From an uncultured Candidatus Saccharibacteria bacterium (GTDB lineage Bacteria > Patescibacteriota > Saccharimonadia > Saccharimonadales > Saccharimonadaceae): a stretch of 64,000 bases of DNA. The notes beneath the pieces are model-generated. The model saw only the letters and a list, made by a program, of their open reading frames with translations. It was not told where the DNA came from and did not search any database. Location: contig CAMNAK010000002.1 in assembly GCA_946530965.1 (NCBI GenBank), positions 248,001-312,000 on the forward strand. Reading direction: 5' to 3'. The translations under genes were made by a program, and so were the position numbers. Shown piece by piece: positions 1 through 64,000 of the stretch. The first letter of the stretch is position 1; each line of letters begins with the position of its first letter.

Positions 1-312
1 CTTCTAAAAACTGGCGAGATCGACGGCCTAATTCATTCGAACGTCTTTGACATCGAGAAGGTGGCAGAGAATAGTACTATCGACCCGTATCTCGACAAAG
101 ACATCTTGTTTATTCGCGATGATTATTCTGTCGAAGAAATCTTCTCGGCCTTCCTACGAAGCGAAAAGAATTATGCGCTCGTAATAGATAGCAAGAAGAA
201 ACTTGTTGGCTGTTTGTCGCTAGAGAGGCTATTTGCTCAGCTATTCGATTTTAAGGCAAGCACGGACTTTTGCGATGATTTTAATCCTGACGCGGTTGCT
301 CGGGGTAAATAG
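1..312 (+). CDS. C-terminal end of a CBS-domain protein (partial)
   Basis: The reading frame is open from the first base, so the listed 83-residue ORF is only the tail of a gene that begins before the window. The visible part reads as the second half of a CBS pair: a SVEEIFSAFL helix, then KNYALVIDSKKKLVGCLSLERL, the usual CBS strand-helix pattern. CBS pairs bind adenosine nucleotides and sit at the C-terminus of CNNM/CorC-type membrane proteins and of several enzymes; which one this is cannot be told from the fragment. The GTG at base 61 is an internal valine, not a start. It ends with TAG just before the EamA gene. Confidence 0.75.
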   Translation, partial: LLKTGEIDGLIHSNVFDIEKVAENSTIDPYLDKDILFIRDDYSVEEIFSAFLRSEKNYALVIDSKKKLVGCLSLERLFAQLFDFKASTDFCDDFNPDAVARGK

Positions 313-328
313 TCCTTCCTGGCAAAAC

Positions 329-349
329 TGGTAGCGCTTATGCTAAAAT
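329..349 (+). promoter_or_regulatory. Promoter element with extended -10 (first copy of a 21-bp repeat)
   Basis: TGGTAGCGCTTATGCTAAAAT ends in an extended -10 (TGC-TAAAAT) and lies six bases before the ATG at 356, so the transcript should be leaderless. The same 21 bases occur at 27555-27575 before the first giant-protein cassette. Confidence 0.7.
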
Positions 350-355
350 ATTCTT

Positions 356-1303
356 ATGCTGTGGGTACTTTTGCCAGTTGTGGCAGCTATCTTCTACGGA
401 ATTGGTAGTTATGTCGAAAACCATGTCGTAGATAATGAATTTCAGCGTAAAAAGGCGGGCGCGTTTATTTTGTCGCGCATTCCAATTTTCTGTATTTCGC
501 TAATCGTGCTCCTTCTGATTTTTGGCCGCTCCGTCTTTATGGTTACTCCAATGGATGCTCTTGGCTTGATGCTAGCGGGCGTAATAAATGTCATTGGTAG
601 TGTCTTTTATCTTAAAGCTCTAAGAGAAGGCGATACGGTTGATATTACGATATTTAGTCAGGTTGGGCCTCTAATTTCGCTTGGTCTTGGCGTTGTAATG
701 TTGAATGAAAAGATTAATTCTAGTCAGTCGCTCGGCTTTCTCTTTATTATGGCTGGCGCCTGTGTTGTGGCTCTAATGAGTGACGGCAAGAAGAAGCATA
801 CTCCAGATTTTAGAGTGGCAGGAATCACGTTAATCTCCGTTTTCTTCTCGATGCTTTCTGATGTTGTCTACGTCTACTTCTTAAATCGTGGCGGCACAAC
901 AAACCTTGTTTTGTTTGGCCAAACTTTCTTCTTCTTCCAGATTGGTAGCTTGGTCGCTATGATTGTTGCCGCGGTATTGTTTGAAGGTTGGCGCAGTGCA
1001 CTAGGCAGGGTGTTTATTCATGGCAAGAAAAAGAAGGTAAACTATGGTCTTGCGATGATAGAGAATATTACCTGGGGTATAGCCGATTCCTTGGCAAAAC
1101 TCGGCCTAATCTTGACGCCAGTAGTTGCACTCTTTAGCGCTGTTGGCCGCGCCTCTGGTCTGTTTGTGTCGCTCTTTATTACCTTCGCGATTTCAAAGAT
1201 GTTCCCAAGACTCATCAAGATTAAAAAGATGTCGAAGCAAGCTGTTTTTAGATATATGCTGTCGGCGATTCTGATCGTCGTCGGTATTATTGTGATGGTC
1301 TAA
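356..1303 (+). CDS. EamA/DMT-family transporter-like membrane protein
   Basis: A 315-residue, very hydrophobic protein with about ten membrane segments. It begins directly with a segment (LLPVVAAIFYGIGSYV), has the internal two-fold arrangement of EamA-type drug/metabolite transporters and the typical pattern VGPLISLGLGVVMLNEKI near the end of the first half. This family exports or imports small metabolites; the substrate cannot be predicted. The ATG lies six bases after a TAAAAT -10, which supports the start. It stands alone between the CBS gene and dnaJ, with no obvious terminator before the dnaJ promoter. Confidence 0.75.
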   Translation: MLWVLLPVVAAIFYGIGSYVENHVVDNEFQRKKAGAFILSRIPIFCISLIVLLLIFGRSVFMVTPMDALGLMLAGVINVIGSVFYLKALREGDTVDITIFSQVGPLISLGLGVVMLNEKINSSQSLGFLFIMAGACVVALMSDGKKKHTPDFRVAGITLISVFFSMLSDVVYVYFLNRGGTTNLVLFGQTFFFFQIGSLVAMIVAAVLFEGWRSALGRVFIHGKKKKVNYGLAMIENITWGIADSLAKLGLILTPVVALFSAVGRASGLFVSLFITFAISKMFPRLIKIKKMSKQAVFRYMLSAILIVVGIIVMV

Positions 1304-1322
1304 AGTGGTAGCTTGTCGAACA

Positions 1323-1350
1323 TTAGCACTCTTGCACCATAGAGTGCTAA
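1323..1350 (+). promoter_or_regulatory. CIRCE operator (HrcA-binding inverted repeat)
   Basis: TTAGCACTC and GAGTGCTAA form a perfect 9-bp inverted repeat, identical to the CIRCE half sites. The spacer is 10 bases; nine is usual. It overlaps the dnaJ promoter, so HrcA, the heat-shock repressor of many bacteria, would block it. hrcA itself is not in the window. Confidence 0.85.
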
Positions 1351-1360
1351 ATGCTATAAT
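1332..1360 (+). promoter_or_regulatory. dnaJ promoter
   Basis: The -35 TTGCAC (1332-1337) lies inside the CIRCE spacer. After 17 bases comes the extended -10 TGC-TATAAT (1355-1360), eight bases before the dnaJ ATG, so the message has almost no leader. Confidence 0.85.
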
Positions 1361-1368
1361 CTGTTGAT

Positions 1369-2259
1369 ATGAGTAAGAGAGATTACTACGAGGTTCTTGG
1401 TGTTTCGAAAGGCGCTTCTGACGATGAAATTAAGAAGGCGTTTCGTAAACTTGCCGTAAAATATCATCCAGACAAAAACCCTGGCAATAAAGAAGCTGAA
1501 GAAAAATTCAAAGAGGCAAACGAGGCCTATTCTGTCCTTAGCGATAAGCAAAAACGTGCTCGCTATGATCAATTTGGTCATGCTGGTATGGGCGGTGCAG
1601 GTTCCGCTGGCGGTAATCCTTTCGAAGGCTTTAATTATGGCGGACAAAGCTTCAACTTTGACTTTGGCGGCGGCGGCTTCGAAGATATCCTTGGTTCTCT
1701 CTTTGGTATGGGTGGTGGTTTCCGTGGTGCTCGTCGTGGTCGCGATTATAGAACCACTTGCACAATCGACTTCGATGAAGCAATCTTTGGCGTTACGAAG
1801 AAAGTCAGCATTGATGGTAAAGAAATCTCTCTTAAAATCCCTGCCGGTATCTATGACGGTCAGAGTATTCGCTTGAACGGTCGTGGTGGCCCAGCTCCAC
1901 AAGAAGGTGGTCAGCGTGGTGATCTTTATGTCGAGATTCGCGTTCGTGCGCATAAGACTTTGACTCGCGAAGGTAACCTTATTCTATCTGAAGTTACAAT
2001 TCCTATGGTTGATGCAGTTCTTGGTACAGAAGTTGATGTTGAGACTGTTGATGGTACGGTTACGATGAAAGTCCCAGCTGGTACTCAGCCAGGCACAAAC
2101 TTCAAGCTTAATGGCCATGGCGCCCCTCGCGTTGGTTCCGAAGAACGTGGTCCTCAGATTGTTACAATTAATATCGAGATCCCAAAGAAGCTTTCGAAGA
2201 AGCAAAAAGATCTTATGGAACAATTCCGAGATAGCAAAAAGCGCGGTCTATTCGCCTAA
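1369..2259 (+). CDS. dnaJ: DnaJ-type co-chaperone without zinc-finger domain
   Basis: A J-domain co-chaperone that stimulates the ATPase of DnaK in the cytoplasm and delivers unfolded clients. The J domain covers residues 1-70 with HPD at 33-35. A Gly/Phe-rich linker follows (about 75-122), then the two beta-sandwich client-binding domains (about 128-270). At 296 residues it is shorter than canonical DnaJ (about 370) because the four CxxCxGxG zinc repeats are missing, which makes it a type II (CbpA-like) protein. Even so it has the CIRCE control expected of the main heat-shock co-chaperone. It ends in a terminator shared with ruvB. dnaK and grpE are not next to it. Confidence 0.93.
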
Positions 2260-2290
2260 AAAAATATCCCCTTGATTAGGGGATATTTTT
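2260..2290. terminator. Bidirectional terminator between dnaJ and ruvB
   Basis: AAAAATATCCCC and GGGGATATTTTT pair around a 7-base loop, giving T-runs on both strands. The convergent ruvB stop codon overlaps its right edge. Confidence 0.9.
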
Positions 2291-3290
2291 AACTTCTCAA
2301 GATAAAATCTTTTGCGGCCTGCGTTACGACGCGACCTTTTGGCGTGCGCTGAATAAAACCAAGCTGCATAAGATAAGGCTCGTAGAAATCTTCGATTGTG
2401 CTGGCTTCGTCACCTGTAAGGGCAGCGATTGTATTGAGACCGACCGGCTTGTCGCCATATTTCTCAATCATGAGCTTGAGCATGTTTCTGTCGCCTGGAT
2501 CTAGGCCTAATTCGTCGACTTCTAGCATCTTTAATGCGGCCGTCGCGGTAGCAGTGTCGATAATTCCATCAGAGTTGACGTCGGCGTAGTCACGTACGCG
2601 TTTTAGTAATCTGTTTGCAATGCGTGGCGTTAAGCGAGAACGGGTCGAAAGCATCTTGGAAGCATCTGGCTCAATCTTGGTTTCTAGAAGCCCTGCAGAG
2701 CGCTCGATAATCTTCTGGATGTCTTTTTCTTGGTAGTATTCCAACCTAAACTGATGACCGAAGCGATCGCGAAGCGGGGCAGCAAGCGCGCCAGTTCTAG
2801 TTGTAGCGCCAATAATAGTAAACTTCGGCAAATCTAGACGTACGCTTCTGGCGGCAGGGCCTTTACCAATCACAATATCCAGCTTGTAATCTTCCATTGC
2901 GGAATACAAGATTTCTTCTACAGCGCGGCGAAGGCGGTGAATTTCATCAATAAACAAAACATCGCCATCGGCAAGGTTAGTAAGAATACTTGCCAAATCT
3001 CCGGCTTTCTCAATACTAGGGCCAGAAGTAACACGGAGGTTCGCGTTCATCTCGTGTGCAATGACGCCTGCCATCGTAGTCTTGCCAAGACCTGGAGGGC
3101 CAAACAATAGAACGTGATCCAGAACGTCACCACGTTTCTTGGCGGCATCAATGGCGAGTTTAAGATTAGTTTTGAGCCTGGTCTGACCAATGTATTCGTC
3201 GAAAGTAGTCGGACGGAGAGAAAACTCTACAGCTTTTTCCTCTGGATCATCCTCATGAATACTGGTATCTATTACCCTCTCAATTCCCAT
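2289..3290 (-). CDS. ruvB: Holliday junction branch-migration helicase RuvB
   Basis: The AAA+ motor that drives branch migration of Holliday junctions together with RuvA, before RuvC cuts them. Walker A GPPGLGKT is at residues 64-71 and Walker [10 protein letters not shown] at about 112-120. Sensor 1 (IGATTRTG), the arginine-finger region (PLRDRFGH) and the C-terminal winged helix (TPKGRVV) follow. The 333-residue length is normal for the family. A TATACT -10 lies six bases before the ATG, so the message should be leaderless. ruvA and ruvC are not adjacent. Confidence 0.97.
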
Positions 3291-3302
3291 ATCACTAGTA
3301 TA
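3291..3302 (-). promoter_or_regulatory. ruvB -10 element with leaderless spacing
   Basis: On the minus strand TATACT is followed by AGTGAT and then the ruvB ATG. The N6 distance is the same as at many other first genes in this window. Confidence 0.65.
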
Positions 3303-3347
3303 ACAGAGTATAACGCTTATGCTGGAAGTCTTAAGCTAATAGCGTGA

Positions 3348-3374
3348 TAAAATAGAGGAATAAACATGGAGGTG
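3348..3374 (+). promoter_or_regulatory. Rubrerythrin promoter -10 and strong Shine-Dalgarno site
   Basis: TG-A-TAAAAT ends at 3353. A near-perfect ribosome site, GGAGGTGAT, precedes ATG 3377, so this single gene does use a leader. Confidence 0.65.
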
Positions 3375-3376
3375 AT

Positions 3377-3916
3377 ATGAATTTGAGCGGAACTAAAACC
3401 GAGGCTAACTTGAATGCTGCTTTTGCTGGCGAATGTCAGGCACGTGTAAAATACGGCTACTTTGCAAGCAAGGCCAAGAAAGAGGGCTACGAACAGCTAG
3501 CTGCTATCTTTGAAGAAACTAGTGACAACGAAAAAGAGCATGCCAAAATCTGGTACAAATTGCTCAAAGGTGGCGAGGTAAAGGATACGATTTCTAACCT
3601 TAACGAGGCTATCGAGGGTGAGAACTACGAAGAAACCGAGATGTATGTAAAGTTCGCAGCCGAAGCTCGCGAAGAAGGTTTTGACGAGATTGCAGAACTC
3701 TTCGAAAAGGTTGGCAAGATCGAGGCTAATCACGAAGAGCGCTATCGCCGTGTACTAGAAAAGATAGAGAAGGGCATCGTCTTTGAAAGTGATGGCGTTG
3801 CTGTCTGGAAGTGCCGCAACTGCGGATATATCCATATTGGTAAAGAAGCTCCAAAAGAATGCCCAGTTTGCAAGCATCCTCAGGCTTACTTCGAAATTAG
3901 CGCCGAGAATTACTAG
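3377..3916 (+). CDS. Rubrerythrin (peroxide-reducing di-iron protein)
   Basis: A cytoplasmic di-iron protein that reduces hydrogen peroxide, typical of anaerobes and microaerophiles. Residues 1-135 form the ferritin-like four-helix bundle with metal-ligand motifs ECQARVKY, EKEHAK and ANHEERY. The C-terminal 40 residues are a rubredoxin domain with two Cys pairs (CRNC and CPVC) that hold one iron for electron transfer. At 179 residues it is a standard full-length rubrerythrin. It has its own promoter and a strong ribosome site. The nuclease gene starts three bases after its stop and may be co-transcribed. Confidence 0.96.
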   Translation: MNLSGTKTEANLNAAFAGECQARVKYGYFASKAKKEGYEQLAAIFEETSDNEKEHAKIWYKLLKGGEVKDTISNLNEAIEGENYEETEMYVKFAAEAREEGFDEIAELFEKVGKIEANHEERYRRVLEKIEKGIVFESDGVAVWKCRNCGYIHIGKEAPKECPVCKHPQAYFEISAENY

Positions 3917-3919
3917 TCC

Positions 3920-4678
3920 ATGGCAAGCAAGACCAAGAGGAGACTTAGGCGAGTTTTGGCGGTTGTAGGCGGCTTGGCTGCCTTTGTGGCGTATCTGGTT
4001 ATGAATCCAGATATGTACAAGAATTTTATCCCGGGCGAAAACTACAACTTTTTTGGCGCCTCTCAAGTAGATTTGCCGGAAATGAAAGAGTTTCAGACGA
4101 CCGCCGATTCCTTTTTGGCGCGCGATGTTCTAGAGGATTTGGCTGTAAAGGAAAAGAACACGACCGAGAAATACTATCGTAAACTCTTTTACGATAACTG
4201 GGGTATGACTGCCTCTGGTTGCAATACGCGCGAGGCGATTCTGGCTCGAGATTTAAAGAATGTTGTCTCAAAGGGCTGCAAGGTTCAATCTGGAACACTC
4301 GAGGATCCGTATACCGGCAAAACAATCGAATTTACGCGTGGTCAGGAAACGTCTAGCGAAGTCCAGATTGACCATGTTGTTGCTCTAAGCAATGCCTGGT
4401 CGACCGGTGCATATTTAATGGACGAAGAAACTCGCTATGAAATTAGCCAGGATCCATTGAATCTTCTTGCAGTGGATGGCCCGGCAAACCAAGAAAAATC
4501 TGACGGCGATGCAGCTATGTGGCTTCCGTCAAACGAAAGCTTCCGATGCGAATATGTCGCGCGTCAGATATCTGTAAAATATAAGTATCAACTTTGGGTA
4601 ACCCCAGAAGAAAAGCATGCCATGCAGGCTGTGCTCGTAAATTGTCCGACCGAGCCGACGGTTGGCCTAGAAGATTAG
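3920..4678 (+). CDS. Membrane-anchored or secreted HNH nuclease (DUF1524/GmrSD-like)
   Basis: A 252-residue protein with an Arg/Lys-rich N-terminus and one membrane segment (RVLAVVGGLAAFVAYLVM, about 11-28), so the body should lie outside the membrane. The C-terminal half matches the DUF1524 HNH family. The catalytic IDHVVAL has Asp151-His152, followed by DPLNLLAVDGPANQEKSD, which carries the Asn and metal-binding positions, and a terminal helix. Secreted members degrade DNA. In a nucleotide-scavenging epibiont this could supply precursors or process DNA for uptake, which is inference. The stop codon overlaps the convergent rnhB stop by four bases. Confidence 0.8.
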   Translation: MASKTKRRLRRVLAVVGGLAAFVAYLVMNPDMYKNFIPGENYNFFGASQVDLPEMKEFQTTADSFLARDVLEDLAVKEKNTTEKYYRKLFYDNWGMTASGCNTREAILARDLKNVVSKGCKVQSGTLEDPYTGKTIEFTRGQETSSEVQIDHVVALSNAWSTGAYLMDEETRYEISQDPLNLLAVDGPANQEKSDGDAAMWLPSNESFRCEYVARQISVKYKYQLWVTPEEKHAMQAVLVNCPTEPTVGLED

Positions 4679-5613
4679 TCTAGGATTACGAACTTTGTAA
4701 TTCTAAAGTTATCGCCAGAGACTTCGGCGGCAGCCAGTTTTACCTGGCATTTAAGTGTGCTCGAAGCAACGTAGGCTTCGGCTGAAAAACGCATCTGTTC
4801 AAGCTTTTTATCATCTATGCGGTCCAAACCGCTAGATTTTGCTGTATTTCTACAATACTTCACCTCTGTAAAATAAACAGTATTGTTGTAAGAGCTAACG
4901 ATATCAATCTCGCAGAACTTCGTGCGCCAGTTACGCGCAATAATATTATGGCCACGCCTACGCAAAGCTTCCGCCACGATATCTTCGGCATGCTTGCCAG
5001 CCTCGGCGGCTTTTTCTTTGTGTTTCTTCTGGACTTTTGGATCTTTCTCTAGCTTAGCGAACTGCGCGATTGGTCTAAAACTTCTGCGATGCTCTGGGCA
5101 AAGGCCAAAATCCTCAATTGCCTTTTTATGAGCGGCGGTGCCATAGCCCACGTGTTTTTCGAAGCCATAGTTAGGATATTTCTCGGCGAGCTCATACATG
5201 TAATGGTCTCGTGAGACCTTAGCAATAATAGAAGCCGCGGAAACCTCAGGCACGAGCAAATCTGCCTTTGGCTTTATTTGGCAAATATTCTCATATTCTG
5301 TGCCGCGCAAAAAGTTTATCGTGCCGTCAATAATAACCTCGTCAAACTCGGCATTAATCTGACTGACGGCGTCTCTGGCGGCCTTACATAAAGCTTCGGT
5401 AAGACCAAGACTATCCAGTTCCTCGGCAGGGACCCAGCCAAGCCCAAAAATAGCCTTCTCGCGAATTTCTTCTGCGAGCTCCTCGCGTTTCTTGATGCTT
5501 AGTTTTTTACTGTCGGTTAAACCTTCAATTGGGGTTGGCAAAAAGCACGCGCCAACAACAAGAGGCCCTGCCCAAGGACCTCTTCCAACTTCATCTATTC
5601 CAAGAATAGCCAA
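4675..5613 (-). CDS. rnhB: RNase HII fused to a YraN (UPF0102) nuclease-like domain
   Basis: Residues 1-190 are RNase HII, which removes ribonucleotides and RNA from RNA-DNA hybrids: GIDEVGRGPWAGP carries the catalytic Asp7-Glu8, followed by IIDGTINF and SIIAKVSRD. A charged linker (about 190-205) leads to a YraN-type restriction-endonuclease fold with CEIDIV and YFTEVKYC, so its E-D-ExK core looks intact. In many bacteria rnhB and yraN are neighbours; here they are one 312-residue protein. The start is TTG at 5613, directly after the rplS stop; MAILGIDE is the expected N-terminus, so no other start fits. It is translated from the rplS transcript. Confidence 0.93.
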   Translation of the reverse strand: MAILGIDEVGRGPWAGPLVVGACFLPTPIEGLTDSKKLSIKKREELAEEIREKAIFGLGWVPAEELDSLGLTEALCKAARDAVSQINAEFDEVIIDGTINFLRGTEYENICQIKPKADLLVPEVSAASIIAKVSRDHYMYELAEKYPNYGFEKHVGYGTAAHKKAIEDFGLCPEHRRSFRPIAQFAKLEKDPKVQKKHKEKAAEAGKHAEDIVAEALRRRGHNIIARNWRTKFCEIDIVSSYNNTVYFTEVKYCRNTAKSSGLDRIDDKKLEQMRFSAEAYVASSTLKCQVKLAAAEVSGDNFRITKFVILD

Positions 5614-6042
5614 TTAGGCTTCTGCCTTTGCTTCTTCAGCTTTTTCTTCAGCAGCTTCTTCTACTGGTAGAGCGTTAACTGCTTTGCGGTCAAAATCTTT
5701 ACCGATCAAGCGAGCGGACTTACCAGAGCGTTCGCGTAGGTAGCGCAAGTTGTTGCGGCGAACCTTACCACGGCGAACGATTTCAATTTTTTCTACGAGT
5801 GGGCTGTGAATCAAGAAAGATTTCTCAACGCCAACACCACTAGTAACTTTGCGAACAACAAAGCGCTCAGTATGAGAAGCTTTGCGATCTACACGGATAA
5901 CAGTACCTTCAAAAACCTGAATACGGAACTTGTCACCTTCCTTAATTTTCTGTGACACACGCACTGTGTCGCCAGAACGCACATCAACAACGGCGTTCTT
6001 CTTTTGGGCATCTCCCACCATTTTTAGTAGTTCAAACGACAT
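5614..6042 (-). CDS. rplS: 50S ribosomal protein L19
   Basis: A large-subunit protein at the interface with the small subunit. The family core is clear: FRIQVFEGTVIRVDR, FVVRKVTSGVGVEKSFLIHSP and KIEIVRRGKVRRNNLRYLRERSGKSARL. The 142 residues exceed the usual 115 or so because of an acidic Ala/Glu tail (VEEAAEEKAEEAKAEA) of unknown role. The promoter has an extended -10, TGC-TAAAAT (6075-6083), and a leader of about 26 bases with an AAAGG ribosome site. rnhB follows without a gap, so the two form an operon. Confidence 0.97.
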   Translation of the reverse strand: MSFELLKMVGDAQKKNAVVDVRSGDTVRVSQKIKEGDKFRIQVFEGTVIRVDRKASHTERFVVRKVTSGVGVEKSFLIHSPLVEKIEIVRRGKVRRNNLRYLRERSGKSARLIGKDFDRKAVNALPVEEAAEEKAEEAKAEA

Positions 6043-6074
6043 ATTCTTACCTTTTAATAATTAAAACTTGTCTT

Positions 6075-6083
6075 ATTTTAGCA
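6075..6083 (-). promoter_or_regulatory. rplS extended -10
   Basis: The minus strand reads TGC-TAAAAT, about 32 bases before the rplS ATG. The leader carries an AAAGGTAAG ribosome site. Confidence 0.65.
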
Positions 6084-6126
6084 TATTTTTGCGGGATTGA
6101 AAAGGGGTAAATAAGATAAGCGCCGT

Positions 6127-7737
6127 TTAGATAACTCTTCCGACCTCTTCGATAGTTGTGTCGCCTCGAAGCGCGGCCAAAACGCCCTTTTGTTCGAGGG
6201 TTAGCATGCCGTTTGCGCGAGCGGTTTTCTCGATAGCTTTGGTATCAAAGCTCTCTTTTTCGCCACGTAGGAAAGCCTGAATTGGCTCAGAAACAATCAT
6301 CTGTTCCATGATGGCTGTACGACCATTGAAGCCAAATGGATGTTCCTGATTTGGGACGGCTTTGTAGAGAGTAATATCGTCAAGATTGTAATCGGTCTGA
6401 ACGCCATCAAGAACTCTTTTGATGTAGTTAACCGTGGTCTGGTCTGGCTTGTAAGCCTGCTTGTGACTATCGAGCTTTCTGACAAGACGCTGAGCAATCA
6501 AAAGGCGAACCGAAGTCGAGAAGATAGGGTTTACGCCAATCAAATCAATCATACGAGCAAAAGCGGCGCTCGTAGAGTTGGCGTGGAAAGATGAAAGCAC
6601 TAAGTGACCAGTGATAGATGCTTGAATTGCGGTCTTTGCAGTGTCGGCATCGCGAATCTCGCCAACCATAACTACGTCAGGGTCGAGACGAAGCACGGAG
6701 CGAAGGCCTTCAGCAAACGAGCCGCCGTCATTTGTAACAATCGGAATCTGAGAAATACCACCAATGCCGTACTCGATTGGATCCTCAAGGGTAATAATCT
6801 TGCGGTCGGTAGTGTTGAGCGCGTTAAGGATAGAATAAAGCGTTGTAGACTTACCAGAACCTGTAGGACCAACCATCAAGAGCAAACCGCGTGGGTGGGA
6901 AACGACCTCTGAAATTGCGGCGCGTTCTTCTTTGGTGATACCAAGAAGGTCAAGATTCAAAAGGCTTTCGTCGAAGTTGAAGAGACGGAGAACGGCATCC
7001 TGGCCATACATAGTAGGGACCATCTCGACGCGGAGGTTTAGAAGGTGAGTTGCGCCATTTCTTGTAATATCTTTCTGCATGTGGCCAGATTGTGGCTTGT
7101 TGCTTGCGGTAGAGATATTGGCACGACTACTAAGCTCGCCCATGAAAATGCGGTAACGATCGCGAGAAATCTCTGCGACTGGGTGCAAAATACCATCGAC
7201 GCGCATACGAATGCGAATCTCTTTGCGCATATTTTCGATGTGGATATCGCTGGCGCCAAGCTTATCCGCCTGATCAAGAAGGTAATCAAAAACCTTATCT
7301 GTTGCGACAGTATTCAAAAGCTCGGAAACCTGCTGGATCGTCTCGCTGTCGCCTTCTTTTGCGATTTCGATATCGTCATAAGTGACCTGTACTGGTGGGT
7401 CATAGCGAAGCATCAAGACACGAAAAGCAGACTCGGAGATAAGATAGAACTCGATACGCTGACCTTGCTCGTTGTAGCTGTTGCCCAAACGATTAATGGC
7501 GCTGCGTGGTGTCTGGCTGGTAACCAAAAACTGGTAAGGGCTACCGTTCTCGCCTGCGCGCAAAGGAACCATATGATCCTGATGCATCTCTTCTTTAGAG
7601 AGCAAGTTAGGAACCAATGGGGTCGTCTCTTCGAAATCACGAGTATCTAGATATGGAAGACCAAGAATCCTCGATCTTCGTTCAGTATTTTCTTCTTCAT
7701 TCTGCCTGCGCTTGCGCTGTATCTCACCTTCGTCCAT
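6127..7737 (-). CDS. pilB: Type IV pilus assembly ATPase PilB/GspE
   Basis: A hexameric cytoplasmic ATPase that powers pilin polymerisation. The N-terminal domain (about 1-150) is variable. An ASDIHIE motif opens the N2 domain, followed by Walker A GPTGSGKST, the Asp box ITLEDPIEYG, Walker B DPDVVMVGEIRDADTA and the His box TGHLVLSSFHANS. At the place where most PilB/GspE proteins have a Cys4 zinc subdomain (after IAQRLVRKL) no cysteine is present. The length of 536 residues is normal. The -10 TACAAT lies six bases before ATG, so it is leaderless. It faces the SPOUT gene from an overlapping divergent promoter. Pilins are encoded elsewhere in the window. Confidence 0.93.
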   Translation of the reverse strand: MDEGEIQRKRRQNEEENTERRSRILGLPYLDTRDFEETTPLVPNLLSKEEMHQDHMVPLRAGENGSPYQFLVTSQTPRSAINRLGNSYNEQGQRIEFYLISESAFRVLMLRYDPPVQVTYDDIEIAKEGDSETIQQVSELLNTVATDKVFDYLLDQADKLGASDIHIENMRKEIRIRMRVDGILHPVAEISRDRYRIFMGELSSRANISTASNKPQSGHMQKDITRNGATHLLNLRVEMVPTMYGQDAVLRLFNFDESLLNLDLLGITKEERAAISEVVSHPRGLLLMVGPTGSGKSTTLYSILNALNTTDRKIITLEDPIEYGIGGISQIPIVTNDGGSFAEGLRSVLRLDPDVVMVGEIRDADTAKTAIQASITGHLVLSSFHANSTSAAFARMIDLIGVNPIFSTSVRLLIAQRLVRKLDSHKQAYKPDQTTVNYIKRVLDGVQTDYNLDDITLYKAVPNQEHPFGFNGRTAIMEQMIVSEPIQAFLRGEKESFDTKAIEKTARANGMLTLEQKGVLAALRGDTTIEEVGRVI

Positions 7738-7749
7738 AATCTAATTGTA
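7738..7749 (-). promoter_or_regulatory. pilB -10 with leaderless spacing (divergent with the SPOUT gene)
   Basis: The minus strand reads TGC-TACAAT, TAGATT, ATG. Only 14 bases separate the pilB ATG from the ATG of the gene on the other strand, so the two promoters must overlap the opposite coding starts. Confidence 0.6.
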
Positions 7750-7751
7750 GC

Positions 7752-8276
7752 ATGAAAAAGCTTATCATTATTCTCTATAATATCCGCTCAACCTACAATG
7801 TTGGCGCAATTCTTCGCACCTGCGACTGTTTGGGTGTTGGCGAAGCAGTTTTTGCTGGCTATACGCCTTTTATAGATAAAGGTCTGCCGCATGAGCAAGA
7901 GAAGTTACGAAAGCAGATTCATAAAACTGCTCTTGGTGCCGAAGAAACGATAAAATACCATCGCTGTGCAGATATTTTTGAAGAAATCGAAAGCCTCAAA
8001 AAAGCAGGCTATAGCGTCTGTGCTTTGGAGCAGGGCGAGAAATCTCTAAACCTTGCAGAGCCTCAGGATTTCAATAAAGACATCGCTCTGATCTTAGGCG
8101 AAGAAGTCCACGGCATTCCAAAAGAAATTCTCGACCAGTGTGATAATCTGCTCGAGATTCCGATGTGTGGCTCAAAAGAATCGTTCAATGTTTCGGTCGC
8201 GACCGGTATTGCTCTCTGGGAGCTTAGAAAGACGGACCTGAACGATAAAAGAAAACATCTACGTACGCAAATATAA
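7752..8276 (+). CDS. SPOUT (TrmH/SpoU) family RNA methyltransferase
   Basis: A 174-residue SAM-dependent 2'-O-ribose methyltransferase of tRNA or rRNA. Motif 1 is NIRSTYNVGAILRTC, motif 2 IALILGEEVHGI and motif 3 EIPMCGSKESFNVSVATGIAL; together they form the trefoil-knot cofactor site. There is no extra N-terminal substrate-binding domain, so the target RNA cannot be named. It starts 14 bases from the divergent pilB start. The last 53 bases overlap the convergent membrane-protein gene, so the two transcripts are antisense to each other there. Confidence 0.9.
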   Translation: MKKLIIILYNIRSTYNVGAILRTCDCLGVGEAVFAGYTPFIDKGLPHEQEKLRKQIHKTALGAEETIKYHRCADIFEEIESLKKAGYSVCALEQGEKSLNLAEPQDFNKDIALILGEEVHGIPKEILDQCDNLLEIPMCGSKESFNVSVATGIALWELRKTDLNDKRKHLRTQI

Positions 8277-8682
8277 CGCCACCAACCATCAGAATTCCCT
8301 TAATGCCGTTAATCCAATCGGCTAGCTTGACGGTCATAGAATCGTAGTTAAAGATTGTTGCAGCGAGGCCAGATAACAAAATCGTGAGCATTAGGGCAAA
8401 AATTGCCGACTCTACGATGCGGAGAATCCCAAATAGTCCACTCCTGCCGACGCGGAAATAGAGAACAATTGGAATAATTGCGACGAACAATCCATAAAGC
8501 ACCTGTTGTGCAATCCAGGTATCGATAGCTGGAATCCAGGTATGGATTGCCTCAGCAAAAGAAGCACCAAAGGCATCGTAAACTGTAACACCGGCAATCA
8601 TGGCAAGAAAAGGGATGCCAACATGGTGTCTAAAAATCAGAAAACAAAGCAGCAACGCAGCTAATATCATTGCTAAAGCCAT
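8224..8682 (-). CDS. Small polytopic membrane protein, function unknown
   Basis: About 152 residues with four to five hydrophobic segments and no recognised family. The listed ORF starts at a TTG at 8700, but that codon lies upstream of a TATAAT (8689-8694). The ATG at 8682 lies exactly six bases after it, matching the leaderless pattern of neighbouring genes, so I place the start there (MALAMILAALLL). The 3' end overlaps the convergent methyltransferase gene by 53 bases. No charged active-site pattern is visible. Confidence 0.6.
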   Translation of the reverse strand: MALAMILAALLLCFLIFRHHVGIPFLAMIAGVTVYDAFGASFAEAIHTWIPAIDTWIAQQVLYGLFVAIIPIVLYFRVGRSGLFGILRIVESAIFALMLTILLSGLAATIFNYDSMTVKLADWINGIKGILMVGGVIFAYVDVFFYRSGPSF

Positions 8683-8715
8683 AAGCGTATTATAAAACAA
8701 TTTTTGATTTGCATC

Positions 8716-8744
8716 AAAATACCCCGCGCTTGTTGGCGGGGTAT
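8716..8744 (-). terminator. Terminator of the PH-domain gene
   Basis: ATACCCCGC and GCGGGGTAT pair around an 8-base loop. On the minus strand a TTTT run follows, just downstream of the stop codon at 8749. Confidence 0.85.
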
Positions 8745-8748
8745 CTAT

Positions 8749-9399
8749 TTAAGCTTCTTTTGCTTCTTCAGAAGCCATCTCTTTTGCGACCTCTGCAGCG
8801 GCCTTTGCTTCTTCGCGAGCCTTGCGATGGTGGCTGGCCTTGACTAGCTCGGAAATCCTTTCGACCTCATCGTGTGGAGTATCGAGCATTGTAAAGGTGT
8901 AAGTTGTCTCGTCGCCGACCGTAGACATCCTTAGTGTACCAATATTGAAAAGAGTATCTAGAAGGCCGTTCTTATGGAAAGAAACATCCTCGATTTTCTG
9001 CAATTCAATAATATTTGTAGATGTATTAAAGAGAGAAGTGCGAACAACCTGAATTGCGCGCTGATTTGTGATCAGCATGGTATTCGACTTGTAGACCATA
9101 TGAAGAATAAATGGAATTAATAGAGCCAAGATATATAGAATCGCGATAATGATATAGAGGCAATTGCGGGCGTTATCTTGAAGCTTGTTCATCATATCTT
9201 TTACGTTTTGATCGCTAAAGACAATAATAAGAATAGTAGTAATCGCAACGATAAGGATGGCAGAAATAAGCCAAATGGCAATAATGCCAAGCATGGAGCG
9301 CCTCATCGAAAGCTCAACATGCTCATCATCGTTGAGTTTGATATTTGGAAAATCTTTTGCACTACGAGCGTGGCGTAGTTTCTCGAGGTCGGCTTTCAT
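8749..9399 (-). CDS. Membrane protein with bacterial PH domain (bPH2/DUF304)
   Basis: A 216-residue protein with two membrane segments (about 36-62 and 78-102). A bacterial pleckstrin-homology domain follows (about 105-185), with the typical motif SNTMLITNQRAIQVVRTSLFN, then IIELQKIEDVSFHKNGLLDTLFNIGTL. The C-terminal 30 residues are a highly charged Ala/Glu/Lys helix. bPH2 proteins are membrane-associated; their ligands are generally unknown. The TATAAT lies six bases before ATG, so it is leaderless. It has its own terminator and so is monocistronic. Confidence 0.8.
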   Translation of the reverse strand: MKADLEKLRHARSAKDFPNIKLNDDEHVELSMRRSMLGIIAIWLISAILIVAITTILIIVFSDQNVKDMMNKLQDNARNCLYIIIAILYILALLIPFILHMVYKSNTMLITNQRAIQVVRTSLFNTSTNIIELQKIEDVSFHKNGLLDTLFNIGTLRMSTVGDETTYTFTMLDTPHDEVERISELVKASHHRKAREEAKAAAEVAKEMASEEAKEA

Positions 9400-9411
9400 A
9401 CTGCTATTATA
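9400..9411 (-). promoter_or_regulatory. -10 of the PH-domain gene, leaderless spacing
   Basis: The minus strand reads TATAAT, AGCAGT, ATG. Confidence 0.7.
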
Positions 9412-9429
9412 TCATGAGGACTCTTACCT

Positions 9430-9458
9430 GTTAAATTTGGTCATTTCGGTGATTTAAC
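9430..9458. promoter_or_regulatory. Inverted repeat directly upstream of the rimB promoter
   Basis: GTTAAAT, 15 bases, ATTTAAC. It ends three bases before the -35 hexamer of the rimB promoter, a place suited to a regulator site. No regulator is known here. Confidence 0.4.
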
Positions 9459-9460
9459 CA

Positions 9461-9489
9461 TTGACATTTTCGCACTTTTTTGGTATAAT
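9461..9489 (+). promoter_or_regulatory. rimB-rimK promoter (consensus sigma70)
   Basis: TTGACA (9461-9466), a 17-base spacer, TATAAT (9484-9489). The ORF-track start at 9461 is the TTG of this -35 box and cannot be a start codon. Confidence 0.9.
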
Positions 9490-9520
9490 AAGCCTGTATT
9501 TTTTTAGAAGTATTTTTGTT

Positions 9521-10024
9521 ATGAAAAAGCTAATCATAGGTCGCGAAGCCAAGGTAGATATCGAAGGTTACGCCATAGGTGTTCCTGCGAAGATTGACAC
9601 CGGCGCCGACGGCTCTGCAATATGGGCAAGCAATATTCATGTCAATAAAGATAACGAACTCTGCTTCTGTCTTTTTGATAAAAAATCCGATTTTTATACC
9701 GGTGAAGAAATCCGCACAAAAGATTTCTCTGTGGCCGAGGTAAAAAGCGCATCTGGACACCTTAAACTGAAGTTCTGTCCGCGCTTCTCGATAACCATAG
9801 CGGGTGTCGCAATGAAGGTAAGATTCGGTCTATGCGATCGTTCGACTCATAAATACCCAATATTAATCGGAAGACGTACGCTATCGGAAAAGTTTCTAGT
9901 AGATGTTAGTAAAGATGAAGGACTTATTGTATCTAGACACGAAAGAAGCAGAAACTTACGCAAGAAATTAAAAGAAAATCCATACAAATTTTATAAAGAA
10001 TATTATCTAAAAGAGGACGAGTAA
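9521..10024 (+). CDS. RimK-associated retropepsin-like aspartic protease (RimB/ATP-dependent zinc protease family)
   Basis: A 167-residue protein of the Zn_protease/RimB family (Pfam PF05618), a retropepsin-like fold found beside RimK. The active-site signature KIDTGADGSAIWAS has the Asp-Thr-Gly triad, followed by the flap and HKYPILIGRRTL. Known members are thought to trim glutamate tails added by RimK. The start is moved to ATG 9521 because the listed one lies inside the promoter; MKKLIIGREAKVDI is the natural N-terminus. It is followed two bases later by rimK, so the writer and presumed eraser are one operon. Confidence 0.85.
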   Translation: MKKLIIGREAKVDIEGYAIGVPAKIDTGADGSAIWASNIHVNKDNELCFCLFDKKSDFYTGEEIRTKDFSVAEVKSASGHLKLKFCPRFSITIAGVAMKVRFGLCDRSTHKYPILIGRRTLSEKFLVDVSKDEGLIVSRHERSRNLRKKLKENPYKFYKEYYLKEDE

Positions 10025-10025
10025 A

Positions 10026-10937
10026 ATGAAAATCGCTATTCTATCCAACGGAGACAAGAACTATTCTACTCAGCGATTAGTAGAAGAGGCCAAGGCTCGT
10101 GGTCACGAAGTAGAAATCGTAAAGTACAAGAACTGTTATGTATCTATCGCTAAGGGTCAAAATGCCGTTTTCTATAAGGGCAAACCACTAGATAAATACG
10201 ATGCAGTTATTCCTCGTATTGCTAGTTACATGACAAAATATGGTACGACAATCGTACGTCAGCTAGAAATGCAGGGTGATTATGTACTTTCTAGGTCTAT
10301 CGCAATTACTCGCGCTAGAAACAAGCTTCGCTCTATGCAGCTTCTAGCTAAGGCTAATATCGATATTCCAAAGACTGTCGTATCTCGTAACACTGCGGAT
10401 ATTGATGAGCTTCTTGATCAGCTAGGCGAAATGCCAGTTATTATCAAGCTTGCAAGCGGTACCCACGGTAACGGCGTTGTTCTAGCAGAAACCAAGAAAG
10501 CTGCTAAGTCCGTTCTTCAGGCTTTCTATCTTACAAATGATGATGGTGTTAACATTCTCTTGCAGGAATTCGTAAAGGAATCCGCAGGTACAGATATTCG
10601 CGCTTTCGTCGTTGGTCAGAAAGTTGTTGCTAGTATGAAGCGCCAGAGTCTTGATGATGATTTCCGTTCCAATCTTCACAAGGGTGGTACTGGTACCCCA
10701 ATCAAGCTAACTCCAGAAGAGGAAAAGGTTGCCGTAAAGGCCGCCAAGGCTATGGGTCTAAGCGTTGCTGGTGTAGATATTATGCGTTCCTCACGTGGTC
10801 CACTCGTACTCGAAGTTAATGCTTCCCCTGGATTTGGTATCGAGAAAGTTACTGGCCGCAACGTTGCTGGCAAGATTATCGAGTATGTCGAGCGTAATGC
10901 AAAGCATACTATCCGCCGCGACAAAGTTGGTGCTTAA
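10026..10937 (+). CDS. rimK: RimK ATP-grasp glutamate ligase
   Basis: An ATP-grasp ligase that adds glutamates to the C-terminus of ribosomal protein S6 in other bacteria. The N-terminal pre-ATP-grasp domain spans about 1-95. The ATP-binding strands are PVIIKLASGTHGNGV and ILLQEFVKESAGTDIRAFVVG, and the metal-binding end is GPLVLEVNASPGFGIE. The 303-residue length matches the family. It is coupled to the upstream retropepsin gene (two-base gap) and ends in a good terminator. The acceptor (rpsF) is not in the window, so S6 as target is inferred from the family. Confidence 0.9.
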   Translation: MKIAILSNGDKNYSTQRLVEEAKARGHEVEIVKYKNCYVSIAKGQNAVFYKGKPLDKYDAVIPRIASYMTKYGTTIVRQLEMQGDYVLSRSIAITRARNKLRSMQLLAKANIDIPKTVVSRNTADIDELLDQLGEMPVIIKLASGTHGNGVVLAETKKAAKSVLQAFYLTNDDGVNILLQEFVKESAGTDIRAFVVGQKVVASMKRQSLDDDFRSNLHKGGTGTPIKLTPEEEKVAVKAAKAMGLSVAGVDIMRSSRGPLVLEVNASPGFGIEKVTGRNVAGKIIEYVERNAKHTIRRDKVGA

Positions 10938-10946
10938 AACAGTAAA

Positions 10947-10978
10947 AATAAGTCAGGTTTCATCCTGGCTTATTTTTT
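10947..10978. terminator. Terminator after rimK
   Basis: An 11-bp stem AATAAGTCAGG/CCTGGCTTATT with one G-T pair, followed by TTTTTT. It may also serve the convergent pilin gene. Confidence 0.85.
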
Positions 10979-10984
10979 CTCTAA

Positions 10985-11380
10985 TTAGTTGCGATTAGTT
11001 TTGACGTAATCTTCTTCTTTTTCCATTACGGCGCGAAGCTTGTATTTCTTGCAGTGATTATCTTCGTCGCAGTTCTCGGCCTCGTAGCTATAATCGCCAC
11101 CTTCTACCCAGAGGTTAATGCCGTTTGGGTCAGTGAAGAGGTTTGGATCAATCCAAGGAAGCTCTTCGGCGGTCGTGATTGATTCTGGATAATAGCCGTT
11201 GTCTTTGTAATATCCTTCTTCAAGAGCGTAATAGATTGCATTGATAGCGATTTTGCGCTGTTTGTCGCGGTCCATCTTGGCGACGTCTTGCTTTTGTAGG
11301 AAAAATAGCACTACAAAAATGCCAGCAATTACGATACAAATAATAATTTCTAAAACAGTAAAGCCACGCTTATTCTTCAT
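10985..11380 (-). CDS. Type IV pilin/pseudopilin (GspG-like)
   Basis: A 131-residue prepilin. The short leader MKNKRG is followed by FTVLE, the prepilin-peptidase site with Gly-1 and Glu+5, and a hydrophobic helix (IIICIVIAGIFVVLFFL) that packs in the pilus core. The globular part, with YYKDNGYYP and a Pro/Asn-rich end, resembles major pseudopilins of the GspG type. One Cys pair (ENCDEDNHC) may form a disulfide. It is a single gene apart from pilB and the minor-pilin cluster. A TAAAAT lies about nine bases before the ATG. Confidence 0.85.
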   Translation of the reverse strand: MKNKRGFTVLEIIICIVIAGIFVVLFFLQKQDVAKMDRDKQRKIAINAIYYALEEGYYKDNGYYPESITTAEELPWIDPNLFTDPNGINLWVEGGDYSYEAENCDEDNHCKKYKLRAVMEKEEDYVKTNRN

Positions 11381-11425
11381 TCTGTAGTTATTTTAACATA
11401 TTTTCTAGGCTGAGCTACTGACACT

Positions 11426-11453
11426 AAAAATCCCCAAATCTCTCGACTTGGGG
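11426..11453 (-). terminator. Terminator downstream of tRNA-Met
   Basis: The minus strand has CCCCAAGTCGAGAGATTTGGGG followed by ATTTTT, starting about 15 bases after the tRNA 3' end. Confidence 0.85.
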
Positions 11454-11467
11454 CTTAAATTCGATAA

Positions 11468-11544
11468 TGGTAGCACCAACTGGGATCGAACCAGTGACCT
11501 TAGGCTTATGAGTCCTACGCTCTAACCAGCTGAGCTATGGTGCC
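11468..11544 (-). tRNA. tRNA with CAT anticodon (Met, or Ile2)
   Basis: The minus strand folds as a cloverleaf with acceptor GGCACCA/TGGTGCT, D-arm GCTC..GAGC, anticodon loop CTCATAA, T-loop TTCGATC and encoded CCA. The first pair is G-T and the pair closing the anticodon loop is A-G. With anticodon CAT it can be elongator Met or, after lysidine modification by TilS (encoded in this window), Ile2; the sequence alone does not decide. Confidence 0.85.
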
Positions 11545-11566
11545 ATACTAAATGTTAAATTATCTC

Positions 11567-11652
11567 ACGCTCAGCTGGTTAGAGCGAACGCTTGATAATG
11601 ATTTCTCGGCGCCTTCGCGCCTCGACACCGCAGCTGAGCTATGGTGCCATAC
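11567..11652. repeat. Scrambled tRNA remnant (inverted D-arm plus direct 5' copy)
   Basis: Next to the tRNA, GCTCAGCTGGTTAGAGCG (D-arm) occurs on the plus strand. About 40 bases later comes CAGCTGAGCTATGGTGCCATAC, a direct copy of the tRNA 5' end with its upstream bases. The two are inverted relative to each other and can form a hairpin. No complete tRNA can be folded. This looks like a rearranged duplicate. Confidence 0.7.
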
Positions 11653-11698
11653 GGGTATTTTACCAAAAAACGCTTTGCTTTTCTAGCACAAGCATAAA

Positions 11699-11787
11699 TG
11701 GCGGAAGGAGTGAGATTCGAACTCACGGAGCTTTTTACACTCGCTGGTTTTCAAGACCAGTACCATAAACCACTCGGTCATCCTTCC
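11699..11787 (-). tRNA. tRNA-Ser (TGA anticodon)
   Basis: The acceptor is GGAAGGA/TCCTTCC, the anticodon stem-loop CTGGT-CTTGAAA-ACCAG, a long variable arm follows (GCGAGTGTAAAAAGCTC region), the T-loop is TTCGAAT and CCA is encoded. The long variable arm and TGA anticodon identify Ser. Confidence 0.93.
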
Positions 11788-11877
11788 ACTCCGCTATCTT
11801 ATCATAATTTTACCCCTCTGGCAAAACATGTCATAATATAAGCATTCGAGAGAAAATGCGCCATATTAGATCCGAGG

Positions 11878-11896
11878 TATAATTTAAGAAAAGGAG
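11878..11896 (+). promoter_or_regulatory. dut -10 and ribosome site
   Basis: TATAAT (11878-11883) and AAGGAG (11891-11896), five bases upstream of ATG 11901. Confidence 0.75.
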
Positions 11897-11900
11897 TGTA

Positions 11901-12338
11901 ATGAAGGTTAGAATCAAGAAAATTGCTGAAGATGTAATATTGCCACAATACGAGACGCCAGGTGCGGCTGGTTTTGATTTTCATGCCTATATCAAAGAGC
12001 CTTATGTCTTGAAGGTTAACAAGCGCTACGCTGTGCCAACTGGTCTAATTTTTGAGATTCCAGAGGGCTACGAATTGCAGATTCGCGCTCGCTCAGGTCT
12101 TGCTGCTCGCAATGGCATCACTATGATGAACGGCGTCGGCACGATTGATTCGGATTATAGGGGCGAAGTTCACGTTTTGCTTACAAACCGTGGCGAAGAA
12201 GATTTTGTAATTGAGCCTGGTATGCGCATTGCTCAGGGCTTATTCGAAAGAGTCGATCAGGCAGAGTTTGAACTAACTGACGAAGAATTTTCTGAAACAA
12301 AAAGAGGTAAAAAAGGCTTCGGTTCTACCGGAGTCTAG
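11901..12338 (+). CDS. dut: dUTP diphosphatase
   Basis: Hydrolyses dUTP to dUMP and pyrophosphate, which keeps uracil out of DNA and supplies dUMP. All five motifs of the trimeric dUTPase are present: PGAAGFDF, RARSGLA, GVGTIDSDYRGE, GMRIAQGLF and, at the C-terminus, RGKKGFGSTG, the arm that closes over the neighbouring active site. The 145-residue length is standard. It stands alone with its own promoter and terminator. Together with nrdD it shows that the cell handles deoxynucleotides itself. Confidence 0.97.
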   Translation: MKVRIKKIAEDVILPQYETPGAAGFDFHAYIKEPYVLKVNKRYAVPTGLIFEIPEGYELQIRARSGLAARNGITMMNGVGTIDSDYRGEVHVLLTNRGEEDFVIEPGMRIAQGLFERVDQAEFELTDEEFSETKRGKKGFGSTGV

Positions 12339-12356
12339 AAAAAATAGGGCGTGGAA

Positions 12357-12383
12357 AAGGCGGGTCGCGATGACCCGCCTTTA
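12357..12383. terminator. Bidirectional terminator after dut
   Basis: AAAGGCGGGTC and GACCCGCCTTT form a perfect 11-bp stem with a 5-base loop, placed between convergent dut and the unknown gene at 12390. Confidence 0.85.
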
Positions 12384-12389
12384 TGAGCA

Positions 12390-12743
12390 TTAGTCCAGAT
12401 TGTGGGAGCAGGATGTGCCGTCGGAGTAGTGAACGCAATTGCTTCCACCAGCGAGGATAGTTCCGAGTCTTGACACTATGCGTGCTACGGCGATTTTCCA
12501 GGCGTTGATGCGATTTTCGTCCAGCAGGGCGGGAGAATCGAAGTCGATCTTGATAGCCGGGCGGCCACAGCAGCGTGCGTTGGTAACGGTTGCATAAATC
12601 ATCTCGCCGCCAATAAGCTCGAGGATTATGTCCTCAATGCCCTTCAGGTCCGGCTGGCCTTCGTATTCGAAGTCGCCGCACATGATGCTGATTGTGGTAA
12701 AAGCCCACATTCTGTTTTTTGTAAAAAGTTCTGAGTTACCCAT
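12390..12743 (-). CDS. Small protein of unknown function, gene with structured leader (copy A)
   Basis: 117 residues and no recognised family. It is soluble and Cys-rich (including an RCC pair and CSHNLD at the end), with alternating predicted strands and one amphipathic helix around INAWKIAVARIVSRLG. From AIKIDFDS through W and the helix to VHYSD it loosely matches the middle and end of the next gene's product (AITISSTFS...W...VVVLDD), so the two may be distant paralogs. A good ribosome site (GGAGG) precedes the ATG. The leader is about 80 bases long, unusual here, and carries the hairpin described separately. Confidence 0.6.
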   Translation of the reverse strand: MGNSELFTKNRMWAFTTISIMCGDFEYEGQPDLKGIEDIILELIGGEMIYATVTNARCCGRPAIKIDFDSPALLDENRINAWKIAVARIVSRLGTILAGGSNCVHYSDGTSCSHNLD

Positions 12744-12838
12744 AATAACCTCCGAATAAAAGTGAAGCGATGTACTTTAAGCGGTATTCCGCAACTCCAC
12801 TTTTGCCTCTGCTCAATGAGACAATATATATTATAGCA
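12741..12838 (-). promoter_or_regulatory. Promoter and structured 5' leader of the gene at 12390 (copy A)
   Basis: On the minus strand the extended -10 is TGC-TATAAT (12830-12838). In the leader AAAAGTGGAG pairs with CTTCACTTTT (10 bp, one G-U; 12795-12804 with 12758-12767). It encloses the hairpin GCGG-AATA-CCGC (12781-12792) on its 5' side and 13 unpaired bases (TTAAAGTACATCG) on its 3' side. The outer stem ends four bases before the ribosome site. Confidence 0.65.
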
Positions 12839-12889
12839 TAAGCGTATTAAAAAGTCAATATAGCTACACCAAAACGGTAAAAAGTCAAG

Positions 12890-12915
12890 AAAAAGCGGAC
12901 TCAGAAGAGCCCGCT
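12890..12915 (-). terminator. Terminator of the gene at 12921
   Basis: The minus strand has AGCGGGCTC-TTCT-GAGTCCGCT followed by TTTT. It separates the two small unknown genes, so each has its own transcript. Confidence 0.85.
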
Positions 12916-12920
12916 GTTTT

Positions 12921-13289
12921 TTAGAGAGTAACAAGATATCCTAAGTCATCAAGGACAACGACCGCCTCGTTTTCGGCATTGAACTCTTTCAGAAGAAAGA
13001 TTACGACTTCTTCGAAAGCCTGAAACCACTGAGTATAATCATTGTCTTCGACAACAGTAGCGGAAAAAGTTGAACTAATCGTAATTGCGGCGCTCTCGTT
13101 GCAGGAAGCGGCTACTTTTCTGCTGTCTGAGACTACGATTTCGATGCCGGACTGAATACAAGCGTTATTGGCACGCATAAAAATGCCCAGTTCGATGCCG
13201 ACCATGCCTGCACTATAGTCCTTATTTACGCTACTCGGGGTGCGAAGGCTTGCAGTGGCGACGTGAACATGATCTAAGAACGTATTCAT
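12921..13289 (-). CDS. Small protein of unknown function, gene with structured leader (copy B)
   Basis: 122 residues, no recognised family, no signal peptide or membrane segment. A mixed strand pattern is followed by an acidic stretch and a helix (YTQWFQAFEEVVIFLLKEF), ending with a strand VVVLDDLGYLV. The order AI.I, acidic loop, Trp-containing helix, V...D is also seen in the product of 12390. It has its own promoter, an AGGAG ribosome site, its own terminator and a leader with the same architecture as copy A. The function cannot be inferred. Confidence 0.6.
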   Translation of the reverse strand: MNTFLDHVHVATASLRTPSSVNKDYSAGMVGIELGIFMRANNACIQSGIEIVVSDSRKVAASCNESAAITISSTFSATVVEDNDYTQWFQAFEEVVIFLLKEFNAENEAVVVLDDLGYLVTL

Positions 13290-13370
13290 GCTATCTCCTC
13301 TTCTAGAGCTGTAAGAATTTGAGCGGTTTTCCGCACTCTAGGATAGTAAAGAACGATATGTATATTATGC
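13287..13370 (-). promoter_or_regulatory. Promoter and structured 5' leader of the gene at 12921 (copy B)
   Basis: The minus strand has a likely -10 CATAAT (13364-13369). In the leader CTAGAG (13336-13341) pairs with CTCTAG (13303-13308). It encloses the hairpin GCGG-AAAA-CCGC (13323-13334) on its 5' side, with one spacer base, and 14 unpaired bases (TCAAATTCTTACAG) on its 3' side. The stem closes three bases before AGGAG. The layout is that of copy A with different outer-stem sequence. Confidence 0.6.
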
Positions 13371-13390
13371 TATAAAAAGCTAGAAACGTC

Positions 13391-13420
13391 AAAAAAGACC
13401 CTGGTTATAGGGTCTCTTTT
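13391..13420 (-). terminator. yebC terminator
   Basis: AGACCCT and AGGGTCT form a perfect stem with a 6-base loop; TTTTT follows on the minus strand, just after the yebC stop. Confidence 0.88.
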
Positions 13421-13424
13421 GGGA

Positions 13425-14126
13425 TTAGGCTGCGTTTGTATGAACTGCGACAACGTCGTCTAGGTCGTCGATAGCATCGAGAATCTTCTCGACCTTTTCG
13501 GCGGTTTCGCCTTCGACAGCAACTTCGTTGTTTGGAATATACTTGAGTTCGGCTTCCTTAATCTCGTAGCCGGCAGCAATCAATGCTTCACGAACCTTTG
13601 CTAGGTCGCCAGATGCAGTGTAGATAGTTGTGCCATCTTCTTCGTCAAGGACGTCTTCTGCGCCAGCGTCTAGGGCTGCCATCATGATTTCGTCACCCTT
13701 GCTCTCGGTAAAGATTACGCCTTTGCGAGAGAACTGGAACATGACTGAGCCTGGATCTGCCATACGGCCACCATTCTTTTCTAGGGTGTGGCGTACTTCT
13801 GGCATTGTACGGTTCTTGTTATCTGTTGCTACTTCGATAATGATTCCGATACCTCCCGGACCGTAAGCCTCGTATGTTTCTTCGATAAGAGCAGCTGCGC
13901 TCTTGTCTGCGACACGTGCAATTGCACGTTCAATATTGGCTTTCGGCATGTTTGCCAGGCGAGCCTTTTCGAGGACCATGGCTAGGGAAGGGTTCATGGC
14001 AGGATCTGTGCCGCCGCGTGCAGCGATTGCGATTTGGTTGCCAATCTTTGTAAACAAGGCACCGCGCTTCGCATCGACGACCGCTTTTTGGCGTTTTGTG
14101 GTTGCCCACTTTGAGTGTCCGCTCAT
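13425..14126 (-). CDS. yebC: YebC/PmpR (TACO1) family protein
   Basis: A cytoplasmic three-domain protein of the YebC/TACO1 family, described as a transcription regulator and, for several members, as a ribosome-associated translation factor. The N-terminus MSGHSKWATTKRQKAVVDAKRGALFTKI is diagnostic. The motifs YGPGGIGIIIEVATDNKNRT and MFQFSRKG follow, and the C-terminal ferredoxin-like domain contains YIPNNEV. 233 residues is slightly under the usual 240-250. AGGAGA precedes the ATG. ruvC, its neighbour in many genomes, is not here. Confidence 0.95.
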   Translation of the reverse strand: MSGHSKWATTKRQKAVVDAKRGALFTKIGNQIAIAARGGTDPAMNPSLAMVLEKARLANMPKANIERAIARVADKSAAALIEETYEAYGPGGIGIIIEVATDNKNRTMPEVRHTLEKNGGRMADPGSVMFQFSRKGVIFTESKGDEIMMAALDAGAEDVLDEEDGTTIYTASGDLAKVREALIAAGYEIKEAELKYIPNNEVAVEGETAEKVEKILDAIDDLDDVVAVHTNAA

Positions 14127-14272
14127 CTCTTCTCCTTAGTTATTTATATCTGTTAATATCTTAACATATTATCCCCTAAAATTAAAAAAATGCAAAAAAC
14201 ATTAGACTAACGCTTTTTTATTTTGGACATGAATGTTATTTTAAGCACACAAATAAAAAAGGAGGTAAAAAT
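14127..14272. other. Short intergenic region between yebC and the gene at 14273
   Basis: AT-rich. It holds the yebC leader on the minus strand and a strong AAGGAGG ribosome site for the plus-strand gene. I see no convincing consensus promoter for the latter and no hidden gene. Confidence 0.5.
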
Positions 14273-14677
14273 ATGAAAATTTTTCGAAGAATGCAGCTAT
14301 CTGCAACGGAGCTAGAACGCATTCGTGCGGAGCTTGATGATTATATTTGGCTCGCGCTGGATCTTCGCCGTTGTATTTTGAGTGCCGGAGATATTTATAT
14401 TGGGGATTTGCGCGATGCTATTCTAGCTCGTCGCGGCCGCGTTGACGATGTTTATTGTGCTGGACTAAATATGCGAACGGGCGAGGTAAATTATCTAAAG
14501 ACATTTAACCGTCGTAATCCAAAGGTTGGCTTCAATGGAGAAATAAGTTCGGACACAAAGAATAAGATAATGAAACAGATTGAGTATTTCTTTGGTAACT
14601 TGCCAATCTTTAGCGCAGAGGCGGCGCTGCCGAAATATTCGCGTAAGCATTTAATTTCGGCTTTATCGGTCGACTAG
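14273..14677 (+). CDS. Protein of unknown function
   Basis: 134 residues, no recognised family, no signal peptide or membrane segment. It starts with a basic amphipathic helix (FRRMQLSATELERIRAELDDY). A central part, VDDVYCAGLNMRTGEVNYL, looks like two strands with a turn, and helices follow. The perfect AAGGAGG ribosome site with good spacing makes it a confident coding gene. It lies directly upstream of the recA promoter, with no terminator between, so some read-through into recA is possible. Confidence 0.6.
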   Translation: MKIFRRMQLSATELERIRAELDDYIWLALDLRRCILSAGDIYIGDLRDAILARRGRVDDVYCAGLNMRTGEVNYLKTFNRRNPKVGFNGEISSDTKNKIMKQIEYFFGNLPIFSAEAALPKYSRKHLISALSVD

Positions 14678-14697
14678 ATTTTAGAGATGCTATCGGT

Positions 14698-14722
14698 TAA
14701 AATATAGCTATTAACAGGAGGT
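14698..14722 (+). promoter_or_regulatory. recA promoter -10 and ribosome site
   Basis: TAAAAT (14698-14703) and AGGAGGT (14716-14722) lie before a GTG start. I see no clear LexA-type palindrome here. Confidence 0.65.
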
Positions 14723-14726
14723 AATT

Positions 14727-15812
14727 GTGGCTAAGAAAAGTCAGGAAAATGCAGAAGTGGCTGGGGCGGCAGAGCAGACTTCTAAAACTACAAACAAAAA
14801 AGCAGAAAAACCAGCAATGGACGAAGGTAAAAAGCAGGCTCTAAGTCTAGCTCTATCTCAGATTACGAAGCAGTTTGGTGATGGCTCTATTATGAAGCTT
14901 GGCGAAAAGTCCAAGATTGATGTTGAGCTATTCTCGAGCGGTTCCTTGTCTCTAGATTTGGCTCTTGGCGGTGGTTATCCAAAAGGCCGCATCATTGAGA
15001 TTTATGGTCCAGAATCTTCTGGTAAGACTACTCTTGCCCTTCATGCTATTTCTGAGATTCAGAAACAGGGCGGCCAGGCGGCATTCATCGATGCTGAGCA
15101 CGCTCTGGATCCAGCTTACGCAAGAAGGATTGGTGTAGATACTGGCAACTTGCTTATTTCTCAGCCAGACAACGGTGAGCAGGCGCTAGAAATCTGCGAA
15201 ACCTTGGTTCGTAGTGGCGCTGTCGACTTGATCGTTGTCGACTCTGTTGCAGCGCTTGTCCCACAGGCCGAAATTGATGGCGACATGGGTGATGCTCAGA
15301 TGGGCCTTCAGGCTCGTCTTATGAGTCAGGCTATGCGCAAGCTAACCGGTATTATCAGTAAGACAAAGGCTACAGTTATCTTTATTAACCAGATTCGCAT
15401 GAAGATTGGTGTTATGTTTGGTAACCCAGAGACTACGACTGGTGGTAACGCTTTGAAGTTCTATGCTTCTGTTCGTATGGATATTCGCCGCATTGGTCAG
15501 ATCAAGAACGGCGAAGATATTTCTGGTAACCGCACTAAGATTAAGATTGTGAAGAACAAGATTGCTGCTCCATTCCGCACTGCTGAGTTCGATATCATGT
15601 ATAACGAAGGTATCAGTAAGGTTGGCGATGTTTTGGATTTGGCTGTTAAATATGGCGTCATGGACAAGGCTGGCGCATTCTTGAAATACAATGGCGAGAC
15701 TTTGGGCCAGGGCCGCGAAGCTGTAAAGAAGCTCTTCAAAGAAAAACCAGAGCTTATGGAAGAAATCGAAGCTAAGGTTCGCGAAGCTGCTAAGCAAGCT
15801 GAAGAATTGTAA
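14727..15812 (+). CDS. recA: Recombinase RecA
   Basis: Forms the ATP-dependent filament on single-stranded DNA for homologous recombination and repair. Walker A GPESSGKT is at residues 94-101; the MAW-like [11 protein letters not shown], Walker [14 protein letters not shown], the L1/L2 loops ([22 protein letters not shown]) and the C-terminal domain are intact. The 361-residue length includes an extended Lys/Ala-rich N-terminus of about 35 residues, longer than in most RecA proteins. It starts with GTG after a perfect ribosome site. recX follows seven bases later as its usual partner. Confidence 0.98.
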
Positions 15813-15818
15813 TAACAA

Positions 15819-16562
15819 ATGCTCGAAATAAACACGATTTTTGATGATCTCGGACCAGCGAAAAAGCCTGGAGATAAGCCGGCTCCAAAGCGGAGTATTA
15901 CGGATATAAAACAGGCGGTCCGAGACGAGAATCGTGTGAATATCTATATAGATAACAAGTTTTTCTGCTCCTTGGATATTTCTCAGGTTGTAGATTACCA
16001 TCTGAAGATCGGTAAGGTTTTAACTGAGGAAGAGTTGCAGGATATTCGACGTGCCTCGGATTTTGGCAAGTTCTATTCTAGGGCTCTTGAGTATGTATTG
16101 TCTCGACCGCATTCTGCAAAAGAAATTCGGGACTACCTCAAGAAAAAGACGCTTGATCGCACGGTTCGCGTCAAGAATCGTAAGACTGGTGAGTATCAAA
16201 CGAAGCAAAAAGAAGGCTATGATGCGAGTTTGGTCCCACTAGTTTTTGAGCGCCTAGAAAATCATGGCTATGTCGATGACGAGCGCTTTGCGAGGTTGTG
16301 GGTCGAGAATCGTAATGTCTCTAAAGGTATAAGTGAAAAGAAGCTGAAGCTAGAGCTGCAACAAAAGGGGATTTCTAGTAGTATTATTGAGCAGGTTCTA
16401 GAAGATAATTCTCGAGACGAACGCGAAGAACTTAGAAAAGTAATCGCAAAAAAGGCGAACCGGTATCAGGATAAACAGAAGTTTACGCAATATCTAGTTC
16501 GCCAAGGCTTTAATTATTCGGATGTCTTGGAAGAGCTTCTGGATTTCTTCTCGTCAGAATAG
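15819..16562 (+). CDS. recX: Regulatory protein RecX
   Basis: Binds RecA filaments and limits their growth or ATPase. The protein is almost all helical with the RecX three-helix repeats: YVLSRPHSAKEIRDYLKKK, then LENHGYVDDERFARLWVENR and KGISEKKLKLELQQKGIS. 247 residues is long for RecX because of an N-terminal beta-rich extension (DENRVNIYIDNKFFCSLDI) and an insertion, TVRVKNRKTGEYQTKQKEG, between repeats. It is co-transcribed with recA (six-base gap). The last 49 bases overlap the convergent PRC-barrel gene. Confidence 0.92.
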   Translation: MLEINTIFDDLGPAKKPGDKPAPKRSITDIKQAVRDENRVNIYIDNKFFCSLDISQVVDYHLKIGKVLTEEELQDIRRASDFGKFYSRALEYVLSRPHSAKEIRDYLKKKTLDRTVRVKNRKTGEYQTKQKEGYDASLVPLVFERLENHGYVDDERFARLWVENRNVSKGISEKKLKLELQQKGISSSIIEQVLEDNSRDEREELRKVIAKKANRYQDKQKFTQYLVRQGFNYSDVLEELLDFFSSE

Positions 16563-17128
16563 CTTGGCTTTCTGAACGGATTGACGTAATTTGGTACGAA
16601 ATCTTTTCCGCTATTCTTTTTTGGTAGCTTGATTTGCTGCTTGCTGTGTTTGACGGTAATTTTTTCGTCGTCAATTTCGGTAATCTGTGAACGATTGATT
16701 GTAAGCTCTGGATCGACGAAAGCTTCAAAGAATGGGCGCTGAACGATTAGCTGGTAGATAGAGAAAGATCCGGAGTCGATTGTGTAATCGATAACCTTGC
16801 CAAGCTTCTTGCCATCTTTGGTAACTACTTTGAGACCAATAAGTTTGAAGCCTAAATCCATAGTTTCGTCTAGATGGACGACGTCTTCGCGGTTAACTAA
16901 TCTGTCAGCTGAATCAATAATTAGACCGTCTTCGCTAAACTCGCGTACGTCGCGAATCATCAAGATGTTGCCGTTTTCTGGATCTTTGGTCGCGGCGCCA
17001 TCTAGTTCGTAGGCAATCACGCTTAGATCTTCTGGGTCAATGACTGGAGAGTCAGTAAAAGCAATCTCGCCACCAACATGGAGGCTGAGTACAGGGAAAT
17101 TAATTAGGTTAGAACCGACCACTAGCAT
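16514..17128 (-). CDS. PRC-barrel domain protein
   Basis: 204 residues with two PRC-barrel-like units: residues 1-80 (VLSLHVGGEIAFTDSPVIDPE) and about 90-165 (LKVVTKDGKKLGKVIDYTIDSGSFSIYQLIV). The C-terminal tail is basic and Ser/Lys-rich. PRC-barrels occur in RimM and in proteins tied to photosynthesis or cell division; the role here is unknown. TATAAT on the minus strand (17156-17161) and a GGAG in a leader of about 27 bases precede the ATG. The promoter overlaps that of divergent tilS. The 3' end overlaps recX. Confidence 0.8.
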   Translation of the reverse strand: MLVVGSNLINFPVLSLHVGGEIAFTDSPVIDPEDLSVIAYELDGAATKDPENGNILMIRDVREFSEDGLIIDSADRLVNREDVVHLDETMDLGFKLIGLKVVTKDGKKLGKVIDYTIDSGSFSIYQLIVQRPFFEAFVDPELTINRSQITEIDDEKITVKHSKQQIKLPKKNSGKDFVPNYVNPFRKPSYSDEKKSRSSSKTSE

Positions 17129-17151
17129 TTTTCTTTAAACTCCGCTTATGG

Positions 17152-17161
17152 AATAATTATA
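17152..17161. promoter_or_regulatory. Overlapping divergent -10 elements of tilS and the PRC-barrel gene
   Basis: The plus strand has TGG-AATAAT (hexamer 17152-17157), eight bases before the tilS ATG; the minus strand has TATAAT (17156-17161). The two polymerase sites exclude each other. Confidence 0.55.
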
Positions 17162-17165
17162 GCAT

Positions 17166-17996
17166 ATGAAGAAGGTCTTAGCGGTGTCGGGAGGCATCGA
17201 CTCGGTTTGTTTGCTCCATCTTTTTCGAAACGACCCAGATGTTGTGGTCGCGCATTTTGACCACGGTATTAGGGGTAGCTCTGCTGACGACTGTGCTTTT
17301 GTCGAGAAACTGGCTAGGGATTACGGATTAGAGTTTGCCTCGAAGCGTGTCGAGCTCGGCGAAGATTGTTCTGAGGAACACGCACGCGAGATGCGTTACG
17401 ACTTTCTTGAATCTTTGCTAGAGAGTTCTGAAGATAAAATTTATACCGCTCATCATGCTGACGACATGCTAGAATCTGCCGTTATTAATCTTCTTCGCGG
17501 TACGGGCTGGAGAGGACTAGCGCCACTTCGTTCTAAGAAGCTAGAGCGCCCGCTACTATCTTGGACCAAGTCGGACATTTATCGCTATGCTGCAGAAAAC
17601 CGATTAGTTTTTCGTCTCGACCAAACCAATAACGAAGATAAATATCTAAGGAATCGTGTTAGAAGAGCTTTGAGGGAGCAAAATACCGAGAATCTCGACA
17701 AGCTAAAAGAGATTATTATTAAGCAGCGCCAGATTGCTGACGAGATTGATGATGTTCTTGAGATGGCTTTTAAGAAAGATAATAGATATAGTCGTGTAAT
17801 GTTTAAGGATATGGACGATTTGCTTGCACTGGAGATTTTAAAATATCTTTTGTCGGATTTTGCAAGCCTTACCAGGCCGCAATTATCGCGTGCTTTGGAG
17901 GCAATTCGAAGCTTCGTACCGGGGAAACGCTTTAGTTTGACGACCGGAAAGTTCCTAAAAATCGAGCGTTATTATTTTGGTTTTGAATCTGAATAA
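17166..17996 (+). CDS. tilS: tRNA(Ile)-lysidine synthase TilS
   Basis: Converts the wobble C of tRNA-Ile(CAT) to lysidine using ATP and lysine, so that the tRNA reads AUA rather than AUG. The PP-loop motif SGGIDS is at the N-terminus, followed by HFDHGIRG, YTAHHADDMLESAVINLLRGTG and an NRVRRALRE region. At 276 residues it is a short form without the C-terminal tRNA-binding domains of E. coli TilS. The start lies eight bases after a -10. Its presence implies a tRNA-Ile2, possibly the CAT tRNA at 11468. Confidence 0.95.
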   Translation: MKKVLAVSGGIDSVCLLHLFRNDPDVVVAHFDHGIRGSSADDCAFVEKLARDYGLEFASKRVELGEDCSEEHAREMRYDFLESLLESSEDKIYTAHHADDMLESAVINLLRGTGWRGLAPLRSKKLERPLLSWTKSDIYRYAAENRLVFRLDQTNNEDKYLRNRVRRALREQNTENLDKLKEIIIKQRQIADEIDDVLEMAFKKDNRYSRVMFKDMDDLLALEILKYLLSDFASLTRPQLSRALEAIRSFVPGKRFSLTTGKFLKIERYYFGFESE

Positions 17997-18008
17997 CAGG
18001 GGTAGTTT

Positions 18009-18042
18009 TTACAAATTAAAGAAATTATGTTAAAATGGACAG
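18009..18042 (+). promoter_or_regulatory. Promoter of the DUF348/G5 gene
   Basis: TTTACA, 17 bases, TAAAAT. It overlaps the start codon listed in the ORF track (18027), so the next ATG (18045), eight bases past the -10, is the likely start. Confidence 0.7.
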
Positions 18043-18044
18043 AT

Positions 18045-19235
18045 ATGAGAATACGTAACAAGCGGGTAAAAACCTCGCTATTACTACTCGGACTGGTCTT
18101 GGCTCTACTGGCACTAGGATTTATCGCTAAAGATCATTCTATTTTTGCTGACTCTGAAAAAGCTAACAGTACTGACCACTATATTAATATCTATGATGGT
18201 GGCGAGCATATTACTATTCGTAGTGATGCTGATACTGTTGCTGACGCGCTTTCTCGCGCTGGTGTAAAATACGATAACGCAGATATCGTTGAGCCTGGCC
18301 TTGCGGAGAAGATTGATGGTCGTGACTACAATATTAATATTTATCGCTCTCGCCAGGTCTTGGTTGTCGATGAAGGCAAAAAGAAATATATCGATACGGC
18401 TGCGATGAGTCCAGAAGCAGTTGCTGAAGCTGCTGGTATTAAGCTAAAAGATAAAGATTTGGTCAAGCTTGTGAAATATGATGACCTTCTAGAGAGTGGC
18501 TCGATGAACGCCTACTACATTAAGCGTGCCAAAGAGGTCAGCTTCGACTATTATGGTAAGAAGCTAACGGTTCGCACACAGACTAATACAATCGGCGAAT
18601 TTTTGGCCGAACAGGGTATTTCTGTCGATGAAGAAGAAAACTGGATTTCTATGCCGCTCGATACTGAGCTAGCCAAGGCCAATAATCTTTCGATTTATCG
18701 CCAGGGTAAGCAAACTATCTCGGTTGACGAAACTATCGCCTATACTACGCGCGAAGATTACGACTATGACCTAGATTATGGTACCGAGAAGATTTCTCAG
18801 GTTGGTAAGAACGGTAAAAAGACTGTTACTTACGAGATCGATATGCATAATGGCCAAGAGGTTTCTCGTGAGAAGCTATCTGAGATTGTAACCGAAGAAC
18901 CTGTCGAACAAGTTAAGATTATTGGTAGAAAAGTTAATCTTCCTGCTGGCTCTCATGAGGACTGGATGGCTCAGGCTGGTATTGCAGCTAGCGACTATGG
19001 TTACGTAAATTTCATTATTGAGCACGAATCTCACTGGCGCTATAACGCACAGAACGCATATAGCGGCGCTTATGGTCTCTGTCAGGCTTTGCCGGGTACG
19101 AAGATGGCAAGCGCTGGCGATGACTGGCAGATCAACCCAATTACTCAGCTAAGATGGTGCAATGGCTACGCTGTTGGCCGCTATGGTAGCTGGGCTGGCG
19201 CTTATGAATTCTGGCAGAGTCATCGTTGGTGGTAA
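18045..19235 (+). CDS. Cell-wall protein with DUF348 repeats, G5 domain and lysozyme-like C-terminus
   Basis: About 396 residues. An N-terminal membrane segment or signal (SLLLLGLVLALLALGFIAKD) is followed by three DUF348 units (about 45-205), as in YabE and Rpf proteins, then a G5 domain (about 210-290). The C-terminal lysozyme-like domain has EHESHW, YSGAYGLCQALPGTKM and YGSWAGAYEFW. This last domain is that of aggregation-promoting-factor and Rpf-like transglycosylases, and the Glu of EHES is the candidate catalytic residue. It probably cuts peptidoglycan during growth or host contact. rsmA follows 15 bases downstream. Confidence 0.88.
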   Translation: MRIRNKRVKTSLLLLGLVLALLALGFIAKDHSIFADSEKANSTDHYINIYDGGEHITIRSDADTVADALSRAGVKYDNADIVEPGLAEKIDGRDYNINIYRSRQVLVVDEGKKKYIDTAAMSPEAVAEAAGIKLKDKDLVKLVKYDDLLESGSMNAYYIKRAKEVSFDYYGKKLTVRTQTNTIGEFLAEQGISVDEEENWISMPLDTELAKANNLSIYRQGKQTISVDETIAYTTREDYDYDLDYGTEKISQVGKNGKKTVTYEIDMHNGQEVSREKLSEIVTEEPVEQVKIIGRKVNLPAGSHEDWMAQAGIAASDYGYVNFIIEHESHWRYNAQNAYSGAYGLCQALPGTKMASAGDDWQINPITQLRWCNGYAVGRYGSWAGAYEFWQSHRWW

Positions 19236-19250
19236 TTTGGAAAAGATTAA

Positions 19251-20018
19251 ATGAAGAATAGAAAATCACTTGGTCAGCACTGGCTCAAAGATAGGGATAT
19301 CTTGCTAGATATCGCGGATTCTGCGAGCGTCGAAGGTGTTAGTGAAGTTTTGGAAATCGGTCCAGGCCTTGGAACACTAACTTCTGCGCTCTTCCAGTTT
19401 TTTGATAAAGTTACCGCAATTGAGCTTGACGATAATCTTGCGAACAATCTTCCAAAATCTTTCCCAGGCAAAAACTTGCAGGTTATCCATGAAGATGTTC
19501 TAAAATTGGACCTCGACACTCTAGATTTGCCAGAAAAATATGTTGTAGCAGGAAATATTCCGTACTATATTACATCTCCAATTATTCAGAAATTCTTGCA
19601 TGCTGAGCATCGCCCAGAGAAGATTGTTATCTTGATCCAGAAAGAGGTTGCAGAACGTCTAGCCGCAGAACCTGGTGATTATTCTATTCTTGGCCTTTCG
19701 GCTCAGATTTATGCCAAGGTGACTCTTGGTCCGCTTGTAAAGAAAGAATTCTTTACTCCGCCGCCAAAGGTAGATTCTCAGGTCGTAATCCTCGAACCTC
19801 TCGAAACGCCTCTTGCTAGCGAAACGACAATGTCTCTTATTAAGCTTGGCTTTATTGCGCCGCGCAAGAAACTTATTGCTAACTTGGCTATCGGTCTTCA
19901 TAAATCTCGTGACGAGATTAAGGCTATTTTTGCTAAACTAAATCTCAACGAAAACGCGCGCCCAGCAGATCTAACAATCGAAAACTGGTGTGCTATTGAA
20001 AAAGAACTCAAAGCTTAA
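19251..20018 (+). CDS. rsmA: 16S rRNA dimethyltransferase RsmA (KsgA)
   Basis: Dimethylates two adjacent adenines near the 3' end of 16S rRNA in late small-subunit assembly. SLGQHWLKD is the family N-terminus. SAM motif I is EIGPGLGTLT, the acidic motif TAIELDD, and the catalytic NIPYYITSPII stands for the usual N-(L/I)-PY. The C-terminal helical domain contains FIAPRKKLIANL. 255 residues is typical. No separate -10 is seen in the 15-base gap to the cell-wall gene, so it is probably read from that transcript. Confidence 0.96.
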   Translation: MKNRKSLGQHWLKDRDILLDIADSASVEGVSEVLEIGPGLGTLTSALFQFFDKVTAIELDDNLANNLPKSFPGKNLQVIHEDVLKLDLDTLDLPEKYVVAGNIPYYITSPIIQKFLHAEHRPEKIVILIQKEVAERLAAEPGDYSILGLSAQIYAKVTLGPLVKKEFFTPPPKVDSQVVILEPLETPLASETTMSLIKLGFIAPRKKLIANLAIGLHKSRDEIKAIFAKLNLNENARPADLTIENWCAIEKELKA

Positions 20019-20074
20019 GCATTGACAAAACTCGGGCTACGATTTCGATGCTAGCGAGGCTATGATTTTGATGG

Positions 20075-20086
20075 TATAATATACGC
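20075..20086 (+). promoter_or_regulatory. metG -10 with leaderless spacing
   Basis: TATAAT, ATACGC, ATG. A TTGACA further up (20023-20028) is too far away to be its -35. Confidence 0.7.
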
Positions 20087-21496
20087 ATGAAAAAATACTA
20101 TATCACTACAGCAATCCCCTATGTAAACGGTAACCCGCACCTAGGCCATGCTATGGATTATCTCCTGGCTGATGTGCTGAGGCGATATATGATGATGCGC
20201 GGCAAAGATGTTCGTGTTCAGGCTGGTACTGATGAGCACGGTAGCAAGATTTACAAGAAAGCTGCCGAGCAGAACATTCCTGTTCAGAAATTTGTCGACA
20301 AAAATGCAAAGAGCTTCCAGGATTTTATTCATTCTCTAGATGCAGAATATACAGATTATGTCAGGACTACCGACGAGGATCACGTCCGCCGCTGCCAATT
20401 GATTTGGGAAAAACTCAGTGATCATATCTATAAAGATAGCTATGAGGGCTGGTACTGTGAAGGCTGCGAACGTTTCGTAACAGATAAAGAATACGACGAA
20501 AATGGCGGCAACTGCCCAGATCACAACAAGCCATACCAGAAGCTAAGCGAAGAAAACTATTATCTTCGCATTGCAGATTTCAAGGATCAGATTCGTGAGG
20601 TAATCGAAAAGGACGAATTGAATATTTGCCCAGCTTTCCGCAAGAAAGAATTCTTGAATCTTCTCGACGATATGCCAGATGTTTCTATCTCTCGTCCAAA
20701 AGAGCAGGTTATCTGGGGCATTCCAGTTCCTGGCGACGAATCTCAGGTTATGTATGTCTGGATTGATGCGCTAGCAAACTATATTACGGTTCTTGGCTAT
20801 CCAGAAAAAGATATTACAGATAGCTGGCCAGCAGATGTTGAGGTTGTTGGTAAAGATATCTTGCGCTTCCACGCCGGTATTTGGCCAGCAATGCTATTTG
20901 CGCTTGATCTTCCGATGCCAAAGAATATCCTGGTTCACGGCTTTGTTACTGTTGGTGGTCAGAAGATGGGCAAGAGCCTTGGTAATGCTATTCCACCAGA
21001 AGAAATTATTGAGAAACATGGCCTAATCCCATTCCGTTATTACTTCCTACGCCATGGTTCAACCACTGACGATGTAGATTTTACCTGGGAAAAGTACGAA
21101 GCTGCATATAACGAGCTTGCAAACGACCTAGGTAACCTTGTTCAGAGGCTTGCAACTCTCTGCGGTAAAAATGGTGTTAATGGTATCAAAGTCGAAGAAA
21201 CAGAGAACAAAGAATTTGACGAACGCATGGAGAAGTTCGAGTTTAACTTTGGCTTCGATATCCTTTGGGGCCAAATCCAGGATTTGAACAAGCGTATTGA
21301 TGAAGAAAAACCTTGGTCAGTCGCAAAAGAAGACCCAGAGAAAGCTAAAGAAATCCTTCGCTCTCTAGTTCAGGATCTTGTAAATATTTGCCCACGTCTC
21401 GAAATCTTTATTCCTGACACGGCAAAGAAGATTGTCGAAATCTTTACCGCCGAAGAAATTAGTGCGCCAAAAACGCCACTCTTCCCAAAGAACTAA
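20087..21496 (+). CDS. metG: Methionyl-tRNA synthetase
   Basis: Class I synthetase charging tRNA-Met. The HIGH motif appears as PHLGH (17-21), the KMSKS motif as QKMGKS, and the anticodon-binding helical domain is at the C-terminus (NDLGNLVQRL). The connective insertion contains CEGCERF and NCPDH, so one zinc knuckle of the bacterial type is partly kept. At 469 residues it lacks the C-terminal EMAP-type tRNA-binding extension of longer MetRS. The message appears leaderless. It converges on tsaB through a shared terminator. Confidence 0.97.
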   Translation: MKKYYITTAIPYVNGNPHLGHAMDYLLADVLRRYMMMRGKDVRVQAGTDEHGSKIYKKAAEQNIPVQKFVDKNAKSFQDFIHSLDAEYTDYVRTTDEDHVRRCQLIWEKLSDHIYKDSYEGWYCEGCERFVTDKEYDENGGNCPDHNKPYQKLSEENYYLRIADFKDQIREVIEKDELNICPAFRKKEFLNLLDDMPDVSISRPKEQVIWGIPVPGDESQVMYVWIDALANYITVLGYPEKDITDSWPADVEVVGKDILRFHAGIWPAMLFALDLPMPKNILVHGFVTVGGQKMGKSLGNAIPPEEIIEKHGLIPFRYYFLRHGSTTDDVDFTWEKYEAAYNELANDLGNLVQRLATLCGKNGVNGIKVEETENKEFDERMEKFEFNFGFDILWGQIQDLNKRIDEEKPWSVAKEDPEKAKEILRSLVQDLVNICPRLEIFIPDTAKKIVEIFTAEEISAPKTPLFPKN

Positions 21497-21500
21497 TAAA

Positions 21501-21530
21501 AATAGGCCTCGAATAGGAGGTCTATTTTTT
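21501..21530. terminator. Bidirectional terminator between metG and tsaB
   Basis: AATAGGCCTC and GAGGTCTATT (one G-T) with TTTTTT beyond. The tsaB stop codon lies inside the stem. Confidence 0.85.
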
Positions 21531-21854
21531 GGGTTTCGAAACGTTTGCTTCGCGACCGTAGTTTGGCATGATGACTTTGTGCTTCTCGCCATTTTGGTCG
21601 AACAGAGGAATATTTAGCTGTTCTGCAAGAGCATTAACTACGCAGGCGCCAATTCTTAGTCCAGTAAAGCTACCTGGTCCAGAGAAGAAGCGAATCTCGG
21701 TCAAATCTTTCCAGTCGGCATTGTTCTCTTCGAGCTTGTCGTGAATGTATTTTAGGAGGTCTCGTGCTAGGTCGCGGCCAGATTCCCAAACATATTCTTT
21801 GTCGTCGAGGCGCATTATCGTGGTTCTGTCTGAGGTATCTAGGTATAGTTTCAT
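21522..21854 (-). CDS. tsaB: TsaB, truncated form (tRNA t6A synthesis)
   Basis: TsaB supports TsaD and TsaE in making N6-threonylcarbamoyladenosine on ANN-reading tRNAs. The diagnostic FFSGPGSFTGLRIG is present after an LYLDTSD N-terminus. The protein has only 110 residues against about 230 for E. coli TsaB: the first ASKHA lobe is kept and the C-terminal lobe is missing. The frame runs cleanly to a TAG inside the terminator, so this is a natural short form rather than a frameshift. It overlaps tsaE by four bases (ATGA), an operon with translational coupling. Confidence 0.9.
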   Translation of the reverse strand: MKLYLDTSDRTTIMRLDDKEYVWESGRDLARDLLKYIHDKLEENNADWKDLTEIRFFSGPGSFTGLRIGACVVNALAEQLNIPLFDQNGEKHKVIMPNYGREANVSKPKK

Positions 21855-22255
21855 AGTTCGTTGACCTCTCTAGTATTCTCGTCGATGTATTTTACTTCGA
21901 TCTTGCGGTGCGATTCTGGCAGAAGTTCGGCAACACTTTGTCCCCACTCGACAATTACGACCGTATCTGGCGCATTGATTTCTTCGGCCAAATCGTCTGC
22001 CATGATTCCAGGATCCTCTAGACGATAAAAGTCAAAGTGGACTAGGCGAAGTTTCTTTCCTTGGTATTCCTTGGAGATTGTGAATGAAGGTGATGTGACA
22101 TCTTCTTCGATTCCGAGCCCTTCGGCAATGCCGCGCGTAAGAGTAGTTTTTCCTGCTCCGACATCTCCAAGAAGTTCAAAAACTACCGAAGAATCAAGCT
22201 CTTCGCCAATCTTTTTGCCAAAGTCTAGCATCTCTTGTTCGGAGCGAATTAACAT
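21851..22255 (-). CDS. tsaE: TsaE, ATPase for tRNA t6A synthesis
   Basis: A small P-loop ATPase that binds the TsaB-TsaD pair. Walker A GDVGAGKTTLTRG is followed by TSPSFTISKEY and LVHFDFYRLEDP, then VVIVEWGQ; 134 residues, the standard length. TAGAAT lies six bases before ATG, so it is leaderless. Its TGA stop overlaps the tsaB start, one of only three TGA stops in the window. tsaD is not here. Confidence 0.94.
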   Translation of the reverse strand: MLIRSEQEMLDFGKKIGEELDSSVVFELLGDVGAGKTTLTRGIAEGLGIEEDVTSPSFTISKEYQGKKLRLVHFDFYRLEDPGIMADDLAEEINAPDTVVIVEWGQSVAELLPESHRKIEVKYIDENTREVNEL

Positions 22256-22267
22256 AAATATATTCTA
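22256..22267 (-). promoter_or_regulatory. tsaE -10 with leaderless spacing
   Basis: The minus strand reads TAGAAT, ATATTT, ATG. Confidence 0.6.
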
Positions 22268-22275
22268 CCATAATT

Positions 22276-23766
22276 CTAGGATTTTTCCAGTTGAGCGCGT
22301 GCTAGCTTTGCTGGTCTGTATGGATGAAAACTGTGCTTCGTAATAAGCCTTAGTAGTAGAAATATAGCCAGAGGCACAAGATATAAAAGAAAAACTTTTG
22401 GGTTTCCAGATTCTTTCTCGGTGCTGCTCCAGCTAATCTTGCTGAGTGTTTCAATGATATAAACATGTAGGCCCAGGATTACTTTCGCGAAGAAAGCAAG
22501 GGCTTGAGAAATAATTGGTATCCATGAAAAGAAGACGCTAAGTAGAGAAAGTAGCATTGCGACTGGAATTGTTGGTGGAATCAGGAGATTTGAAATTAGG
22601 CCCACGATTGAAAACGCGCCAAAATTATAAATACTAATCGGCAAACAGAGCAGCTGTGCTGAAATGGATTGAATGCAGGTGCTAGCTATAAAATTCGGTG
22701 AATCTTTACCATAAAAATAGTCGAGAAGTAGTGGCGTTAAAAAGATTATTCCAAGATACGAGCTAAAAGATAATTGCCAAGCCAAATCTGAAATATATCC
22801 AGGATTAATTAGTAGCGAAAGCGCTGCAATGTATAAAATCGCTCTCATCGGATGCATCTTTCTGCCGAAGTACCAAGCGAGCAGAGAAATGAGCGTCAAA
22901 AACGCTGCTCGGAACATACTGGCAGTCAGTCCTGTAATTGAAACAAAAGCAAAGATTAATAGTCCTGCTCCGAGCAAAGTTGCAAAACGAGAAATTTTAT
23001 AAAAGTACTTTCGTGCTAGTCCTGCAACAATCGCAAGATGAAAACCGGATGCTACGACAATATGTGAAAGACCCGCGCGCCGCAATGATTCGTTAAAATC
23101 TTCGGATATGTATCTTTTTTTACCAGTCAAATAGCCAAGCCCGAGAGCGCTCATTTCTGACACTCCGGAATCCTTCCCGTCAATAATCTCAATCAGTCTC
23201 ATGCTAAACCAATTTCTGAACTTTATAAACAAATCTGGCGGATCTGGCTTGGAAACTATAAGTACCTCTGGCTTATTAAAGAATGCGCAGTATTTGCCGA
23301 AAGCACCAGAATTTTTGCCTTTAACCAAAACTAGGTCGGATTTACTAATACTTATATCGCTCGGAACTAAGCTGAAATATGCAGGACAATTTATTGTCGT
23401 GTTATTGAGTCTTAAAACAGAACTCTCGAAACGAAGCGTCCCATTCTTAACGGCTGGATCGCTATCTACTTTTGTCTCAATAGTAACTTCCTGTTTCTGC
23501 GGCAAACTGGCAGAGCTAATTCCTAGATAGTATGCCTGTCCACGAATATACCCAAGGCTCACGCCTAGTAAAAATGAGAATAACAAGCGAAAGAATCCCT
23601 TAAATAGCAAAGAAAATAAGACGAAAATCGGAATGAGCAGAATAAGAGCAACATTATCAATCTTAAAAACTCCGAAAATCAAAAGAAAGACAAAGGTAAA
23701 AATCATGCCAATACAACACGTGATTGGGATGGCGGAATAATGAACTGTTTTGCTATTTTTCTTCAT
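22276..23766 (-). CDS. comEC: ComEC/Rec2 DNA-uptake channel (lacks the beta-lactamase-like domain)
   Basis: The polytopic membrane channel that moves single-stranded DNA into the cytoplasm in natural transformation. After four N-terminal membrane segments comes the soluble OB-like part (about 90-180), then the Competence core with LRRAGLSHIVVASGFHLAIVAGL, TGLTASMFRAAFLT and NPGYISDLAWQLSFSSYLGI. It ends after the membrane domain, about 496 residues, without the C-terminal metallo-beta-lactamase domain of full-length ComEC. The listed TTG start at 23802 lies at or above the -10 (GATAAT, 23795-23800), so I use ATG 23766 (MKKNSK). Confidence 0.88.
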   Translation of the reverse strand: MKKNSKTVHYSAIPITCCIGMIFTFVFLLIFGVFKIDNVALILLIPIFVLFSLLFKGFFRLLFSFLLGVSLGYIRGQAYYLGISSASLPQKQEVTIETKVDSDPAVKNGTLRFESSVLRLNNTTINCPAYFSLVPSDISISKSDLVLVKGKNSGAFGKYCAFFNKPEVLIVSKPDPPDLFIKFRNWFSMRLIEIIDGKDSGVSEMSALGLGYLTGKKRYISEDFNESLRRAGLSHIVVASGFHLAIVAGLARKYFYKISRFATLLGAGLLIFAFVSITGLTASMFRAAFLTLISLLAWYFGRKMHPMRAILYIAALSLLINPGYISDLAWQLSFSSYLGIIFLTPLLLDYFYGKDSPNFIASTCIQSISAQLLCLPISIYNFGAFSIVGLISNLLIPPTIPVAMLLSLLSVFFSWIPIISQALAFFAKVILGLHVYIIETLSKISWSSTEKESGNPKVFLLYLVPLAIFLLLRLITKHSFHPYRPAKLARAQLEKS

Positions 23767-23927
23767 GCTAAGTTCATAAAACTTACAAATTGCAATTATC
23801 AAGCATAAGCCTTTTCTTAATCTGTAAGGACTAAAAACTATAAAAATAATTTACAAATCAAAAAGCTAAAATTTTACAAATTTCTAGCCAAGGATAGAGT
23901 AAGCTCTAGCATGCTATAATGAGCTAT
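23767..23927. promoter_or_regulatory. Divergent promoter region comEC / LtaS-like gene
   Basis: TTACAAAT occurs three times on the plus strand (about 23783, 23850 and 23874). The minus strand has GCTTATGCTTGATAAT as the comEC promoter. The plus strand has TATAAT at 23915-23920, seven bases before ATG 23928. The repeats could be regulator sites but are short and AT-rich. Confidence 0.45.
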
Positions 23928-25868
23928 ATGAAAAAGCTTCAAAAGCTTGGGAGAAAAAAGAATCAAAACTCTGATGCTTCTTTTGTTGCCCGAATCAAGA
24001 AGTGGTTTTCTGGGCAAAGCGAAACGAAGCGCTATTATTTTTGCAGCATCATTGCGCTGCTTATTTCTTCATTGTTTCTAACATGGTTCCTTGAGTATCG
24101 TTACTTTATTAACGATATGTATCGTGCTTGGAGCTTTGCGCTTACTGCGTCGCTGGCTTTCTTTTGTAATGCACTAATTGTATTTACTGTTTTACTAGCT
24201 CTCTGGGCAATCGTAAACCGACCTCTTGCCGTCGTGGCTGTTGTTTGGGTGCTCGAGAATATTCTTGGCTATATCCACGTTAATAAATTCAATACCAGAG
24301 GCTACCCGCTTCTTCCTGAGGATTTTCAGCTTGCAGAGCAGGCGGGTAGTTTAGCAAAGTTCATTAATATTGATGGTCTCATTCGTCTAATTCTGTCCTG
24401 CGTCCTAATGGTTGTAATCGTTCTTCTTTTTGCGCATTTCTTCGAAAAGAAGCTTCATCTAAAGAATCCTAAAGAAGGCAAAACATTCCTCGGAAGACAC
24501 CAGATTGCATCTCGCGCACTAGTTATGCTGATTGCTGTAACGAGCTTTATGTATGTTACTGAATTTGCAAGACACAACTCTGGCGATAAATACGAAGAAA
24601 CTCCAATCGGAACCTACTTTACGGCCTGGAATCAGAATCGTAACTACGACGAGAATGGCTGCATCGTTGGCTTTTTGTATAACATTCAAAAGCTCAGTCT
24701 AAATGCTCCTGATGGTTACAATGAAGATTATATTAAAGAAGTTGCCGAGAAATACACTACAATCGCAGAAGAAAAGAATCTCGATCGCAAAGATCCAGCA
24801 AAAGAGAATGTGAATTTTGTTGTTATCCTAAACGAATCATTCTATGATCCTTCAGTAGAATTTAATGGCGTTAAATTCTCGGATTATTATCCATATACTG
24901 GCGGCGACGTAACTCCTAACCTTCATAGAATCCAGCAAAAATGTCCAAGCGGCAAGATGTATTCTATTGATTATGGTGGTGGTACGGCGAATATCGAGTT
25001 TGAAACTTTGACTGGCTATTCAAACTACTGGCTCGCCTCCGTTCCGTATACTGCAATCATTCCGAAGCTAAAATCCGTTCCGTCGATTGCGAATGATTTG
25101 AAAGAAGATGGCTATAATACGACTGCAATCCACCCATTCAATGGTGGCATGTATAAGCGCAATATCTCGCTCGAAAAAGAAGGTATCAATAACTTCATTA
25201 CCGAGTCGGAGATGACTTATACGGAGCATGATGGTGAATCTGAGTACATCAACGATAGATCCGCCTATAATGAACTCCTTAAAAACCTTAAAGAGAGCGG
25301 CGATAGACAATTCATAGCACTTATCACAATGCAGAATCATACGCCATATAACGATTGGACTTATGAAGAAAATAAGTACAAAATCACCGACGAATCTATC
25401 GACGAAGAAAACCGAAAACAGATCGAAACCTACTTCCAGAGTCTACATAATTCAGACAAATATCTTGGGGAATTTATCGACTCGCTAGATAGGATGGATG
25501 AAAAAGTTGTCGTTCTGTATTTTGGTGATCATTCCGCTGGCCTGTTCGAAAAACTCGCAAACAGTGATGATAAAAAATTGGTCGACCTTGCGCATGTAAC
25601 CCCATATTTCGTCTATGCAAACTTCGATATAGGGGTAGGAAACAAGAAACTCCCTACTACCTCGCCGAACTGCATGGTAAATACTACTCTAAATATCTTG
25701 AACTGGCAAAAATCTGCAAGATATTACATGTTGGACTCCGTCTGTAGTGAAGCGCCAATTCTTGCGCCGACCTATCTAGAAGATGGTGCGCCGGAGACAG
25801 AAATCTTAAAAGAATACGAGCTTACAATCTATGATATCCTTGGTGGCGAGCGCTACTGGTTAGAATAA
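23928..25868 (+). CDS. LtaS-like sulfatase-family phosphoglycerol transferase
   Basis: About 646 residues. Five N-terminal membrane segments (to about 220) anchor a large extracellular sulfatase domain. The metal and nucleophile motifs are present: VVILNESFYDPS (first Glu), GGGTANIEFETLTGYS (catalytic Thr) and YFGDHSAGLFEK (Asp-His). The family polymerises glycerol-phosphate (lipoteichoic acid) or moves related groups. Either suits a Gram-positive-type envelope, but the product is inferred. The listed ATG (23919) overlaps the TATAAT; ATG 23928, seven bases after it, fits better. A possible terminator overlaps the rny promoter downstream. Confidence 0.87.
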   Translation: MKKLQKLGRKKNQNSDASFVARIKKWFSGQSETKRYYFCSIIALLISSLFLTWFLEYRYFINDMYRAWSFALTASLAFFCNALIVFTVLLALWAIVNRPLAVVAVVWVLENILGYIHVNKFNTRGYPLLPEDFQLAEQAGSLAKFINIDGLIRLILSCVLMVVIVLLFAHFFEKKLHLKNPKEGKTFLGRHQIASRALVMLIAVTSFMYVTEFARHNSGDKYEETPIGTYFTAWNQNRNYDENGCIVGFLYNIQKLSLNAPDGYNEDYIKEVAEKYTTIAEEKNLDRKDPAKENVNFVVILNESFYDPSVEFNGVKFSDYYPYTGGDVTPNLHRIQQKCPSGKMYSIDYGGGTANIEFETLTGYSNYWLASVPYTAIIPKLKSVPSIANDLKEDGYNTTAIHPFNGGMYKRNISLEKEGINNFITESEMTYTEHDGESEYINDRSAYNELLKNLKESGDRQFIALITMQNHTPYNDWTYEENKYKITDESIDEENRKQIETYFQSLHNSDKYLGEFIDSLDRMDEKVVVLYFGDHSAGLFEKLANSDDKKLVDLAHVTPYFVYANFDIGVGNKKLPTTSPNCMVNTTLNILNWQKSARYYMLDSVCSEAPILAPTYLEDGAPETEILKEYELTIYDILGGERYWLE

Positions 25869-25884
25869 AAGATAGATATCTTTA

Positions 25885-25920
25885 CCCCTTGTGATATAAT
25901 CTTCACAAGGGGGATTTTAT
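25885..25920 (+). promoter_or_regulatory. Perfect 10-bp palindrome with the rny -10 in its loop
   Basis: CCCCTTGTGA, TATAATCT, TCACAAGGGG. The 8-base loop carries TATAAT (with an upstream TG), and GGATTTTATT follows. It could be an operator over the rny promoter, a terminator of the upstream gene, or both. Confidence 0.7.
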
Positions 25921-25961
25921 TAACCAATTGATTTATTTAAAACAATTTAGAAAAGAGGGAC

Positions 25962-27479
25962 ATGCCAGTACTATTATGTATAGTCGCGCTTGTTGTTGGT
26001 GTCGCACTTGGTGCGGGGATTTTTGCATTCTACAACAAGAGCAAAGAGCGTGGTGGCCAGAATAAAGCAGACGAAATTGTACGCAAAGCAAAGCACGAAG
26101 CTTCAGAATTGGTCCTAAACGCTAAGAAGGAATCGACTAAAATTACCGAGCAGGCAAATCGTGAAGAAGCTAACCGTCGTAAAGAGTGGCAGAAGACCGA
26201 GAATCGCCTTGTCGAGCGCGAAGACTCTCTAGACAAAAAGCTCGATCAGCTAGACAAGAAGTCTGAAAAGCTTCGCAAACAAGAGGATGAGCTCGAAGAA
26301 CTAAAAGGTGAAATCCGCGAAATCCGCGACAAAGCTCAGCAAAAGCTAGAAAAAATCGCCGGCCTAAGCAAGCAGGAAGCTCACGACAAGCTCATGCAGA
26401 TGGTTGAACGCGATACGAAGAAAGATCTTGTTGATCTTGTCGTAAAAGAACAAAAAGCTATCAGTGATCATGCCGACGAGACTGCCGAAGCTATTCTTCT
26501 AACCGCTATGGAGCGTATGAGTAGCGAAGTTACGGCTGACCGTACGGTCACTAGCCTCAAGCTTCCAGATGACGATATGAAGGGTCGTATCATTGGTAAG
26601 GAAGGCCGCAATATTCAGGCACTCCAGCATGCCACTGGTGTCGACGTCCTCGTCGACGATACTCCAGGCATGGTTGTGCTTAGCTCCTTCGATCCAATCC
26701 GTCGTCAGGTTGCTCGCTATGCGCTTGAGCGTTTAATGAAGGATGGTCGTATTAATCCAGCAAGCATCGAAGAAGCAGTCGCAAAAGCAGAACGCGAAAT
26801 CGAAAAAGAAGTCGTTCGTGCTGGCGAAGATGCTGCTCGTGAAGTTGGCGTTGTTGGTATTCCTAGCGAGATTCTTCACCTACTTGGCGAATTAAAGTTC
26901 CGTACAAGCTATGGTCAGAACGTTTTGCTTCACTCTGTCGAGATGGCGCATATGGCCGGTATGATTGCGGAAGAAATCGGCGCAGATGTTAATATCGCAA
27001 AGACTGCGACTCTTCTTCACGATATGGGCAAATCTGTAACACACAAGATCGAAGGCAAGCATGCGGATATTGGTGCTGAACTAGCAAGAAAATATGGTAT
27101 GAACGAGAAAGTTGTCCATGCAATTGCTGCCCATCATGATGATATTGAGCCAACTACTCCAGAAGCTGTCATTGTTAAGATTTGTGATGCCGTTTCCGCT
27201 GCTCGTCCAGGTGCCCGTAACGTTTCCGCGGAGAACTTCGCAGAACGTATGCGTGGTCTAGAAAACGTCGCTACGAGCTTCCCAGGTATCGAGAAGGCTT
27301 ATGCAATCTCTGCCGGTCGCGAAATCCGTGTTATCGTCGAGCCAAAGACAGTTGATGACCTAACTGCCTTGAAGCTTGCAAGGGACATCGCGAACAAGAT
27401 TGAGGCTACGATGCAATATCCAGGCGTTGTAAAGGTTAACGTTATTCGCGAAACCAGAGCAATCGAATACGCAAAATAG
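25962..27479 (+). CDS. rny: Ribonuclease Y
   Basis: A membrane-anchored endoribonuclease that begins mRNA decay in many Gram-positive bacteria. It has one N-terminal membrane segment (LLCIVALVVGVALGAGIFAF), a long charged coiled coil (about 30-180), a KH RNA-binding domain (about 195-255, GRIIGKEGRNIQAL) and an HD catalytic domain (LLHDMGKSVTHKIEGKHADIG, HAIAAHHDDIEP). The length of 505 is normal. The GAGGGA ribosome site lies in a leader of about 60 bases, unlike the leaderless neighbours, and the promoter is inside a perfect palindrome. Confidence 0.97.
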   Translation: MPVLLCIVALVVGVALGAGIFAFYNKSKERGGQNKADEIVRKAKHEASELVLNAKKESTKITEQANREEANRRKEWQKTENRLVEREDSLDKKLDQLDKKSEKLRKQEDELEELKGEIREIRDKAQQKLEKIAGLSKQEAHDKLMQMVERDTKKDLVDLVVKEQKAISDHADETAEAILLTAMERMSSEVTADRTVTSLKLPDDDMKGRIIGKEGRNIQALQHATGVDVLVDDTPGMVVLSSFDPIRRQVARYALERLMKDGRINPASIEEAVAKAEREIEKEVVRAGEDAAREVGVVGIPSEILHLLGELKFRTSYGQNVLLHSVEMAHMAGMIAEEIGADVNIAKTATLLHDMGKSVTHKIEGKHADIGAELARKYGMNEKVVHAIAAHHDDIEPTTPEAVIVKICDAVSAARPGARNVSAENFAERMRGLENVATSFPGIEKAYAISAGREIRVIVEPKTVDDLTALKLARDIANKIEATMQYPGVVKVNVIRETRAIEYAK

Positions 27480-27492
27480 TAATACGAATCAG

Positions 27493-27520
27493 AAAATCCT
27501 GCAGAAATGTGGGATTTTTT
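27493..27520 (+). terminator. rny terminator
   Basis: AAAATCCTGCA-GAAA-TGTGGGATTTT: an 11-bp stem with two G-T pairs and a GAAA tetraloop, followed by TT. Confidence 0.85.
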
Positions 27521-27554
27521 GTTGCTCTGACAGGCTGGTTCTCGGCTTTATAAA

Positions 27555-27575
27555 TGGTAGCGCTTATGCTAAAAT
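27555..27575 (+). promoter_or_regulatory. Promoter of cassette 1 (second copy of the 21-bp repeat)
   Basis: TGGTAGCGCTTATGCTAAAAT, identical to 329-349, with the -10 nine bases before ATG 27585. Confidence 0.7.
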
Positions 27576-27584
27576 TAATATAAG

Positions 27585-28298
27585 ATGTCAGAATTAGAGG
27601 GTGAGAATAAGGTCAAAGACACAAACATTTCTTTTGATTCCTCGAAAATTGAAGATAATGATAAAAGCGAACTCTTCACAAAAATCGAGGGCGAAGAAGC
27701 TAGGAAAGCGGCCGCAGAGAGAGCTGCAAGATCCAAGCACGAAAAAGATATTAAAGAAAAAGCCAAAGAAATAGAAGACTCAAAGAAGCTCGACGAAAAA
27801 CTCAAGAAAGCAGAGAAAGAGTCGAAGAATTATGATGGCAAGAAAAAGAATAAGGTTCTAGAATTTTTCTTTGGTGGATGGCACAAGTGGGTGTTTGTTG
27901 TTGTGGTTCTTATTGTTCTCTTATTGGTTATTGTCGCGTTCTATTTCTTGAAAGACAGGAGAACTGCCGTAGAGCGAGCTAGCGAAAAAGTGGAAGCATT
28001 TAAAAGCTCTTGTGAAAGCGAAAAACAGGAAAACGGTTTTTGTTTCAGCTCTGTTGATGACATTGAAAATTACATAGAAAACGAAAACGATCAAGATGCA
28101 AAAACCGAATTACTAAAAAACTATGAAGAATATGTTATGTCGGAGTTCGGTGATGCTGGAAGAGTAAAAGCGTTTTTGGACAGAAATATTCCAGAAAAAT
28201 TAAGCGACCAGAACAGACAAACGCTTTGCGATGTATATAGTAATCTATATTATGAATCGGACAACTGGGAGGAATATGCAAAAGATTGTGAACTCTAG
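27585..28298 (+). CDS. Coiled-coil single-pass membrane protein, partner of giant protein 1
   Basis: 237 residues, no named family. Residues 1-95 are a highly charged cytoplasmic part with a SFDSSKI motif and a Lys/Glu-rich coiled coil. A membrane segment (WVFVVVVLIVLLLVIVAFYFL, about 105-125) is followed by an external domain of about 110 residues with several Cys and acidic helices. The product of 32120 has the same plan and the same N-terminal motif (SFDSAKI...FTNIAGE), so the two are paralogs. The 3' end overlaps the giant gene by 23 bases, so they are translationally linked. A dedicated partner, anchor or chaperone role is inferred. Confidence 0.75.
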   Translation: MSELEGENKVKDTNISFDSSKIEDNDKSELFTKIEGEEARKAAAERAARSKHEKDIKEKAKEIEDSKKLDEKLKKAEKESKNYDGKKKNKVLEFFFGGWHKWVFVVVVLIVLLLVIVAFYFLKDRRTAVERASEKVEAFKSSCESEKQENGFCFSSVDDIENYIENENDQDAKTELLKNYEEYVMSEFGDAGRVKAFLDRNIPEKLSDQNRQTLCDVYSNLYYESDNWEEYAKDCEL

Positions 28299-31200
28299 AA
28301 CTAATATAAGGATGACGGTTGCCCTTGCGCTATCTTTTGCTGGGGTGCTTGCCTGTTCGTCGTTAGTTTTTGGTGAAACTCAGAATGCTGATGGTAATTC
28401 AGAGAACTGTAATGGTTCTAGTATTGATTATGCTCCGAATTCGGCCAATGTATGTCAATCGGATACGACAACGTCTTATAGGTTTTCTAGGTGGGTTTAC
28501 TATACTATAAATACAGACAATCTTCCTACTGAAAATGGTAAAAAATATATACCTCCGATTGGTATAGCTAACAAGGGCAACGGTATTGCTGATAGTGGTG
28601 TGGATGGATGGCTTGTGGTAGAGCCGGCTATGTCTGATTGTATTGTTGAGAACGGTGGTTTTTGGAGAAGAGGATACTTTCAGAAGAAAAATGATATCTA
28701 TCAGGAAAGGAGTTATAAGGGCTTGACTTTTGGTGTAACGCAGAAAGGCGTTGCACCAGTAGGCTTTACGGGTAGATCTAGCAATAACATTAGTAGCGCT
28801 AATGAAGTCGGCCATAATGATTCTAGTCACACTGTAGGAGAATGGTACCCGACATTTAGTCTTGGTGAACAGACATTGTATGTGGGCGATAAGACCAAGG
28901 TTTGGGCCAAAATGGACACAAGTGCTGGGATGATAGATGATGCTGAGGCTCAGAACAGACTTAATGAATTTGCTAATTCTGGCAATCCTGAGACATTAGA
29001 CTACGGTGACTATTTCTTAAGCGACTATGATAAGAAAAATTATGGTGATGATGATTCGAGTAACGCTACAGTTCTTTTCTGCTACTCCGATATATCTCCG
29101 TTTGATGGCGTGGTTAAGATTGGTAGTGACGGATCGAATTATGCGTACAATAGCAAAAAAAATGGCGAAAGCAAAGATCAAGGCACATATAAAGACGGCT
29201 CTAAAATCAACAATGATAATACTATAGATTTAGGTGTAGTTAACGATTATGACTACACGCCAGGCTATCTATTGATGCAGGTTAGTAAGGCTAACGATAA
29301 GACTGGAAAAAGCGACTATTCTGCAGTTATGACCCTAAACAATGCAACTAAATATGCCTTTGATGGCTCGAATTGGACTAGTAAGGATCAGGCAATCGAA
29401 AATACGACTAGTTCGACCGTAACGTCGTCTACGAGCCCTAGCTTTGTGCTGGAAAAGGGAGATAATACAATCTGTATAGCGCTTGATTATAAAGAAAAAC
29501 AGAACGATAGCAGTGCTCAAAAATTGAAAGCATGTGCTAAGGTGAAATACGTCCCTCTAATCGCTACCGAAATCGATTCTAAGACTAGTGCTGTAGTTAG
29601 TGAAGGATCAAAATCTGGAGTAAGCGACCCAGATAATGGCGAAGCTGGCAATCCTGGTATCGACGCGAATGTTCCGTATGGCAAGAATGTTACTGTAAAC
29701 TGGAAACATTCTTTGGGTATCAAGAGGGTTGAAAAAGATGACGACAAACATGTTGCTCTTGATCCTCTAATGGGTAAATTTATAGTAAAGTACGCAAAAC
29801 TTGGCGAATCATGGGCGACGAGTGGTTTGTCGAAAGAGCTTAGTAGTGGCACATATAACAGTGGTCTAGATGATTTTAACGTAGATGATCTATATGAAAC
29901 AGATAATGTAAAGCTCCTTCCAGGAGATAGAAAAGAGCTGCTAAGAGGTATTGCTCATCCTCAGACGGTCAAAAACGACTCGACTGCAACATCTACAGGT
30001 AATGAATCATCCTCGCTTAAGGTAACTTTGACTGCCGATACTGTAAAGTGCGCGATTAATGACAAAGATATTGGCGTAAATAATCCAGATAACTATGCGA
30101 AGATGTCGCTTTCTGTTAGCGCGACTTACAAGTCTCGTACCGTAGGTGACGGTGTCGATGATAGCGGCAATCCATACCCTAGTAGCTCGACCGTTTGGTT
30201 GAAGGGTAACGATAAGATTAAAAAGTTTAGCTATAGTATCTGTGACGGTGCTCAGATTGCCAAGGATAGAGCTTGGTTAGATAGTAATCCTTCGGTTACG
30301 GATTGGACGAGCGCAAGCGTTACTAATCTTGATAAATTCGAGATCTCGATGAACCCTCTGAACAATAGCCTTAACGGAAGGTTATACAATACGAACTATA
30401 ACGGACTAACTCCGGCGACTAGTATCAAGTTGTCTGGCGTAGAGGGTAAAAGCATCCGAGCCGATGAAATCGGAGATAATAAATATCTTCAGGCTCGCGT
30501 AGATGCTGGTTATCAACTTGAAGATCAGAATACGGTTGCTGCTACGGAAGCAAGTTATCAGCTAGGTCAAACTATCGAGCATAGCATTAGCTTCCAGACA
30601 AGCAATAATGATGCTACCGTAAAAAAGTACTCCATCACGACAAAGGTTCCGTACAACTATATTATAGATCCGGGTTTCGATCAGTTTGATGGCAGTTCAA
30701 TCTATTATGGCGAAGATATTAGTGCAGTCTCTAATGTAAAAGTGAAAGGACGAGTAAACGAAGATACGGGCGCTACGGCTACGGATACTCCTACGCTTAC
30801 AAAAACAAGCAAGTATTATACTGCTATCTTTACGCTCGATGCAGGTAAAAATCACGATGATCTTTTGAATGGTATATCTGCCAGCGGCGCAACTCGTATG
30901 AAGGATAGTTTCGGAAAAGAAACAAGAGATTTCTATATCCAATCCGATGATGAATTTGAGAACATCGTGAATAATCAAATTGGCGGTACAGTAGTTGCGA
31001 GGACAACCGAAAAGGATGGTACTGCCACTACGAAGGTTGGCGAAGGTGTTGCGGTTAGCGTGGGTACGAAGTATTGCGCTGTTACTGCTGTTTGGCCTGC
31101 AGATAGCCATAACGACATGAATGTTACGGGCGATTCTGTAATCGCATCTGGCAACCTTCAGACGAACGCATTGATCGGGGATAATCCCGGTACTGGCGCA

Positions 31201-32052
31201 TACTGGCGCTTTGAGATTAGCTGTAGAACGCTAGGCAAAAAGCCTACCGTAAGCGTAGAAGGTTCTGGTATTGTGTCTGGCGGCGGCGTAATTACTTCGA
31301 CCACAAATTATGGCGGAAATATCTTTGGTTCTTGGTCTGAATATGGCCTAATTGCGGATAATAGTACTTCGGTTAACTTTGGTACTGGCGCCAGCTTGGC
31401 ATATCATGGTCCACAGTACTCTGTTAACGAGCAGGCTATTCCGTCCGAAGCGGGCTTAGACAAGAATGCGAAATGTATCGGCATTGAAACGGTAGGTAAT
31501 ATTAAATGTCTAGAGCAAGTTGGCCTAGATACATCTGAAGTTGACCAGTATGTTACTAATGCAAATAATATTAAAAGCCGGATAATAGGCAAGAATAATA
31601 TTTCTAAGCATAATGGCAGTTATGTTATTAATAGTAATGTTAGTAAAAACGCTGACGGCTCAACCCCGATAATCTATGCGGATAATATCAAGATTCATCC
31701 AGATGTTACGGAGATAAATGCGATTCTTATTGCTGATGACAATCTAGACACCTGTTACTTAGAAGACAAGCAAGACGAGACTACGCAGGGTGGAACTAAG
31801 GGCAACTCTGGTCTTAAAGATCTATGCGGCAAGCAGCTTGTTGTAAATGGTGCAGTGTTTGCGGATAGTATTGCTCTTGATCGTACCTTTGGTGGCGGTA
31901 GTTATGGAGACAACTTGTGGGTGCCAAGTCTAGTTCAGCGCGCTGAAATCTTTAACTTTGATCCATCCTATGTTTCGGAAGCTTACGAACAGTCTTTGGA
32001 GGAAGACCCAATTACGACTACTTATATCAAAGAACTTCCATCTCGCTACTAG
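28276..32052 (+). CDS. Giant secreted surface protein 1 (candidate pilus-tip adhesin)
   Basis: About 1258 residues starting at ATG 28276, which has GGGAGGAAT before it; the listed start is too early. A signal-like segment (MTVALALSFAGVLACSSLVFG) leads into a Ser/Thr/Asn/Gly-rich exported protein with scattered Cys and no recognised domain. The product of 32802 shares landmarks along its whole length: KAC.KVK, VWLKG, GAQIA, ADEIGD, VPYNYI, YPADSHN-type motifs, GAYWR..ISCRT, NIFGSWSEYGLIA, VVNGAVFADS and a terminal RY. It lies next to a minor-pilin operon, where PilY1-type adhesins sit elsewhere; that role is inference. Confidence 0.75.
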   Translation: MQKIVNSRTNIRMTVALALSFAGVLACSSLVFGETQNADGNSENCNGSSIDYAPNSANVCQSDTTTSYRFSRWVYYTINTDNLPTENGKKYIPPIGIANKGNGIADSGVDGWLVVEPAMSDCIVENGGFWRRGYFQKKNDIYQERSYKGLTFGVTQKGVAPVGFTGRSSNNISSANEVGHNDSSHTVGEWYPTFSLGEQTLYVGDKTKVWAKMDTSAGMIDDAEAQNRLNEFANSGNPETLDYGDYFLSDYDKKNYGDDDSSNATVLFCYSDISPFDGVVKIGSDGSNYAYNSKKNGESKDQGTYKDGSKINNDNTIDLGVVNDYDYTPGYLLMQVSKANDKTGKSDYSAVMTLNNATKYAFDGSNWTSKDQAIENTTSSTVTSSTSPSFVLEKGDNTICIALDYKEKQNDSSAQKLKACAKVKYVPLIATEIDSKTSAVVSEGSKSGVSDPDNGEAGNPGIDANVPYGKNVTVNWKHSLGIKRVEKDDDKHVALDPLMGKFIVKYAKLGESWATSGLSKELSSGTYNSGLDDFNVDDLYETDNVKLLPGDRKELLRGIAHPQTVKNDSTATSTGNESSSLKVTLTADTVKCAINDKDIGVNNPDNYAKMSLSVSATYKSRTVGDGVDDSGNPYPSSSTVWLKGNDKIKKFSYSICDGAQIAKDRAWLDSNPSVTDWTSASVTNLDKFEISMNPLNNSLNGRLYNTNYNGLTPATSIKLSGVEGKSIRADEIGDNKYLQARVDAGYQLEDQNTVAATEASYQLGQTIEHSISFQTSNNDATVKKYSITTKVPYNYIIDPGFDQFDGSSIYYGEDISAVSNVKVKGRVNEDTGATATDTPTLTKTSKYYTAIFTLDAGKNHDDLLNGISASGATRMKDSFGKETRDFYIQSDDEFENIVNNQIGGTVVARTTEKDGTATTKVGEGVAVSVGTKYCAVTAVWPADSHNDMNVTGDSVIASGNLQTNALIGDNPGTGAYWRFEISCRTLGKKPTVSVEGSGIVSGGGVITSTTNYGGNIFGSWSEYGLIADNSTSVNFGTGASLAYHGPQYSVNEQAIPSEAGLDKNAKCIGIETVGNIKCLEQVGLDTSEVDQYVTNANNIKSRIIGKNNISKHNGSYVINSNVSKNADGSTPIIYADNIKIHPDVTEINAILIADDNLDTCYLEDKQDETTQGGTKGNSGLKDLCGKQLVVNGAVFADSIALDRTFGGGSYGDNLWVPSLVQRAEIFNFDPSYVSEAYEQSLEEDPITTTYIKELPSRY

Positions 32053-32069
32053 TCTAGCCTCGAATAAAG

Positions 32070-32096
32070 TGAGCCAATCATGCGTTGGCTCATTTT
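32070..32096 (+). terminator. Terminator after giant protein 1
   Basis: TGAGCCAA and TTGGCTCA with a 7-base loop, then TTTT. The T-run runs straight into the promoter of cassette 2. Confidence 0.85.
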
Positions 32097-32110
32097 GCTT
32101 ATGCTAAAAT
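32097..32110 (+). promoter_or_regulatory. Promoter of cassette 2
   Basis: GCTTATGCTAAAAT with the -10 nine bases before ATG 32120, the same element and spacing as cassette 1. Confidence 0.7.
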
Positions 32111-32119
32111 AGTATTAGT

Positions 32120-32815
32120 ATGGCTGAAAATAATCAGGTTAATGGTCAATCGGGAGAGCCTCGCGTCTCTTTTGATTCTGCGAAAATTGCCGAAAAGGAG
32201 AGAGTTGAGCAATTTACTAATATAGCTGGCGAAAAAGAACGCCAAGTGGCCGCCGAGCGAGCGAAAAAAGAGGCCGAGAAAAAACGACAAGCCGCACGTG
32301 ATGCAAAAATCGAGCAAACAATTGAGCTTAGAAAAGCCGAAAAAAGAAGCAAAAAGCCTCTAATTATTATTGGCGCTGCTATAGTTTTGATTGCCTTAGG
32401 CGTTGGCGCTTTTATCTTCTTTAACAACACGCGAGAACAAACAACCGAGGAAAAAATCGCGGCAGCCAAGAATAAAGCTAGCGAGATTGGCTCTTTTGTA
32501 GATGAAAAGACTAGGGCAGAGAATCTGAATGAAGCATACGATCAAATAGAAGAAAAGTTTCAGCAGTCCTTAAGCGATGCTAAGAACGACTATGAAAAAT
32601 ACTATATCTTGATGAAATACGCCTCATTCAAATATACATGTACGAATGATGAAGAATCTATAGCGAGTATTATGGAGCAAATAGATAGTTTAACGTACAA
32701 AGATAATGATATTGAGTATAAATGTAGCGAATTAATGTATCGAAATAATGACGAGGAATGGGTTAGCGAAAATCCAGATATCGTAACGGAGTGTACGACA
32801 GATGAGGCGAGGTAA
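32120..32815 (+). CDS. Coiled-coil single-pass membrane protein, partner of giant protein 2
   Basis: 231 residues, paralog of the product of 27585. The N-terminal cytoplasmic part is charged (VSFDSAKIAEKERVEQFTNIAGE), followed by a Lys/Ala/Glu coiled coil. One membrane segment (LIIIGAAIVLIALGVGAFIFF, about 80-100) precedes an external helical domain of about 130 residues with three Cys near the end. The 3' end overlaps the next gene by 14 bases. That each giant protein has its own copy suggests a specific pair. The sequence beyond the N-terminal motif has diverged strongly between the two. Confidence 0.75.
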   Translation: MAENNQVNGQSGEPRVSFDSAKIAEKERVEQFTNIAGEKERQVAAERAKKEAEKKRQAARDAKIEQTIELRKAEKRSKKPLIIIGAAIVLIALGVGAFIFFNNTREQTTEEKIAAAKNKASEIGSFVDEKTRAENLNEAYDQIEEKFQQSLSDAKNDYEKYYILMKYASFKYTCTNDEESIASIMEQIDSLTYKDNDIEYKCSELMYRNNDEEWVSENPDIVTECTTDEAR

Positions 32816-35800
32816 TATTACGAAAATAATAGCAGTCTTGCTGTTGCTTGTTGTGTCGGTTTTATCTAGTGAAAAAGCTTTTGCTGGAGGTATTTGGACG
32901 GATAGCGGCTCTGGTTCTGGTAGTGGCGATAGTGGCACCTGGTACGGCTCAACAGATGTTGGCGTATCGTATTTTTGGACGACGGTAGTCGCGTGGTTTG
33001 AGTATACGTACGATGATCCAAATTACGAAGGAGACGCCAGTGTGCCTGGTTTTAGCCGAGGCGGCTTGACGGCCCCAGGTGTTACAGTGCCGGCGGATTG
33101 TGCTAAAGGTTCAACTAAATTCTATAGTGCTGGCGCGGTTGGATATAAAAGGCCTTCGAGCGATATTGGCAAGAACTCTGCTGTCGTTAAATTTTATAGT
33201 GTCAATGGAAATACACAGCAGCTTGGCGTGTATCACAGAGGAAGTACGAGCGATTATGTCGGCGCGACGAGCAAGTCTTTAAGCTATGCATATGATACGG
33301 CATTTACGATTACAGGGAGTACTTGGCCGACATATGTTAATAATAACTATGTGAGCAATCGTGTTGCTACTGGTAGAATTGTGACTTATGCGGAGGCAAA
33401 TGCTGCTTGGAAAGCAGCGCTAGTAAGGCAGGGAGAATCGGAATATGAACTCAGCGCCGCCAAGAATGGCAGTAAAGGCGTAACGACCTTCTGTGCCTAT
33501 GATCAGCTTCCGCCTCCAGGTACGGAGCAAAGTGCTGCCGTGACAATCAATGTAAAAGGCACTGGCGGAGAGGGCTCTAATACCAGCGGCTCTGGCTCGA
33601 CGCCACTTGTTACTGTCAATTCGCCAAAAGTAGATTTTTGGTCGTCTTATGAATATACCAGGGAAGATAGCAGCGATGCAATGAGTTTCTATGCGAAAAT
33701 AAGTGCTTTGAATAGTTCTTATCCAAGTGGGGACGGTACACTTATTTCGTATTCCGCCGAGTCCGCTACAACATCGGCGACTAGTGGCACGGCTTCTTCG
33801 CCTACGAAAATTACTCTTTCGGAGCCGAATAAAGAGTATACTTACTGTTCGTCGACTAAGTATCCGGTAGAAATTACGGATACGGAGAACAAAAAAGTAT
33901 CTGATTCTGATCCGGAAGCTAAAGCTTGTATAAAAGTTAAATGGGATCCAGTCGTATCAAAGATCCAGTCCAAGACTAAGATTAGTGCCGCTGGTAAAAG
34001 CGCTGAATCCGACTGGGATTCTTATGCTGTTTTGGATCTCGGGACTGCGAAGCCAAATGCGGATGAATATAATAAAGGCATCGCGTATGGTTCTAATAAG
34101 TTCAATGTTACTTGGACTCATACTCTTAAAGTCACTGGACAGCAATACTATACGATACTCGAATCTGGGTCGGGTTATGGTGGCATCATCAATAATTCGC
34201 CAGTTAAACTCCATACCAGACCGGCCGATACTGGTTCGCTTGCTGGTCTAGATAAGCAAATCCAGAGCGTTACGCCAAACTCTATACGTACGATTAATAG
34301 CTGGGATTCAAATATCTTTAAGGATTCATCATTGCCATCGAGATACGTAAACGGCAAGATTTCTGAAACCGGGAATATCTTCCCAGGCCAAAAACTCGAC
34401 AGTGTTTCAGAGTTCATTTTTCATGATAGCGAGGTTTATGGTGACCTTAAATCATATAATGGTAACTTTAATGACAAGGAATCTCATGCAGCTCTAACTG
34501 GTGTTGCAAATTATGCAGAATGTAAGCTAACTGGCCCAGAAGGCAAAGACGTTACTTATTACATGGGTGTAGAGGGTGCCGCAAATGACTATGCGGGTCT
34601 CTATCTTGACTCGTCGAAGGGTCGCACTATAGTTGGCGATGGCTCCGACAAAACTACCGATATTGTTTGGCTGAAGGGTGATGGAACTAAGGCTAGTTTG
34701 AATTACGAAGCCTGCTTTGGCGCGCAGATTGCCGAGGATGCTGTAGGGGGAAGTGGTAAAGATTACTTCTTGCTAAATACGAGCAATGAGAGGCTATCTA
34801 ATAAGGTGGACATAAATAATAGATATGGCCTAGATCCATATTATTCGACCGCGGGCCCTATAAGAGACGATTATTATACTGGGCGCACCCCTGGACATAA
34901 TCCGGAATTAAAAAATATTCTTGCTGACGAAATAGGTGATGGCACTGTTAAGGGTAGGCTTGATAATAACTATACGGTTAAAGCGCGTACAAAGGAATTC
35001 GAGCAGCTCGTTCTTTTGGGAAAGAGCAATCTAAGCTATATTGCCAAAACAAACGGCGTAAGCTCTACTCCTAGCGATACATATGCGATAACCATGAATG
35101 TGCCGTATAACTATATTCTTAATCCGCAGCCGGCAGGAGGTAGTATGGCGCAAGAGCTCGGCACGGTCACTGTAGGTACGCCGATCAATTTCAAGGCAAA
35201 AATCGCAGTGTCGCCAAGAAAGAATAAAGACGTTCAGGATAGTGAGTATAGTACGGCTACAAAAACTACTACTATTAAGGCTAACGTCTTTACCGTAGGC
35301 CCTGATGAATCCATTGCAGATATTACGGGAGAACCAGGAGCTACGTATAAAGTATTTAACGTCCATGGTAAAGGACAGGATGCTTCTATCGCTGATTTGG
35401 TTGGCCATAATACCGTGCCGAATGTTGATGATGAAGTTAAGAATGAGTCGATAGGCACTTCTGGTACTACTATAGATACGCCAAAAGACAAGGTCTTTGC
35501 AGATACTATTGGTCAAAAGTACTGCATGGCTGTTGCTGTCTATCCAGCTGATAGTCACAATACAGAGACGACCGATATTGAAAAGAATGCCGATCAGAGT
35601 GTCGCACTAAGCGGTGACAATGCTGGGAACGGTGCTTATTGGCGCGTTTCTATAAGCTGTCGTACGGTTGCGAAATATCCTTCGATGAGCGTGGAGGGTA
35701 ATGCCTTACATGCTAGGGGTGATATCAGGACAACCAAAACAACTGTAAATGGCAATGTGTTTGGTAGCTGGGCAGAATATGGCATTATTGCGGGTTCCTC

Positions 35801-36596
35801 TACTATGGCTTCAGGTGCAACCTTGGCTTATGCTGGCCCACAGTTTGCGCCGAACCTTACAGGTGACGCTGGTGGTGTGCCGATATCTGATATCGTAAAA
35901 CGTCACGATATTGAAAGTATCGGTAATATAGATCCTAACGCTAATGCTGGTACGCCAGAATCTGTTATGGTTTCTGATGAAATCGCTAAGTTCAAAGATA
36001 AACTATCTAAGTATAGATCAGACAGCTGCGAAGGAATGCTTTCTGATGCGGATGGCAAGATCTGCGCCAAGACTGAAAACGGTATCTTTAGGGTTTGGGA
36101 TAACGCAAGTGCGATAGATCTCGAGGCGTATATAAATGGATATACAAACAATGCTGGCGGCTTCGATGTTCTTGCGGTTACGTATAAGGGAACATTAAAG
36201 CTAACCAATGACATTAAGAAAGAGAGTGGCGTCGCAAAGACTCGTCAGATTATTATCTTTGCAGATGATATCGAAATATCTAATAATGTTAAGCAGATAG
36301 ATGCATGGTTAGTCGTCGACGGTAATATTGACACCTGCTCGGAAAAAGACGTTGGCGACCTGACTATAGATGATTGCAATAATGAATTAATCATCAACGG
36401 TGCCGTTGTCTCGGATAGGCTTGAGCTGGATAGGACTTATGGTTCAGAGTCGGAAGGCGGTAATCTAAATGGCAATATTCGCCGTGGCGAAGTCTTTAAT
36501 TTCGATCCTTCAAGTGTTCAATGGGCGTACAAAGAATCTTTGAAGGAATCTAAAACCGAAATTCAATACGTTAAAGAGCGTGCCGTACGTTACTAA
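32802..36596 (+). CDS. Giant secreted surface protein 2 (candidate pilus-tip adhesin)
   Basis: 1264 residues. A clear signal peptide (IIAVLLLLVVSVLSSEKAFA, then GG) is followed by a Gly/Ser-rich start (SGSGSGDSG) and a long Ser/Thr/Asn-rich body. It is paralogous to giant protein 1 along its length, but the N-terminal 250 residues are largely different. The C-terminal region, with VNGNVFGSWAEYGIIAG, IIIFADDIEISNNVKQIDAWLV and LIINGAVVSDRLELDRTYG, is the best-conserved part and ends in ERAVRY. No catalytic motif is seen. The first pilin-like gene begins 59 bases downstream with its own promoter. Confidence 0.75.
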   Translation: MRRGNITKIIAVLLLLVVSVLSSEKAFAGGIWTDSGSGSGSGDSGTWYGSTDVGVSYFWTTVVAWFEYTYDDPNYEGDASVPGFSRGGLTAPGVTVPADCAKGSTKFYSAGAVGYKRPSSDIGKNSAVVKFYSVNGNTQQLGVYHRGSTSDYVGATSKSLSYAYDTAFTITGSTWPTYVNNNYVSNRVATGRIVTYAEANAAWKAALVRQGESEYELSAAKNGSKGVTTFCAYDQLPPPGTEQSAAVTINVKGTGGEGSNTSGSGSTPLVTVNSPKVDFWSSYEYTREDSSDAMSFYAKISALNSSYPSGDGTLISYSAESATTSATSGTASSPTKITLSEPNKEYTYCSSTKYPVEITDTENKKVSDSDPEAKACIKVKWDPVVSKIQSKTKISAAGKSAESDWDSYAVLDLGTAKPNADEYNKGIAYGSNKFNVTWTHTLKVTGQQYYTILESGSGYGGIINNSPVKLHTRPADTGSLAGLDKQIQSVTPNSIRTINSWDSNIFKDSSLPSRYVNGKISETGNIFPGQKLDSVSEFIFHDSEVYGDLKSYNGNFNDKESHAALTGVANYAECKLTGPEGKDVTYYMGVEGAANDYAGLYLDSSKGRTIVGDGSDKTTDIVWLKGDGTKASLNYEACFGAQIAEDAVGGSGKDYFLLNTSNERLSNKVDINNRYGLDPYYSTAGPIRDDYYTGRTPGHNPELKNILADEIGDGTVKGRLDNNYTVKARTKEFEQLVLLGKSNLSYIAKTNGVSSTPSDTYAITMNVPYNYILNPQPAGGSMAQELGTVTVGTPINFKAKIAVSPRKNKDVQDSEYSTATKTTTIKANVFTVGPDESIADITGEPGATYKVFNVHGKGQDASIADLVGHNTVPNVDDEVKNESIGTSGTTIDTPKDKVFADTIGQKYCMAVAVYPADSHNTETTDIEKNADQSVALSGDNAGNGAYWRVSISCRTVAKYPSMSVEGNALHARGDIRTTKTTVNGNVFGSWAEYGIIAGSSTMASGATLAYAGPQFAPNLTGDAGGVPISDIVKRHDIESIGNIDPNANAGTPESVMVSDEIAKFKDKLSKYRSDSCEGMLSDADGKICAKTENGIFRVWDNASAIDLEAYINGYTNNAGGFDVLAVTYKGTLKLTNDIKKESGVAKTRQIIIFADDIEISNNVKQIDAWLVVDGNIDTCSEKDVGDLTIDDCNNELIINGAVVSDRLELDRTYGSESEGGNLNGNIRRGEVFNFDPSSVQWAYKESLKESKTEIQYVKERAVRY

Positions 36597-36612
36597 AATG
36601 CTTAAGTTAATG

Positions 36613-36649
36613 TATAATAATAACTATGAATAAAAGGGTGCAAGGCTAA
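36613..36649 (+). promoter_or_regulatory. Promoter of the minor-pilin operon with a possible leader peptide
   Basis: TATAAT (36613-36618); seven bases later an ATG opens an 8-codon ORF (MNKRVQG, stop TAA at 36647-36649). The pilin ATG is six bases after that stop, and AAGG inside the leader ORF is the only ribosome site in reach. Confidence 0.45.
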
Positions 36650-36655
36650 TCTTTT

Positions 36656-37597
36656 ATGTCTAGGCAAAAATCTGGCTTTACTATTATTGAGACGATGCTA
36701 TTTTTGGCAATCACTGGCTTGGTTTTTGCTGGCGTAGTTATTGGTACAAATGGCAGTCTTCGCAGCCAGCGTTATCGCGATACGGTCCAGAGTTTTGTGA
36801 ATAGCTTGCGTGATGTGTACTCTCGTGCTGAAAACACAGAGATTATTGACTATGGCAACCAACAGGCGAGATGTGGTTGGTGGAATAATAAGACCTCTGA
36901 CATAAGCGACGCTAATAGTGCTCGCGGAAGAAGTAGATGTGTTGTTTATGGTCTAGCCGTAGCTATTTATACGAATAATGATGGATCTTATGTCATGTCG
37001 TCTCTTCTGGGCGGTTTTGATGAAGCTCGAACGAAGGAAAATCTCAAAAGCACTGATAGTAGTCCGTATGATGATTTGCTTTATTTAAAGCATGCTGGCG
37101 TAAGCGAATTCTTTACCTATGATGCTGACCCTCCGTATAGATGGGAAAGAAAAGGCGAAGTAAAATCAAAACTTCTTTGGGGCGCCAAGGTTCATGTGTT
37201 ATGCAGCGAAGATATGGTATATTCGGGAAAATATGATTCTTGCGAGAGTATAGATGATACTGCTGATAATATCGGTATAGAAATGATTGTTTATCGTTCT
37301 CCGAATACCGGTTCGATTGAAAGTTTTGCTCGTTATACGGGGAATAGTGTTATTAATCCTATAGCTGGCAAGTCCTCTACTACTAATGCAAATGATAGTC
37401 TTATTAAATTTGATGATGGCATAGTGGGAGAACCGACGAAACTAAAACATCGCGATGTCTCATTCTGTATTGAGCCGGGTGATGGTATGAGTAGTTCTGG
37501 TGGCATGCGTATGGTAACGATTGATGGTGACGCTTCTGGCGAAAACGCAGTCCGCCTGATTGAGGCTGATTCGAAGGAGAATAGATGCAACAACTAA
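36656..37597 (+). CDS. Minor pilin, GspH/FimU type
   Basis: 313 residues. The prepilin signature RQKSGFTIIE (Gly-1, Glu+5) is followed by the hydrophobic helix TMLFLAITGLVFAGVVIGTNG and a GspH-like stretch SLRSQRYRDTVQSFVNSLRDVYSRAEN. The globular part is large for a pseudopilin and has about seven Cys. It is the first gene of a four-gene set in the order of minor-pilin operons (H-I-J-K), and such minor pilins form the complex that starts the pilus and sits at its tip. It overlaps the next gene by 13 bases. Confidence 0.85.
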   Translation: MSRQKSGFTIIETMLFLAITGLVFAGVVIGTNGSLRSQRYRDTVQSFVNSLRDVYSRAENTEIIDYGNQQARCGWWNNKTSDISDANSARGRSRCVVYGLAVAIYTNNDGSYVMSSLLGGFDEARTKENLKSTDSSPYDDLLYLKHAGVSEFFTYDADPPYRWERKGEVKSKLLWGAKVHVLCSEDMVYSGKYDSCESIDDTADNIGIEMIVYRSPNTGSIESFARYTGNSVINPIAGKSSTTNANDSLIKFDDGIVGEPTKLKHRDVSFCIEPGDGMSSSGGMRMVTIDGDASGENAVRLIEADSKENRCNN

Positions 37598-38514
37598 AAA
37601 AGCGAAAGGCAAATAATAGTAATATCTCGAGCAAAAAGACTCGCTACGGAGATACTATTGTTGAAGCTATTATTGCTATTTCGATTTATTCTATTGTCGC
37701 GGTTCTTGCTCTTAGCATGATGAACAGTGGGCTTTCTCGTGCTCAGAAAAACCTTGAAAGCACGATGTCTCGTCTTGCGATCGATTCGCAATCTGACACT
37801 TTAAGATATATATACGAGGCTTATATTACTGGCCTAAAGAGGGATCGTTCTTCTGAAGGCGATTTCTTTAGGGATGTTTGGAATACGAAAAGGAGTGGCG
37901 CTGCAGGCGCTCTGCCAGCAATGTATACCGTTACTAGCGATTCAGTAAGTAATGTTAATGAAGCTGCTACTTGTGATGAAGCGCTTAAGAATGACCGCGA
38001 AAAGTATCCAGTTTTTGTTTTGAATCCGCGCGCTCTTGCCTCTGTTGTGACTGATAGCGAATGGCGTACTAAAGGCTACTATGGTTTTGGCTCCGACGCT
38101 TTAAGAAGTACTTTGATCAACAACGTAGTTGTGTTCGATAATGGTGGCTATGTAGATGCTCCTTCTTCGAATATTAAAACAACGCTGCTATATCCTAGAC
38201 TAAGTTACAAGACTATGTCGGCCGAAGATGGTTCAGTGGTCAACTCGGATTATGGTATGAATATTCTAGCCGGCAATGGCGGTAAGAGCGGTGTTGTGAA
38301 TGCTGATGGCACTGAAGAATCGACTGTTTATTTGCAATCTAATATTTTGCAACGTTCCGAAGGCGTTTGGGTCTTTGGTTTGAAGCGTAATATTGCTTCT
38401 GATATTGATCAGACTAGCTATGATTTTTATATTCGCACTTGCTGGAATGCGGTTGGTGCTAAAGCTCCGTCGACAACTTCAACAGTAGTCCGTCTTTATG
38501 AGTATGGAGAATAA
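37585..38514 (+). CDS. Minor pilin, GspI/PilV type
   Basis: 309 residues. After a long basic leader (QQLKKRKANNSNISSKKTR) comes YGDTIVEAIIAISIYSIVAVLALSMM, a prepilin helix with the key Glu but Gly-Asp-Thr in place of Gly-Phe-Thr. SRAQKNLESTMSRLAIDSQSDTLRYIYEAY follows, as in GspI/PilV proteins. An AAGGAGA ribosome site lies inside the end of the upstream gene. The protein has two Cys in the body. The leader of about 21 residues before the Gly is longer than usual, so processing by prepilin peptidase is likely but not certain. Confidence 0.82.
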   Translation: MQQLKKRKANNSNISSKKTRYGDTIVEAIIAISIYSIVAVLALSMMNSGLSRAQKNLESTMSRLAIDSQSDTLRYIYEAYITGLKRDRSSEGDFFRDVWNTKRSGAAGALPAMYTVTSDSVSNVNEAATCDEALKNDREKYPVFVLNPRALASVVTDSEWRTKGYYGFGSDALRSTLINNVVVFDNGGYVDAPSSNIKTTLLYPRLSYKTMSAEDGSVVNSDYGMNILAGNGGKSGVVNADGTEESTVYLQSNILQRSEGVWVFGLKRNIASDIDQTSYDFYIRTCWNAVGAKAPSTTSTVVRLYEYGE

Positions 38515-38519
38515 TTGAT

Positions 38520-39440
38520 ATGAAGAATAACAAAAAGAAAGCTTTTACTCTTATCGAATTAATGCTTGCGGTTGCCTTCATTGGTACCTTGCTTCTCTCT
38601 GTCGCAATGCTAGCGATGCAACTTGTGAATATGTATACAAAGGGCGTTGCTATGCGCTCCATAAATGCGATTGGCGGAGATATTGCTGACGACCTAAAAC
38701 AAACAATTACTTCTTCTACGAAGTGGAGCAAAACTATCGACCCAGAATATGGCGGTACGTATTACACAAAAGATTTAGTTGAAGATGCAAAAAAAGAATA
38801 TTATGCCTATAGCGACAAAGGCTACGGCATATTCTGTACGAACAGCTATACCTATATCTTTAATTATCAGCCTGCAATGCTAAAATTCCGTGAGCAACCT
38901 GTTGCTATTGATACTGAAGATTACATTTCGATACTTCAAACCGATACTAATATCCAGCGCTCTTATGGCCTAGTTCGCGTAAAAGACCCCTCGGCAACCT
39001 TATGTAATTCTGCAAAAGCTGCCGACATAGATAGCACTAGTACGACCGACTTCTTCTTGAAAGATGATGAGAAGTATAAAAATGTAAAAGATGCTCATAT
39101 TATTCAAGTTGATTCTAAGGATTTGACGATCTTGCTTGATGGCAAAGATAGTAATGACGGTTCTGATCTAGAACTTTATGATTTTTCGGTTATGCATGCA
39201 ACGAAAAATAGTCTAACGGGGCAAGCCTTGTTCAGTGTTAGCTTTGTGATTGGTACGATGCGCGGTGGCATTAACGTTATGAGTTCGAGCAACTACTGTA
39301 GTCAGAAAGCTCAAGAAAATGCAGACGACGAAGTTGCTACGAAAGAAGCTAAAGAAAAAATGGCTAATGTTGGTATGAGTTACTGTGCGGTAAACCGCTT
39401 CGAGGTAACGGTTCGTCAAACTGGTAATGCTGGTATATAA
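38520..39440 (+). CDS. Minor pilin, GspJ/PilW type
   Basis: 306 residues. The prepilin motif KKKAFTLIELMLAVAFIGTLLLSVAML has Ala rather than Gly at -1, with Phe+1 and Glu+5 present. YTKGVAMRSINAIGGDIADDLKQTI and a mainly beta body follow, as in GspJ/PilW, with Cys in NSYCS-type positions. It begins five bases after the upstream stop in the same operon. GspJ-type proteins join GspI and GspK in the pseudopilus tip, which matches the gene order here. Confidence 0.83.
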   Translation: MKNNKKKAFTLIELMLAVAFIGTLLLSVAMLAMQLVNMYTKGVAMRSINAIGGDIADDLKQTITSSTKWSKTIDPEYGGTYYTKDLVEDAKKEYYAYSDKGYGIFCTNSYTYIFNYQPAMLKFREQPVAIDTEDYISILQTDTNIQRSYGLVRVKDPSATLCNSAKAADIDSTSTTDFFLKDDEKYKNVKDAHIIQVDSKDLTILLDGKDSNDGSDLELYDFSVMHATKNSLTGQALFSVSFVIGTMRGGINVMSSSNYCSQKAQENADDEVATKEAKEKMANVGMSYCAVNRFEVTVRQTGNAGI

Positions 39441-39461
39441 TAGGAACAACTGGAGGTAAAA

Positions 39462-40712
39462 ATGTCGAAAAATAGCAAAACTAAGCAAGGTATGGCGTCT
39501 ATATACATTGTCGTATTTACGACTTTGTTGATTAGCATTATTACGCTTAGCTTTTTGCGCATTATGCTTTCCGAGTCTGGCCGTACTTCCAGAGATACTC
39601 TTTCTGATTCTGCCTACAACTCCGCTCTTGCTGGTATCGAGGATGCAAAAACGGCATATTCCTTATATCAGAAAGCTTTGTCTGGAGATAATAGTGCTGC
39701 GACGAAACAGGCCAAGGACGTTCTTGAGGCGAAAGGTCAACCTGACAGCTATCAACCTGAAAACGACTGTGACTTAGTTCGTAAAGCGTTAGGCGGTACT
39801 GGCTCCTCCGAATATACGATTGATAAAGACATTACTGACCAGGCCTATACTTGCGTATCAATGTCGCTTGAGGGCAACTTTGCAGGTTATATTACAAAAG
39901 ACGATCCTATGCTTGTTGTGCCGTTAAGAAGCAAAGAAAGCATGAGAGCCGATGATGGTAATGCTGACGCTATTAAGGCCGTTAGAATCGTCTGGCGCAA
40001 TCTTGGTAGTGCGAGCACTAACGAAATTCCTAATAGCTATGGATATACTACTGGAGACAACTTGACCGAGAAAGCAGAAGGTATCTTTGGTAAAAAAGGT
40101 ATGAAAGATGATGATTCAGCGGTTAATCTTAATGCTCTAAACGTAATGCTGGTTCAAAAATCAAAGAATTCCGATGCATATTATTATGCCTCTAACGGTA
40201 CGAATACGGATAGAGGCTATCTGACATTAGTTCCATACGAAGATGGCACGGCGAATTATGATAACATAATTGCTGCGTCCGATGTCGTTGCATCTGCCGA
40301 TAAAACTATGAATCAACCGATACCGGTTCACTGTTATACGGGTCAAGATTCTCACTGTGAAGTAGAGATCAAGATGCCGACCCCTATTGGCGGTTTTCCG
40401 CGTGATTCGCAGAACTTCTTCTTGGTCTTAAGCAAGATCTATTCTGATCCAGACCTTGACGTTACCGTAGAGATGCGCGGTGATGACGGAGAGATTAAAT
40501 TCTGGAATGTTCAGCCTATCGTCGATGCTACCGGCCGTGCTGGTGACCTTATGCGTCGTGTCGAGGCACGCCTAGGTACGAAGAATGGTGCTGACCTACT
40601 TCCTACAGCAGAACTCATCGTTGGTGGTAGTGGTGGCATCGAGAAAGACTTCTATGTCACGAAGAACTGTATCAAGGGTGTAGAAGAGTGTGATGATTCT
40701 GGCACAAACTAA
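39462..40712 (+). CDS. PilX/GspK-type pilus-tip protein
   Basis: 416 residues. The N-terminus KQGMASIYIVVFTTLLISIITLSFLRIMLSESG is of the PilX type, a class-III-like helix without a classical FTxxE site, and is followed by SAYNSALAGIEDAKTAY as in PilX and GspK proteins. The rest is a large exported domain with a few Cys (CSN-type) and a C-terminal FYVTKNCIKGVEECDD. The ribosome site GGAGG is good. It is the last gene of the operon before a strong terminator. In other bacteria this gene stands next to pilY1; here the giant genes lie at the other end of the set. Confidence 0.78.
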   Translation: MSKNSKTKQGMASIYIVVFTTLLISIITLSFLRIMLSESGRTSRDTLSDSAYNSALAGIEDAKTAYSLYQKALSGDNSAATKQAKDVLEAKGQPDSYQPENDCDLVRKALGGTGSSEYTIDKDITDQAYTCVSMSLEGNFAGYITKDDPMLVVPLRSKESMRADDGNADAIKAVRIVWRNLGSASTNEIPNSYGYTTGDNLTEKAEGIFGKKGMKDDDSAVNLNALNVMLVQKSKNSDAYYYASNGTNTDRGYLTLVPYEDGTANYDNIIAASDVVASADKTMNQPIPVHCYTGQDSHCEVEIKMPTPIGGFPRDSQNFFLVLSKIYSDPDLDVTVEMRGDDGEIKFWNVQPIVDATGRAGDLMRRVEARLGTKNGADLLPTAELIVGGSGGIEKDFYVTKNCIKGVEECDDSGTN

Positions 40713-40730
40713 CCTTTAGGATAACTATCA

Positions 40731-40760
40731 AAAATCCCCAATTATCATTGGGGATTTTTT
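40731..40760. terminator. Bidirectional terminator between the pilin operon and tRNA-Leu
   Basis: AAAATCCCC and GGGGATTTT around a 10-base loop, with T-runs both ways. Confidence 0.88.
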
Positions 40761-40771
40761 TCGTACTAATA

Positions 40772-40858
40772 TGGTCCCCGAGGCAGGACTTGAACCTGTA
40801 CGTTATTGCTAACACTAGCACCTGAAGCTAGCGCGTCTGCCAATTCCGCCACTCGGGG
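40772..40858 (-). tRNA. tRNA-Leu (CAG anticodon)
   Basis: The minus strand has acceptor CCCCGAG/CTCGGGG, the D-region GCGGAATTGGCAGACGCGC, anticodon stem-loop CTAGC-TTCAGGT-GCTAG, a long variable arm, T-loop TTCAAGT and encoded CCA. The anticodon region is almost the same as that of E. coli tRNA-Leu(CAG). A TATAAT (40867-40872) precedes it. Confidence 0.93.
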
Positions 40859-40918
40859 ATAAGATAATTATATCACCCCTTAAAGGGGATAGAGAATGCA
40901 TAGTATGGTCCCAGATGG

Positions 40919-40930
40919 TATAATTGAACT
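40919..40930 (+). promoter_or_regulatory. rnhA -10 with leaderless spacing
   Basis: TATAAT, TGAACT, ATG. Confidence 0.7.
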
Positions 40931-41371
40931 ATGAAACGCTTTTATACGGATGGTTCTGCAATTCCTAACCCTGGCGACGGTGGTTTTGCTGTAATTCTTG
41001 ATGGTTCTCCAGTCGCGCTTGGAAGCGAGAAAAACTCTACGAATATCCGTATGGAGGCTAAAGCTCTAATTGCCGCATTTGGTCTTGCCGAAGCGGGCGA
41101 TGAGATTATTACGGATAGCGAATTCTGGATTAATGTTGTGACAAAATGGGCTCCAACTTGGGAACGTAATGGCTGGAAGAAAAAAGGTGGCGAGATTAAG
41201 AATCTAGACCTTGTCCAAGAGCTATATGCTGCATATAAGGCCAATCAGGGTGTAAAACTCCAGTGGACGCGTGGTCACGTTGGTACTGATGGTAACGAGC
41301 TTGCCGACGAGTGGGCAAACAAAGCTCGTGCGGGTGCAACTATTGTAAATGGGGAAGTAATCGAGGGTTAA
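40931..41371 (+). CDS. rnhA: Ribonuclease HI
   Basis: Degrades the RNA strand of RNA-DNA hybrids (R-loops, primers). The four acidic catalytic residues are visible: Asp7 in YTDGSAIPNPG, Glu42 in RMEAKALI, Asp62 in ITDSEFWI and Asp126 in ELADEWAN, with the His of RGHVG at 116. The length of 146 is typical. The promoter gives a leaderless mRNA. With the RNase HII fusion at 4675 the cell has both RNase H types. The CYTH-like gene follows 14 bases later and is probably co-transcribed. Confidence 0.95.
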   Translation: MKRFYTDGSAIPNPGDGGFAVILDGSPVALGSEKNSTNIRMEAKALIAAFGLAEAGDEIITDSEFWINVVTKWAPTWERNGWKKKGGEIKNLDLVQELYAAYKANQGVKLQWTRGHVGTDGNELADEWANKARAGATIVNGEVIEG

Positions 41372-41385
41372 TAAAGAAAGAGTTT

Positions 41386-42021
41386 ATGAAAAAGGCAATA
41401 ATTAAAACGAAAATTCATAGCCGTGTGGGCTTTTTCGAAACTCTAGATAGTATTGGTTTTAATTTTGAACCAGATTATTGGCAGCATGATCGTATTTTTG
41501 TGCCAAAGAATTATGATCGCAATCGCGCTTACCCTCGCCTCTCGCTTCGTACTGTCGTGCGAAAAGATGGCGAAACGCTCTATGCGCTTGTCATGCGCCA
41601 GCATTTTACTCAAAACAACCTAGATATTATTAATCGCACGCTTGTTGGGGACTATACGGAGGCTGCGCATATTCTCTATAGCCTAGGCTACGAATTCAAG
41701 GCCGAGGTTAGTCGTCGCCGTAGCGAGCTTGCTATGGGCGAAACGGTTCGTATTTATGTAGATAAAATCGATGGCCTTGATGGCTATTATGCGAAGATCG
41801 AGACTATTCTAGACAAGAATGAGACTCCAGACGAGGCTCGTGAAGATTTAATTCAGAGCTTCCATGTTCTTGGCGTGGAAGATGTCGTGCCGATTAATAA
41901 GACTTATGGTGAGCTAGTGGAGTCTGCTGCTCATGATATCGAAGATATTCCAGAAACTGGTCACAATAGCCTCAGTGATACAAACTCGCAGATGGGTGAA
42001 GGTCACCTATCTATTAGATAA
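41386..42021 (+). CDS. CYTH-like protein
   Basis: About 211 residues from ATG 41386; the listed start at 41311 lies in the rnhA gene. The pattern resembles CYTH/CyaB-type triphosphate-tunnel proteins: a first strand KKAIIKTKIHS, a YPRLSLRTVVRKDG strand pair, LYSLGYEFKAEVSRRRSELAMG and GLDGYYAKIETILDKNET, then the final helices. In active family members the first strand reads ExExK; here the acidic residues are replaced, so a changed ligand or lost activity is possible. The tail of about 25 residues is Ser/Asn-rich. The substrate is unknown. Confidence 0.65.
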   Translation: MKKAIIKTKIHSRVGFFETLDSIGFNFEPDYWQHDRIFVPKNYDRNRAYPRLSLRTVVRKDGETLYALVMRQHFTQNNLDIINRTLVGDYTEAAHILYSLGYEFKAEVSRRRSELAMGETVRIYVDKIDGLDGYYAKIETILDKNETPDEAREDLIQSFHVLGVEDVVPINKTYGELVESAAHDIEDIPETGHNSLSDTNSQMGEGHLSIR

Positions 42022-42033
42022 TCCAAAAGCAAC

Positions 42034-42065
42034 AAAAATCCCCAGACTAACTGGGGATTTTTTTA
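42034..42065. terminator. Bidirectional terminator between the CYTH-like gene and rpsT
   Basis: AAAATCCCCAG-ACTAA-CTGGGGATTTTTT. Confidence 0.88.
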
Positions 42066-42069
42066 TAAA

Positions 42070-42447
42070 CTATTTAGCTTCTTTTGCTGCAGCTTTTTTG
42101 GTTGTAGTTTTCTTTGCTGCTGGCTTCTTTGCTGCAGTAGTTTTCTTTGCAGTTGTAGCCTTGGTTGCAGTTTTCTTAGCAGCTGCTTTCTTTGCTGGCT
42201 TTGCGCCAGATAGAGCCTTTGCTAGTTTTGCAAGATTTGCCTTGCGGCGGCTAGCAGTGTTCTTCTTGATAAGGCCCTTCTTGTAAGCCTTGTCGATAGC
42301 GGACTGAGCGGCGGAAAGATTCTTTGTGCTTGGGTCTTTTGCGACAGCCTTGCGGGTGCTTGTGATCTCTTTCTTAATCGCTTCGTTCTTAGCTTTGCGC
42401 TTGATAGCTTGGCGCGCAGCTTTCTTCGCAGATTTAATAATCGGCAT
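42070..42447 (-). CDS. rpsT: 30S ribosomal protein S20 with histone H1-like tail
   Basis: The first 85 residues are S20, a three-helix 16S rRNA-binding protein: MPIIKSAKKAARQAIKRKAKN, then LSAAQSAIDKAYKKGLIKKNTASRRKANLAK. A tail of about 40 residues made of Lys, Ala and Thr follows (PAKKAAAKKTATKATTAKK type), like histone H1 tails and the tails seen on some bacterial DNA-binding proteins. The total is 125 residues against 87 in E. coli. The promoter is TATAAT on the minus strand at about 42495, with a leader of about 50 bases and an AAAGGA ribosome site. Confidence 0.95.
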   Translation of the reverse strand: MPIIKSAKKAARQAIKRKAKNEAIKKEITSTRKAVAKDPSTKNLSAAQSAIDKAYKKGLIKKNTASRRKANLAKLAKALSGAKPAKKAAAKKTATKATTAKKTTAAKKPAAKKTTTKKAAAKEAK

Positions 42448-42567
42448 TAAATTCTATTCCTTTAAATATTATTTATACAATTAATTACATATTATAAGCT
42501 AAAATTCTCTAAAAGTAAAGGGTAACCCCTGTTATGCTCTGTTGTTATCTTAAAACCTTAGTTGTAC

Positions 42568-42596
42568 CCCTTGCAAAGCTCTTGTGCTTATGCTAA
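42568..42596 (+). promoter_or_regulatory. Promoter of the degenerate DHH gene
   Basis: TTGCAA, 17 bases, TAATCT, preceded by GCTTATGC as an extended -10; the leader to ATG 42636 is about 30 bases. Confidence 0.55.
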
Positions 42597-42635
42597 TCTA
42601 GGCTTATAAAAGGTCAAAAATAAAAAGAGAAAAAC

Positions 42636-44666
42636 ATGGCAAACGATAATAATAAGGGTAAGGGCACCCCTAATATCTTGACGCAAGTCGCGAATCGTAT
42701 CCGCGAATGTAGCAATGTCTTGGTCGCCCTTTCAAAGAATCCAAGCATCGATGAATTAACGGCCGCACTCGGTCTAACTTTTGTACTAGATAAAATGGGG
42801 AAGCGCGCGACCGCAATCTTCTCTGGAGATATCCCAAACATCATCGAGTTTTTGCAGCCAGAAAAAACCTTCGAGCAGAATACGAACAGTCTTCAGGATT
42901 TCATTATTGCTCTAGATAAGGAAAAGGCTGACCATATTCGCTACAAGATTGATGGTGACTATGTTAAGGTCTATATCACTCCATACAAAACCACCATCTC
43001 CGAAAAGGATATGGAATTTAGCCATGGTGACTTTAACGTTGACCTAGTTATCTCTTTGAATGTTGCAAGCGCCAAGGATCTTGATGGTGCTCTAACTGAG
43101 TATGGCAGAATCATGCATGATGCTAGCTCGATTAATATTTCTGCCTCCGCTCCTGGCAAGTTTGCTGATCTTGAATGGGGTAGTCCAGAGGCTTCCTCTA
43201 TCTCTGAAATGATTTCCATCCTCTCGAACGAGCTACGCGAGCCAGATAATCCTCTAATGGATAACAATATTGCAACGACTCTTCTTACGGGTATTATCTC
43301 TGCTACAAATCGCTTCTCGAACGAACGTACGACTGCAGATACTTTGGCTACAGCTTCTGCTCTTATGGCAGAGGGCGCTGATCAGCAGCTTATCTCCAAG
43401 AATGTTCCAGTAGATATTTTGACTCAAAAGCCAGAGCCAAAAGAGGAAGAACCAGAAGAAAAGAAAGAAGAATCAAAAGAAGAAAAAACTGAATCGGAAG
43501 AAAAAACAGAAGAGAAATCCGAACCAGAGCCAGAAAAGAAAGAAGAGTCTGCTAAGCCAGTGGATCCAACCGATTTCGCAATTTCTCACCAGGCCGAAAA
43601 GAAGGAAGAAAAAGTTGAAGCTCCAGCTTCAGAAACGCCTGTAGAAGAAAAGTCGGTTGAGGCTCCAGAACCTCCGGCAGAGGAAGATGACAAAGATATT
43701 GCGATCCCGAAACCAGAGCACAAGACCGAGCTAGAAGAGCGCCCAGTAAATAAGGTTAACGAAGATGAAGCTGCGGCTAAGCAGGCTGAGGATAATAATG
43801 ATATCAAGCTTGATGATGACGATGGTGGCGCAAAGCGCAATATTGCTCCACTTGATCAGGCTATGCTACCACCTGAACCGCCAAAAGATTATGCTCAGAT
43901 GCTCGATACTGAGCTCAAGGCTTCTGGTGCGGATAAAATGTATGTTCCGTCGTCTGTTGATGATTCTCCAACGCTCAGGAGTACGGATCCAACTCCAGCT
44001 CCAATGGCTCCACCAAGCAATGTCGAAGTCCCGGCTGCAGAGATTGGCCCGTCTGGCATTTTGCCGCCTCCGCCAGTTCCACTCTCCGCTATGATGCCAC
44101 CATCAAACCCTGAACCAGAAGAACCTAAGGACATATTTGAAGAAGCTGGAAGCTATATTCCAACCCCATCTGCCCTTGACGAGAGCAAGCCTGCTCCAAA
44201 GGAAGCTCCTACTAAAGAGGCTCCAGTTCAAACTCCAGCTCCAGCCCCAGCCCCATCGGAACCAACTCCAGCTCCAGCAGAGGAAGTTGGTCATATTCCG
44301 ACCGCAAATGAAATTGTTGCAAAACTTCAGAAAGAAAAAGCTGAGCAACAGAAAAAGGCCGCCGAGATTCCGGTTATGCCTGCCGTAAAATTGCAGATTC
44401 CAAGTCAGCCAACCGCTCCAGCGTTAGCGGGTGCGGCTAGTGCTCCAGCGACTCCTGCCGCTCAGGCTCCTGCAGCTACTCCAGCTCCTTCGGCTCCGGC
44501 TGGCGCATCTTTGGCTCCACGCCCAAGCACTCCGCCTACTATTTCTGCCGCTTCGGTTCCTGGCGCCAATCCTGCTAGCGCCGCTCCGGCTCCATCCCCA
44601 GCTCCAGCGCCTACGCCAAGCACGATTCAGGATGATCCTGGCGCCTTCCATATTCCTGGAATGTAG
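42636..44666 (+). CDS. Degenerate DHH-family protein with long Pro/Ala/Glu-rich tail
   Basis: 676 residues. The first 265 follow the DHH phosphoesterase plan (NrnA/pAp phosphatase type): RIRECSNVLVALSKNPSIDELTAALGL, then a lobe ending in FADLEWGSPEASSISEMISIL and TTLLTGIISATNRFSN. The catalytic residues are gone: NPSIDELTA stands where xPDxDAxGS is expected, and INISASAPGKF stands where the DHH motif belongs. It is therefore probably a binding protein rather than a nuclease. The remaining 400 residues are low-complexity: acidic Glu/Lys (about 270-400), then Pro/Ala-rich to the end. It is probably co-transcribed with the HAD gene. Confidence 0.7.
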   Translation: MANDNNKGKGTPNILTQVANRIRECSNVLVALSKNPSIDELTAALGLTFVLDKMGKRATAIFSGDIPNIIEFLQPEKTFEQNTNSLQDFIIALDKEKADHIRYKIDGDYVKVYITPYKTTISEKDMEFSHGDFNVDLVISLNVASAKDLDGALTEYGRIMHDASSINISASAPGKFADLEWGSPEASSISEMISILSNELREPDNPLMDNNIATTLLTGIISATNRFSNERTTADTLATASALMAEGADQQLISKNVPVDILTQKPEPKEEEPEEKKEESKEEKTESEEKTEEKSEPEPEKKEESAKPVDPTDFAISHQAEKKEEKVEAPASETPVEEKSVEAPEPPAEEDDKDIAIPKPEHKTELEERPVNKVNEDEAAAKQAEDNNDIKLDDDDGGAKRNIAPLDQAMLPPEPPKDYAQMLDTELKASGADKMYVPSSVDDSPTLRSTDPTPAPMAPPSNVEVPAAEIGPSGILPPPPVPLSAMMPPSNPEPEEPKDIFEEAGSYIPTPSALDESKPAPKEAPTKEAPVQTPAPAPAPSEPTPAPAEEVGHIPTANEIVAKLQKEKAEQQKKAAEIPVMPAVKLQIPSQPTAPALAGAASAPATPAAQAPAATPAPSAPAGASLAPRPSTPPTISAASVPGANPASAAPAPSPAPAPTPSTIQDDPGAFHIPGM

Positions 44667-44672
44667 GCGAAT

Positions 44673-45440
44673 ATGAATCTGTTTTGTGACGTAGACGGTA
44701 CTTTTTGGCAGCACAGCGATACGAACTTTGTGCAGTACAAAAGAAATATTGAAGCCGTAAAGCGCTTCCGTGCTGCCGGAAATATCTTTGGCTTTGCAAC
44801 TGGCCGTGGCAGGCCTAGCATGCTCCGGAATTTTCCGGACTATATAGAAAACGCAGATTATCTGGTAGTAGATAACGGAAGCTTTGCTGTGGATGTTAAA
44901 AAAGACAAGCTCATTGGTGAGATTGTTTTTGAACCGAGCGAGCTCAAGAGGATTATAGATATCGCTACGAGTTTCTATCCAGATAATCGAATGGCGATTT
45001 CTTATCACGGCTATACGCAGGAGTATCGCTTTCCGATCGCTCCGATAGGAAAAGTTCGTTTATGGCTGCTTAGTGATAGCCTAATCGATCCTCTAATAGA
45101 TAAGATTATCTCTGAGCTTGGTGGTGACAAGATAAAAATGCATCACGAACGCCATGCTGTAAAATCTAGCCTTTCTTGGGTTGGTAGTGAATATAGCGCA
45201 TTTATAAATGTGATGCCTTTCGAATCTGGAAAAGAAGAGGCAATATCTAGACTAGTTAAGAGTGAAAAGCTACAGGGCGAGACGATTGTCTTAGGCGACG
45301 ACCTTAATGATATCGCCATGATAAAACGCTTTAATGGCTACGCAATGCGAGATTCTCATCCGAAATTACTTCAAGAAGTACCGGAAGATCATATCGTAGA
45401 TAGTCCTGAAGAGTTAATAGATAAACTACTAGAGAAATAA
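44673..45440 (+). CDS. HAD-superfamily hydrolase (Cof/IIB type)
   Basis: 255 residues, a cytoplasmic phosphatase of the Cof type that acts on small phosphorylated metabolites. HAD motif I is LFCDVDGTFW (nucleophile first Asp), motif II GFATGRGRPS, the Lys of motif III lies in the ESGKEEAISRL region, and motif IV is IVLGDDLNDIAMI. The IIB cap covers about 85-185. It starts seven bases after the upstream stop, so the two share a transcript. A terminator follows. The substrate cannot be told from sequence. Confidence 0.88.
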   Translation: MNLFCDVDGTFWQHSDTNFVQYKRNIEAVKRFRAAGNIFGFATGRGRPSMLRNFPDYIENADYLVVDNGSFAVDVKKDKLIGEIVFEPSELKRIIDIATSFYPDNRMAISYHGYTQEYRFPIAPIGKVRLWLLSDSLIDPLIDKIISELGGDKIKMHHERHAVKSSLSWVGSEYSAFINVMPFESGKEEAISRLVKSEKLQGETIVLGDDLNDIAMIKRFNGYAMRDSHPKLLQEVPEDHIVDSPEELIDKLLEK

Positions 45441-45470
45441 AAAATATCCTCGAATCGAGGGTATTTTTAG
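45441..45470 (+). terminator. Terminator after the HAD gene
   Basis: ATATCCTCG-AAT-CGAGGGTAT with A and T runs on both sides; it could also end the convergent tRNA-Pro transcript. Confidence 0.85.
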
Positions 45471-45485
45471 TGAAAATTCAAATTA

Positions 45486-45561
45486 TGGTCGGGGTTAGCA
45501 GGCTCGAACTGCTGACCTCGCGCTCCCAAAGCGCGCGCGCTACCAACTGCGCCAAACCCCG
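45486..45561 (-). tRNA. tRNA-Pro (TGG anticodon)
   Basis: The minus strand has acceptor CGGGGTT/AACCCCG, anticodon stem-loop CGCGC-TTTGGGA-GCGCG, T-loop TTCGAGC and encoded CCA. Confidence 0.93.
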
Positions 45562-45603
45562 TCAATAGAGGTATTATATCACAACTATGTTAAAATATAA
45601 AGC

Positions 45604-47019
45604 ATGAAACAGTTCTTTCTTGAGAGACGTCGACTTTTCTGTCTTTTGGCTCCAGCGCTGTTTGGTCTTGTTTATCTATTTTTATGTGTATCTCATCTGG
45701 AACAATCTGTTAATTTGAGTGAATCGCAAAATGTCTTCATGACTCGTTTTGGTGTTTTTGAAGCTATAAAAAACGCTCCGCAGGGCGCGAATTTGCCATT
45801 TTATTATCTTATGCTAAAGATTATTGGACGGGACATTTACTCGCTTCGCTTGTTATCTGCGGTACTTGGCGCGGCCGCAATCTTCTTTATTTTTAAGTGG
45901 ACGAAATACAAATATGGCGCAAAAGCCGCAATTCTTGGCGCACTTTTTGTGAGTATCTGTCCGTTCATGATTCATTCTGGTCAAAGTATCCAGGCGAATA
46001 CTCTAATAATTTTGGAGGCTTTCGCTTCGCTATATTTCTTGCAGCTTGCAATTGATACAAGAGAGAAGAAATGGTGGGTAGTCTATGTAATCATTCTCTC
46101 GCTCGGGCTCTGGACGCATCTATCATTTGCCTTAATTTGGCTTGTTCAATTAATCTATGTCGCTTCGATCTATAAAAAGGAATTCTTTGGCAAGAAGTTA
46201 TTTCTCCTGTTCGTAGTTCCGATTTTTACATTTTTGCCTTGTGTATTCATGCTAAACTTTAGCTCTGTCCCAGAAACGAGCCTAAATACTCTAACAGAAA
46301 CTCTAGCCGAGATGACGCTCTATTCTTCTGCGAACGAAACCAAGTCGCTCTCGTTGCTTCTTTTGCTCGCTGGCATTGTCGCGCTTACTTACCTATTTAT
46401 AAAGACAAAGAAAAAGGCAGTTGCGCCAGTCTTACTGATCGCCATGCTGGTATCTTTGCTCGCGGTCTTGTCTATTATTATCCCTGCTATCTCGTTCTCG
46501 TCGGAAAACCTTGCGGTTGTTCCGGTATCTATCTGCCTACTGGTCGCAATCCTTTTGGCTATCCAAATGAATAAGCGCGTCAAGAAAAACTATCAAAGCC
46601 GAAGAAATCTAAGAATTATAATCTGTAGCGTTATCTTTGTTTCTATTTCTGCTCTCGGTATATACAACGTTTTTGAAAAAGGCAGTTTTGATTTTGAATC
46701 AAATTCCCGCCCGGCTGCCAGCTTGCTCTACAAAAACATTGAAGCATTAAGTTATGGCAAGGAAGTTATTGTTACTTCTTCTGAGGAACTATATTTTGAG
46801 CTCAGTGCTTATGAAACTTCGGCGCATCCAGTCTACTTGCTCGGGAATAGTCAGATTGCAAATCGAATCGACAGTATAGAAGATATGAATAATTTCTGGT
46901 TCGCCTCAATAAACGAAGATGCTCTCCCAGATAGTGATCTAGAAGTAGTCGAGGAGGCCACCTTAAATCTAGATAAATATTCTCCTAGTTATTCCTTGCG
47001 CAAACTATCTGCTAAGTAG
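45604..47019 (+). CDS. GT-C-type membrane glycosyltransferase (PMT/ArnT-like)
   Basis: 471 residues with 11-12 membrane segments. The first external loop carries the acidic SESQN, the place of the catalytic Asp/Glu in GT-C enzymes, and FYYLMLKIIGRDIYSLRLLSAVLGAAAIFFIF is the typical second-third segment of the PMT/GT39-83 families. It probably moves a sugar from a lipid carrier onto a surface protein or polymer. With highly Ser/Thr/Asn-rich giant proteins in the same region, surface-protein glycosylation is a reasonable guess only. TAAAAT lies seven bases before ATG. The C-terminal 120 residues are extracellular. Confidence 0.75.
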   Translation: MKQFFLERRRLFCLLAPALFGLVYLFLCVSHLEQSVNLSESQNVFMTRFGVFEAIKNAPQGANLPFYYLMLKIIGRDIYSLRLLSAVLGAAAIFFIFKWTKYKYGAKAAILGALFVSICPFMIHSGQSIQANTLIILEAFASLYFLQLAIDTREKKWWVVYVIILSLGLWTHLSFALIWLVQLIYVASIYKKEFFGKKLFLLFVVPIFTFLPCVFMLNFSSVPETSLNTLTETLAEMTLYSSANETKSLSLLLLLAGIVALTYLFIKTKKKAVAPVLLIAMLVSLLAVLSIIIPAISFSSENLAVVPVSICLLVAILLAIQMNKRVKKNYQSRRNLRIIICSVIFVSISALGIYNVFEKGSFDFESNSRPAASLLYKNIEALSYGKEVIVTSSEELYFELSAYETSAHPVYLLGNSQIANRIDSIEDMNNFWFASINEDALPDSDLEVVEEATLNLDKYSPSYSLRKLSAK

Positions 47020-47027
47020 TTTCGTGT

Positions 47028-47033
47028 TATAAT
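47028..47033 (+). promoter_or_regulatory. -10 of tRNA-Pro and ftsH
   Basis: TATAAT, nine bases before the tRNA 5' end. I see no terminator between the tRNA and ftsH. Confidence 0.6.
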
Positions 47034-47042
47034 AACCCTTAT

Positions 47043-47118
47043 CGGGGCGTGGCGCAGTTGGTAGCGCGCGCGGTTCGGGACTGCGAGGTCGCCCGTTCAA
47101 GTCGGGTCGCCCCGACCA
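47043..47118 (+). tRNA. tRNA-Pro (CGG anticodon)
   Basis: Acceptor CGGGGCG/CGCCCCG, anticodon stem-loop CGCGG-TTCGGGA-CTGCG, T-loop TTCAAGT and encoded CCA. It lies 24 bases before ftsH in the same direction. Confidence 0.93.
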
Positions 47119-47142
47119 TTTAATGAGTTTTTAGGAGTTTTA

Positions 47143-49038
47143 ATGCCAGAATACAAGAAAACGGCTAACAAAAAGCCAAACAAAAAGAAAACGAACAAAG
47201 TAGCAAACGGTTTCCGTCTTGTTGTTTTTTGGCTAATAATCCTTTGTATTGGCGGCGGCCTATTCGTGACTCTTTCGGGCGGTGAAGGCGGCGCAGAAAC
47301 CGAAAAAGATATTACTACTGTCCTTGGCTACGCTAACGAAGAGAAGCTCGACACGATTATTGTCCGTGGTAACGAACTTCATGTTATCCCTCGTGATGGC
47401 CAAGATTTGCCAAGAATGGTATCTAGAAAAGATGGTTCTGGTACGCTTCAGGAGCAGGGTTTCGAAGAAGCTATTACTTCTGGTAAGGTTAAGATCAAGA
47501 TTGAAGAAAATGTCGATATTATGGGCACTATCCTAGATATCGGTATGATTGTTCTTCCTGTCGTCTTTGTCCTATTGTTCTTGAGCTATATGATGCGTCA
47601 GGCTCAGAGCATGAACAACCAGTCTATGGGCTTCGGCAAGGCTAAGGCTCGTCTCTATGGCAACGAAAAGAAGCGTGTTACTTTCAATGATGTTGCTGGT
47701 AATGAAGCTGCAAAGCAGGATTTGTCCGAAATTGTAGATTTTCTAAAGAGTCCAAAGAAATACGAAAAGCTTGGCGCAAAGATTCCACGCGGTGTTCTTC
47801 TTGCTGGTGATCCAGGTACAGGTAAAACTTTGATGGCTCGTGCTGTTGCTGGCGAGGCAAATGTTCCATTCTTCTCAATCTCTGGTTCTGAATTTGCTGA
47901 AATGTTCGTTGGTGTTGGTGCCTCCCGCGTCCGCGACCTCTTTGATAAAGCCAAAAAGAATGCTCCAAGTATTATCTTCATCGATGAGATTGATGCCGTA
48001 GCACACAAGCGTGATGCAAGAGGTGGCGCTGGTCGCGAAGATGAGCAGACTCTAAATCAGATTCTTGTCGAGATGGATGGTTTCGAAAATGAAACAGGCG
48101 TTATCGTTATCGCCGCAACAAACCGTATCGATATGCTTGATAAGGCTTTGCTACGCCCAGGCCGCTTCGATCGCCATGTTAACGTAACTCTTCCAGAGCG
48201 CAAAGACCGTGTCGAGATTCTAAAGGTTCACTTCAAGAACAAACCAATGGCAAAGGATGTAAAGATTGATGCCCTTGCTGCGAAGACTGCTGGTTCGAGC
48301 GGTGCTGATCTTGCGAACATTGCAAACGAAGCTGCTATTGCCGCTGCGCGCGCAGGCCGCGAAGAAATTACAAATGCAGATATTACGGAAGCCTTCGAAC
48401 GCATCGCAATTGGTCCAGAACGCAAGTCTAAGGTCATGAACGATCAAGAGCGCAAGATAACGGCTTATCATGAAGCTGGTCACGCAATCGTTGGTCATGT
48501 CCTTCCAGATTCCGACCCAGTTCACAAGATTACAATCATTCCGCGTGGTCATGCCGGCGGTGTAACTTGGTTCCTGCCTCCAGAAGATCGCAGTTATAAG
48601 AATGTTTATGAACTAAAAGATATTCTCGCTCGCGCAATGGGCGGTCGTGTTGCAGAACGTATCATGTTTGGTAAAGATGGCGTAACGACTGGCGCAAGCT
48701 CTGATCTTCAGCATGTTGCAGAGCTATCTCGCGAGATGGTAACGACTGAGGGTCTTGGCAACAAGCTACGTGATCAGGTATTTAATTCTGACGAAGTAAA
48801 CTTCTTTGGCGATCGTGCAAGGAACTATTCCGAGAAAACTGCAGAAGTTATCGATCAGGAAATCGCCGATCTTGGTGCCGAAGCAGACAAGCGCGCAGAA
48901 GTTGTCCTAAAGGCAAACATGAAGAGCCTAGATATCTTGGCGAACGCTCTTCTAGAGAAAGAAACGCTCGAAGAAGACGAGGTTGTAAAATTGCTCGAAG
49001 GCGCAACTCTTCCAGAAGAAGCAAAACTTCACGAATAG
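47143..49038 (+). CDS. ftsH: ATP-dependent zinc metalloprotease FtsH
   Basis: A hexameric membrane protease that removes damaged or unassembled membrane proteins and some regulators. Two membrane segments (about 22-46 and 128-151) enclose the external domain. The AAA+ domain has Walker A GDPGTGKT (222-229), Walker [11 protein letters not shown] and the [12 protein letters not shown]. The protease domain has HEAGH with the zinc-binding histidines. The length of 631 is typical. The AGGAG ribosome site lies right after tRNA-Pro with no terminator between, so tRNA and ftsH are probably one transcript. Confidence 0.98.
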
Positions 49039-49047
49039 CAAACAGAA

Positions 49048-49076
49048 ACTGGAGCTACAAACTGCTCCAGTTTTTT
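49048..49076 (+). terminator. ftsH terminator
   Basis: ACTGGAGC and GCTCCAGT with an 8-base loop, followed by TTTTTT. Confidence 0.9.
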
Positions 49077-49116
49077 GTTGTAAAAAATGTTAAAATAAAA
49101 AGCATAAGGAGTATAA

Positions 49117-49872
49117 ATGCAAGATCAAAATAATTTAGGTCAGGCAGCTCAGCCTACCCAAAGCGTTACGGTAAATAACGCATCTCAAAAATCATCAAAA
49201 GGCGCAGTGGTCGCCCTTACAGCAATCCTCGCACTATTAGTCGGTTGTGGTGGTACTTTTGCCGCAATGAAGTTAATTGATAACGGCGAAAACAAGGCTA
49301 ACTGTAGCGACAGCTCAAAGTCTGGCGATAATAATTCTGCAGAACCAAATGGCGCTCCAAATGCAGAAGATCAAAAATATGCAGAGGATCGCAATGCTTA
49401 TGAAGCTCTAAATAACTATATTGATTATAAATATAATATTGTCGGCAAAATTTTATACCCAGAATATCTCTTTCCTGGCGCTAAGCATGAGCAAGTTTCT
49501 TCTGAGCAAACCGACAACGCGCTCATTATAGTCGATAAGTATAGTAGCATCTCCTATGACGATTTTGTCGCTAAGGCGAAAGCAACCTATGCAGATAATA
49601 TTATTAATAGCAATCCTACCCTAGAATCTGATTCATACGCATTCGAAAACTGTGATGGCTCTCTTTGTGTTAGATATTATGGTGGGCTAGGCGGTATAGC
49701 TCCACTTTATGCAACGGATGCTTCCAGATTTGCTAAGGTATCTGATGGTATTTATGAACAGTTCGTATATGAAGACGGCATAGATGGTGTTGGCAAAAAC
49801 TATGTCTATCGCGCTACCTTCGACGCATCTGGTGTTATGACTGACGTAACGGTGACCGAAAAGACAAATTAG
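49117..49872 (+). CDS. Single-pass membrane protein, unknown function
   Basis: 251 residues. A cytoplasmic Gln/Asn-rich start of about 28 residues is followed by one membrane segment with a Cys (VVALTAILALLVGCGGTFAAM). A Ser/Asn/Gly linker and an external domain of about 150 residues follow; it begins with YAEDRNAYEALNNYIDYKYNIVGKI and contains one likely disulfide (NCDGSLC). No known family. TAAAAT and AAGGAG precede the ATG. It is monocistronic, with a terminator on each side. The plan (short inside, one segment, external domain) is like that of several other proteins in this region. Confidence 0.65.
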   Translation: MQDQNNLGQAAQPTQSVTVNNASQKSSKGAVVALTAILALLVGCGGTFAAMKLIDNGENKANCSDSSKSGDNNSAEPNGAPNAEDQKYAEDRNAYEALNNYIDYKYNIVGKILYPEYLFPGAKHEQVSSEQTDNALIIVDKYSSISYDDFVAKAKATYADNIINSNPTLESDSYAFENCDGSLCVRYYGGLGGIAPLYATDASRFAKVSDGIYEQFVYEDGIDGVGKNYVYRATFDASGVMTDVTVTEKTN

Positions 49873-49882
49873 TCCCAAAACG

Positions 49883-49912
49883 AAGAGTAGCCCTCAAAAG
49901 CTACTCTTTTTG
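49883..49912 (+). terminator. Terminator after the gene at 49117
   Basis: AAGAGTAGC and GCTACTCTT with an 8-base loop, then TTTT. Confidence 0.88.
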
Positions 49913-49943
49913 TATCTTATAGAATGGTATAATTATAGAGATT

Positions 49944-50585
49944 ATGTTTAAGAAGCTCAGTAAGAAAAACCTAATCCTGATTCTTTCTGGCTCTGCCATG
50001 CTTCTAGTACTAATCGTTGTGCTTTTTGCAACAATCTTCAAAAAAGACGCTGAGCTTTATGTCTTGGTTGCTCCAAGCACAGCTACAATAAAAATTGATG
50101 GCCACAAGGTAAAAAATGGGCGCGTTCCAATTCGCTCTGGCGAGCATAAAGCTGTCGTATCCGCTGACGGTCTAGAGACAAAAGAACAGAGCTTTACTAT
50201 TTCTAAAGGCGAAACTAAATCTCTAAACCTATATCTAACAGGTCAAAACAATAGCTTTGATTATTACAAATATTATCCAGATGAAATTGAAAACTTGGCG
50301 CTAGTTGCGGATAGCGACGAGGCTACCGAGGCGGTTTCCAAGCTTCGTCATATTGTTACGATCAGAGAATTGCTTCCTTATACGATTGGCTATGATTCTG
50401 GCAGGAAAACTGCAACTTTGAGCCTCGGTGAAAAATGTTCGAAGACTTTCTGTCTCAAAGAAACGGATGAAAATACAGATATGCAAAAGCAAATGCGCGA
50501 AGAAATAAAATCCCTTGGATACAACGCTGACGATTACGAAATAATCTACGAAAGAATCGATACGGTTGAGGCGGAAGAAGAATGA
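49944..50585 (+). CDS. PEGA-domain membrane protein
   Basis: 213 residues. One N-terminal membrane segment (ILILSGSAMLLVLIVVLFATIF) is followed by an external PEGA domain (about 37-105: LYVLVAPSTATIKIDGHKV, VPIRSGEHKAVVSADGLE), a fold found in envelope and surface proteins. The last 45 residues (C..L.ETDENTDM.K, GYNADDYEI) match the end of the protein at 52383, two genes on. TATAAT lies ten bases before the ATG. The TGA stop overlaps the start of the hydrolase gene (ATGA), so the three genes form one operon. Confidence 0.8.
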   Translation: MFKKLSKKNLILILSGSAMLLVLIVVLFATIFKKDAELYVLVAPSTATIKIDGHKVKNGRVPIRSGEHKAVVSADGLETKEQSFTISKGETKSLNLYLTGQNNSFDYYKYYPDEIENLALVADSDEATEAVSKLRHIVTIRELLPYTIGYDSGRKTATLSLGEKCSKTFCLKETDENTDMQKQMREEIKSLGYNADDYEIIYERIDTVEAEEE

Positions 50586-52405
50586 AAAAGATAGTAATCT
50601 GTGCGGCGTCTCTACTATTAGTAAGCTTCGTGGCGAGTCCAATTTTTGCTGCCTCTGAAGAAGATTTAATTAAAAACGACGTCCTGCTTTACGATCCTGC
50701 CGTCTGCAATGTTGAGGATAGCTCGATTCGCTCGCATGCGATAGACGAGGAATTAATTGGCCTGTCTACACTCCAGAAAAAGTGGATCGACGAAAACCAT
50801 GGAATCGCACAAAATCTGTCTGTAGAATTTGGTATTCCTTGGGAAGCTGTGATGGCTCAGAGTATTGTAGAATCTACTGCTGGTACGAGCTATTTTGCTA
50901 CGATGCGCAACAACTTTTTTGGTCTCGGTGCTTATGACTCAAATCCGGACAATGCTTACTATTACGATAATCTAGAGGCTGGTTGGCGTGGTTATTTTGA
51001 ACTAATCCAGCAAAACTATAAAACCTATGGCGCCAATGGTGTCTTTACAAAAGAAACCATGACTGACCCGTATAAATATCTTGAGGCTATCAAGGCTGCT
51101 GGCTATGCGACGGATCCAAATTATGTCGCCAAGGTATCGAACTATATTGATTATGTCGTTGCGCGCTCTATGCAGCTTGGCTGGCTCAGTTCTGCGGAAC
51201 TAGCGGAAAGCAACGAGAGAATGAGTGAACATGCCAATCAGAATAGTCACTCAAAAGATAATGTTAACTATATTCAGAATACGGTTCTAAACAACGATTG
51301 CTCTTGCTCGGACAGCTCAAAATCCTCGGGTACTCGCTTTAATGATGGCTGGATTGTTGGCGATAGTGTAAATGGCTTCCATAGAGAAGAAGTCATGGGT
51401 ACGAGCAGGGAATACTCCCTAAAAGCTAGCGACTATGGCATGACTTTTAAAGCCTCGGACAAAACCAATGGCGAGAAAAAAGCATATAAAATTGTCGTGA
51501 GCACTATATCTCCAAAAGACAACAAAATTGGCGAAATTTCGAATTATAGTAAGCTTTACGATGGCTATTATCCGCATATTACGGTAGATCTGTTTTCTAA
51601 ACGCACGGCACAACACTTCCCGATTAACAAGTCTGCCGCCTACTCGAAAGATTCGAACCGTGATGGTGTGATTTATATTACTCTTGTCGGGGATTTTTCT
51701 GATAGCAGTGCATGGAATCTAGGCGATAATAATCTCTCCGCGCTCAATGATTATTCCTATGCTTCAAAGATTGTTCTAGGCGTTGCGGAGCAATATGGTA
51801 TTACGAAAGATAAAATCGAGACTACTAGCTCAAAGCTCCAAGAAATTGCCACGACTAACTTTAGTGACGAAATCGCTAAGACTTATAAGTGCATGACTGA
51901 AACTGCCAAAAAGTCTGGCCTAGAAGAGCGCGAAATGAAGCGAATCATTAAACACTACAATTCCTCCTCAGTATCTGCGGAAGATTGGAATTTGCCGCTC
52001 GGGACTAAAAATAACGACACGAGTCTCGTTGCCTACTTTGTTCAGCGCTTCACGAATCTTGGTAAAGTTGACCGTGATTGGGGTTTGCCGCGCGACGTAG
52101 CAAAGAAACTCTCTGATGATTATCCTCAATTTTCTACTGGTACAGAGGTAAAACCACTCGCAGTCTTTAGTGTTACGGATGACAGTATTAAGTGTGGAGA
52201 TTACTCCTGTGGTCATACAGGAATTGTGCTTGGCTTCAAGGATAATCTGGTCTATACAATCGAGGCGGACTATCCAAATACTTCAGCGAAGATCAAAAAG
52301 CACCCTATCTCATATTTTGAAAACAGTGCCAATGGTGTAACTTTTGTATATCTCGAGTCGGAAATTAACCAGGAAGAATTCAATGTGGGAAAACAAGGTA
52401 ACTAG
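50582..52405 (+). CDS. Secreted multi-domain cell-wall hydrolase-like protein (glucosaminidase plus two degenerate domains)
   Basis: 607 residues with a signal peptide (KKIVICAASLLLVSFVASPIFA). Residues about 60-205 are a GH73-type glucosaminidase: EFGIPWEAVMAQSIVESTAGTS and RNNFFGLGAYDSNP. The middle (about 255-420) resembles an amidase_2/PGRP fold (YPHITVDLF, QHFPINKSAAYS, VIYITLVGDFSD), but Tyr stands where the second zinc His is expected. The end (about 460-600) resembles CHAP (GHTGIVLGF), but Ser stands in the place of the catalytic Cys (DTSLVAYFVQRF). Only the first domain is likely active; the others may bind wall. It is in an operon with the PEGA gene. Confidence 0.78.
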   Translation: MKKIVICAASLLLVSFVASPIFAASEEDLIKNDVLLYDPAVCNVEDSSIRSHAIDEELIGLSTLQKKWIDENHGIAQNLSVEFGIPWEAVMAQSIVESTAGTSYFATMRNNFFGLGAYDSNPDNAYYYDNLEAGWRGYFELIQQNYKTYGANGVFTKETMTDPYKYLEAIKAAGYATDPNYVAKVSNYIDYVVARSMQLGWLSSAELAESNERMSEHANQNSHSKDNVNYIQNTVLNNDCSCSDSSKSSGTRFNDGWIVGDSVNGFHREEVMGTSREYSLKASDYGMTFKASDKTNGEKKAYKIVVSTISPKDNKIGEISNYSKLYDGYYPHITVDLFSKRTAQHFPINKSAAYSKDSNRDGVIYITLVGDFSDSSAWNLGDNNLSALNDYSYASKIVLGVAEQYGITKDKIETTSSKLQEIATTNFSDEIAKTYKCMTETAKKSGLEEREMKRIIKHYNSSSVSAEDWNLPLGTKNNDTSLVAYFVQRFTNLGKVDRDWGLPRDVAKKLSDDYPQFSTGTEVKPLAVFSVTDDSIKCGDYSCGHTGIVLGFKDNLVYTIEADYPNTSAKIKKHPISYFENSANGVTFVYLESEINQEEFNVGKQGN

Positions 52406-53501
52406 TTCTAAACAGCCGGTAAAAAAGACTTCGGAAGAGAAGCAGGCGAAGGCCGAAGGAGAAAAGAAGCCTCATTTTGCGATGCCTCGCAAACTTAAAA
52501 AGATAATTACTATCTTCTGTGTATTTTTGATTGTCTCCTGTCTATTTGCTGGTATTGTCTCGAATTTTAATTTCAAGAAGCTGAACGTCGAAGGTTTTAA
52601 TGGCGAGTTGCGTAATATCTCTTCTTCGTCTCAGGCACTCGCTCAGCAAGAGATTAATAAAATTGTTCTTCTAAACACTGGTAACAAGAATACGAAAGCT
52701 ACCTTCACTGTGCGCGAGAAAAAGGATGGCGAATATGTTTACCGAACGGATGACGAAACCAAGCAGGGCTACGCTAGCTTCTATATTGATAGCGAAGATT
52801 TGCAGCTATCTCTTCTCGTTCAAACTCAGTGGGCGATCGGCTTCTTTACGGAAGAAGCTGGCGGTACTCCTGCACGCGTAAGTTGTGCCGAAAAAGAGCA
52901 TAGTAAATATCCTGAATCTACTTGTGTAGACATTATTTCGGATAGTTATTTGTGGGGAACGAATATTCTAGATAACTTCGCTCTGCTAAAGGCGGAAAAA
53001 TATGGCAGCCTAAACGATGCGAATCTTTCGGCTCTTAGAGAAACGCTTAAAAACTATCTAAAGAAATTTGAAAACAATCTGGATTCGATTATGACTATGC
53101 CTCGCTCCATTGTTAAAAACGGCAATAACGTTTCCGCAATTATTGAGACGAACAACGGAAAGAACTATCAACTCGTAATCGAAAATGTAGATAAAGAAAT
53201 AACAATCGTCTTGAAATCTGACGGTAATGAGCTTCTTCGTTATGATTCAAGCAAGATAAAAACCGCTTCACGCCACTTCTTGTTGCTCAAGAATTATCTT
53301 CCTGCTGAGATTGAATTAGATGACGGAACTGCTATTGCGATTCGTTTTGCGGGTGGCAAAAAGTTGAATGCAAACGTCGAAAACTGCGCCCTAGAAAAAG
53401 ATACAGACATGGCGAAAAAGCATATTAATGAATGGATAAAACTGCAAGGGTTTAATCCTGAAGATTTTGAAATTAACGTTATAAAACACTGCGAAAAATA
53501 A
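52383..53501 (+). CDS. Membrane protein sharing a C-terminal motif with the PEGA protein
   Basis: About 372 residues from ATG 52383, which has an AGGAAG ribosome site; the listed start at 52344 is deep inside the upstream gene. A Lys/Glu-rich cytoplasmic start is followed by one membrane segment (IITIFCVFLIVSCLFAGIVSNF) and an external domain with a few Cys. The end (CALEKDTDM.KK, LQGFNPEDFEI) matches the end of the product of 49944. No known family. It overlaps the hydrolase gene by 23 bases, so it is the third gene of this envelope operon. Confidence 0.7.
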   Translation: MWENKVTSSKQPVKKTSEEKQAKAEGEKKPHFAMPRKLKKIITIFCVFLIVSCLFAGIVSNFNFKKLNVEGFNGELRNISSSSQALAQQEINKIVLLNTGNKNTKATFTVREKKDGEYVYRTDDETKQGYASFYIDSEDLQLSLLVQTQWAIGFFTEEAGGTPARVSCAEKEHSKYPESTCVDIISDSYLWGTNILDNFALLKAEKYGSLNDANLSALRETLKNYLKKFENNLDSIMTMPRSIVKNGNNVSAIIETNNGKNYQLVIENVDKEITIVLKSDGNELLRYDSSKIKTASRHFLLLKNYLPAEIELDDGTAIAIRFAGGKKLNANVENCALEKDTDMAKKHINEWIKLQGFNPEDFEINVIKHCEK

Positions 53502-53534
53502 GCATTGTCTAAGTGATAAAACTGGACTGGATGG

Positions 53535-53546
53535 TATAATAAGAAC
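53535..53546 (+). promoter_or_regulatory. murJ -10 with leaderless spacing
   Basis: TATAAT, AAGAAC, ATG. Confidence 0.7.
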
Positions 53547-55211
53547 ATGCCGCGAAGAAAGAACTATGTACGCTCAGCAGTTTCTGCTGCTAACATGAAA
53601 TTGTCGGTCAAAGCCGCATCTTTGGTTCTTGCTTCGTCTACTTTGGTTTCTGCGCTTCTCGGTATTTTCCGTGATCGCTGGCTAAACTCTATGTATTACG
53701 ACACCTACCCGGAAGGTCTCGATGCTTATACGGCGGCTTTTACGGTACCAGATTTTTTGTACTTCGTTATTACATCTGGTGCTCTTTCCGTGACATTTAT
53801 TCCTATTCTTAACGAACGCTTGGTTGCGAAGAATAGAAAATCTGCCTGGGAGCTCAGCTCCAGTACGCTAAACTTCTTGGCGCTTCTTTGCTGCGTTGCT
53901 TCGATTTTTATCATGATTTTTGCCGACCCTCTAGTTCGCTATGTTGTTGCCCCGGGTCTTAATGAATCCTCGATGTCACTCGCAATCAACATGATGCGCG
54001 TGATCGCAATTAATCCATTCCTGTTCTCAATCACTACTGTTCTAAACAGTATGCAGCAGGCAGTCGGCCGTTTTGTCTTCTGTGCTGCCGCTCCAGCTCT
54101 CTATAACATCGGTATTATTGTTGGTATCCTGAGCTTTACGAAGGGTATTAATATCTTTGGTATTCAAATTTTCGAAGGTGGCATCATGGGCGTCGCAATC
54201 GGCGTTGTCTTTGGTGCTTTGCTTCAGCTCATCGTTAGTGTGATTGGCCTCATTGGCCTGGGCTTTGATTACAACTTCAAGATTTCGTGGAAGAATCGCG
54301 GTTTTAGGACCGTATTAAAGCTCCTTCCAACTCGTTCTCTTGACCAGGGTATCGACTACGTTACTGGTATCGTAAATACTAACCTTGCTTCTCATATGGG
54401 CGAGCAGTCGATCCGTGCCTATCAACAGGCTTCGAGTCTCCAGCTTATGCCAGTAAACCTAATTGGCGTCGCTATTTCTACTGCCTATTTCTCGAAGCTT
54501 AGCGAGGATGCTGCGAAGGGAAAGAGCAGCAAAGATAACTCGGCCTTTATTGAGACTTTCTGTAAGGCACTCCGTTCTATTGTTTGGATTGCGATGCCTA
54601 TCGCGGTGCTTGTATTCTTTGAACGTGGCTACGTTGTAAACTTTATCAAGAACGGTGGTGATCCAAAGATTGCTAGTGTCTTAGGTTCCTTTGTCTTAGC
54701 AATTTTCTGCCAGTCTGTATTTCATATTGCTTCGCGCGGCTTCTATGCACGCCAAGATGCAAAAACTCCGTTTATTATTTCCGTTGTCGCCTTCGTATTC
54801 TGGCTAATCGTGGTGTTTGCTTTGAATGCTCTTGGCTTTGGTCCAGATGGCTTGGCTTACGCTGTCTCGCTCTCGGCATTGTTCGAGGTTACGGTTCTTC
54901 TAATCTTCCAGAATAAGGCTCTAGATAAAAAGATCTTCACGCCAAAACTTTGGGGTGCTCTTGCTAGGATGTTGCTCGCCGCAGCTTGTACTGGTGTAGT
55001 CTGCTATATTATGACTCGTCTACTACCACTCCGTCAGGCAGATAACTCCTTCCTCGAAACCTTCCCGAAGTTCTGCGTTATCTCTTTCGTAAGCGTTGTG
55101 GCTTATGTGATTGTCTGCACTATCCTTCGCCTTGAAGAAGTTAAGCCTGTCTATGCTGGACTAAAGAAAATCCTATTTAGTAACAATATTTTCAAGAGTC
55201 AGAAGAAATAG
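53547..55211 (+). CDS. murJ: Lipid II flippase MurJ (MATE/MVF family)
   Basis: Moves lipid II, the peptidoglycan precursor, across the membrane. 554 residues with about 14 membrane segments. The family N-terminus AASLVLASSTLVSALLGIFRDRWL is present, followed by AYTAAFTVPDFLYFVITSGALSVTFIPILNE and SLQLMPVNLIGVAISTAYFSKLSE in the second half. The basic N-terminal 15 residues are cytoplasmic. It has its own leaderless promoter and a terminator. With murA in the same window it shows that the cell makes its own wall. Confidence 0.95.
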   Translation: MPRRKNYVRSAVSAANMKLSVKAASLVLASSTLVSALLGIFRDRWLNSMYYDTYPEGLDAYTAAFTVPDFLYFVITSGALSVTFIPILNERLVAKNRKSAWELSSSTLNFLALLCCVASIFIMIFADPLVRYVVAPGLNESSMSLAINMMRVIAINPFLFSITTVLNSMQQAVGRFVFCAAAPALYNIGIIVGILSFTKGINIFGIQIFEGGIMGVAIGVVFGALLQLIVSVIGLIGLGFDYNFKISWKNRGFRTVLKLLPTRSLDQGIDYVTGIVNTNLASHMGEQSIRAYQQASSLQLMPVNLIGVAISTAYFSKLSEDAAKGKSSKDNSAFIETFCKALRSIVWIAMPIAVLVFFERGYVVNFIKNGGDPKIASVLGSFVLAIFCQSVFHIASRGFYARQDAKTPFIISVVAFVFWLIVVFALNALGFGPDGLAYAVSLSALFEVTVLLIFQNKALDKKIFTPKLWGALARMLLAAACTGVVCYIMTRLLPLRQADNSFLETFPKFCVISFVSVVAYVIVCTILRLEEVKPVYAGLKKILFSNNIFKSQKK

Positions 55212-55231
55212 AGAATAATAAAACCAACAAA

Positions 55232-55257
55232 AAGCCCGCTTATGAAGCGGGATTTTT
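55232..55257. terminator. Bidirectional terminator between murJ and the galU operon
   Basis: CCCGCTT-ATG-AAGCGGG followed by ATTTTT; AAAAA lies on the other side. Confidence 0.87.
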
Positions 55258-55266
55258 GTAATCTAA

Positions 55267-55560
55267 TTATTCTTCGGATTTATCTTCGGATTTCTTTTTG
55301 AAATCTTCGATTTTGTCCTTGGCTGCGTCTTTGAGCTTTTCTGCTTGCTCGCCAACCTTCTTGCCGGCTTCCCGACCTTTCTTGATGGCTTTCTTGCCGC
55401 CTTCTTTAAGGTCTTTTCTGGTTTCTTTGCCAGATTTTGGAGCTAGTAGTACGCCAGCGATTGCACCAGCGGCGGCGCCTAGGATTGCACCAAGAGCGAA
55501 TTTGCCACCTTTGCCTTTGCAGCTGCAATCGTTGCAGTCACAGTTATCGCAATTACTCAT
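55267..55560 (-). CDS. YtxH-like small membrane protein
   Basis: 97 residues. A Cys/Asp-rich start with five Cys (NCDNCDCNDCSCKGKGG), possibly metal-binding, is followed by the YtxH glycine-rich membrane helix (GAILGAAAGAIAGVLLAPKSGKETRKDL). A long amphipathic Lys/Glu helix follows, as in YtxH and LEA-like proteins. The Cys cluster is unusual for YtxH. It overlaps the upstream gene by eight bases and is the last gene of the galU operon. Confidence 0.8.
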   Translation of the reverse strand: MSNCDNCDCNDCSCKGKGGKFALGAILGAAAGAIAGVLLAPKSGKETRKDLKEGGKKAIKKGREAGKKVGEQAEKLKDAAKDKIEDFKKKSEDKSEE

Positions 55561-55876
55561 CTTTATCCTCGCTTTCTTTGGAAGACTTGCCTTCCTTAGA
55601 GCTTATCTTCTTAGCAGAGTTGCGCTTTTTGCGTGCACTCTGCTTGTCCATGTAGTTGTCTACAAAATAACGAACTAAACCACCCACTGTTGTGAAATCG
55701 CGTACATTCTCCGCGATATCTCCAGCGGTTTCGGCAATATTCTGGCCTTGTAGCATGATTTTCTTGGCTTCTTTTGTGACTCCGATAAGTGCAATAACAA
55801 GCACGATTCCGAGAACTAAGAAGATAAATAGGGCTACAGACAAGAAGATTACCAATATCCAGGCTGGTGCTTCCAT
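55553..55876 (-). CDS. DUF948-like single-pass membrane protein
   Basis: 107 residues: an N-terminal membrane segment (ILVIFLSVALFIFLVLGIVLVIALI), an amphipathic helix (KKIMLQGQNIAETAGDIAENVRDF) and a Lys/Ser/Glu tail. In Firmicutes a DUF948 protein (YtxG) precedes YtxH in general-stress operons; the order here is the same. A GGAGG ribosome site lies inside the end of galU. Its function is unknown. Confidence 0.68.
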   Translation of the reverse strand: MEAPAWILVIFLSVALFIFLVLGIVLVIALIGVTKEAKKIMLQGQNIAETAGDIAENVRDFTTVGGLVRYFVDNYMDKQSARKKRNSAKKISSKEGKSSKESEDKDE

Positions 55877-55877
55877 A

Positions 55878-56726
55878 TTACTGGTTTTCCTCCATGCTCA
55901 TGAATTCCTGGTAAGCCTTGTAGAAGTTTGCTGGATCACCAGTAGTTAGCCATTTACCCTTGCTCTTTGTGATGATAACGTCGCCGTCCTTGGTTAGGCG
56001 GGTAATAGCATCGACTGTCCAGAGTTCGTTGTCTAGGCCAGTGTTACTAGGAACAAGATACTTAAAGATATCTGGTGTAAGTAGGTAACGACCATAGGAA
56101 GTTAGATTTGATGGAGAATCTGCTGGAGTTGCTGGCTTTTCGACAATATGGTCGAGAGTCATCTTTTCCTTGTCTGCTAGAGCAATCATGCCATACTTCT
56201 TCCAAGTTTCTTCTGGCATTTCCTGAGCAGTAATGATTGCCTTTGCTTCTGGATTTACCTTGTAGGCTTCGAGAAGAGTCTTTACGTCGCCTTCACCGAA
56301 TACTAGATCGTCGCTATATAGAGCGACGAAAGCTTCGTCTTCGTTTAGGTATGGCTTTGCGCTTACGATTGGGGAACCGTTACCGTAAGGAAGGCTCTGG
56401 TCCTGCTCGATAACTGTAACGTCTGCCATGTCAAGAACTGCTTTGACGCTTTCGAAGCGATCAGATTTGCCCTGAGAAGCAAGCTGTTTTTCGATCTTTT
56501 CTACTGGATTGTTGAAGTAATCTTCGTAGATTGGCTTACCTTCAGGTGTAGCAACGATAATAATTTGCGTAATGCCAGCTGCGACACATTCTTCGACGAC
56601 GTGCTGCATGATCGGTTTTGGACCAAGTGGAAGCATAGCTTTTGGCACAGTCTTAGTAATTGGTAGGAAGCGGCTAGCAAAGCCTGCATCTGTAATTACT
56701 GCTTTGGTTGGCATTTTGTAGGACAT
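55878..56726 (-). CDS. galU: UTP-glucose-1-phosphate uridylyltransferase-like nucleotidyltransferase
   Basis: 282 residues, a Rossmann-type nucleotidyltransferase that should make UDP-glucose from UTP and glucose-1-phosphate for glycolipids and wall polymers. The N-terminus AVITDAGFASRFLPITKTVPKAMLPLGPKPIM corresponds to the usual GxGTRxLPxTKxxPKEMLP, but with changes in the glycine loop and Ala for Glu. FVALYSDDLVF is the metal-binding Asp region and IVEKPATPADSPSN the sugar-binding part. The changes could mean an altered substrate. AAGGAG precedes the ATG. Confidence 0.85.
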   Translation of the reverse strand: MSYKMPTKAVITDAGFASRFLPITKTVPKAMLPLGPKPIMQHVVEECVAAGITQIIIVATPEGKPIYEDYFNNPVEKIEKQLASQGKSDRFESVKAVLDMADVTVIEQDQSLPYGNGSPIVSAKPYLNEDEAFVALYSDDLVFGEGDVKTLLEAYKVNPEAKAIITAQEMPEETWKKYGMIALADKEKMTLDHIVEKPATPADSPSNLTSYGRYLLTPDIFKYLVPSNTGLDNELWTVDAITRLTKDGDVIITKSKGKWLTTGDPANFYKAYQEFMSMEENQ

Positions 56727-56743
56727 ATTTTCTCCTTTTATCT

Positions 56744-58162
56744 TTACGATAACTTCTTTTGAATTAACTTATTTACGGCGCCAGGGTTTGCCTTGCCCTT
56801 TGACTTCTTCATAACTTGTCCCACTAAGAAGCCAATCGCCTTCATTTCACCGTTTCGGACGTCTTCTGCTGCCTTCTGGCATTCAGGGGCGGCCAAAACT
56901 TCGTCAATAATTTGCTCTAGCGCACCCTCGTCGTTTTCCTGCAAGAGATTCATTTCCTTAGCAAGCGCGTGTGGTGTCTTACTAGTGTTTTTCTTATTAT
57001 ACAACTGAATGAAGACTTCTTTACCAGCAGTTGAAGAAAGTTCGCTTTTTTCTACCATTTCGGATAGCTCGGCAAGCTCGGCTGCGGTTGCTAGAGAGAA
57101 ATCTTTATCTAGGTTTTCTTCGGCAAGAAGAACACCAGAGAACCAGTGAGCGACGCGTGGTGCAAGCTTGATATTTTCTTCACAAACTTCGGCTAGACGG
57201 CCAGCAAGAAGTGGATAGTTAAGGATCGCTTCACGCTCGCTGTTGTCGAGCTTGAGTGGCTCAAACTTTTCGCGATAAAAATCTGGCATTGCTGGCATTT
57301 CGCTAGCAACTTTGTCTACGTATTCCTGAGTCAAAACAACTGGTGGAATATCTGGTTCTGGCATATAGCGATAATCTGCTGCGCCTTCCTTGCTGCGCTG
57401 TCCGGTAGTCTTGCCGGTAGCATCATTCCAACCACGGGTTTCCTGAACGACTTTCTCGCCCTTTTCGAGCAATGCAATCTGGCGAGCGGCTTCATATTCG
57501 ATTGCGCGCTCGACACTGCGGAACGAGTTGAGGTTCTTAACCTCAGTTTTGGTACCAAGTTCATCGGTCTTGGAAACGGAGGTGTTGACATCAAAGCGCA
57601 TATTTCCCTGATAGAGATCGCCGTTAGTTACGCCAGCATAAATCATGAGGCGATGAAGCTCTTCGGCGTAAGCACGTGCTTGCGCAGCAGAATGAATATC
57701 TGCCTCAGAAACAATCTCGATAAGTGGAGTACCGGCACGGTTTAAATCAACGAGAGAATAATCGTCGAAGTGAGTTAGCTTACCAGCATCACCTTCGAGG
57801 TGGGCGTGGTTAATGCGAACATCATCAAAACCCTGAAGATGGATTACGCCTGCGCCAATAATTGGCTTGTACATCTGAGTAATCTGGTAGCCAGCAGGGG
57901 AATCTGGATAGAAATAATGTTTGCGATCAAAGCGGCTTTCTAGACCAATCTTACAATTCATCGCAAGACCAGCCTGGACGGCTTTGTGGACAGCTTCTTT
58001 GTTAAGGACTGGAAGCATGCCAGGAAGTGCGTAGTCGAATGGGCTAACGCAGCTGTTTGGTTCTTTGTCTACGGCATCATTATCTACGGCGCTAAAAAGT
58101 TTTGTCTTAGTATTTAGCTGAACGTGACATTCGATACCGACAGTAATCTTATATTCACTCAT
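56744..58162 (-). CDS. gatB: Asp/Glu-tRNA amidotransferase subunit B
   Basis: Binds misacylated Glu-tRNA(Gln) or Asp-tRNA(Asn) and activates it with ATP before amidation, giving Gln-tRNA or Asn-tRNA. The N-terminal core has VGIECHVQLNTKTKLFS, LPGMLPVLN, RKHYFYPDSPAGYQITQ and YMPEPDIPP; the C-terminal helical tail ends with KGKANPGAVNKLIQKKL. The length of 472 is normal. It is the last gene of gatC-gatA-HEPN-like-gatB, and its ATG overlaps the stop of the preceding gene. Confidence 0.97.
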   Translation of the reverse strand: MSEYKITVGIECHVQLNTKTKLFSAVDNDAVDKEPNSCVSPFDYALPGMLPVLNKEAVHKAVQAGLAMNCKIGLESRFDRKHYFYPDSPAGYQITQMYKPIIGAGVIHLQGFDDVRINHAHLEGDAGKLTHFDDYSLVDLNRAGTPLIEIVSEADIHSAAQARAYAEELHRLMIYAGVTNGDLYQGNMRFDVNTSVSKTDELGTKTEVKNLNSFRSVERAIEYEAARQIALLEKGEKVVQETRGWNDATGKTTGQRSKEGAADYRYMPEPDIPPVVLTQEYVDKVASEMPAMPDFYREKFEPLKLDNSEREAILNYPLLAGRLAEVCEENIKLAPRVAHWFSGVLLAEENLDKDFSLATAAELAELSEMVEKSELSSTAGKEVFIQLYNKKNTSKTPHALAKEMNLLQENDEGALEQIIDEVLAAPECQKAAEDVRNGEMKAIGFLVGQVMKKSKGKANPGAVNKLIQKKLS

Positions 58163-58584
58163 TAAATAGCTCCTAAATCTTTTAAGGCCTGTTTGTAGGT
58201 TTCGAGTGCGTGCGAAGCTTGAGCGTAGGTTGGCTCAAAATCTGGTTCGTGTGCGATCTCGTTGCGTAGTTTGTGTGCGTGCCAGACGGCATTGAGCTGG
58301 CTAAATTTAGCTTTGCCAACTTTTTTCAATCTGTCGCCCATTGTACGACCAGAAGCACCAGTCTCGATAAGAGCGCGATCAAGGAGCTTGTCTCCGTTAA
58401 TAATCGCCATGGCGCAGCTGCTTGGATTGTCTTTCTGCAGAGAATTCTGGATTCTTAGGAAATCGATCTGATACTGTTCTTTGTCTAGCTTTGGGCTACG
58501 CTTCTTTGTAAGCTGGATTGTAATAAATAGCAAAATTGCTACAACAAGCACTGCGACTAGAAAGATTAGTGGGGTGTTGTTCAT
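58162..58584 (-). CDS. Membrane-anchored HEPN-like protein inside the gat operon
   Basis: 140 residues. One N-terminal membrane segment (LIFLVAVLVVAILLFITIQL, 6-25) is followed by a helical cytoplasmic domain of about 110 residues. This domain contains KLRNEIAHEPDFEP, which fits the HEPN RX4-6H motif (Arg107, Asn108, His112) found in many RNA-cutting toxins and stress RNases, though non-catalytic HEPN domains also exist. The gene overlaps both gatA and gatB by one base (TAATG), so it is made in step with the amidotransferase. The assignment rests on the motif and helical pattern only. Confidence 0.6.
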   Translation of the reverse strand: MNNTPLIFLVAVLVVAILLFITIQLTKKRSPKLDKEQYQIDFLRIQNSLQKDNPSSCAMAIINGDKLLDRALIETGASGRTMGDRLKKVGKAKFSQLNAVWHAHKLRNEIAHEPDFEPTYAQASHALETYKQALKDLGAI

Positions 58585-59978
58585 TACTTAGCCTCACTGT
58601 CTTCGATTTGCTTTGCGATGCTAAGAAGAAGCTGATCGCTTTGAGCGCGACCAATTAGCTGCGCGCCAACTGGAAGGCCAGCTTCGGTTTTGCCAGCAGG
58701 AACAGATAGAGCTGGAAGGCCAGCCATGCTTGCTGGAACTGTCATAGCATCTTCGAGATACATTGTAAGTGGATCGCTCGTCTTTTCGCCTAGCTTGAAG
58801 GCTGGGGTTGGAGCGACGGGGCAAAGCAAAGCATCATATTTTTCGAAAGCTTCATTGTAAGCATTAATCAAGAGAGTGCGTGCTTTCTGGGCTTTAAGAT
58901 AGTAAGCATCGTAGAAGCCAGAGCTTAGTACGAAGTTACCGATCATGATGCGACGCTTGTTTTCCTTCATAAAGCCTTCGTTGCGGCTATTTACATAGAC
59001 GTCGTCAAGACCCTTAACGTCCTTGCTGCGAAGTGCGTAGCGAACGCCATCATAGCGGCTAAGGTTGGAAGCAACCTCTGCGGGCTGAACGACATAATAA
59101 ATTGCAAGACCATACTTGAGGATTGGCATATCGAATTCTTCGATTTCGTAACCCTGAGCTTTAAGTTTGTCGCCATATTCGCGAACAATCTTTGCAACCT
59201 CTGGGTCGATACCGTCACCAAAACAGTCACGAATTAAACCAATCTTTTTCTTGGCTGGTTTAACTTCGTCTAGGCTCTTGTTCCAGTAATCTGGCAAAGT
59301 TGTAGAATCTTTTGCGTCCTGGCCAGCCATGATGCCCATAACTAGGTCGACATCTTCGGCTTTCTTTGCAAAACAGCCCATTGTGTCGGTAGAGGAGGCC
59401 ATAGCAACAACGCCATAGCGGCTAACTGCGCCATAAGTTGGTTTAATGCCATAAACGCCGTTAAAGCTAGCTGGCTGGCGAATAGAACCACCAGTATCTG
59501 AACCGAGGGCAAACTCTACGATATCTAGAGCAGTTGCAACTGCGGAGCCACCAGAAGAACCACCAGCGACGCGGGTGTTATCTGCGGAGTTTTTGGTTGG
59601 TCCAAAATAAGAGTTCTCGGTAGAACCACCATGGGCGAAAGCGTCAAGGTTTGCGCGACCAATCATGATTGCGCCTTCTGCTTCGATTTTTGCTACTGCG
59701 GTAGCTGTGATTGGCGAGTGGTAACTATCAAGAATGTGAGCTGCGGCGGTTGTATTGCCGTCGTGGCTAGAATAGTTGTCTTTGAGTGCGTAAGGGACGC
59801 CAGCAAGTTTGCCGACCTCTTCGCCCTTAGCAATTTTTTCGTCGATTTCAGCAGCTTTTGCAAGTGCAGCTTCGGCATTCATAGAAATAAAGACATTGTA
59901 ATCTTTGTATTCTTCGGCCTTGGCAAGCGCAGCTTTGACCAAATCGACAGCTTTGGTATTTTTGTCTGCTATTTTCAT
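58584..59978 (-). CDS. gatA: Asp/Glu-tRNA amidotransferase subunit A
   Basis: The amidase subunit, which frees ammonia from glutamine for GatB. The amidase-signature catalytic set is present: Lys in VPYALKDNY, then GGSSGGSAVATALDIVEFALGSDTGGSIRQPA with the cis-Ser and nucleophile Ser. NRRIMIGNFVLSSG and the C-terminal MAGLPALSVPAG complete the family. The length of 464 is slightly short. Its ATG overlaps the gatC stop by four bases. The operon C-A-x-B implies that the cell lacks GlnRS and/or AsnRS, to be checked in the whole genome. Confidence 0.97.
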   Translation of the reverse strand: MKIADKNTKAVDLVKAALAKAEEYKDYNVFISMNAEAALAKAAEIDEKIAKGEEVGKLAGVPYALKDNYSSHDGNTTAAAHILDSYHSPITATAVAKIEAEGAIMIGRANLDAFAHGGSTENSYFGPTKNSADNTRVAGGSSGGSAVATALDIVEFALGSDTGGSIRQPASFNGVYGIKPTYGAVSRYGVVAMASSTDTMGCFAKKAEDVDLVMGIMAGQDAKDSTTLPDYWNKSLDEVKPAKKKIGLIRDCFGDGIDPEVAKIVREYGDKLKAQGYEIEEFDMPILKYGLAIYYVVQPAEVASNLSRYDGVRYALRSKDVKGLDDVYVNSRNEGFMKENKRRIMIGNFVLSSGFYDAYYLKAQKARTLLINAYNEAFEKYDALLCPVAPTPAFKLGEKTSDPLTMYLEDAMTVPASMAGLPALSVPAGKTEAGLPVGAQLIGRAQSDQLLLSIAKQIEDSEAK

Positions 59979-60262
59979 AATACTTTTGGCACCTTTATCT
60001 GATTATCTTCGGATTCTGGAGCGAGAGCTAGCAAATCTTCACGCTTTGCCTCGAATTCCTGAATCTCGTCTTCGCGCCAAACATTCTGCATATCAAAGCA
60101 TTGGTAAGTTGGCTCGACGCCATCGGTATCTAGCTCGTTGAGCTGAGAAATGTAGGACACAATGCTGTCGAGATCTTTCTTAAGGGGCTCGATTTCTTCC
60201 TCGCTGATGCTAAGGCGAGAAAGTTCTGCTAAATGTAGCACGTCTTCTCTTGATATTGACAT
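59975..60262 (-). CDS. gatC: Asp/Glu-tRNA amidotransferase subunit C
   Basis: A small subunit that wraps around GatA and GatB and stabilises them. The 95 residues start MSISREDVLHLAELSRLSISEEEIEPLKKDLDSIVSYISQLNELDTDGVEPTYQ, the family pattern throughout, and end with an extended strand that binds GatA. TATAAT lies six bases before the ATG, so it is leaderless. Its TGA stop is inside an ATGA overlap with gatA, one of only three TGA stops seen. Confidence 0.96.
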   Translation of the reverse strand: MSISREDVLHLAELSRLSISEEEIEPLKKDLDSIVSYISQLNELDTDGVEPTYQCFDMQNVWREDEIQEFEAKREDLLALAPESEDNQIKVPKVL

Positions 60263-60274
60263 AGGAATATTATA
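60263..60274 (-). promoter_or_regulatory. gatC -10 with leaderless spacing
   Basis: The minus strand reads TATAAT, ATTCCT, ATG. Confidence 0.72.
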
Positions 60275-60335
60275 ACATCTTTTCTCTGGTCATAATAGGG
60301 GTGGGAAGGGTTAATTGACGCGAATTCGTACCAAT

Positions 60336-60366
60336 TAAAAAATACCTCATAGCGGAGGCATTTTTT
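60336..60366 (-). terminator. Terminator after the peptidase E-like gene
   Basis: On the minus strand ATGCCTC-CGCTAT-GAGGTAT then TTTTTT. The G-T pair makes it better on this strand than on the other. Confidence 0.8.
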
Positions 60367-60367
60367 A

Positions 60368-60931
60368 TTAACAGCTGTAATATTCGCAATTTCGGAGCGG
60401 AATAAAGTTCTCGTCGGTCTGTTCCGCAATTGCCTTGCGGCTATCGTCGGTAGAATGGCACTCGATAGTTATATCGGCCAAACCAAACCCAGTTCCAGTC
60501 TCGACCTTGCCGTCTTCGAAATGTCTCCATTCTTTGGCGAGGACGTAAGCGCCCGCAGAAAGTCCAGCCAAAATAACGTCGTTTTCTAGGGCATCTTCCA
60601 AAAGCTGTTTGCCGCCCCATTTTTGGATGACATCATACAAAACTTCCGTGCTACCGCCACCAAAATAAACCAAGCTAGCGCCAAGTAAAACCTCTCGCGC
60701 TTCTTCGGCTGTAGTGGTAGATTTTAGCATTACAAAATCTTTCTCGTCGCACATTGAAGCATAATAATTCTTAAAACATTCATAGTAGCTTTCGGAATCA
60801 TTTGCAGCTGCGCCAACAAATACGATAGCGCCAGACTTCTTGCGTGCCGCTAGTGCCGCGTGGTCAATTTCTTCGGTCTCGCGAGATATGATTTCGCCGC
60901 CACCAATTAGAAATACTTTCGGCTCGTCCAT
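60368..60931 (-). CDS. Peptidase E-like protein (S51 family, class I GATase fold)
   Basis: 187 residues. FLIGGGEI, LVYFGGGSTEVL and the nucleophile elbow LAGLSAGAYVL (Ser125) are the S51/peptidase E marks, and a candidate His lies in ITIECHSTDD. The family includes dipeptidases for Asp-X dipeptides and cyanophycinases. The protein is shorter than E. coli PepE (about 229). It starts seven bases after the murA stop with an AGGAAG ribosome site, so it is on the murA transcript. A link to wall-peptide recycling is possible but not shown. Confidence 0.8.
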   Translation of the reverse strand: MDEPKVFLIGGGEIISRETEEIDHAALAARKKSGAIVFVGAAANDSESYYECFKNYYASMCDEKDFVMLKSTTTAEEAREVLLGASLVYFGGGSTEVLYDVIQKWGGKQLLEDALENDVILAGLSAGAYVLAKEWRHFEDGKVETGTGFGLADITIECHSTDDSRKAIAEQTDENFIPLRNCEYYSC

Positions 60932-60938
60932 AAACTTC

Positions 60939-62480
60939 CTAAATATCGCTCAATAACTCGATATCTGCGCCAAGTTCGCATAATCTCTCGGCAAACTTTT
61001 CGTAGCCGCGCGCGATTGAGTAGGTGTTACGAATAATCGATGTGCCAGGTGCGGCGAGCATTGCGAGCATAATTACAACGCTTGGGCGAAGTGCAGATGG
61101 AGCCATCATCTCGGCTGGACGCCAGTTGGTTGGGCCATAGATAAAGATTCGGTGAGCATCGAGCAATTCGACCTTGGCATTAAGATTATTAAGTTCCGTA
61201 GAATAGATTGCGCGGTTCTCAAATACCCAGTCATGAATCATTGTGCGGCCTTCGGCTTGCGCGGCAATCAAAGAGAAGAATGGCAAGCTGTCGATATTGA
61301 GGCCAGGGAATGGCATTGGGTGAATCTTGTCGGCCGGAGCGACGAGCTTAGATGGATAGAATGTGGCGTCGATAAGCTTTGTAAAGCCATTCTCGCTGAT
61401 GTATTCCTTGGTAATTTCGATCTTCTGACCCATGCTGCGCATGACTTCGAACTCAATCTCGAGGAACTCGATTGGGATGCGCTTAATTTCTAGCTCGGAT
61501 TTGGTTGCGATTGCGGCTGCAATAAAGCTCATAGCCTCAATTGGGTCTTCACCAGGAGTAAAGTCTACATTGGTATTAATCTCTTCGACGCCATGGATGG
61601 TTAGATTTGTAGTACCGATGCCTTCGATCTTAACGCCAAGCTTCTCGACAAAGCGACAGACGTCTTGAACCATGTAGTTTGGGCTAGCGCCAACGATTCT
61701 GGTAATGCCAGGAGTCAAAGCGGCAGCCATAACGGCATTCTCTGTGACGGTATCGCCGCGCTCAATAAGCACAATTTTACGCTCATCGTCCTTGATAGGA
61801 TTTACGCGAGCAAGGTAGAACCCGGATTCGCTCTTGGCATCAACTTCTAGGCCAAAGTGACTAAGTGCCATAAGGTGTGGACCGACCGTGCGAGTACCAA
61901 GCGAGCAACCGCCAGCATAAGGCAAGCGGAAGCTACCGAAATGATGTAGAAGAACGCCCATAAGCATAATGACGGAGCGCGTGCGACGTGCAGCGGCATT
62001 ATCTAGGCTATCGATATCGAGTTTCTCTGGCGGAGTGATTTTTAGACTGTTATTCTTTTCGTCCCAAACAACCTTTACGCCAATAGATTTGAGGACTTCG
62101 ATAATACGATATACTTCCTCGATATGCGCAAGGTGATGTAGAGTGGTAGTACCCTTGTTGAGCAAGCTAGCGCAAAGAAGGCCTACAGCGGCATTCTTAG
62201 AGGTGTTAATCTTTGCGGAACCATGCAAAGCATTGCCACCACGGATGCGATAGCTCTGGGTAGAGCCATTGCTAATACTGACAATTTGTTGATTTAAAGC
62301 CTTTGAAATCTTGCTAATTATCTCGAGAGAGGCATTCTGTTTGCCGTGCTCGATGCGGTTGATCGCTGATTGGCTAGTGCCAATCTTTTTAGCAAGTTCA
62401 GTCTGGGTCATATTGCGACGCTCGCGAGCCTTAGCAATATCTTGCCCAATTTGTGCCATAAAATCTGCGATATCGTTCAT
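60939..62480 (-). CDS. murA: XRE helix-turn-helix domain fused to MurA (UDP-GlcNAc enolpyruvyl transferase)
   Basis: 513 residues. Residues about 10-68 are an XRE-type DNA-binding domain (RRNMTQTELAKKIGTSQSAINRIEHGKQNASLE). From about 75 on it is MurA, the first committed enzyme of peptidoglycan synthesis. Key residues are kept: Lys95-Asn96 in TSKNAA, Cys192 in GGCSLGTR (the fosfomycin-target Cys), the Asp of LNIDSLPF and the Arg of SALRPSV. The fusion suggests an enzyme that also binds DNA, perhaps its own promoter, where two palindromes lie. TATAAT is six bases before ATG. It is followed by the peptidase E-like gene. Confidence 0.93.
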   Translation of the reverse strand: MNDIADFMAQIGQDIAKARERRNMTQTELAKKIGTSQSAINRIEHGKQNASLEIISKISKALNQQIVSISNGSTQSYRIRGGNALHGSAKINTSKNAAVGLLCASLLNKGTTTLHHLAHIEEVYRIIEVLKSIGVKVVWDEKNNSLKITPPEKLDIDSLDNAAARRTRSVIMLMGVLLHHFGSFRLPYAGGCSLGTRTVGPHLMALSHFGLEVDAKSESGFYLARVNPIKDDERKIVLIERGDTVTENAVMAAALTPGITRIVGASPNYMVQDVCRFVEKLGVKIEGIGTTNLTIHGVEEINTNVDFTPGEDPIEAMSFIAAAIATKSELEIKRIPIEFLEIEFEVMRSMGQKIEITKEYISENGFTKLIDATFYPSKLVAPADKIHPMPFPGLNIDSLPFFSLIAAQAEGRTMIHDWVFENRAIYSTELNNLNAKVELLDAHRIFIYGPTNWRPAEMMAPSALRPSVVIMLAMLAAPGTSIIRNTYSIARGYEKFAERLCELGADIELLSDI

Positions 62481-62486
62481 GCCTAT

Positions 62487-62492
62487 ATTATA
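62487..62492 (-). promoter_or_regulatory. murA -10 with leaderless spacing
   Basis: The minus strand reads TATAAT, ATAGGC, ATG. The -35 position falls in the palindrome at 62508-62519. Confidence 0.7.
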
Positions 62493-62507
62493 TCACCAAA
62501 TGCATAG

Positions 62508-62537
62508 AATATCGATATTTACATTTGTAATCGATTA
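62508..62537. promoter_or_regulatory. Two palindromes with ATCGAT core between murA and nrdD
   Basis: AATATCGATATT (62508-62519, perfect 12 bp) and TAATCGATTA (62528-62537, perfect 10 bp), with centres 19 bp apart. The first covers the murA -35 region. The second lies in the spacer of a plus-strand promoter (TTACAT, 17 bases, TAAAAT at 62542). They are candidate operators for the XRE domain of the MurA fusion. Confidence 0.5.
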
Positions 62538-62541
62538 GTCT

Positions 62542-62589
62542 TAAAATAGTGTTATGTTCGCATTAGCAAACACAAAAACTATAAAATAA
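62542..62589 (+). promoter_or_regulatory. Upstream nrdD promoter and leaderless 11-codon leader ORF
   Basis: TAAAAT, AGTGTT, ATG has the exact leaderless spacing. The ORF reads MFALANTKTIK and stops with TAA at 62589. It may be a leader peptide or chance; the nrdD ATG is 207 bases further on. Confidence 0.4.
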
Positions 62590-62614
62590 AAATAGCGTAT
62601 AAGCAAAAGCGGAA

Positions 62615-62739
62615 ACACTATATATAGCGTCTGAAGCCAAAAAATCATCAATCTGTTGGGCGTTGTATTATTTACAAACAGTATTGCAGGACTCCACATA
62701 TAGCGTTACCATTATTTCAACACACACTACATATGGCGT
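62615..62739 (+). promoter_or_regulatory. Three NrdR-box-like sites before nrdD
   Basis: ACACTATATATAGCGT (62615-62630), ACTCCACATATAGCGT (62691-62706) and ACACTACATATGGCGT (62724-62739) resemble the NrdR consensus ACACWATATATWGTGT; the first is the closest. Boxes two and three start 33 bp apart, about three turns, the usual NrdR pair spacing. Box two lies between a possible -35 TTGCAG (62684) and -10 TACCAT (62707). Confidence 0.75.
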
Positions 62740-62795
62740 GCTGGAATAACAAAATTCATTAGAAATCGAAAATTGAAAAAACATACGGAGGTAAT

Positions 62796-64000
62796 ATGTT
62801 TAAGTCAATTCGAAAGCGTGACGGCAAAGTCAAAGCTTTCAATCCAGAAAAAATAACAGAAGCCATCGCTAAGGCAGGTGCAGCCACGGGCGAATTTGGC
62901 CACGATCGTGCAGCAAATATCACCGAGAAGGTGCTTCGTGTTGCCGAGGAAGAAATAAAAGTTCGCATTCCTAGCGTCGAGCAGATTCAGGACATCGTTG
63001 AGAAGGTTCTCATGCAGTCCGCTTTCAAGAAGACCGCAAAGGAATATATCGAATATCGTGCAGAGCGCAACCGCAAGCGCGAGGCAAAGTCCAAGCTCAT
63101 GCAGACCTACCAGACGATTTCTGGTGCTGACGCAAGTGAGGATTCCGATGTTAAGCGAGGCAATGCAAACGTTGACGGTAACTCCGCTATGGGTAAGATG
63201 CTTCAGTTTGGTGCTGAAGGTTCGAAGGAATATGCCAAGATTTGCATTATGCAGCCACGCTTTAGCTATGCTCATGACAATGGCGATATTCATATTCACG
63301 ATCTAGATTTCCTAGCCACCGGTACTCTTACTTGCTGCCAGACCGACCCTCTAAAACTCTTTGAACATGGTTTCAATACTGGCCATGGTTTCCTCCGTAC
63401 GCCTCAGTCTATCGGTACCGCAGCCGCCCTATGTGCAATTATTCTTCAGGCAAACCAGAACGAGCAGCACGGTGGTCAGTCTATTCCAAACTTCGATTAT
63501 GCTCTCGCTCCAAGCGTAGATAAGACTTTCCGAAAGAGCCTAAGCGAAAACATCAAGAAATTTGAAGATTTCACTGGCACAGAACTAAAAGTTACTATCC
63601 CAGAAGACCTAAGCTATGGTGACGAAAAAGCCATCAAGAAGCTCAAGCTCCCAGAAGCAGTCGTCAGAGACGCTAACGAAGATACCGAAAGACAGACCCT
63701 TCAAGCAATGGAAGGCTTCATTCATAACCTAAATACGATGCATTCTCGTGCAGGTGCTCAGGTTCCATTTACGAGCATTAACTTCGGTACAGACACTACT
63801 CCAAGTGGCCGCCTTGTTTCCAAGATGCTCCTAGAGGCTACAATGAATGGTCTTGGTCATCACGAAACGCCAATCTTCCCAATTTCAATCTTCAAGGTAA
63901 AGGAAGGCGTCAACTACAATCCCGGTGATCCAAACTACGATCTCTTCAAGCGCAGTATGGAAGTCTCCAGCAAGCGCCTATTCCCGAACTTCACCTTCAT
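62796..64000 (+). CDS. nrdD: Anaerobic ribonucleoside-triphosphate reductase NrdD (5' part)
   Basis: Makes deoxynucleotides from ribonucleoside triphosphates without oxygen, using a glycyl radical made by NrdG. The 401 codons in the window hold an N-terminal ATP-cone (RKRDGKVKAFNPEKITEAIAKA, about 3-95) and the first half of the NRDD barrel: FSYAHDNGDIHIHDLDFL, TCCQTDP with the conserved Cys, GGQSIPNFDYALAP and NTMHSRAGAQVPFTSINFGTD. The glycyl-radical site would be near the C-terminus, outside the window. CGGAGGTAAT is a strong ribosome site. The gene is not in the ORF track because it runs off the end. Confidence 0.96.
   Translation, partial: MFKSIRKRDGKVKAFNPEKITEAIAKAGAATGEFGHDRAANITEKVLRVAEEEIKVRIPSVEQIQDIVEKVLMQSAFKKTAKEYIEYRAERNRKREAKSKLMQTYQTISGADASEDSDVKRGNANVDGNSAMGKMLQFGAEGSKEYAKICIMQPRFSYAHDNGDIHIHDLDFLATGTLTCCQTDPLKLFEHGFNTGHGFLRTPQSIGTAAALCAIILQANQNEQHGGQSIPNFDYALAPSVDKTFRKSLSENIKKFEDFTGTELKVTIPEDLSYGDEKAIKKLKLPEAVVRDANEDTERQTLQAMEGFIHNLNTMHSRAGAQVPFTSINFGTDTTPSGRLVSKMLLEATMNGLGHHETPIFPISIFKVKEGVNYNPGDPNYDLFKRSMEVSSKRLFPNFTF

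Follow-up and report, generated by a model that had tools for sequence, protein, structure and literature searches.

Why does a cell-wall enzyme carry a DNA-binding domain, and does it control the transcription of its own gene? This question is raised by a murA locus of an uncultured Candidatus Saccharibacteria bacterium. The locus is part of the window, the whole stretch of 64,000 nucleotides that was analyzed (contig CAMNAK010000002.1, positions 248,001 to 312,000); coordinates in this report are those of the window. The initial annotation proposed that the helix-turn-helix (HTH) fused to MurA regulates murA. Comparison with related genomes supports this self-regulation, but the two palindromes named as its basis give way to a different operator. 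HTH-MurA of Saccharibacteria and related ultra-small bacteria is very likely an autorepressor of the trigger-enzyme type, in which an antitoxin-like XRE domain is fused to MurA.

Results

The fusion protein and its two domains

The fusion gene (60939..62480, minus strand) is a single open frame of 513 amino acids and encodes the sole MurA of the genome. The full-length MurA catalytic domain comprises residues 75–510 (60951..62258, minus strand). In a profile search, the EPSP_synthase/MurA domain is matched by residues 80–500 (1.3e-47). The protein passes the model NF006873 for UDP-GlcNAc 1-carboxyvinyltransferase (315 bits, cut-off 297); its score against the stricter equivalog model TIGR01072 (296.9) is below the cut-off of that model (392.7). 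The catalytic Lys-Asn, Cys, Arg, Asp and Arg of solved MurA structures all align with the window protein. Lys95, Asn96, Arg168, Arg197, Asp312, Asp397 and Arg465 are invariant in an alignment of 99 sequences, and position 192 is Cys in 93 of them. Among the 61 aligned fusions, Cys192 and all of the residues listed above are invariant. The genome (997 kb, 99.4% complete) contains one gene of the EPSP family, which is the fusion. This indirect evidence points to a working MurA, encoded by the only MurA-type gene of the genome. Close relatives belong to Candidatus Saccharibacteria, many of them from ruminant gut.

The XRE/HTH_3 domain comprises residues 10–68 approximately (62277..62453, minus strand) and resembles the antitoxins HipB and HigA. 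Residues 15–63 match HTH_3 (2.9e-16, 59.7 bits) and the helix-turn-helix is complete. Domain matches and alignments thus bear out the description of the initial annotation, an XRE domain in frame with a MurA that keeps its catalytic residues. Among the NCBIfam regulator models, couple_hipB gives the best score for the window HTH, below the cut-off of that model, and the domain also matches HipB structures. The recognition helix SQSAINRIE is formed by residues 36–44 (62349..62375, minus strand). Gln37, Arg42, Glu44, Gly46, Gln48 and Asn49 are invariant in the 61 fusions, and residues of the helix are conserved to the same degree as the catalytic ones. The recognition helix is therefore not degenerate, a state that would have spoken against DNA binding; a degenerate HTH as the general state is rejected, with L132 as an exception. 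The conserved operator and the covariation described below suggest that a dimer of the XRE domain binds to a short inverted repeat.

Downstream, a gene of the peptidase S51 family (window 60368–60931) is located on the same strand and starts 8 bp past the murA stop codon; it is a possible operon partner. The other neighbor is nrdD. No toxin gene adjoins the fusion in the window.

A conserved inverted repeat over the murA promoter

Both palindromes with an ATCGAT core are present upstream of murA, with their centers 19 bp apart. The first, AATATCGATATT (62508..62519), is located over the murA -35 position and the second, TAATCGATTA, at 62528..62537. Neither is conserved. In the alignment of murA upstream regions, the pair is found only in the window species and in relatives with 99–100% identity (L003, L032 and L063); it is absent from other relatives while the fusion persists. 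The window has 20 occurrences of ATCGAT (24 expected) and also contains 25 perfect palindromes of 12 bp and 76 of 10 bp.

Side-by-side reading of the upstream regions revealed a conserved element that differs from these palindromes. In most lineages it reads TATATCATnnATGATATA, an inverted repeat of 18 bp in which the extended -10 element TGATATAAT forms the right arm. This is the ancestral form of the operator, seen in relatives of the window genus; the predicted site for an ancestral-type protein is TATATCATATATGATATA. In the window, the sequence TATGCATTTGGTGATATAAT (62487–62506, minus strand) lies between the ATCGAT palindromes and the start codon. The predicted operator is present here in a derived form, TATGCATTTGGTGATATA (62489..62506, minus strand), which is found at murA throughout the window genus. 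Its right arm overlaps the extended -10 element TGATATAAT of murA (62487..62495, minus strand). The derived form reads TATGCRYnnnRTGATATA in the window genus and TATKCRYnnnRTGATATA if the sister group is included. It is present in 33 of the 35 murA upstream regions of the window genus group.

The distance from the end of the operator to the murA ATG is 8 bp in the window, and 8–13 bp separate operator and start codon in most lineages; the murA transcript is therefore probably leaderless. Some copies of the operator extend across the start codon or lie at a distance of 50–95 bp upstream. In the window genus and in group g3, the symmetry of the site is lower than that of the ancestral palindrome. 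Thus, the link to the operator is made in these groups by conservation and near-uniqueness and not by dyad symmetry. Most of the apparent background signal for the motif in g3 comes from +438, a conserved coding position within murA.

Two further arrangements were observed. At locus L123 (G378), the site form of the window genus, TATGCATTTCGTGATATA, is present at the murA of a different family, the sister of which has the ancestral form; this is possibly a convergence. Loci of family f27 (e.g. L116, L118, L126, L128 and L131) have at least two operator-like sites at murA, separated by some tens of bp, and one of the sites overlaps or abuts the start codon.

The predicted operator accompanies the HTH domain

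With the derived form counted, 57 of 60 fusions, from many families, have the operator upstream of murA, compared with none of 33 relatives lacking the HTH. Under a stricter score (at least 13 of 16 consensus positions within 150 bp upstream), the site is present in 50 of 60 fusions and in none of 34 HTH-less relatives (Fisher 5.6e-17); many of the sequences scored had already served to define the consensus, and the genome-wide and six-genome tests played no part in its definition. In the latter, six HTH-MurA genomes of another class, found later, all have the site at the fused murA.

Single loci are informative as well. In L132 the recognition helix is degraded (GIDTSLLTEIELGQKD) and there is no operator site. 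L025, with an intact helix, shows no more than a weak site; at L163 two sites are present, both weak and each matching 12 of 16 positions. G388 lacks the HTH, in a group whose other members of its MurA type are fused, and has no site.

In a tree of the MurA domain alone, the HTH is confined to one clade, which comprises 74 sequences; parsimony gives 12 changes, at least six of them forced by well-supported (starred) branches. The history of the HTH reads as one gain followed by repeated losses. Comparison of six independent pairs on well-supported branches yields a mean of 5.4 concordant and 0 discordant outcomes, which is borderline when taken alone (sign test, median p 0.06).

Residue 36 covaries with the operator arms

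Of the 61 fusions, 57 have Ser and 4 have Thr at residue 36, the first of the recognition helix. All four Thr36 proteins (G220, G264, G290 and G646) have an operator in which TATAGCAT replaces TATATCAT in at least one arm; TATAGCAT arms are absent from the Ser36 fusions. The exchange S36T thus goes with TATAGCAT/ATGCTATA arms, i.e. with compensating changes in the inverted repeat. It has two origins on the MurA-domain tree, and the p-value of 2e-6 for this association is a naive one.

Exact copies of the TATAGCAT form are also present in genomes that lack a fusion. Three of these copies are located just upstream of a gene for a Gp49-family toxin, which is followed by an XRE antitoxin with the TTQS helix of the Thr36 fusions. 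The operator of the standalone modules L322, L323 and L328 (G562, G621 and G448, respectively) is TATAGCATATATGCTATA. The XRE antitoxins of the modules are 30–51% identical to the MurA-fused HTH domains with which they were compared. Autoregulation by antitoxins of such modules is well established. The fused HTH shares the HTH_3 domain with type II antitoxins (HipB, HigA; Gp49-XRE), and the recognition helix and the operator with the three standalone modules. Unlike these antitoxins, it is joined to MurA, has no adjoining toxin gene in the window and has a biosynthetic target. In the simplest history, an antitoxin-like HTH would have been joined to murA and would have kept its cognate type of operator.

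Operator copies elsewhere in the genomes

Among 37 fusion genomes, 23 contain copies of the operator with at most one mismatch, 25 copies in total. Upstream of HTH-murA are 24 of these; the remaining one is located at murB in G168. Ten exact copies are present in 379 Patescibacteria genomes, one per genome and nine of them at HTH-murA. This distribution is the pattern of a single-target regulator. In a fusion-less genome, an exact canonical operator (L319; G323:C28:1167-1184) is located upstream of a gene for a protein of 334 amino acids, and no XRE gene is found near this copy.

The window genome was searched by pattern. It contains four exact matches to the derived motif, the one at murA and three that are apparently intragenic; a large regulon in this genome is rejected accordingly. 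The derived motif occurs 15 times in G286 (g3; L248–L254). Some of these copies are inside genes and others upstream of tsaD; given their number and the intragenic copies, the motif may have a lower specificity in this genome. Five copies are present in G109 (L255–L258). In both genomes the motif is found 8 bp upstream of tsaD. A wider regulon or a promoter feature is possible in this genus.

murB and nrdD as possible further targets

In G306 and G163, murB is divergent from HTH-murA and one operator is located in the common promoter region. In G168 (L263:1421-2494), the only other operator copy of the genome with at most one mismatch is located 12 bp upstream of murB, which encodes the enzyme that follows MurA in the pathway. 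The operator is missing at murB in seven other family members in which this gene is close to murA. Thus, murB appears to be an occasional second target. Comparative evidence for transcriptional control of the own pathway is strong for murA, and this predicted control includes murB in G168, G306 and G163.

The initial annotation also considered that nrdD might be co-regulated. This is unlikely and nrdD is rejected as a target: it adjoins murA in 25 of 141 loci, all from the genus-level group of the window, and has NrdR-box-like repeats of its own at 62615–62630 (exact), 62691–62706 and 62724–62739. A NrdR-like gene is present elsewhere in the genome (G000:C1:510226-510633), with a score slightly under the family cut-off.

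Discussion

Autoregulation of murA by HTH-MurA is well supported by the comparison of genomes. The XRE domain, presumably as a dimer, would bind the 18-bp inverted repeat over the extended -10 element of murA. The bound HTH-MurA most likely blocks RNA polymerase, and this negative feedback would keep the output of MurA constant. The operator would serve murB too in a few lineages. Repression rather than activation is inferred from the position of the usual site: it covers the -10 element, and in some cases the start codon, and a dimer bound there would stand in the way of the polymerase. XRE proteins are able to activate and some genomes have a second upstream site, but with this position of the usual site it is unlikely that the fused protein activates murA.

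Related bacteria have standalone XRE proteins whose recognition helices are almost identical to the fused one and whose operator is the same. The palindrome could accordingly belong to a separate, trans-acting XRE regulator, with another role or none for the fused HTH. This is quite improbable, since the site is missing whenever MurA has no HTH and varies together with residue 36 in the fused helix. Furthermore, genomes with HTH-MurA carry the site at murA and almost nowhere else, so a trans-acting regulator would need to have lost its own autoregulatory site.

It is very unlikely that the conserved stretch is only a feature of the promoter, i.e. an extended -10 element with an AT-rich spacer. 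The right arm does coincide with the extended -10 element, and these genomes have many TGATATAAT promoters that lack the left arm. The left arm, however, is positioned between -10 and -35, where no contact to sigma-70 is expected, and only one of 19 other TGATATA sites in the window genus group has it; a generic promoter motif is rejected for the window genus on this count. The compensating changes of the arms and the copies far upstream or across the start codon likewise argue against a mere promoter element.

The ATCGAT palindromes, two perfect ones in the right interval, can hardly be the operators and are rejected as such because they are missing at every fused gene except those of near-identical strains, are as abundant as chance predicts and are absent from relatives that keep the same recognition helix.

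The trigger enzymes PutA, NadR, BirA, PepA and PyrH of E. coli are metabolic enzymes and transcription regulators at once, as is proposed here for HTH-MurA. One mark of a trigger enzyme is the combination of an enzyme with a DNA-binding domain, and HTH-MurA has it. NadR has an N-terminal HTH of XRE-like type, as HTH-MurA does. The list includes no cell-wall enzyme, and the E. coli cases have unrelated enzyme folds. For PutA, DNA binding is known to be under the control of a ligand. This enzyme occupies only the putA-putP spacer, acts as a repressor of its own gene (PMC8249747) and so provides a model for HTH-MurA.

Control of MurA has been described at the protein level, by UDP-MurNAc feedback, CwlM, IreB/ReoM and ClpCP (PMC12077105). 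For the MurA of E. coli and Enterobacter, feedback by UDP-MurNAc and a dormant complex are described (PMC12077105), which makes gating by a ligand plausible. Tentatively, HTH-MurA may thus be a ligand-gated autorepressor. By acting on the MurA domain, UDP-GlcNAc/PEP or the feedback inhibitor UDP-MurNAc would alter the hold of the HTH dimer on the operator, transcription for wall synthesis (in some lineages including murB) would be set by the precursor pool, and the DNA-binding domain and operator would have been captured together from a toxin-antitoxin module. Canonical MurA has the same catalytic residues and a full-length domain; HTH-MurA adds the DNA-binding domain and the predicted operator. 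No published description of a MurA-HTH fusion or of MurA as a trigger enzyme was found in the open-access literature.

In HTH-MurA, a single polypeptide of reduced, host-dependent bacteria would combine the enzyme with the control of its gene. To our knowledge, little is known about gene regulation in Patescibacteria, and the element at murA is a concrete predicted operator in this group that can be tested. The finding also suggests a route by which a core biosynthetic gene can come under regulation, namely the joint capture of an antitoxin-type HTH and its operator.
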